From an uncultured Lachnospiraceae bacterium (GTDB lineage: Bacteria; Bacillota; Clostridia; Lachnospirales; Lachnospiraceae), in contig CADCQU010000075.1 in NCBI GenBank assembly GCA_902803635.1, positions 1-12,127 of the forward strand: 12,127 nucleotides of DNA, read 5' to 3'. Positions 1 to 12,127 of this stretch are shown in pieces. Numbering within the stretch: position 1 is the stretch's first letter; every line of letters begins with the position of its first letter. The position numbers and the translations under genes are program-made. Below the pieces are notes generated by a model. That model ran no database searches. It saw only the letters and a program-made list of their open reading frames with translations, and was not told the DNA's origin.

Positions 1-1
1 C

Positions 2-2161
2 CTGTACTACGGGCCGCGCCTCGTGGATACGGCCGGGATGGAGCAGGCGTTCTGCCTGAACGAGTTTCCGTTTTCACCGGCGGTCAACGAGCCTGACAAG
101 GTCCGTTTCACGCAGATTTTTCCATATGAGTACGGCTGCTTCGGGACGGGGGACTACCGCGAGGCGTGCCTTGACGTGGCAAATGCCCACGGGATGCGGG
201 GCGTGGAGCTCTCGTTCCGTTCTTTTGAAGTAATCCCGGGAAAGGTGGCTTTGGTGCATTTGCCGCATACAAGAGGGGACGAGGGCTGCTGCGATACGCT
301 GGACGTTCTGATGGCGGACGATGCCCTCGGGCTTGACGTGCATCTACTGTATACGGTTTATAAGGATTTGGACGCGATTGTAAAGAGCGTTAAGGTGGTG
401 AACCGCGGCGAGGCTTCCGTCACGCTAAGGCGGGTCCTGTCTGGGCAGCTTAATTTGGAGTTGGAGGCCCAGGAAATTCTGACGCTCCACGGCTCCTGGG
501 GGCGGGAACGCACCATCACGCGGCAGCCTCTTAGGACGGGTTCCGTCACGGCCGAGTCGCTGCGAGGCATTTCCAGCGCCGAGGATTCCCCGTTCCTCGC
601 GATCCTTGCGCCCGGAACGACGCAGACCATGGGAGAGGCGTGGGGGATGAGCCTGATTTATTCCGGCAACTTCCTCGCGAAGGCGCAGGTCGACCAGAAC
701 GGCCGTCTCCGCTGCGTGATGGGCATCCACCCGGAGACATTTTCCTGGAGCCTTGCGCCGGGCGAGTCCTTCCAGTCGCCGGAGGTCGCCCTCGTCTATT
801 CGGCGGAGGGGCTTGGGCAAATGACCCGCACCTACCATGACCTGTATCGCAGCCATCTCATTGAGAAGCGGTGGCTCACCATGGACCGTCCGATCCTGGT
901 CAACAACTGGGAGGCGACGGAAATGCATTTTGACACGGATGTCCTCATCGGCTTTGCCAGGGCGGCGAAGGAGGTGGGGCTTGACATGCTGGTCATGGAC
1001 GATGGCTGGTTCGGGCACCGCGACGACGACACCTCCTCCCTGGGCGACTGGTTCGTGGACGAGAAGAAGCTCCGTGGCGGGCTTGCAAAGCTCGTTGAAG
1101 AGGTCAACGCGATGGGGCTTAAGTTCGGCATCTGGATCGAGCCGGAGATGGTCAGCGAGGATTCGGAGCTGTTCCGCGCCCATCCGGACTGGCGGTTCGA
1201 GCTACCCGGTCGGAAGCCGGGCGCGATGCGGAAGCAGTACGTGCTGGACCTTACGCGGCCCGAGGTCTGGGACGGCGTGTACAGCCAGCTCCATGCCACC
1301 CTCTCCTCGGCAAATATCGCCTACGTCAAATGGGACATGAACCGGCATTTGTCGGATGTGGGGTCGCTTCTTCGGGATGCCGTCGGGCAGGGAGAGCTCC
1401 TGCACCGCTACGTGCTGGCAGTCTATCGGATGCAGGAACAGCTCCTGAAGGATTTCCCGGACCTGCTCCTCGAAAACTGCTCCTCCGGCGGCGCCCGGTT
1501 TGACGCGGGCATGCTGTTCTACAGCCCGCAGATCTGGACAAGCGATGATTCGGACGCTATTGAGCGGCTGTCAATCCAGGAGGGGACGTCGCTCGTCTTT
1601 CCGCTGTCCACGATGGGGGCTCATGTCTCGGTCTGCCCGAACCAGCAGACCGGAAGGAGCGTGCCCTTCAACACAAGGGCCAAGGTCGCCATGGCGGGAA
1701 CCTTTGGCTATGAGATGGATGTCCGTAACATGCTTCCGGAGGAGAAGGCGCAGATCCCCGGTCAGGTGGAGCTGTTCCGGAGGGTACACCCGGTCGTCCG
1801 GGAGGGGAATTATTACAGAATCGCCTCGTTCCGGGAGAACCATTCCCATGACTGCTGGATGGTCGTAAAAAAGGACCGGTCGCTTGCGTTTATGACCTTT
1901 GTGCAGGTGCTGGCTACGACGAACCGGCCGGGGATGCGCGTGCGGATGCAGGGCCTTGACCCGGAGGCGACCTACGAGGTGACCTGCGACTATGCCGGCG
2001 CGCTTGCCACGAGCAACGGGCAGTCGTCGACGGACGAGGCGACCGGGACGCTCCGGAAGCTGGGCCGCTTCAACGGCGACACTCTGATGAAGCAAGGCAT
2101 CATCGTCCCGAGGGTCCGGGGGGACTACCAGGCGCTCCTGTACGAGGTTAAAAAGGTATAA
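2..2161 (+). CDS. alpha-galactosidase, glycoside hydrolase family 36 (5' end cut by window)
   Basis: Hydrolyses terminal alpha-1,6-linked galactose from melibiose, raffinose-family sugars or galactomannan pieces; no signal peptide is visible in the part present, so probably cytoplasmic. The frame is open from the first complete codon (position 2) and starts LYYGPRL, which resembles the family's LYFGKRL segment near the N-terminus, so only a few dozen residues should be missing; a GTG at 23 is unlikely to be the true start. Family signatures in order: NNWEAT, MDDGWFG, GIWIEPEMVSED, KWDMNR, ENCSSGGARFD and WTSDDSDAIERL. The KWDMN aspartate (codon 1334) matches the family nucleophile and the WTSD aspartate (codon 1544) the acid/base. 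They are 70 residues apart, the same spacing as D478/D548 of characterised GH36 enzymes (from memory). About 719 residues are visible against roughly 730-740 for the family. It reads as a separate unit from the operon downstream. Exact sugar specificity cannot be read from sequence. Confidence 0.95.
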   Translation: MYYGPRLVDTAGMEQAFCLNEFPFSPAVNEPDKVRFTQIFPYEYGCFGTGDYREACLDVANAHGMRGVELSFRSFEVIPGKVALVHLPHTRGDEGCCDTLDVLMADDALGLDVHLLYTVYKDLDAIVKSVKVVNRGEASVTLRRVLSGQLNLELEAQEILTLHGSWGRERTITRQPLRTGSVTAESLRGISSAEDSPFLAILAPGTTQTMGEAWGMSLIYSGNFLAKAQVDQNGRLRCVMGIHPETFSWSLAPGESFQSPEVALVYSAEGLGQMTRTYHDLYRSHLIEKRWLTMDRPILVNNWEATEMHFDTDVLIGFARAAKEVGLDMLVMDDGWFGHRDDDTSSLGDWFVDEKKLRGGLAKLVEEVNAMGLKFGIWIEPEMVSEDSELFRAHPDWRFELPGRKPGAMRKQYVLDLTRPEVWDGVYSQLHATLSSANIAYVKWDMNRHLSDVGSLLRDAVGQGELLHRYVLAVYRMQEQLLKDFPDLLLENCSSGGARFDAGMLFYSPQIWTSDDSDAIERLSIQEGTSLVFPLSTMGAHVSVCPNQQTGRSVPFNTRAKVAMAGTFGYEMDVRNMLPEEKAQIPGQVELFRRVHPVVREGNYYRIASFRENHSHDCWMVVKKDRSLAFMTFVQVLATTNRPGMRVRMQGLDPEATYEVTCDYAGALATSNGQSSTDEATGTLRKLGRFNGDTLMKQGIIVPRVRGDYQALLYEVKKV

Positions 2162-2179
2162 CCAATATTTCTATAATTT

Positions 2180-2197
2180 CTCCCCCTAAGGGGGGAG
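2180..2197. repeat. GC hairpin, possible terminator or remnant of the 7710 repeat
   Basis: CTCCCCCTAAGGGGGGAG folds into a 7-bp stem with a 4-nt loop, 18 nt after the alpha-galactosidase stop. It could end that transcript, but no T-tract follows on either strand, so it is not a convincing intrinsic terminator. The sequence closely matches the first hairpin of the element at 7710-7728, so it may be a shortened copy of the same dispersed repeat. Confidence 0.4.
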
Positions 2198-2214
2198 GCA
2201 AGGGAAAGTACAAC

Positions 2215-2258
2215 CTCTAAACACCCTCTAAAAACTTTATAAACAAAATTACTCTAAA
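2215..2258 (+). promoter_or_regulatory. three CTCTAAA direct repeats upstream of the decarboxylase promoter
   Basis: CTCTAAA occurs at 2215-2221, 2226-2232 and 2252-2258; the first and third extend to CTCTAAACA. The first two are 11 bp apart (about one helical turn) and the third ends 3 bp before the proposed -35 box. The placement fits a regulator binding site for the operon starting at 2351. This is inferred from position and repetition only; no known regulator is recognised, and the stretch is AT-rich, which raises the chance of coincidence. Confidence 0.3.
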
Positions 2259-2261
2259 CAG

Positions 2262-2290
2262 TTGCGGATTTTTTTATTTTGCTCTACAAT
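2262..2290 (+). promoter_or_regulatory. sigma-A-like promoter of the decarboxylase/transcarboxylase operon
   Basis: TTGCGG (2262-2267), a 17-bp spacer and TACAAT (2285-2290). The -10 matches TATAAT at 5 of 6 positions; the -35 keeps only the TTG core. It lies in an AT-rich stretch about 60 bp before the start codon at 2351 and is the best-spaced promoter-like pair in the gap. The weak -35 is compatible with activator dependence. The predicted start would leave a 5' leader of roughly 50-55 nt. Confidence 0.45.
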
Positions 2291-2308
2291 AAAACGGAAA
2301 TTCGTTTT
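2291..2308. promoter_or_regulatory. AAAACG-n6-CGTTTT inverted repeat at the likely transcription start
   Basis: Six-base arms AAAACG and CGTTTT flank GAAATT directly after the -10 box, so they would overlap the transcription start. Such placement suits a repressor site or a weak leader hairpin. The arms are short and AT-rich, so chance is a real alternative. Confidence 0.25.
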
Positions 2309-2350
2309 CTATTTCTTTACTAAAATGTTATTGCACATGGAGGTCAAAAC

Positions 2351-3742
2351 ATGAGTAATACACAAAGTGCGGCGGCCGGCCGGGTGAAGGCCCTGCTGGA
2401 CGCGAACAGCTTCGTCGAGATCGGTGCCGGGGTGAAGGCCCGCAGCACGGATTTCGGGCTCTCCGCCAAAGCCGAACCGGGCGATGGCGTCATCACCGGC
2501 TACGGCACGGTGAACGGGAGCCTCGTCTACGTCTACAGCCAGGACGCGGCGGTCCTCGGCGGGTCGATCGGCGAGATGCACGCCCGGAAGATCGGGCGCA
2601 TCTACGAGCTCGCCCGCAAGATGGGCGCGCCCGTGGTCGGCTTCCTTGACTCCACCGGTGTCCGCATCGAGGAGTCCGTGGATGCCCTCGACGCCCTCGG
2701 CTCCATCTACAACGCCCTCGTCACGGGCAGCGGCCTCATCCCGCAGATTGCGGTTGTCGCCGGCAGCTGCGGCGGCGGCCTTGCCTTCATCCCGGCCCTC
2801 TCGGACTTCGTCTTCATGACCGACAAGGCCGCGCTCTCCGTGAACTCCCCGGATGCCGTCGAAGGCAGCAGCAAGGACGTTCTGGACGTCTCCGCCCCCG
2901 CCTACCAGGCAGAGCAGGGCAACATTGACGTGTGCGGGAGCGAGGAGGAGGTCCTCGCCGGCGTGCGCGAGCTCCTTTCCTTCCTTCCGTCCAACAACGA
3001 GGACGGCGCCGAGGAAATCCCCTGCAACGACGACCTCAACCGCTCGACGGGCGCGCTTTCGAGCCTGACAAATGACGCGGCCGAGCTGGTGAAGGTGGTC
3101 GCGGACAACGGCATTTTCTTCGAGACCAAGAAGACCTACGGGAAGAACATGGTGACGGGCTTCGTGCGTCTTGCGGGCGCCACCGTCGGCGTGGTCGCCA
3201 ACCGCGGCGTGAAGGAAGTCATTTGCGGAACCTGCGCGAAAAAGGCCGCCGACTTCATCCGCTTCTGCGACGCATTTGACATCCCTGTCCTTACATTTGC
3301 CAATGTCGCCGGCTTTGCCCGCCATGAGAGAAATGAAAACCTTCTCCCGAAGGCCGCCGCTCGCCTCCTCTCGGCCTACACAAATGCGACCGTTCCGAAG
3401 GTGACGGTGGTGACGAAGAAGGCCCTCGGCAGCGCCAGCATCCTCATGGGTTCCCGCGCGGCCGGTGCGGACGTCGTCCTTTCCTGGCCGGACGCCACGA
3501 TCGGCGCGATGGATCCGAAGGCTGCCGGCAAGATTCTGGCCGCCGGACAGGATGCCGCCGCCATGCGCAAGGCCTCGGAGGCCTATGGCGCCCTTCAGGC
3601 AAATGTTGCTGCCGCTTCGGCGCGTGGTTTCGTTGACACCGTTATCGACGAGGCGGACACTCGGAAGTTCGTGATCGGTGCGCTGGAGATGCTGTACTCC
3701 AAGCGGGAGGAGCGTCCGGCCAAGAAGCACGGGACGATCTGA
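2351..3742 (+). CDS. divergent acyl-CoA carboxyltransferase subunit (MmdA/12S-like)
   Basis: 463 residues with the two crotonase-like halves of biotin-dependent carboxyltransferases (MmdA, transcarboxylase 12S, PccB). Such proteins move a carboxyl group between an acyl-CoA and biotin on a carrier protein in the cytoplasm. Supporting blocks: SFVEI (20-24), GVITGYGTVNG (46-56), LGGSIGEMHARKI (69-81), RIEESVDAL (105-113), ALSDF (149-153), FLPSNN (211-216), FIRFCDAFDIPVLTF (302-316) and ATVPKVTVVTKKALGS (346-361). It lacks about 45 N-terminal residues found in classical MmdA (about 510 aa). Active-site glycine motifs are changed: DSTGVRI for DSGGARI, SCGGGLAF for the PCAGGAVY type, LGSASILM for GGSY-type, and VAGFARHERNEN for VPGFLPGxxQE. 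ATG 2351 has GGAGG 7 nt upstream. First gene of the operon. The acyl-CoA substrate (methylmalonyl-, malonyl-, glutaconyl-CoA or other) cannot be assigned. Confidence 0.85.
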   Translation: MSNTQSAAAGRVKALLDANSFVEIGAGVKARSTDFGLSAKAEPGDGVITGYGTVNGSLVYVYSQDAAVLGGSIGEMHARKIGRIYELARKMGAPVVGFLDSTGVRIEESVDALDALGSIYNALVTGSGLIPQIAVVAGSCGGGLAFIPALSDFVFMTDKAALSVNSPDAVEGSSKDVLDVSAPAYQAEQGNIDVCGSEEEVLAGVRELLSFLPSNNEDGAEEIPCNDDLNRSTGALSSLTNDAAELVKVVADNGIFFETKKTYGKNMVTGFVRLAGATVGVVANRGVKEVICGTCAKKAADFIRFCDAFDIPVLTFANVAGFARHERNENLLPKAAARLLSAYTNATVPKVTVVTKKALGSASILMGSRAAGADVVLSWPDATIGAMDPKAAGKILAAGQDAAAMRKASEAYGALQANVAAASARGFVDTVIDEADTRKFVIGALEMLYSKREERPAKKHGTI

Positions 3743-3757
3743 AGAAAGGCGGCACTC

Positions 3758-4555
3758 ATGAGAAAAATGAAAAGATTGCTGGCCGTGCTTCTCCTGGCCG
3801 TGCTGACCGTCTTTGTGGCGACCGGCTGCGAGAAGACCGCCTCCCAGAAGGAGGAGGAGGCCATGGAGAATATCCGGGCCATGAATCTGGCTACCATCGA
3901 GAACCTTGCCCAGAACCAGATCGCGCCGGTGTTCACGCAGTTTACCTACGACCAGTTCGCGGCCGTGAAGGAACAGGGCGGCACCGTGTTCGGACCGCTC
4001 TTTGACAACGACATCGGCACCCGCTGGAAGGCCTTTAACGATGCCCACGGGATTGCGAAGACCGCCAACGTGGACGAGGTCATGCGGGACGGCTATGAGT
4101 ATACCGCCAGGATCATCCTGACGGGCGAGGACGACGTGCAGGAGGCCCTGACCATCACCTTCGATGAGGAGGGAACGCCCTACAAGTCCATCCTTCAGGC
4201 GTACTCGGACGATTCCAAGGAGACGCTTGGCTCGAAGATCGCCACCGCCGGCGGCAACACCGTGACCGGACTTCTGGTCGTGTTCTGCGTGCTGGTCCTG
4301 CTGTGCCTCATCATTTACTGCTTCAAATTCCTGCACCGCGAGCCGACGCCCCCCACGAAGAGGGAGGCGGCCCCCGCGCCTGCGGCTCCCGCCCCGAAGG
4401 CGGCCGCTGCGGCTCCCGCGGCTGTGACTGCCCCGGAGAATGACCCGGCGCTCATCGCCGTCATCGCCGCCGCGATCGCCGCGGCCGAGGACAAGCCGGT
4501 GGAAGGCTTCGTGGTACGGAAGATTAAGAGGATATCCAATACGAAAAGGCGCTGA
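3758..4555 (+). CDS. lipoprotein-OadG fusion, gamma-type subunit of a Na+-pumping decarboxylase
   Basis: 265 residues. Residues 1-24 form a lipoprotein signal (basic start, Leu/Val-rich core, lipobox ATGC with Cys24). Residues 25-168 would be an extracellular domain, possibly DUF3887-like; I do not recognise it firmly. One membrane helix spans about 169-191, followed by an Ala/Pro linker (about 195-226). The C-terminal segment 228-258 (DPALIAVIAAAIAAAED ... GFVVRKIKRI) matches the tail of OadG/MmdD gamma/delta subunits, which anchor the carboxyltransferase to the membrane beta subunit. Normal OadG proteins are about 80-120 aa and start at the membrane helix, so the first ~165 residues are an addition. 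An AAAGG-type site precedes the ATG by 8 nt, 15 nt after the previous stop. Predicted topology: lipid anchor and helix tether the outer domain at both ends, with the C-terminus inside. Confidence 0.8.
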   Translation: MRKMKRLLAVLLLAVLTVFVATGCEKTASQKEEEAMENIRAMNLATIENLAQNQIAPVFTQFTYDQFAAVKEQGGTVFGPLFDNDIGTRWKAFNDAHGIAKTANVDEVMRDGYEYTARIILTGEDDVQEALTITFDEEGTPYKSILQAYSDDSKETLGSKIATAGGNTVTGLLVVFCVLVLLCLIIYCFKFLHREPTPPTKREAAPAPAAPAPKAAAAAPAAVTAPENDPALIAVIAAAIAAAEDKPVEGFVVRKIKRISNTKRR

Positions 4556-4588
4556 AGGCGCGCATCATAAGCAAAAGGAGAAATTACA

Positions 4589-4969
4589 ATGAAAAACTAT
4601 ACGATTACTGTAAATGGCGTCGCCTACAGCGTTACCGTTGAGGAAGTGGCCGCCGGCGCGGCTACCGTGGCTGCTCCGGTCGCGGCTCCCGTGGCTGCCC
4701 CCGTTGCGGCTCCGGCTCCTGCGGCCGCCGCTCCGGCCGTGCAGGGAAGCGCGGGCTCGGTGGAAGTGACCGCCCAGGTCCCGGGCAAGGTCTTCAAGCT
4801 CGTCGCCTCCGTCGGCCAGGCCGTCAAGGCCGGCGACACCGTCGTCATTCTCGAGTCCATGAAGATGGAAATCCCGGTCGTCGCCCCGCAGGACGGCACC
4901 GTTGCCAGCATCAACGTCTCTGCCGGCGCTGCCGTCGAATCCGGTGACCTTCTGGCTACCCTGAACTGA
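4589..4969 (+). CDS. biotin carboxyl carrier protein of the decarboxylase complex (MmdC/1.3S-like)
   Basis: 126 residues. A short N-terminal beta segment (KNYTITVNGVAYSVTVEEV) leads into an Ala/Pro/Val linker with a PVAA period of four (residues about 27-51), then a biotinyl domain (about 57-126). The biotinylation motif ESMKMEIPV places the modified lysine at K92, 35 residues from the C-terminus as usual for this domain. The protein carries carboxyl groups on biotin between the carboxyltransferases and the membrane subunit. AGGAG lies 8 nt before the ATG. This is the only biotin carrier in the operon although two carboxyltransferases are encoded, so both may share it. The flexible linker fits a swinging-arm role. 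Confidence 0.93.
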   Translation: MKNYTITVNGVAYSVTVEEVAAGAATVAAPVAAPVAAPVAAPAPAAAAPAVQGSAGSVEVTAQVPGKVFKLVASVGQAVKAGDTVVILESMKMEIPVVAPQDGTVASINVSAGAAVESGDLLATLN

Positions 4970-4982
4970 ATGGAGGGCTTCC

Positions 4983-6128
4983 ATGAATATTCTTGACACG
5001 CTGTCAAATCTCTTACAGCAGACGGCCTTCATGAGCCTGACGTGGGGCAACTACGTCATGATCGCGGTGGCCCTGGTGTTCCTGTATTTGGCGATTCGAA
5101 AGGGCTATGAGCCGCTGCTCCTGGTGCCGATCGCGTTCGGTATGTTGCTGGTCAACATTTATCCGGACATCATGATGGCACCGAGCGATTCGACAAATGG
5201 CGTCGGCGGCCTCCTGCATTATTTCTACCAGCTCGATGAGTGGTCGATTCTTCCGTCCCTCATCTTCATGGGCGTCGGCGCGATGACGGACTTCGGTCCG
5301 CTCATTGCGAACCCGATTTCCTTCCTCATGGGCGCGGCCGCGCAGTTCGGCATTTACATCGCCTACTTCCTGGCCATTGCCCTCGGCTTCAACGGCAAAT
5401 CGGCGGCCGCCATTTCCATCATCGGCGGCGCGGACGGGCCGACCTCCATCTTCCTGGCCTCGAAGCTGGGACAGACGCAGCTATTAGGGCCCATTGCGGT
5501 GGCGGCCTATTCCTATATGTCGCTGGTCCCGATCATTCAGCCGCCGGTTATGAAGCTCTTTACGACTGAGAAGGAGCGGAAGATCAAGATGGATCAGCTC
5601 CGCAGCGTTTCCAAGCTGGAGAAGATTCTCTTCCCGATCATTATCACCATCGTGGTCTGCATGATCCTGCCGACCACGGCACCGCTCGTCGGCATGCTGA
5701 TGCTGGGCAACCTCTTCCGCGAGAGCGGCGTCGTGCACCAGCTCACGGAGACTGCCTCCAACGCCCTGATGTACATCGTGGTCATCCTTCTCGGAACCTC
5801 GGTCGGCGCCTCGACCTCCGCGGAGGCCTTCCTGAATGTCAGCACGCTGAAGATCGTCGTCCTCGGCCTCGTGGCCTTTATCTTCGGAACCTTCGGCGGC
5901 GTCATGCTCGGGAAACTCCTATGTCATTTGACACATGGGAGGATCAACCCGCTCATCGGGTCCGCCGGCGTGTCCGCCGTGCCCATGGCGGCCCGCGTCT
6001 CCCAGAAGGTGGGCGCGGAGACCGACCCGACCAATTTCCTGCTCATGCACGCGATGGGACCGAACGTTGCCGGCGTTATCGGAACGGCCGTCGCCGCCGG
6101 AACGTTTATGGCTATTTTCGGGATATAA
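4983..6128 (+). CDS. Na+-transporting carboxybiotin decarboxylase, beta subunit (OadB/MmdB/GcdB family)
   Basis: 381 residues, strongly hydrophobic with many membrane helices, the usual length for this family. The beta subunit decarboxylates carboxybiotin in the membrane and exports Na+. Diagnostic features: GGADGPTSIFLASKL with D151, equivalent to the essential Asp203 of Klebsiella OadB; and GRINPLIGSAGVSAVPMAARVS, where N322 and S331 keep the nine-residue spacing of Klebsiella N373/S382; then LMHAMGPNVAGVIGTAVAAG near the C-terminus. GGAGG lies 6 nt before ATG 4983, 13 nt after the biotin carrier stop, indicating translational coupling. A TTGACA-CGC-TGTCAA stem-loop (4993-5007) falls just inside the start. 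All known catalytic residues that I can check are present, so the protein should be functional. Confidence 0.95.
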   Translation: MNILDTLSNLLQQTAFMSLTWGNYVMIAVALVFLYLAIRKGYEPLLLVPIAFGMLLVNIYPDIMMAPSDSTNGVGGLLHYFYQLDEWSILPSLIFMGVGAMTDFGPLIANPISFLMGAAAQFGIYIAYFLAIALGFNGKSAAAISIIGGADGPTSIFLASKLGQTQLLGPIAVAAYSYMSLVPIIQPPVMKLFTTEKERKIKMDQLRSVSKLEKILFPIIITIVVCMILPTTAPLVGMLMLGNLFRESGVVHQLTETASNALMYIVVILLGTSVGASTSAEAFLNVSTLKIVVLGLVAFIFGTFGGVMLGKLLCHLTHGRINPLIGSAGVSAVPMAARVSQKVGAETDPTNFLLMHAMGPNVAGVIGTAVAAGTFMAIFGI

Positions 6129-6161
6129 CATACAGTCGGAAAAATTGATGGAGAATACGAA

Positions 6162-7574
6162 ATGGGAAATAATGTGAAAAAGAAGGTGCAGATTACGGAG
6201 ACGGTTCTCCGCGACGCGCACCAGAGTCTGATTGCGACACGCATGACCACCGACGAGATGCTGCCGGCGGTTCCGATGCTCGACGAGATCGGCTACCGCG
6301 CGGTGGAGTGCTGGGGTGGCGCGACCTTTGACGCGGCCCTCCGCTTCCTCCACGAGGATCCGTGGGTACGCCTCCGGAAGTTCCGCGCAGGCTTCAAGAA
6401 GACGAAGCTGCAAATGCTTTTCCGCGGGCAGAACATCCTTGGCTACAAGCCGTATCCGGATGATGTCGTGGAGTACTTCGTACAGAAGTCCGTGGCAAAT
6501 GGTATTGACGTGATCCGTATTTTTGACTGCCTGAACGACCTCCGGAACCTGGAGACCGCCGTGAAGGCCGCGAAGAAGGAAGGCGCGGAGGCGCAGGTCG
6601 CCCTGAGCTACACGCTGGGCGACGCCTACACGCTTGACTATTGGAAGGAAATGGCCCGCGGCATCGAGGAAATGGGCGCGGATTCCATTTGCATCAAGGA
6701 CATGGCCGGCCTCCTCGTCCCGAAGGCGGCGACCGAGCTTGTCACGGCCCTGAAGCAGGGCTCGAACCTTCCGATCGAAATGCACACCCACTATACCTCG
6801 GGCGTGGCTTCCATGACCTACATGAAGGCCGTCGAGGCGGGCGCGGACATTCTCGACTGCGCGATTTCGCCGTTCGCGCTGGGCACCTCCCAGCCGGCGA
6901 CCGAGGTCATGGTCGAGGCCTTCCGCGGGACCGAGTACGATACGGGCCTCAACCTTGAAAAGCTTGCCGAGATCGCCGAGTATTTCCGCCCGATCCGCGA
7001 GAAGTATCTGGAAAATGGCCTTATGAACCCGAAGAACATGGGCGTGAACATCAAGACGCTGCAGTACCAGGTTCCGGGCGGCATGCTCTCGAATCTGACG
7101 AGCCAGCTTGCCCAGCAGCACGCCGAGGACAAGTTCTACCAGGTGCTCGAGGAGGTTCCGCGCGTCCGCAAGGACATGGGCGAGCCGCCGCTTGTCACGC
7201 CGTCCTCACAGATCGTCGGCACGCAGGCCGTTATGAACGTCCTCACCGGCAAGCGCTACATGGTCGTCCCGCAGGAGACGAAGGACATGTTCCTCGGCCG
7301 CTATGGTAAGACCACGAAGCCTTTTGATCCGGAGATTCAGAAGCAGGTCATTGGCAATGAGACGCCGATCACCTGCCGTCCGGCCGACCTTCTGGAGCCG
7401 AAGCTCGCCGAGTACGAGGAGAAGATCGCCGCGTACAAGCAGCAGGACGAGGATGTCCTTACCTACGCGCTCTTCCCATCAGTCGCGATGGACTACTTCC
7501 AGTACCGCGACGCCCAGCAGACGGGCGTCGACGCCAAAGCCGCCGACACCGAGAACAAGGCGTATCCGGTGTGA
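6162..7574 (+). CDS. pyruvate/oxaloacetate carboxyltransferase, OadA/transcarboxylase 5S-like, no biotin domain
   Basis: 470 residues. Moves a carboxyl group between oxaloacetate/pyruvate and carrier biotin. TIM-barrel motifs of the OadA/PycB/5S family: ETVLRDAHQSLIATRM (13-28), VECWGGATFDAALRFL (48-63), RGQNILGYKPYPDDVV (88-103), RIFDCLNDL (119-127), IKDMAG (178-183) and EMHTHYTSG (206-214). Metal ligands D18, H208, H210 and the carbamylated lysine K179 correspond to D17, H207, H209 and K178 of characterised OadA (from memory). The C-terminal conserved region includes MGVNIKTLQYQVPGGMLSNL. Classical OadA (about 590 aa) ends in a biotinyl domain; here the protein stops after the carboxyltransferase part with a polar tail, so it must use a separate carrier, most simply the product of 4589-4969. 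GGAG is 8 nt before the ATG. Last gene of the operon. Confidence 0.94.
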   Translation: MGNNVKKKVQITETVLRDAHQSLIATRMTTDEMLPAVPMLDEIGYRAVECWGGATFDAALRFLHEDPWVRLRKFRAGFKKTKLQMLFRGQNILGYKPYPDDVVEYFVQKSVANGIDVIRIFDCLNDLRNLETAVKAAKKEGAEAQVALSYTLGDAYTLDYWKEMARGIEEMGADSICIKDMAGLLVPKAATELVTALKQGSNLPIEMHTHYTSGVASMTYMKAVEAGADILDCAISPFALGTSQPATEVMVEAFRGTEYDTGLNLEKLAEIAEYFRPIREKYLENGLMNPKNMGVNIKTLQYQVPGGMLSNLTSQLAQQHAEDKFYQVLEEVPRVRKDMGEPPLVTPSSQIVGTQAVMNVLTGKRYMVVPQETKDMFLGRYGKTTKPFDPEIQKQVIGNETPITCRPADLLEPKLAEYEEKIAAYKQQDEDVLTYALFPSVAMDYFQYRDAQQTGVDAKAADTENKAYPV

Positions 7575-7641
7575 TGACGCCAAAAGGCGGGAAAGCGGAA
7601 CGTAGAGATGCCGACACCGCCTAAGGGTGTATCCGGTATGA
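7530..7641 (+). repeat. imperfect direct repeat echoing the 3' end of the OadA-like gene
   Basis: The gene's last codons contain GACGCCAAAG, then GCCGACACCG and CGTATCCGGTGTGA (7530-7574). The same blocks recur after the stop: GACGCCAAAAGG at 7576, GCCGACACCG at 7610 and TGTATCCGGTATGA ending at 7641. Block order is kept and the later copies are 46 and 68 nt downstream. This looks like a decayed partial duplication of the gene tail. Only the first copy is in frame with the gene. Confidence 0.5.
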
Positions 7642-7668
7642 GGGTAGAAGATATTTATAATATAGGTT

Positions 7669-7704
7669 AGCCGCCGCAAGGAGAAGTCCTTGCGGCGGCT
7701 TTTT
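7669..7704 (+). terminator. strong intrinsic terminator of the decarboxylase operon
   Basis: A perfect 14-bp stem (AGCCGCCGCAAGGA with its complement) closes a GAAG loop at 7683-7686 and is followed by TTTTT at 7700-7704. It lies 95 nt after the stop of the OadA-like gene, with no other gene between, so it should end the operon transcript. Confidence 0.92.
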
Positions 7705-7709
7705 CCTTG

Positions 7710-7755
7710 GCTCCCCCTCAGGGGGAGCTGTCGGCGAAGCCGACTGAGAGGGGCT
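7710..7755. repeat. double-hairpin GC-rich element, dispersed-repeat-like
   Basis: Two perfect hairpins lie back to back: GCTCCCCC-TCA-GGGGGAGC (7710-7728) and GTCGGC-GAA-GCCGAC (7730-7744), followed by TGAGAGGGG, which can instead pair with the CCCCTCA of the first arm to make one long hairpin. The pattern resembles short palindromic repeats often seen between genes in gut Clostridia (recollection, not checked). A similar first hairpin occurs at 2180-2197. It starts 6 nt after the terminator's T-tract. Confidence 0.55.
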
Positions 7756-7869
7756 CGTTTGGTCGGAGGGTACGGTACTATAGAGGATGAACGAGAGACG
7801 TAACAGGAAACAATGGAAATCATAAAGTGATTGAGAGGTTGAAAATGCTGATTTCATTTTTTAGAAAAC

Positions 7870-7898
7870 TTGTTTCCAGGTGGCGGATTTGGTAAAAT
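7870..7898 (+). promoter_or_regulatory. probable sigma-A promoter of the flavoprotein gene
   Basis: TTGTTT (7870-7875), a 17-bp spacer and TAAAAT (7893-7898), ending 30 nt before the chosen start codon at 7929. The -10 matches 5 of 6 consensus positions and the -35 keeps TTG. It follows the operon terminator, as expected for a new transcription unit that may also read into cmk. Confidence 0.45.
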
Positions 7899-7928
7899 GG
7901 AGGGAGTTTAGAAAGGGAGGTGAGAGTT

Positions 7929-9206
7929 GTGGAGAGGATTGTGATTGTCGGTGGCGGGGCGGCGGGGATGTTCGCCTCGATCCTGCTTGCCGAGGCGGGG
8001 CGGAAGGTGACCGTTCTGGAACGAAATGAAAAGACGGGCAAGAAGCTCTACATTACAGGCAAGGGTCGCTGCAATTTTACAAATGCCTGCACCCGCGACG
8101 AGTTTCTTGAGGCGGTGGTCACAAATCCCCGCTTCCTCTACAGTGCCTTTGACCGCCTGCCCCCGGCGGAGCTTATCGAAACCTTTGAAAAATGGGGCCT
8201 TAAAACGAAGGTGGAGCGCGGGCGGAGGGCCTTTCCGGCCTCCGACAAGAGCGCGGATGTCCTCGACATGCTGCGCGGGCGTATGAAGAGACTTGGCGTG
8301 GAGGTCATCACCGGAGCGCGGGTGACGGAGATATTAATTTCCGGGGATATGCATTCTGTTGTCGGTGTTCACTATGAAATAGATGGGAAGCAAAGAATTT
8401 TTCCGACGAACACGGTGATTATCGCGACCGGCGGGCTCTCGTATCCCTCCACCGGCTCCACCGGCGACGGGCTGACATTTGCCAAAAAGCTCGGCTTGGC
8501 CGTGAAGGACTGCCGGCCATCACTTGTGCCATTTGACTGTGCCGGGGACATTTGCCGGCAAATGTCCGGGCTGGCCCTGAAAAATGTCGAGCTGACCGTG
8601 AAGAAGGGGAAGAAGGTGCTCTTCTCGGAGTTCGGGGAAATGCTGTTCACGCATTTTGGGGTGAGCGGGCCGCTGGTGCTCACCGCGAGCGCAAAAATCG
8701 GCGGAAAGATCGGCAAGGAGGAACTGAGCTTCACGGTGGACCTAAAGCCGGCGGTGTCGGTGGAAGAGCTTGATCAGCGGATGCGCGGCCTTCTGGAGGA
8801 AAGCCCGACGAAGGCCTTGAAAAATGCCCTCGCGCCCATGTACCCGTCGAGCCTTTTGCCGGTGCTTTTGGAGCTGGCCGGAGTGGATAGGAAGGAAAAC
8901 GAAACAGACCGCGACTTGCGCTGCGCGGATGTGACCAGGGGGCTGCGCGAGGAGCTGCTTCGCCTTACAAAAGCGTTTCCACTGCCGGTGACCGGACTTC
9001 GCGGGTACGAGGAGGCGGTCGTCACGCAGGGAGGTGTCTCCGTGAAGGAGATCGACCCGAAGACGATGGCCTGCAAGAAATACGAAGGGCTGTATTTTAT
9101 CGGGGAAGTATTGGATTTGGATGCTCTCACGGGCGGCTATAATTTGCAGATCGCCTGGTCAACAGCAGCGCAGGCTGTGGCGGCGATACTATCGCAAGAA
9201 GAATGA
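7929..9206 (+). CDS. BaiN/HI0933-family NAD(P)/FAD-dependent oxidoreductase
   Basis: 425 residues. Rossmann FAD-binding start ERIVIVGGGAAGMFAS (dinucleotide motif 8-13), the family signature TGKGRCNFTN (43-52), IIATGGLSYPSTGSTGDG in the middle, and a C-terminal FAD-contacting segment GEVLDLDALTGGYNLQIAW (motif TGGYNLQIAW at about 401-410). Members have been linked to flavin-dependent reduction (BaiN of bile-acid dehydroxylators) or aminoacetone oxidation, but most have no proven substrate, so no pathway is claimed. Start choice: GGGAGG (7915-7920) sits 8 nt before GTG 7929, whereas the upstream in-frame GTG at 7920 overlaps that site and is unlikely. Positions 8328-8412 are locally AT-rich compared with the rest of the gene. 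cmk follows after 67 nt, an arrangement I recall from other Clostridia. Confidence 0.9.
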   Translation: MERIVIVGGGAAGMFASILLAEAGRKVTVLERNEKTGKKLYITGKGRCNFTNACTRDEFLEAVVTNPRFLYSAFDRLPPAELIETFEKWGLKTKVERGRRAFPASDKSADVLDMLRGRMKRLGVEVITGARVTEILISGDMHSVVGVHYEIDGKQRIFPTNTVIIATGGLSYPSTGSTGDGLTFAKKLGLAVKDCRPSLVPFDCAGDICRQMSGLALKNVELTVKKGKKVLFSEFGEMLFTHFGVSGPLVLTASAKIGGKIGKEELSFTVDLKPAVSVEELDQRMRGLLEESPTKALKNALAPMYPSSLLPVLLELAGVDRKENETDRDLRCADVTRGLREELLRLTKAFPLPVTGLRGYEEAVVTQGGVSVKEIDPKTMACKKYEGLYFIGEVLDLDALTGGYNLQIAWSTAAQAVAAILSQEE

Positions 9207-9273
9207 GTATTAAGATGCAGAGAACGAGCCATTTTGAAGAAGATGGAGTGAAGCCGAAAGAAGGAGGTTACTT

Positions 9274-9945
9274 ATGAACATTGCAATCGATGGGCCGGCT
9301 GGGGCTGGCAAGAGCACAATCGCGAAGATGGTGGCAAAGGATCTGGGGAGCATTTACGTGGACACAGGCGCGATGTACCGTGCTGTGGCACTTCGTATGC
9401 TAAAGCTTGGTGTGGATACATCGGATACGGTGGCTATCACGAACGCCACACCCGGCATGGACATCACGATTCGCTATGCGGACGGCGTGCAGCATGTAAT
9501 CCTGGATGGAGAGGACGTGTCGGATAAGATTCGCACCAATGAGGTGAGCGGGCTTGCGAGCGTGGTCGCGGCTGTTCCCGCCGTTCGGAAGAAGCTGGTG
9601 GAGCTGCAGCAGAAGCTTGCCAGCGAGACCTCTGTCGTCATGGATGGAAGGGACATCGGTACGGTGGTGCTGCCGAATGCGGAGCTGAAGATTTACCTTA
9701 CCGCCTCCCAAGAGGAACGCGCCCGCCGCCGGTTCCGGCAAAACGAGGAGCAGGGCACCCCGAATCCTCCCATGGACATGCTCATTTGCGAGATCGCCGA
9801 ACGCGACCGCCGCGACATGACCCGCCCCGTCTCCCCGCTCCGAAAAGCCGAGGACGCCGTCCTCTTGGACAGCTCGGACATGACCATCGAGGAAGTCGTC
9901 GCCCGGATTCTTTCCCTGGCAAAAGAGAGAGAAAACGTTGGGTGA
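9274..9945 (+). CDS. cmk: cytidylate kinase
   Basis: 223 residues, the normal length. Phosphorylates CMP and dCMP with ATP in pyrimidine nucleotide recycling in the cytoplasm. P-loop GPAGAGKST (7-15), YVDTGAMYRA substrate-binding segment (28-37), MDGRDIGTVV (123-132) and the lid/C-terminal motif ERDRRDMTRPVSPLRKAEDA (176-195) are all intact. AAGGAGG lies 6 nt before ATG 9274. The last residues (SLAKERENVG) are encoded within the first unit of the 50-bp repeat at 9911, so the exact C-terminus may have been altered by that repeat. No separate promoter is evident in the 67-nt gap, so it may be co-transcribed with the flavoprotein gene. Confidence 0.96.
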   Translation: MNIAIDGPAGAGKSTIAKMVAKDLGSIYVDTGAMYRAVALRMLKLGVDTSDTVAITNATPGMDITIRYADGVQHVILDGEDVSDKIRTNEVSGLASVVAAVPAVRKKLVELQQKLASETSVVMDGRDIGTVVLPNAELKIYLTASQEERARRRFRQNEEQGTPNPPMDMLICEIAERDRRDMTRPVSPLRKAEDAVLLDSSDMTIEEVVARILSLAKERENVG

Positions 9946-10130
9946 GAAAGAACTCGATGCTTCTTCTGGTGAAGGAGAGAAAAAACGCCGGGTGTGAAAG
10001 AGAAGGATGCTTTCTCTGGTGAGAGAGAAAACGGTAGATGAAAAGACAAGCAATATTTCGATTGAACAAAAGAGCAAATGTTGGAGAAAAGTCAACATAT
10101 GCTTTTTTCTGGCGAAGGAAAGGGGAAGAG
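9911..10130 (+). repeat. imperfect ~50-bp tandem repeat starting in the 3' end of cmk
   Basis: Units at 9911-9960 and 9961-10010 align without gaps and agree at about 36 of 50 positions by hand count. A shortened unit starts at 10011 (TTTCTCTGGTGAGAGAGAAA), and a further partial copy lies at 10099-10119 (ATGCTT..TTCTGGCGAAGGA). Shared core: ATGCTTCTTCTGGTGAAGGA-like, followed by GAGAGAAAAAACG. The first unit lies in cmk and includes its stop codon. The last copy supplies the purine-rich site used as ribosome binding site of the next gene. No frame across it looks like a conserved protein; it appears non-coding and degenerating. Confidence 0.65.
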
Positions 10131-10131
10131 G

Positions 10132-10449
10132 ATGTTAAAGATCTATGGAAGCGAGATGTGCCCGGACTGCGTGGCCTGCAAGAGGAATTTTGACGCTTAC
10201 GGGATTTCCTACGAGTTTCTGGACGTAACCAAGTCGTTGCGGCATTTGCGTGCGTTTCTAATCCTGCGCGACAGCGAGCCGGTATTTGACAGGCTCAAAG
10301 CCATCCACGACATCGGCCTTCCGGGAATCGTCCGGGAGGACGGCACGGTCTTCACGGACTGGGAAGGCTATTTGCAGGAGAAGGGCCTCCCTGTGCTTTC
10401 CGGCGATCCCTCCGGCTCTGCCTGCTCGCTTGACAGGAAGGGATGCTAG
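10132..10449 (+). CDS. glutaredoxin-related protein (COG4545-like)
   Basis: 105 residues with a thioredoxin-fold start MLKIYGSEMCPDC, in which C10-P-D-C13 is the redox pair. Further blocks ACKRNFDAYGISYEFLDV, FLILRDSEPVFDRLK, GLPGIVREDGTVFTDW and a Cys-containing tail GSACSLDRKGC (C98, C105) match small glutaredoxin-like proteins of Firmicutes. Likely a cytoplasmic thiol-disulfide exchange protein; its partner is unknown. ATG 10132 is preferred because AAAGGGGA lies about 5 nt upstream and the family begins here; an in-frame ATG at 10078 would add 18 residues unlike the family. The next reading frame, a gene remnant, begins immediately after the stop. Confidence 0.85.
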   Translation: MLKIYGSEMCPDCVACKRNFDAYGISYEFLDVTKSLRHLRAFLILRDSEPVFDRLKAIHDIGLPGIVREDGTVFTDWEGYLQEKGLPVLSGDPSGSACSLDRKGC

Positions 10450-10450
10450 A

Positions 10451-10726
10451 GGAAGCTGCCTGGTCCTCAATGAAGGAAATTGGAAGCTACTGACGGAGCA
10501 TTACACGGATCGCATTTTCTTCATCGATGAGGGAAATGGGTCCCTTCGGATGAAGGAATTTGCGGAAACCGTGAAGGGGGCGGACAATTACTTTGTCATC
10601 GTCACCCGAGAAAGCCTTCCCCAACTGTCGTACAGCATCGAAGAAGTTTATGCTCTGCGTGAGGGAAAAGACTTCGGAAAATACCGCGTTCCCAAGCGTG
10701 TATATAACGAGATGTACCAGATTTAA
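10451..10726 (+). pseudogene. C-terminal remnant of an accessory-region protein (N-terminus lost)
   Basis: The frame ending at TAA 10724 reads CLVLNEGNWKLL...IFFIDEGNGSLRMKEFAETVKGADNYFVIVTRESLPQLSYSIEEVYALREG...YNEMYQI. From memory this resembles the C-terminal part of larger P-loop-type proteins found in Clostridial accessory regions, with the VIDE/NYYVIVTRE/LPYSVEEIY pattern. No P-loop or N-terminal half precedes it, and the recognisable part begins just after the glutaredoxin stop codon. No start codon with a good ribosome binding site is visible; the first in-frame ATG is at 10550, inside the motif block. The best reading is a deletion remnant. Expression of a shortened product cannot be excluded. 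Confidence 0.6.
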
Positions 10727-10751
10727 GGGAAGATGGAGAGGAGGGGATTCG

Positions 10752-11411
10752 ATGGGGGCGCTTACGCTGTACCATGGCTCCCGAGGGGGGCTTAACGGGG
10801 AGATTCGACCGGAGAGCCGAACCCGGTGTGATTTTGGAAAAGGATTTTACATGGGGACAAATAAGGACCAGGCACGATCGCTTGTGGCAAATGTCCCGAA
10901 CCCGTACTATTACGAGCTTCGCTTTGATTTGGATGCAATCCCCTCCGAGCGGATTTTGCGCCTCGAAGATATGGAGTGGGCGTATTTTGTTCTTTATAAC
11001 CGGGGCAGGCTACAGGAAGTGAAGGACTCGGCCCTCTATCGTCACTGTCGGCAACTTGCAGATAATAAGGATGTGATTATTGGGGCAATTGCGGATGATG
11101 CGATGAACGAAACGATGAACCGTTTTATCGCCGGGATCATTACCGACAAGGCTTTTCTTGAGAGTATCCGGGCCTTGGATTACGGTGTGCAGTACGTTGC
11201 GAAGACTCTTACGGCTTGCGGCTGTATCACGATTGTGCAAGAGAAGCTCCTTCGGAAAGGAGAGCTTGCGGCGGCGGTTCGTCTGGCAAATGAACGCCGA
11301 GCGGCGGGGGGAAGGATTGCAGAGGAAATGCAGCGCAAATATCGCCGGGAAGGAAGATACTTCGATGAGCTGATGCAGGATATCCGGGAGAATCGTATCG
11401 TTTTTGCTTGA
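10752..11411 (+). CDS. DUF3990-type protein, possible ADP-ribosyltransferase-like fold
   Basis: 219 residues. Starts LTLYHGSRGG (H8), then DFGKGFYMGTNKDQAR (27-42), a variable middle, DVIIGAIADDAMNETM (107-122) and a Q147-containing DYGVQYVA segment, followed by a charged helical C-terminus (about 165-212). The order YHGS, FGKGFY, DVIIGxxADD is the pattern I associate with DUF3990, which has been discussed as ADP-ribosyltransferase-like; that part is inference and no catalytic activity is shown. ATG 10752 is chosen because GGAGAGGAGGGG lies just upstream and the family starts here. An open frame reaching further upstream would begin inside the broken gene. The small gene at 11456 follows after 44 nt, in the arrangement of a two-gene module. 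Confidence 0.7.
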   Translation: MGALTLYHGSRGGLNGEIRPESRTRCDFGKGFYMGTNKDQARSLVANVPNPYYYELRFDLDAIPSERILRLEDMEWAYFVLYNRGRLQEVKDSALYRHCRQLADNKDVIIGAIADDAMNETMNRFIAGIITDKAFLESIRALDYGVQYVAKTLTACGCITIVQEKLLRKGELAAAVRLANERRAAGGRIAEEMQRKYRREGRYFDELMQDIRENRIVFA

Positions 11412-11455
11412 AAGAAGAGATTATACCAAAAGAGGATTGAGATGGGGGCGGAAGG

Positions 11456-11896
11456 ATGAACCGAGAGGAACGATACATTTGCAACCAGCAGAAGGAGTTG
11501 TTTGAATATGCAAAGGAGCACTTTTCGGATGTGCGGGCATTTGCCGAGAAATTTATGACATCCGATTTTTGCAACCGGTCGCTAGACCAGCCGTACTCGG
11601 TGGATCAATTTGCCGATATCATGAACTGGCTCGAATTTTTGGAAATGGAGTTTCCTCTGGAGGAGACGGAGCAGGGAGATGTGACAATTTCATATGCAGA
11701 GGCAGGCTGGATTGGGTTTGTATATCGGCATTTGCACTTTGCAACGGGGCTGGCAAGCTCCGAGCTGGTGAACAAGGTGCCATTTGACAATCTGCTCATC
11801 GGCTACGCGGGACTGCACACGGTGGATGAGGACATGGCGGTGGAGATTCTCTCGGAAGATTTTGGGCTGCCGATGGTAAAGGAGACCGAGGAGTGA
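11456..11896 (+). CDS. conserved accessory protein, probable partner of the DUF3990-type gene
   Basis: 146 residues, acidic and mostly helical by composition, with no signal peptide or membrane segment. Visible blocks are EKFMTSDFCNRSLDQPYS (31-48), EAGWIGFVYRHLHFATG (82-98) and YAGLHTVDEDMAVEIL (117-132). I recall small proteins with this YS/WIGYLYRYWHY/FHTLD pattern near DUF3990 or DUF3791 genes in Clostridia, but have no function for them. GGCGGAAGG lies directly before ATG 11456, a close but usable ribosome binding site. A role as antitoxin or accessory partner of the preceding protein is a guess based only on the neighbourhood. Confidence 0.7.
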   Translation: MNREERYICNQQKELFEYAKEHFSDVRAFAEKFMTSDFCNRSLDQPYSVDQFADIMNWLEFLEMEFPLEETEQGDVTISYAEAGWIGFVYRHLHFATGLASSELVNKVPFDNLLIGYAGLHTVDEDMAVEILSEDFGLPMVKETEE

Positions 11897-11937
11897 CAAG
11901 GGGCGGTTCTCTGTCTTTGAAGTTGTGGGGGAGCGTA

Positions 11938-12127
11938 ATGAAAAAGACCTTTATTGAGATGAAACTTTTTCAAGTAAAGCCTGATAAACTCGAGCAATTT
12001 GAAGAGAAGCTTGAGGAGATGTCTGCGAATCAGCTTGCATGCGAAGGCTGCATATCTCTAAAGTATTTCAAGAGATTTTACACCATAGACGGAATCGAAC
12101 TTGGTGAGCCGCCAAGAGAGTTAACCA
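11938..12127 (+). CDS. possible ABM-like (ferredoxin-like fold) protein, 3' end cut by window
   Basis: The frame opens at ATG 11938, with GGGGGAG 5 nt upstream, and stays open for 63 codons to the window end. The visible part starts KKTFIEMKLFQVKPDKLEQFEEKLEEMS, a beta strand followed by a helix as in the dimeric alpha-beta barrel fold of antibiotic-biosynthesis-monooxygenase-like proteins, then CEGCISLKYFKRFYTIDG and GEPPREL. Too little is visible for a functional claim. Codon use is more AT-rich than in the operon genes upstream. Confidence 0.65.
   Translation, partial: MKKTFIEMKLFQVKPDKLEQFEEKLEEMSANQLACEGCISLKYFKRFYTIDGIELGEPPRELT

Follow-up and report, generated by a model that had tools for sequence, protein, structure and literature searches.

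We found that a five-gene operon from an uncultured Lachnospiraceae bacterium probably encodes a membrane-bound hub for the exchange of carboxyl groups on biotin, which would supply the carboxyl group of malonyl-CoA in relatives that have lost accB and accC and would serve another use in the genus that this DNA comes from. The operon lies in a stretch of 12,127 nt (assembly GCA_902803635.1, contig CADCQU010000075.1), hereafter called the window. The standard way into fatty-acid synthesis in bacteria is taken to be acetyl-CoA carboxylase, whose biotin carboxylase uses ATP. If a hub linked to a Na+ pump takes over the loading of biotin, some members of a dominant gut family build their lipids via another energy route, lipid synthesis in those bacteria depends on Na+ or oxaloacetate, and biotin-carboxylase inhibitors should leave them unaffected. 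Automatic annotation as an oxaloacetate or methylmalonyl-CoA decarboxylase can, moreover, mislead predictions of propionate formation. Related transcarboxylase and Na+ decarboxylase types are already known; what appears to be new is the comparative link between accB/accC loss and the operon, and our search of the openly accessible literature found no paper connecting the two in Lachnospiraceae.

A sequence-only reading of the window had proposed five open reading frames on the plus strand at 2351–7574, and Pfam and NCBIfam profiles, the latter with their cut-offs, confirmed these and gave domains that match the named roles (Table 1). The genes are as tightly spaced as described, with gaps between reading frames of 15, 33, 13 and 33 bases, and a purine-rich stretch lies upstream of every one of the five starts. 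Of the promoter and strong terminator placed around the operon, the terminator stood, while the promoter is weak: chance alone would give 3.9 promoter-like sites, and five were found. Nor are terminator-like sites enriched as a class (10, with 12.5 expected).

Table 1. Operon genes and flanking signals, in window coordinates
Feature	Position	Strand	Details
Promoter-like site, weak	2148..2177	+	TTAAAA, 18, TATAAT
A: MmdA/12S-like acyl-CoA carboxyltransferase	2351..3742	+	463 aa; Carboxyl_trans 335.9 bits
G: OadG-like subunit	3758..4555	+	265 aa; OAD_gamma at residues 163-243
C: biotin carrier	4589..4969	+	126 aa; Biotin_lipoyl 63 bits
B: OadB Na+-translocating carboxybiotin decarboxylase	4983..6128	+	381 aa; OAD_beta 511.9 bits
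P: keto-acid carboxyltransferase, OadA/5S-like, lacking a biotin domain	6162..7574	+	470 aa; HMGL-like and PYC_OADA domains; PRK12331 742.9 bits
Intrinsic terminator 3' of operon	7669..7700	+	14-pair stem (10 G-C) followed by a T-rich tail

The OadA-like protein aligns over its length to pyruvate carboxylase beta, OadA and transcarboxylase 5S; its PRK12331 score exceeds the NCBIfam cut-off of 718, and its score with the transcarboxylase 5S model PRK12330 (554.9 bits) is below the cut-off of 827. It contains the motifs LRDAHQSL, IKDMAG and HTHYTSG, which we take to act in OadA-type keto-acid carboxyltransferases. That it lacks a biotin domain, as had been read from the letters, was borne out by the absence of any Pfam Biotin_lipoyl match along the protein. 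The separate carrier holds ESMKME, with the biotin lysine at residue 92 (codon 4862–4864). OadB scored 474.4 bits with TIGR01109 (cut-off 190.6), and the Na+-binding residues of the solved OadB, Asp203, Ser382 and Asn412, correspond to D151, S331 and N361 in the window protein; as a point against the proposed hub, Arg304, reported to be essential in OadB, is replaced by Gln253.

The 12S/MmdA-like label given to the first protein held for its Carboxyl_trans domain but not for MmdA proper, as it reached 413.2 bits with TIGR01117 (mmdA), far under the curated cut-off of 998.8. It belongs to a subgroup of its own, with the motifs CGGG[LM] and G[ST]A (residues 140–146 and 359–366). Gly142 and Gly360 are conserved in 56/56 such proteins, and in 52 of the 56 the second oxyanion motif has Ser or Thr in place of the PCC-type Gly. 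A dead active site was considered and dropped, the motif being deviant yet uniform within the subgroup. Mean pairwise identity is lowest for this protein among the four enzymes aligned, at 0.57; OadB has 0.81 and the OadA-like protein 0.77. Such low conservation and the altered oxyanion motif would fit a plain Na+-translocating oxaloacetate decarboxylase with a separate carrier, in which the MmdA-like protein is structural or vestigial and transfers no carboxyl group, as would the best family match of the OadA-like protein, which is named oxaloacetate decarboxylase alpha. However, the MmdA-like reading frame and both glycines are intact, also in genomes without FabD, and the gene heads the operon in 61/68 loci; we therefore consider a plain decarboxylase unlikely.

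The window's genome is 88.65% complete. Searching it revealed one Carboxyl_trans gene and no biotin carboxylase, AccD, FabD or methylmalonyl-CoA mutase; all biotin carboxylase searches used the C-terminal domain model Biotin_carb_C only, which a very divergent or unrelated enzyme would escape. Biotin_lipoyl matched the operon carrier and one 567-aa protein (C48), which reads as a lipoyl-bearing dihydrolipoyl dehydrogenase beside other 2-oxoacid dehydrogenase genes and was rejected as a second biotin carrier because it is lipoyl-type by sequence. This supported the proposal that two carboxyltransferases and a Na+ pump go with one carrier, and the lack of a biotin carboxylase, first noted for the window, extends across the 88.65% complete assembly. 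With a single carrier and no biotin carboxylase found, it is likely that both carboxyltransferases share the carrier, and the usual ATP route of carboxyl entry appears closed as far as this assembly shows. Both carboxyltransferases, one carrier and no biotin carboxylase make up a transcarboxylase-type set, as in the Propionibacterium transcarboxylase (12S, 5S, 1.3S); unlike that enzyme, the window has OadB and OadG, and its substrate is probably not methylmalonyl-CoA.

The resemblance of the subunits to 12S, 1.3S and 5S plus a pump could nevertheless point to propionate fermentation of the Propionibacterium or Veillonella type, with the operon encoding a methylmalonyl-CoA:pyruvate transcarboxylase/decarboxylase. 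A tie to methylmalonyl-CoA was not supported: the mutase was found in 0/25 genomes of the genus and was absent from 40 of the 41 relatives searched, which leaves a propionate role unsupported, and together with an mmdA score so far below the cut-off makes it very improbable. The Na+-translocating methylmalonyl-CoA and glutaconyl-CoA decarboxylases, as described in the accessible parts of PMC7145394 and PMC7274780, likewise combine an acyl-CoA carboxyltransferase, a separate carrier, an OadB-type pump and an OadG-type subunit; the window differs in adding a keto-acid carboxyltransferase, in its acyl-CoA enzyme subgroup and in the absence of a mutase from the genome. Malonyl-CoA supply in the window's own genome was raised by the single Carboxyl_trans match and dropped since FabD, missing here and from 18/25 genomes of the genus, is absent. 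As most of the genus lacks FabD and biotin carboxylase, fatty-acid supply cannot explain retention of the operon there; the genus would keep the hub for another use, of which the simplest is oxaloacetate decarboxylation with Na+ export or the reversal of this.

The gene set had been thought unusual, but it is family-wide. A search of related genomes for the five-gene order found the complete A-G-C-B-P arrangement in 61 of 68 loci; of the seven others, three reach a contig end, two have a different transferase type and two lack B (L072 and L115, one of them in a genome, G073, without a detected biotin carboxylase). Across a family sample of 120 genomes, 24 had FabD without Biotin_carb_C and 21 of these carried the operon, the three without it being only 60–67% complete. 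When genomes of this kind at least 90% complete were considered, all 17 had the operon. Presence alone is not linked to accC loss, since the operon also occurs in 68/78 genomes with both FabD and biotin carboxylase; at 90% completeness the comparison is 17/17 without AccC versus 62/71 with it (p = 0.20).

Relatives supply the strongest evidence, and this includes their fatty-acid gene clusters. Where these are intact, accB and accC are gone, accDA is kept and gene order is otherwise standard. We found accB or accC in none of the clusters from 18 FabD-positive genomes without Biotin_carb_C, and accDA, fused or split, in 11; in six of the seven genomes whose clusters yielded no accDA, a PCC-type transferase is present elsewhere. 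Both control clusters have accB and accC in place. Among the best 80 loci of a public scan, accC was present in 40, absent from a readable cluster in 34, and six were too short. The accB/accC-less state spans a whole AccDA branch, with only two state changes on an unrooted 87-row FastTree tree, so an assembly gap is not the cause. In 19 of the 21 operon-positive genomes with FabD and no Biotin_carb_C, no full-length carrier match exists besides that of the operon, and the other two have a second carrier near another OadB; three control genomes each have a second carrier, in the accB position. Named genomes agree: Biotin_carb_C was found in 0/9 without and 4/4 with accB/accC genes, and in each of the nine without them the one full-length carrier is that of the operon. 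Cultured strains of this kind include Parablautia muri D42-62 and Parablautia intestinalis D8-82. The retained AccDA scored above the AccA (TIGR00513) and AccD (TIGR00515) cut-offs in 3/3 tested.

AccDA requires a carboxylated biotin carrier. Its most likely source in the accB/accC-less relatives is the operon, which would load biotin for malonyl-CoA from oxaloacetate or from CO2 and the Na+ gradient; many family members seem to have no source of activated CO2 for fatty acids other than the operon, and the single carrier suggests that AccDA takes its carboxyl group from there. Alternatively, malonyl-CoA in these relatives could come from an unrecognised biotin carboxylase, the Biotin_carb_C domain alone having been searched for, or from malonate activation, or fatty acids could be taken up while the cluster stands idle, with the operon uninvolved in each case. 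We give this little credence, as the retained AccDA exceeds the cut-offs for AccA and AccD and needs a carboxylated carrier by established chemistry, the operon carrier is so often the sole one, and the loss is branch-wide on the tree.

From the observed genes, domains, motifs, conserved order and gene absences (within the completeness given), we infer one complex whose carrier is used by both transferases and AccDA, as well as its substrates and direction. The carrier would be loaded or unloaded at three sites: at the OadA-like protein, which would interconvert oxaloacetate and pyruvate; at the MmdA-like protein, which would carboxylate or decarboxylate an acyl-CoA (acetyl-CoA and malonyl-CoA being the likeliest pair); and at OadB, which would exchange carboxybiotin and CO2 with Na+ coupling. 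The hub could then work in three modes: Na+-pumping oxaloacetate decarboxylase, oxaloacetate:acyl-CoA transcarboxylase and, reversed, Na+-driven carboxylase. All three are open to it because a biotin carboxylase is not needed. In relatives with fatty-acid synthesis but no accB/accC, it would pass the carboxyl group to AccDA or another acyl-CoA carboxyltransferase. A tentative possibility is reverse operation of the hub in many Lachnospiraceae. OadB would then make carboxybiotin from the Na+ gradient rather than ATP, and the carrier would serve both anaplerotic pyruvate carboxylation and malonyl-CoA formation by AccDA or the MmdA-like protein; this, if true, would be a Na+-driven substitute for biotin carboxylase and pyruvate carboxylase alike. 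In line with such reversal, proteins of pyruvate-carboxylase length, found in 7/120 genomes, are commoner where the operon is absent, as it is from 4/7 of these versus 13/113 of the rest (p = 0.008, uncorrected for kinship).

Similar ideas exist for other organisms. For a fused transcarboxylase of Giardia, an oxaloacetate-to-malonyl-CoA role has reportedly been proposed. According to the accessible part of PMC8700996 and the title of Jordan et al. (2003), this enzyme joins a keto-acid and an acyl-CoA carboxyltransferase with one carrier domain; unlike the window operon, it has no Na+ pump and is a single eukaryotic fusion protein. Clostridium thermocellum, which has no standard acetyl-CoA carboxylase, was for that reason given a putative transcarboxylase, Clo1313_1523-1526, as malonyl-CoA source in a metabolic model (PMC5414155, accessible text), and strain BL-4 has a 12S/5S/1.3S-like cluster (PMC7764203, accessible text). 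By description these share with our proposal the oxaloacetate-fed malonyl-CoA idea or the kind of cluster, but they are a model assumption or a single strain, whereas here many genera are compared, with accB/accC lost and accDA kept. Counting against the proposal, oxaloacetate decarboxylase activity is reported as undetected in C. thermocellum, a carrier of a related cluster, in the accessible portions of PMC5414155 and PMC8303734.

In the OadA-OadB-OadD-OadH system of Enterococcus faecalis the carrier is separate from OadA and a small subunit is proposed to be OadG-like in action (accessible text of PMC6193673). The window operon shares a separate biotin-acceptor protein, the OadB pump and a further small subunit; it differs in adding an acyl-CoA carboxyltransferase, in the absence of citrate genes from the window and in its OadG, a lipoprotein by prediction with an extra domain. 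A search of solved structures with this OadG-like protein gave no significant match. A fold search with its structure model (mean pLDDT 82.4) returned only weak matches of NTF2/cystatin-like type, and none of them reached E <= 0.001. An alignment of 27 sequences and the model show a lipobox Cys24, an added N-terminal domain, a single transmembrane helix and an OadG-type C-terminal part; the lipoprotein nature and the extra domain had not figured in the sequence-only reading.

The sequence-only reading had described one operon of tightly spaced genes that combines transcarboxylase and Na+-pump parts around one biotin carrier, and this layout was borne out: five ORFs cover 2351–7574, with gaps of 15, 33, 13 and 33 bases. 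It had also placed them between a promoter and a strong terminator; the terminator held (7669–7700, after the operon), while the promoter-like site at 2148 was no better than chance. P indeed bears no biotin domain and scores above the PRK12331 cut-off, and such a protein on its own is already known, because that family describes OadA without a biotin domain. Compared with the solved Salmonella OadB, B retains Asp203, Ser382 and Asn412, likewise Glu40 and Asn311, and has Gln253 for Arg304; PMC7274780 assigns roles to these OadB residues. G and its homologues (alignment A3) are predicted lipoproteins with lipobox Cys24, which would be followed by a helix-rich and four-stranded extracytoplasmic domain and then a membrane helix. 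Fold comparison of G gave NTF2/cystatin-like matches, all weak, and some relatives score just below the DUF3887 cut-off (31.0 and 30.8 vs 31.8 bits).

Genes of the operon, in order
Gene	Product	Position	Strand	Remark
A	MmdA/12S-like carboxyltransferase	first of 5 ORFs in 2351–7574	+	
G	OadG-like subunit	3758–4555 (second ORF in 2351–7574)	+	
C	biotin carrier	third ORF in 2351–7574	+	ESMKME motif
B	OadB	fourth ORF in 2351–7574	+	
P	OadA/5S-like protein	last ORF in 2351–7574	+	without biotin domain

Among 68 operon loci of relatives, located around Carboxyl_trans or Biotin_lipoyl matches (L076, a different cluster, was excluded), the order A-G-C-B-P recurred in 61; three others hit a contig end (L048, L056, L060), two lack B (L072, L115) and two carry a PCC-type transferase (L075, L105). 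The two without B, L072 (G157) and L115 (G073), retain the other four genes and match a pump-free transcarboxylase in composition. Mean pairwise identity was lowest for A (0.57) and highest for B (0.81). In a Lachnospiraceae sample of one genome per genus, 103 of 120 were operon-positive, scored by an operon-type A match (2 partial) or, in one genome, by C-B-P; the loci themselves were read for 39 of the 103, the window included. Pyruvate-carboxylase-length proteins occurred in 7/120, and four of these seven genomes have no operon (p = 0.008, uncorrected for kinship).

A second carrier elsewhere would speak against a shared one, and was sought throughout the 2.4-Mb assembly of the window's genome (88.65% complete, in 411 contigs). 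Biotin_lipoyl matched two proteins, the operon carrier and a lipoyl-type protein of 567 aa (contig C48) that adjoins other 2-oxoacid dehydrogenase genes and, by sequence, reads as a lipoyl-bearing dihydrolipoyl dehydrogenase. In this 88.65% complete assembly the sole Carboxyl_trans match is A, and Biotin_carb_C (biotin carboxylase), FabD (fatty-acid synthesis) and MM_CoA_mutase had no matches. Across 25 genomes of the genus these three were found in 7, 7 and 0; nine of the 12 that are ≥90% complete lack both Biotin_carb_C and FabD, and eight of those nine carry an operon-type A. Given these counts, the simplest reading is that both carboxyltransferases share one carrier in the window's genome, and neither succinate-pathway propionate nor fatty-acid synthesis explains retention of the operon.

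FabD without Biotin_carb_C was found in 24/120 family genomes, 21 of them operon-positive; the three negatives are only 60–67% complete, and all 17 that are ≥90% complete are positive. The loci of those 17 were all read: 14 have the whole order, G080 and G137 are cut by contig ends and G073 lacks B. Since nearly all genomes carry the operon, this count is not significant by itself (17/17 vs 62/71 Biotin_carb_C-positive genomes, both ≥90% complete; p = 0.20), and support for an operon role comes chiefly from the fatty-acid clusters. Among 21 genomes with FabD and no Biotin_carb_C, the operon carrier is the sole full-length one in 19; G112 and G073 have a second, adjoining another OadB, and G119, G120 and G148 show weak partial matches. 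Each of three controls has the operon carrier plus one at the accB place. The second OadB and carrier (L236 in G112, L237 in G073) lie near a distant, longer carboxyltransferase that shares 25–29% identity with the PCC type; the set may be a glutaconyl-CoA decarboxylase.

Two control clusters read fabD-fabG-fabF-accB-fabZ-accC-accDA (accB, carrier; accC, biotin carboxylase; accDA, carboxyltransferase). In genomes with FabD only, accB or accC was found in 0/18 clusters, and accDA or split accD+accA in 11/18, mostly as fabK-fabD-fabG-fabF-fabZ-accDA, which leaves no space for accB and accC; this reading at FabD omits 4 of the 17 genomes (G080, G094, G100, G129). All three retained AccDA tested exceed the AccA (TIGR00513) and AccD (TIGR00515) cut-offs. 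Six of the seven genomes whose clusters show neither form encode a PCC-type transferase somewhere. A PCC/MmdA-type gene adjoins or lies near fabD at L076 (G057), L095 (G073) and L096 (G014), apparently another AccDA replacement. In G034 (another family, 100% complete; L094 and L043), the fatty-acid cluster retains separate accD and accA and misses accB/accC, and the operon carrier is the sole Biotin_lipoyl match.

Scanning by AccDA alignment gave at least 587 loci; among the 80 best, accC was present in 40, absent from a readable cluster in 34, and six were too short for certainty. On an unrooted FastTree tree of 87 rows, accB/accC state changed twice vs 28 times in shuffles; 42 rows without them sit together beyond a branch with full support, and L081, a long-branched row also without them, is placed elsewhere. 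Whole-genome Biotin_carb_C searches (the L158 genome lies outside these counts) matched 0/9 named genomes without accB/accC, completeness not stated, and 4/4 with them. All nine have a single full-length carrier, inside the operon in each, and one has an extra partial match. The named genomes include several cultured strains of ~5 Mb, e.g. Parablautia muri and P. intestinalis.

AccDA requires a carboxylated carrier. Where a genome has lost accB and accC, shows no biotin carboxylase in the searches and has its sole carrier in the operon, that operon is likely the carboxyl donor for AccDA. Carboxyl groups would reach the carrier from oxaloacetate via P, or from CO2 via B, paid by the Na+ gradient. 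Such pumps are reportedly reversible, carboxylating pyruvate and acetyl-CoA, as the title of a 1984 paper by Dimroth and Hilpert states. With other candidates absent, malonyl-CoA/acetyl-CoA is our best guess for A's substrate pair, beside AccDA and in FabD-less genomes.

Our literature search found no paper tying accB/accC loss to this operon comparatively. A Clostridium thermocellum metabolic model includes a putative transcarboxylase for malonyl-CoA (PMC5414155), oxaloacetate decarboxylase activity is reported as undetected in that species (PMC5414155, PMC8303734), and strain BL-4 has a 12S/5S/1.3S-like cluster (PMC7764203). Also reported are oxaloacetate decarboxylase in 62/62 butyrivibrio genomes, among which acetyl-CoA carboxylase subunits are patchy, a separate carrier in E. 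faecalis OAD (PMC6193673) and a fusion protein of this kind in Giardia (PMC8700996). Elsewhere in the window, 10078–10449 encodes a short protein that resembles glutaredoxin and has a CPDC motif, and a DUF3990 gene of uncertain start (10593–11411) precedes a small gene at 11456–11896.
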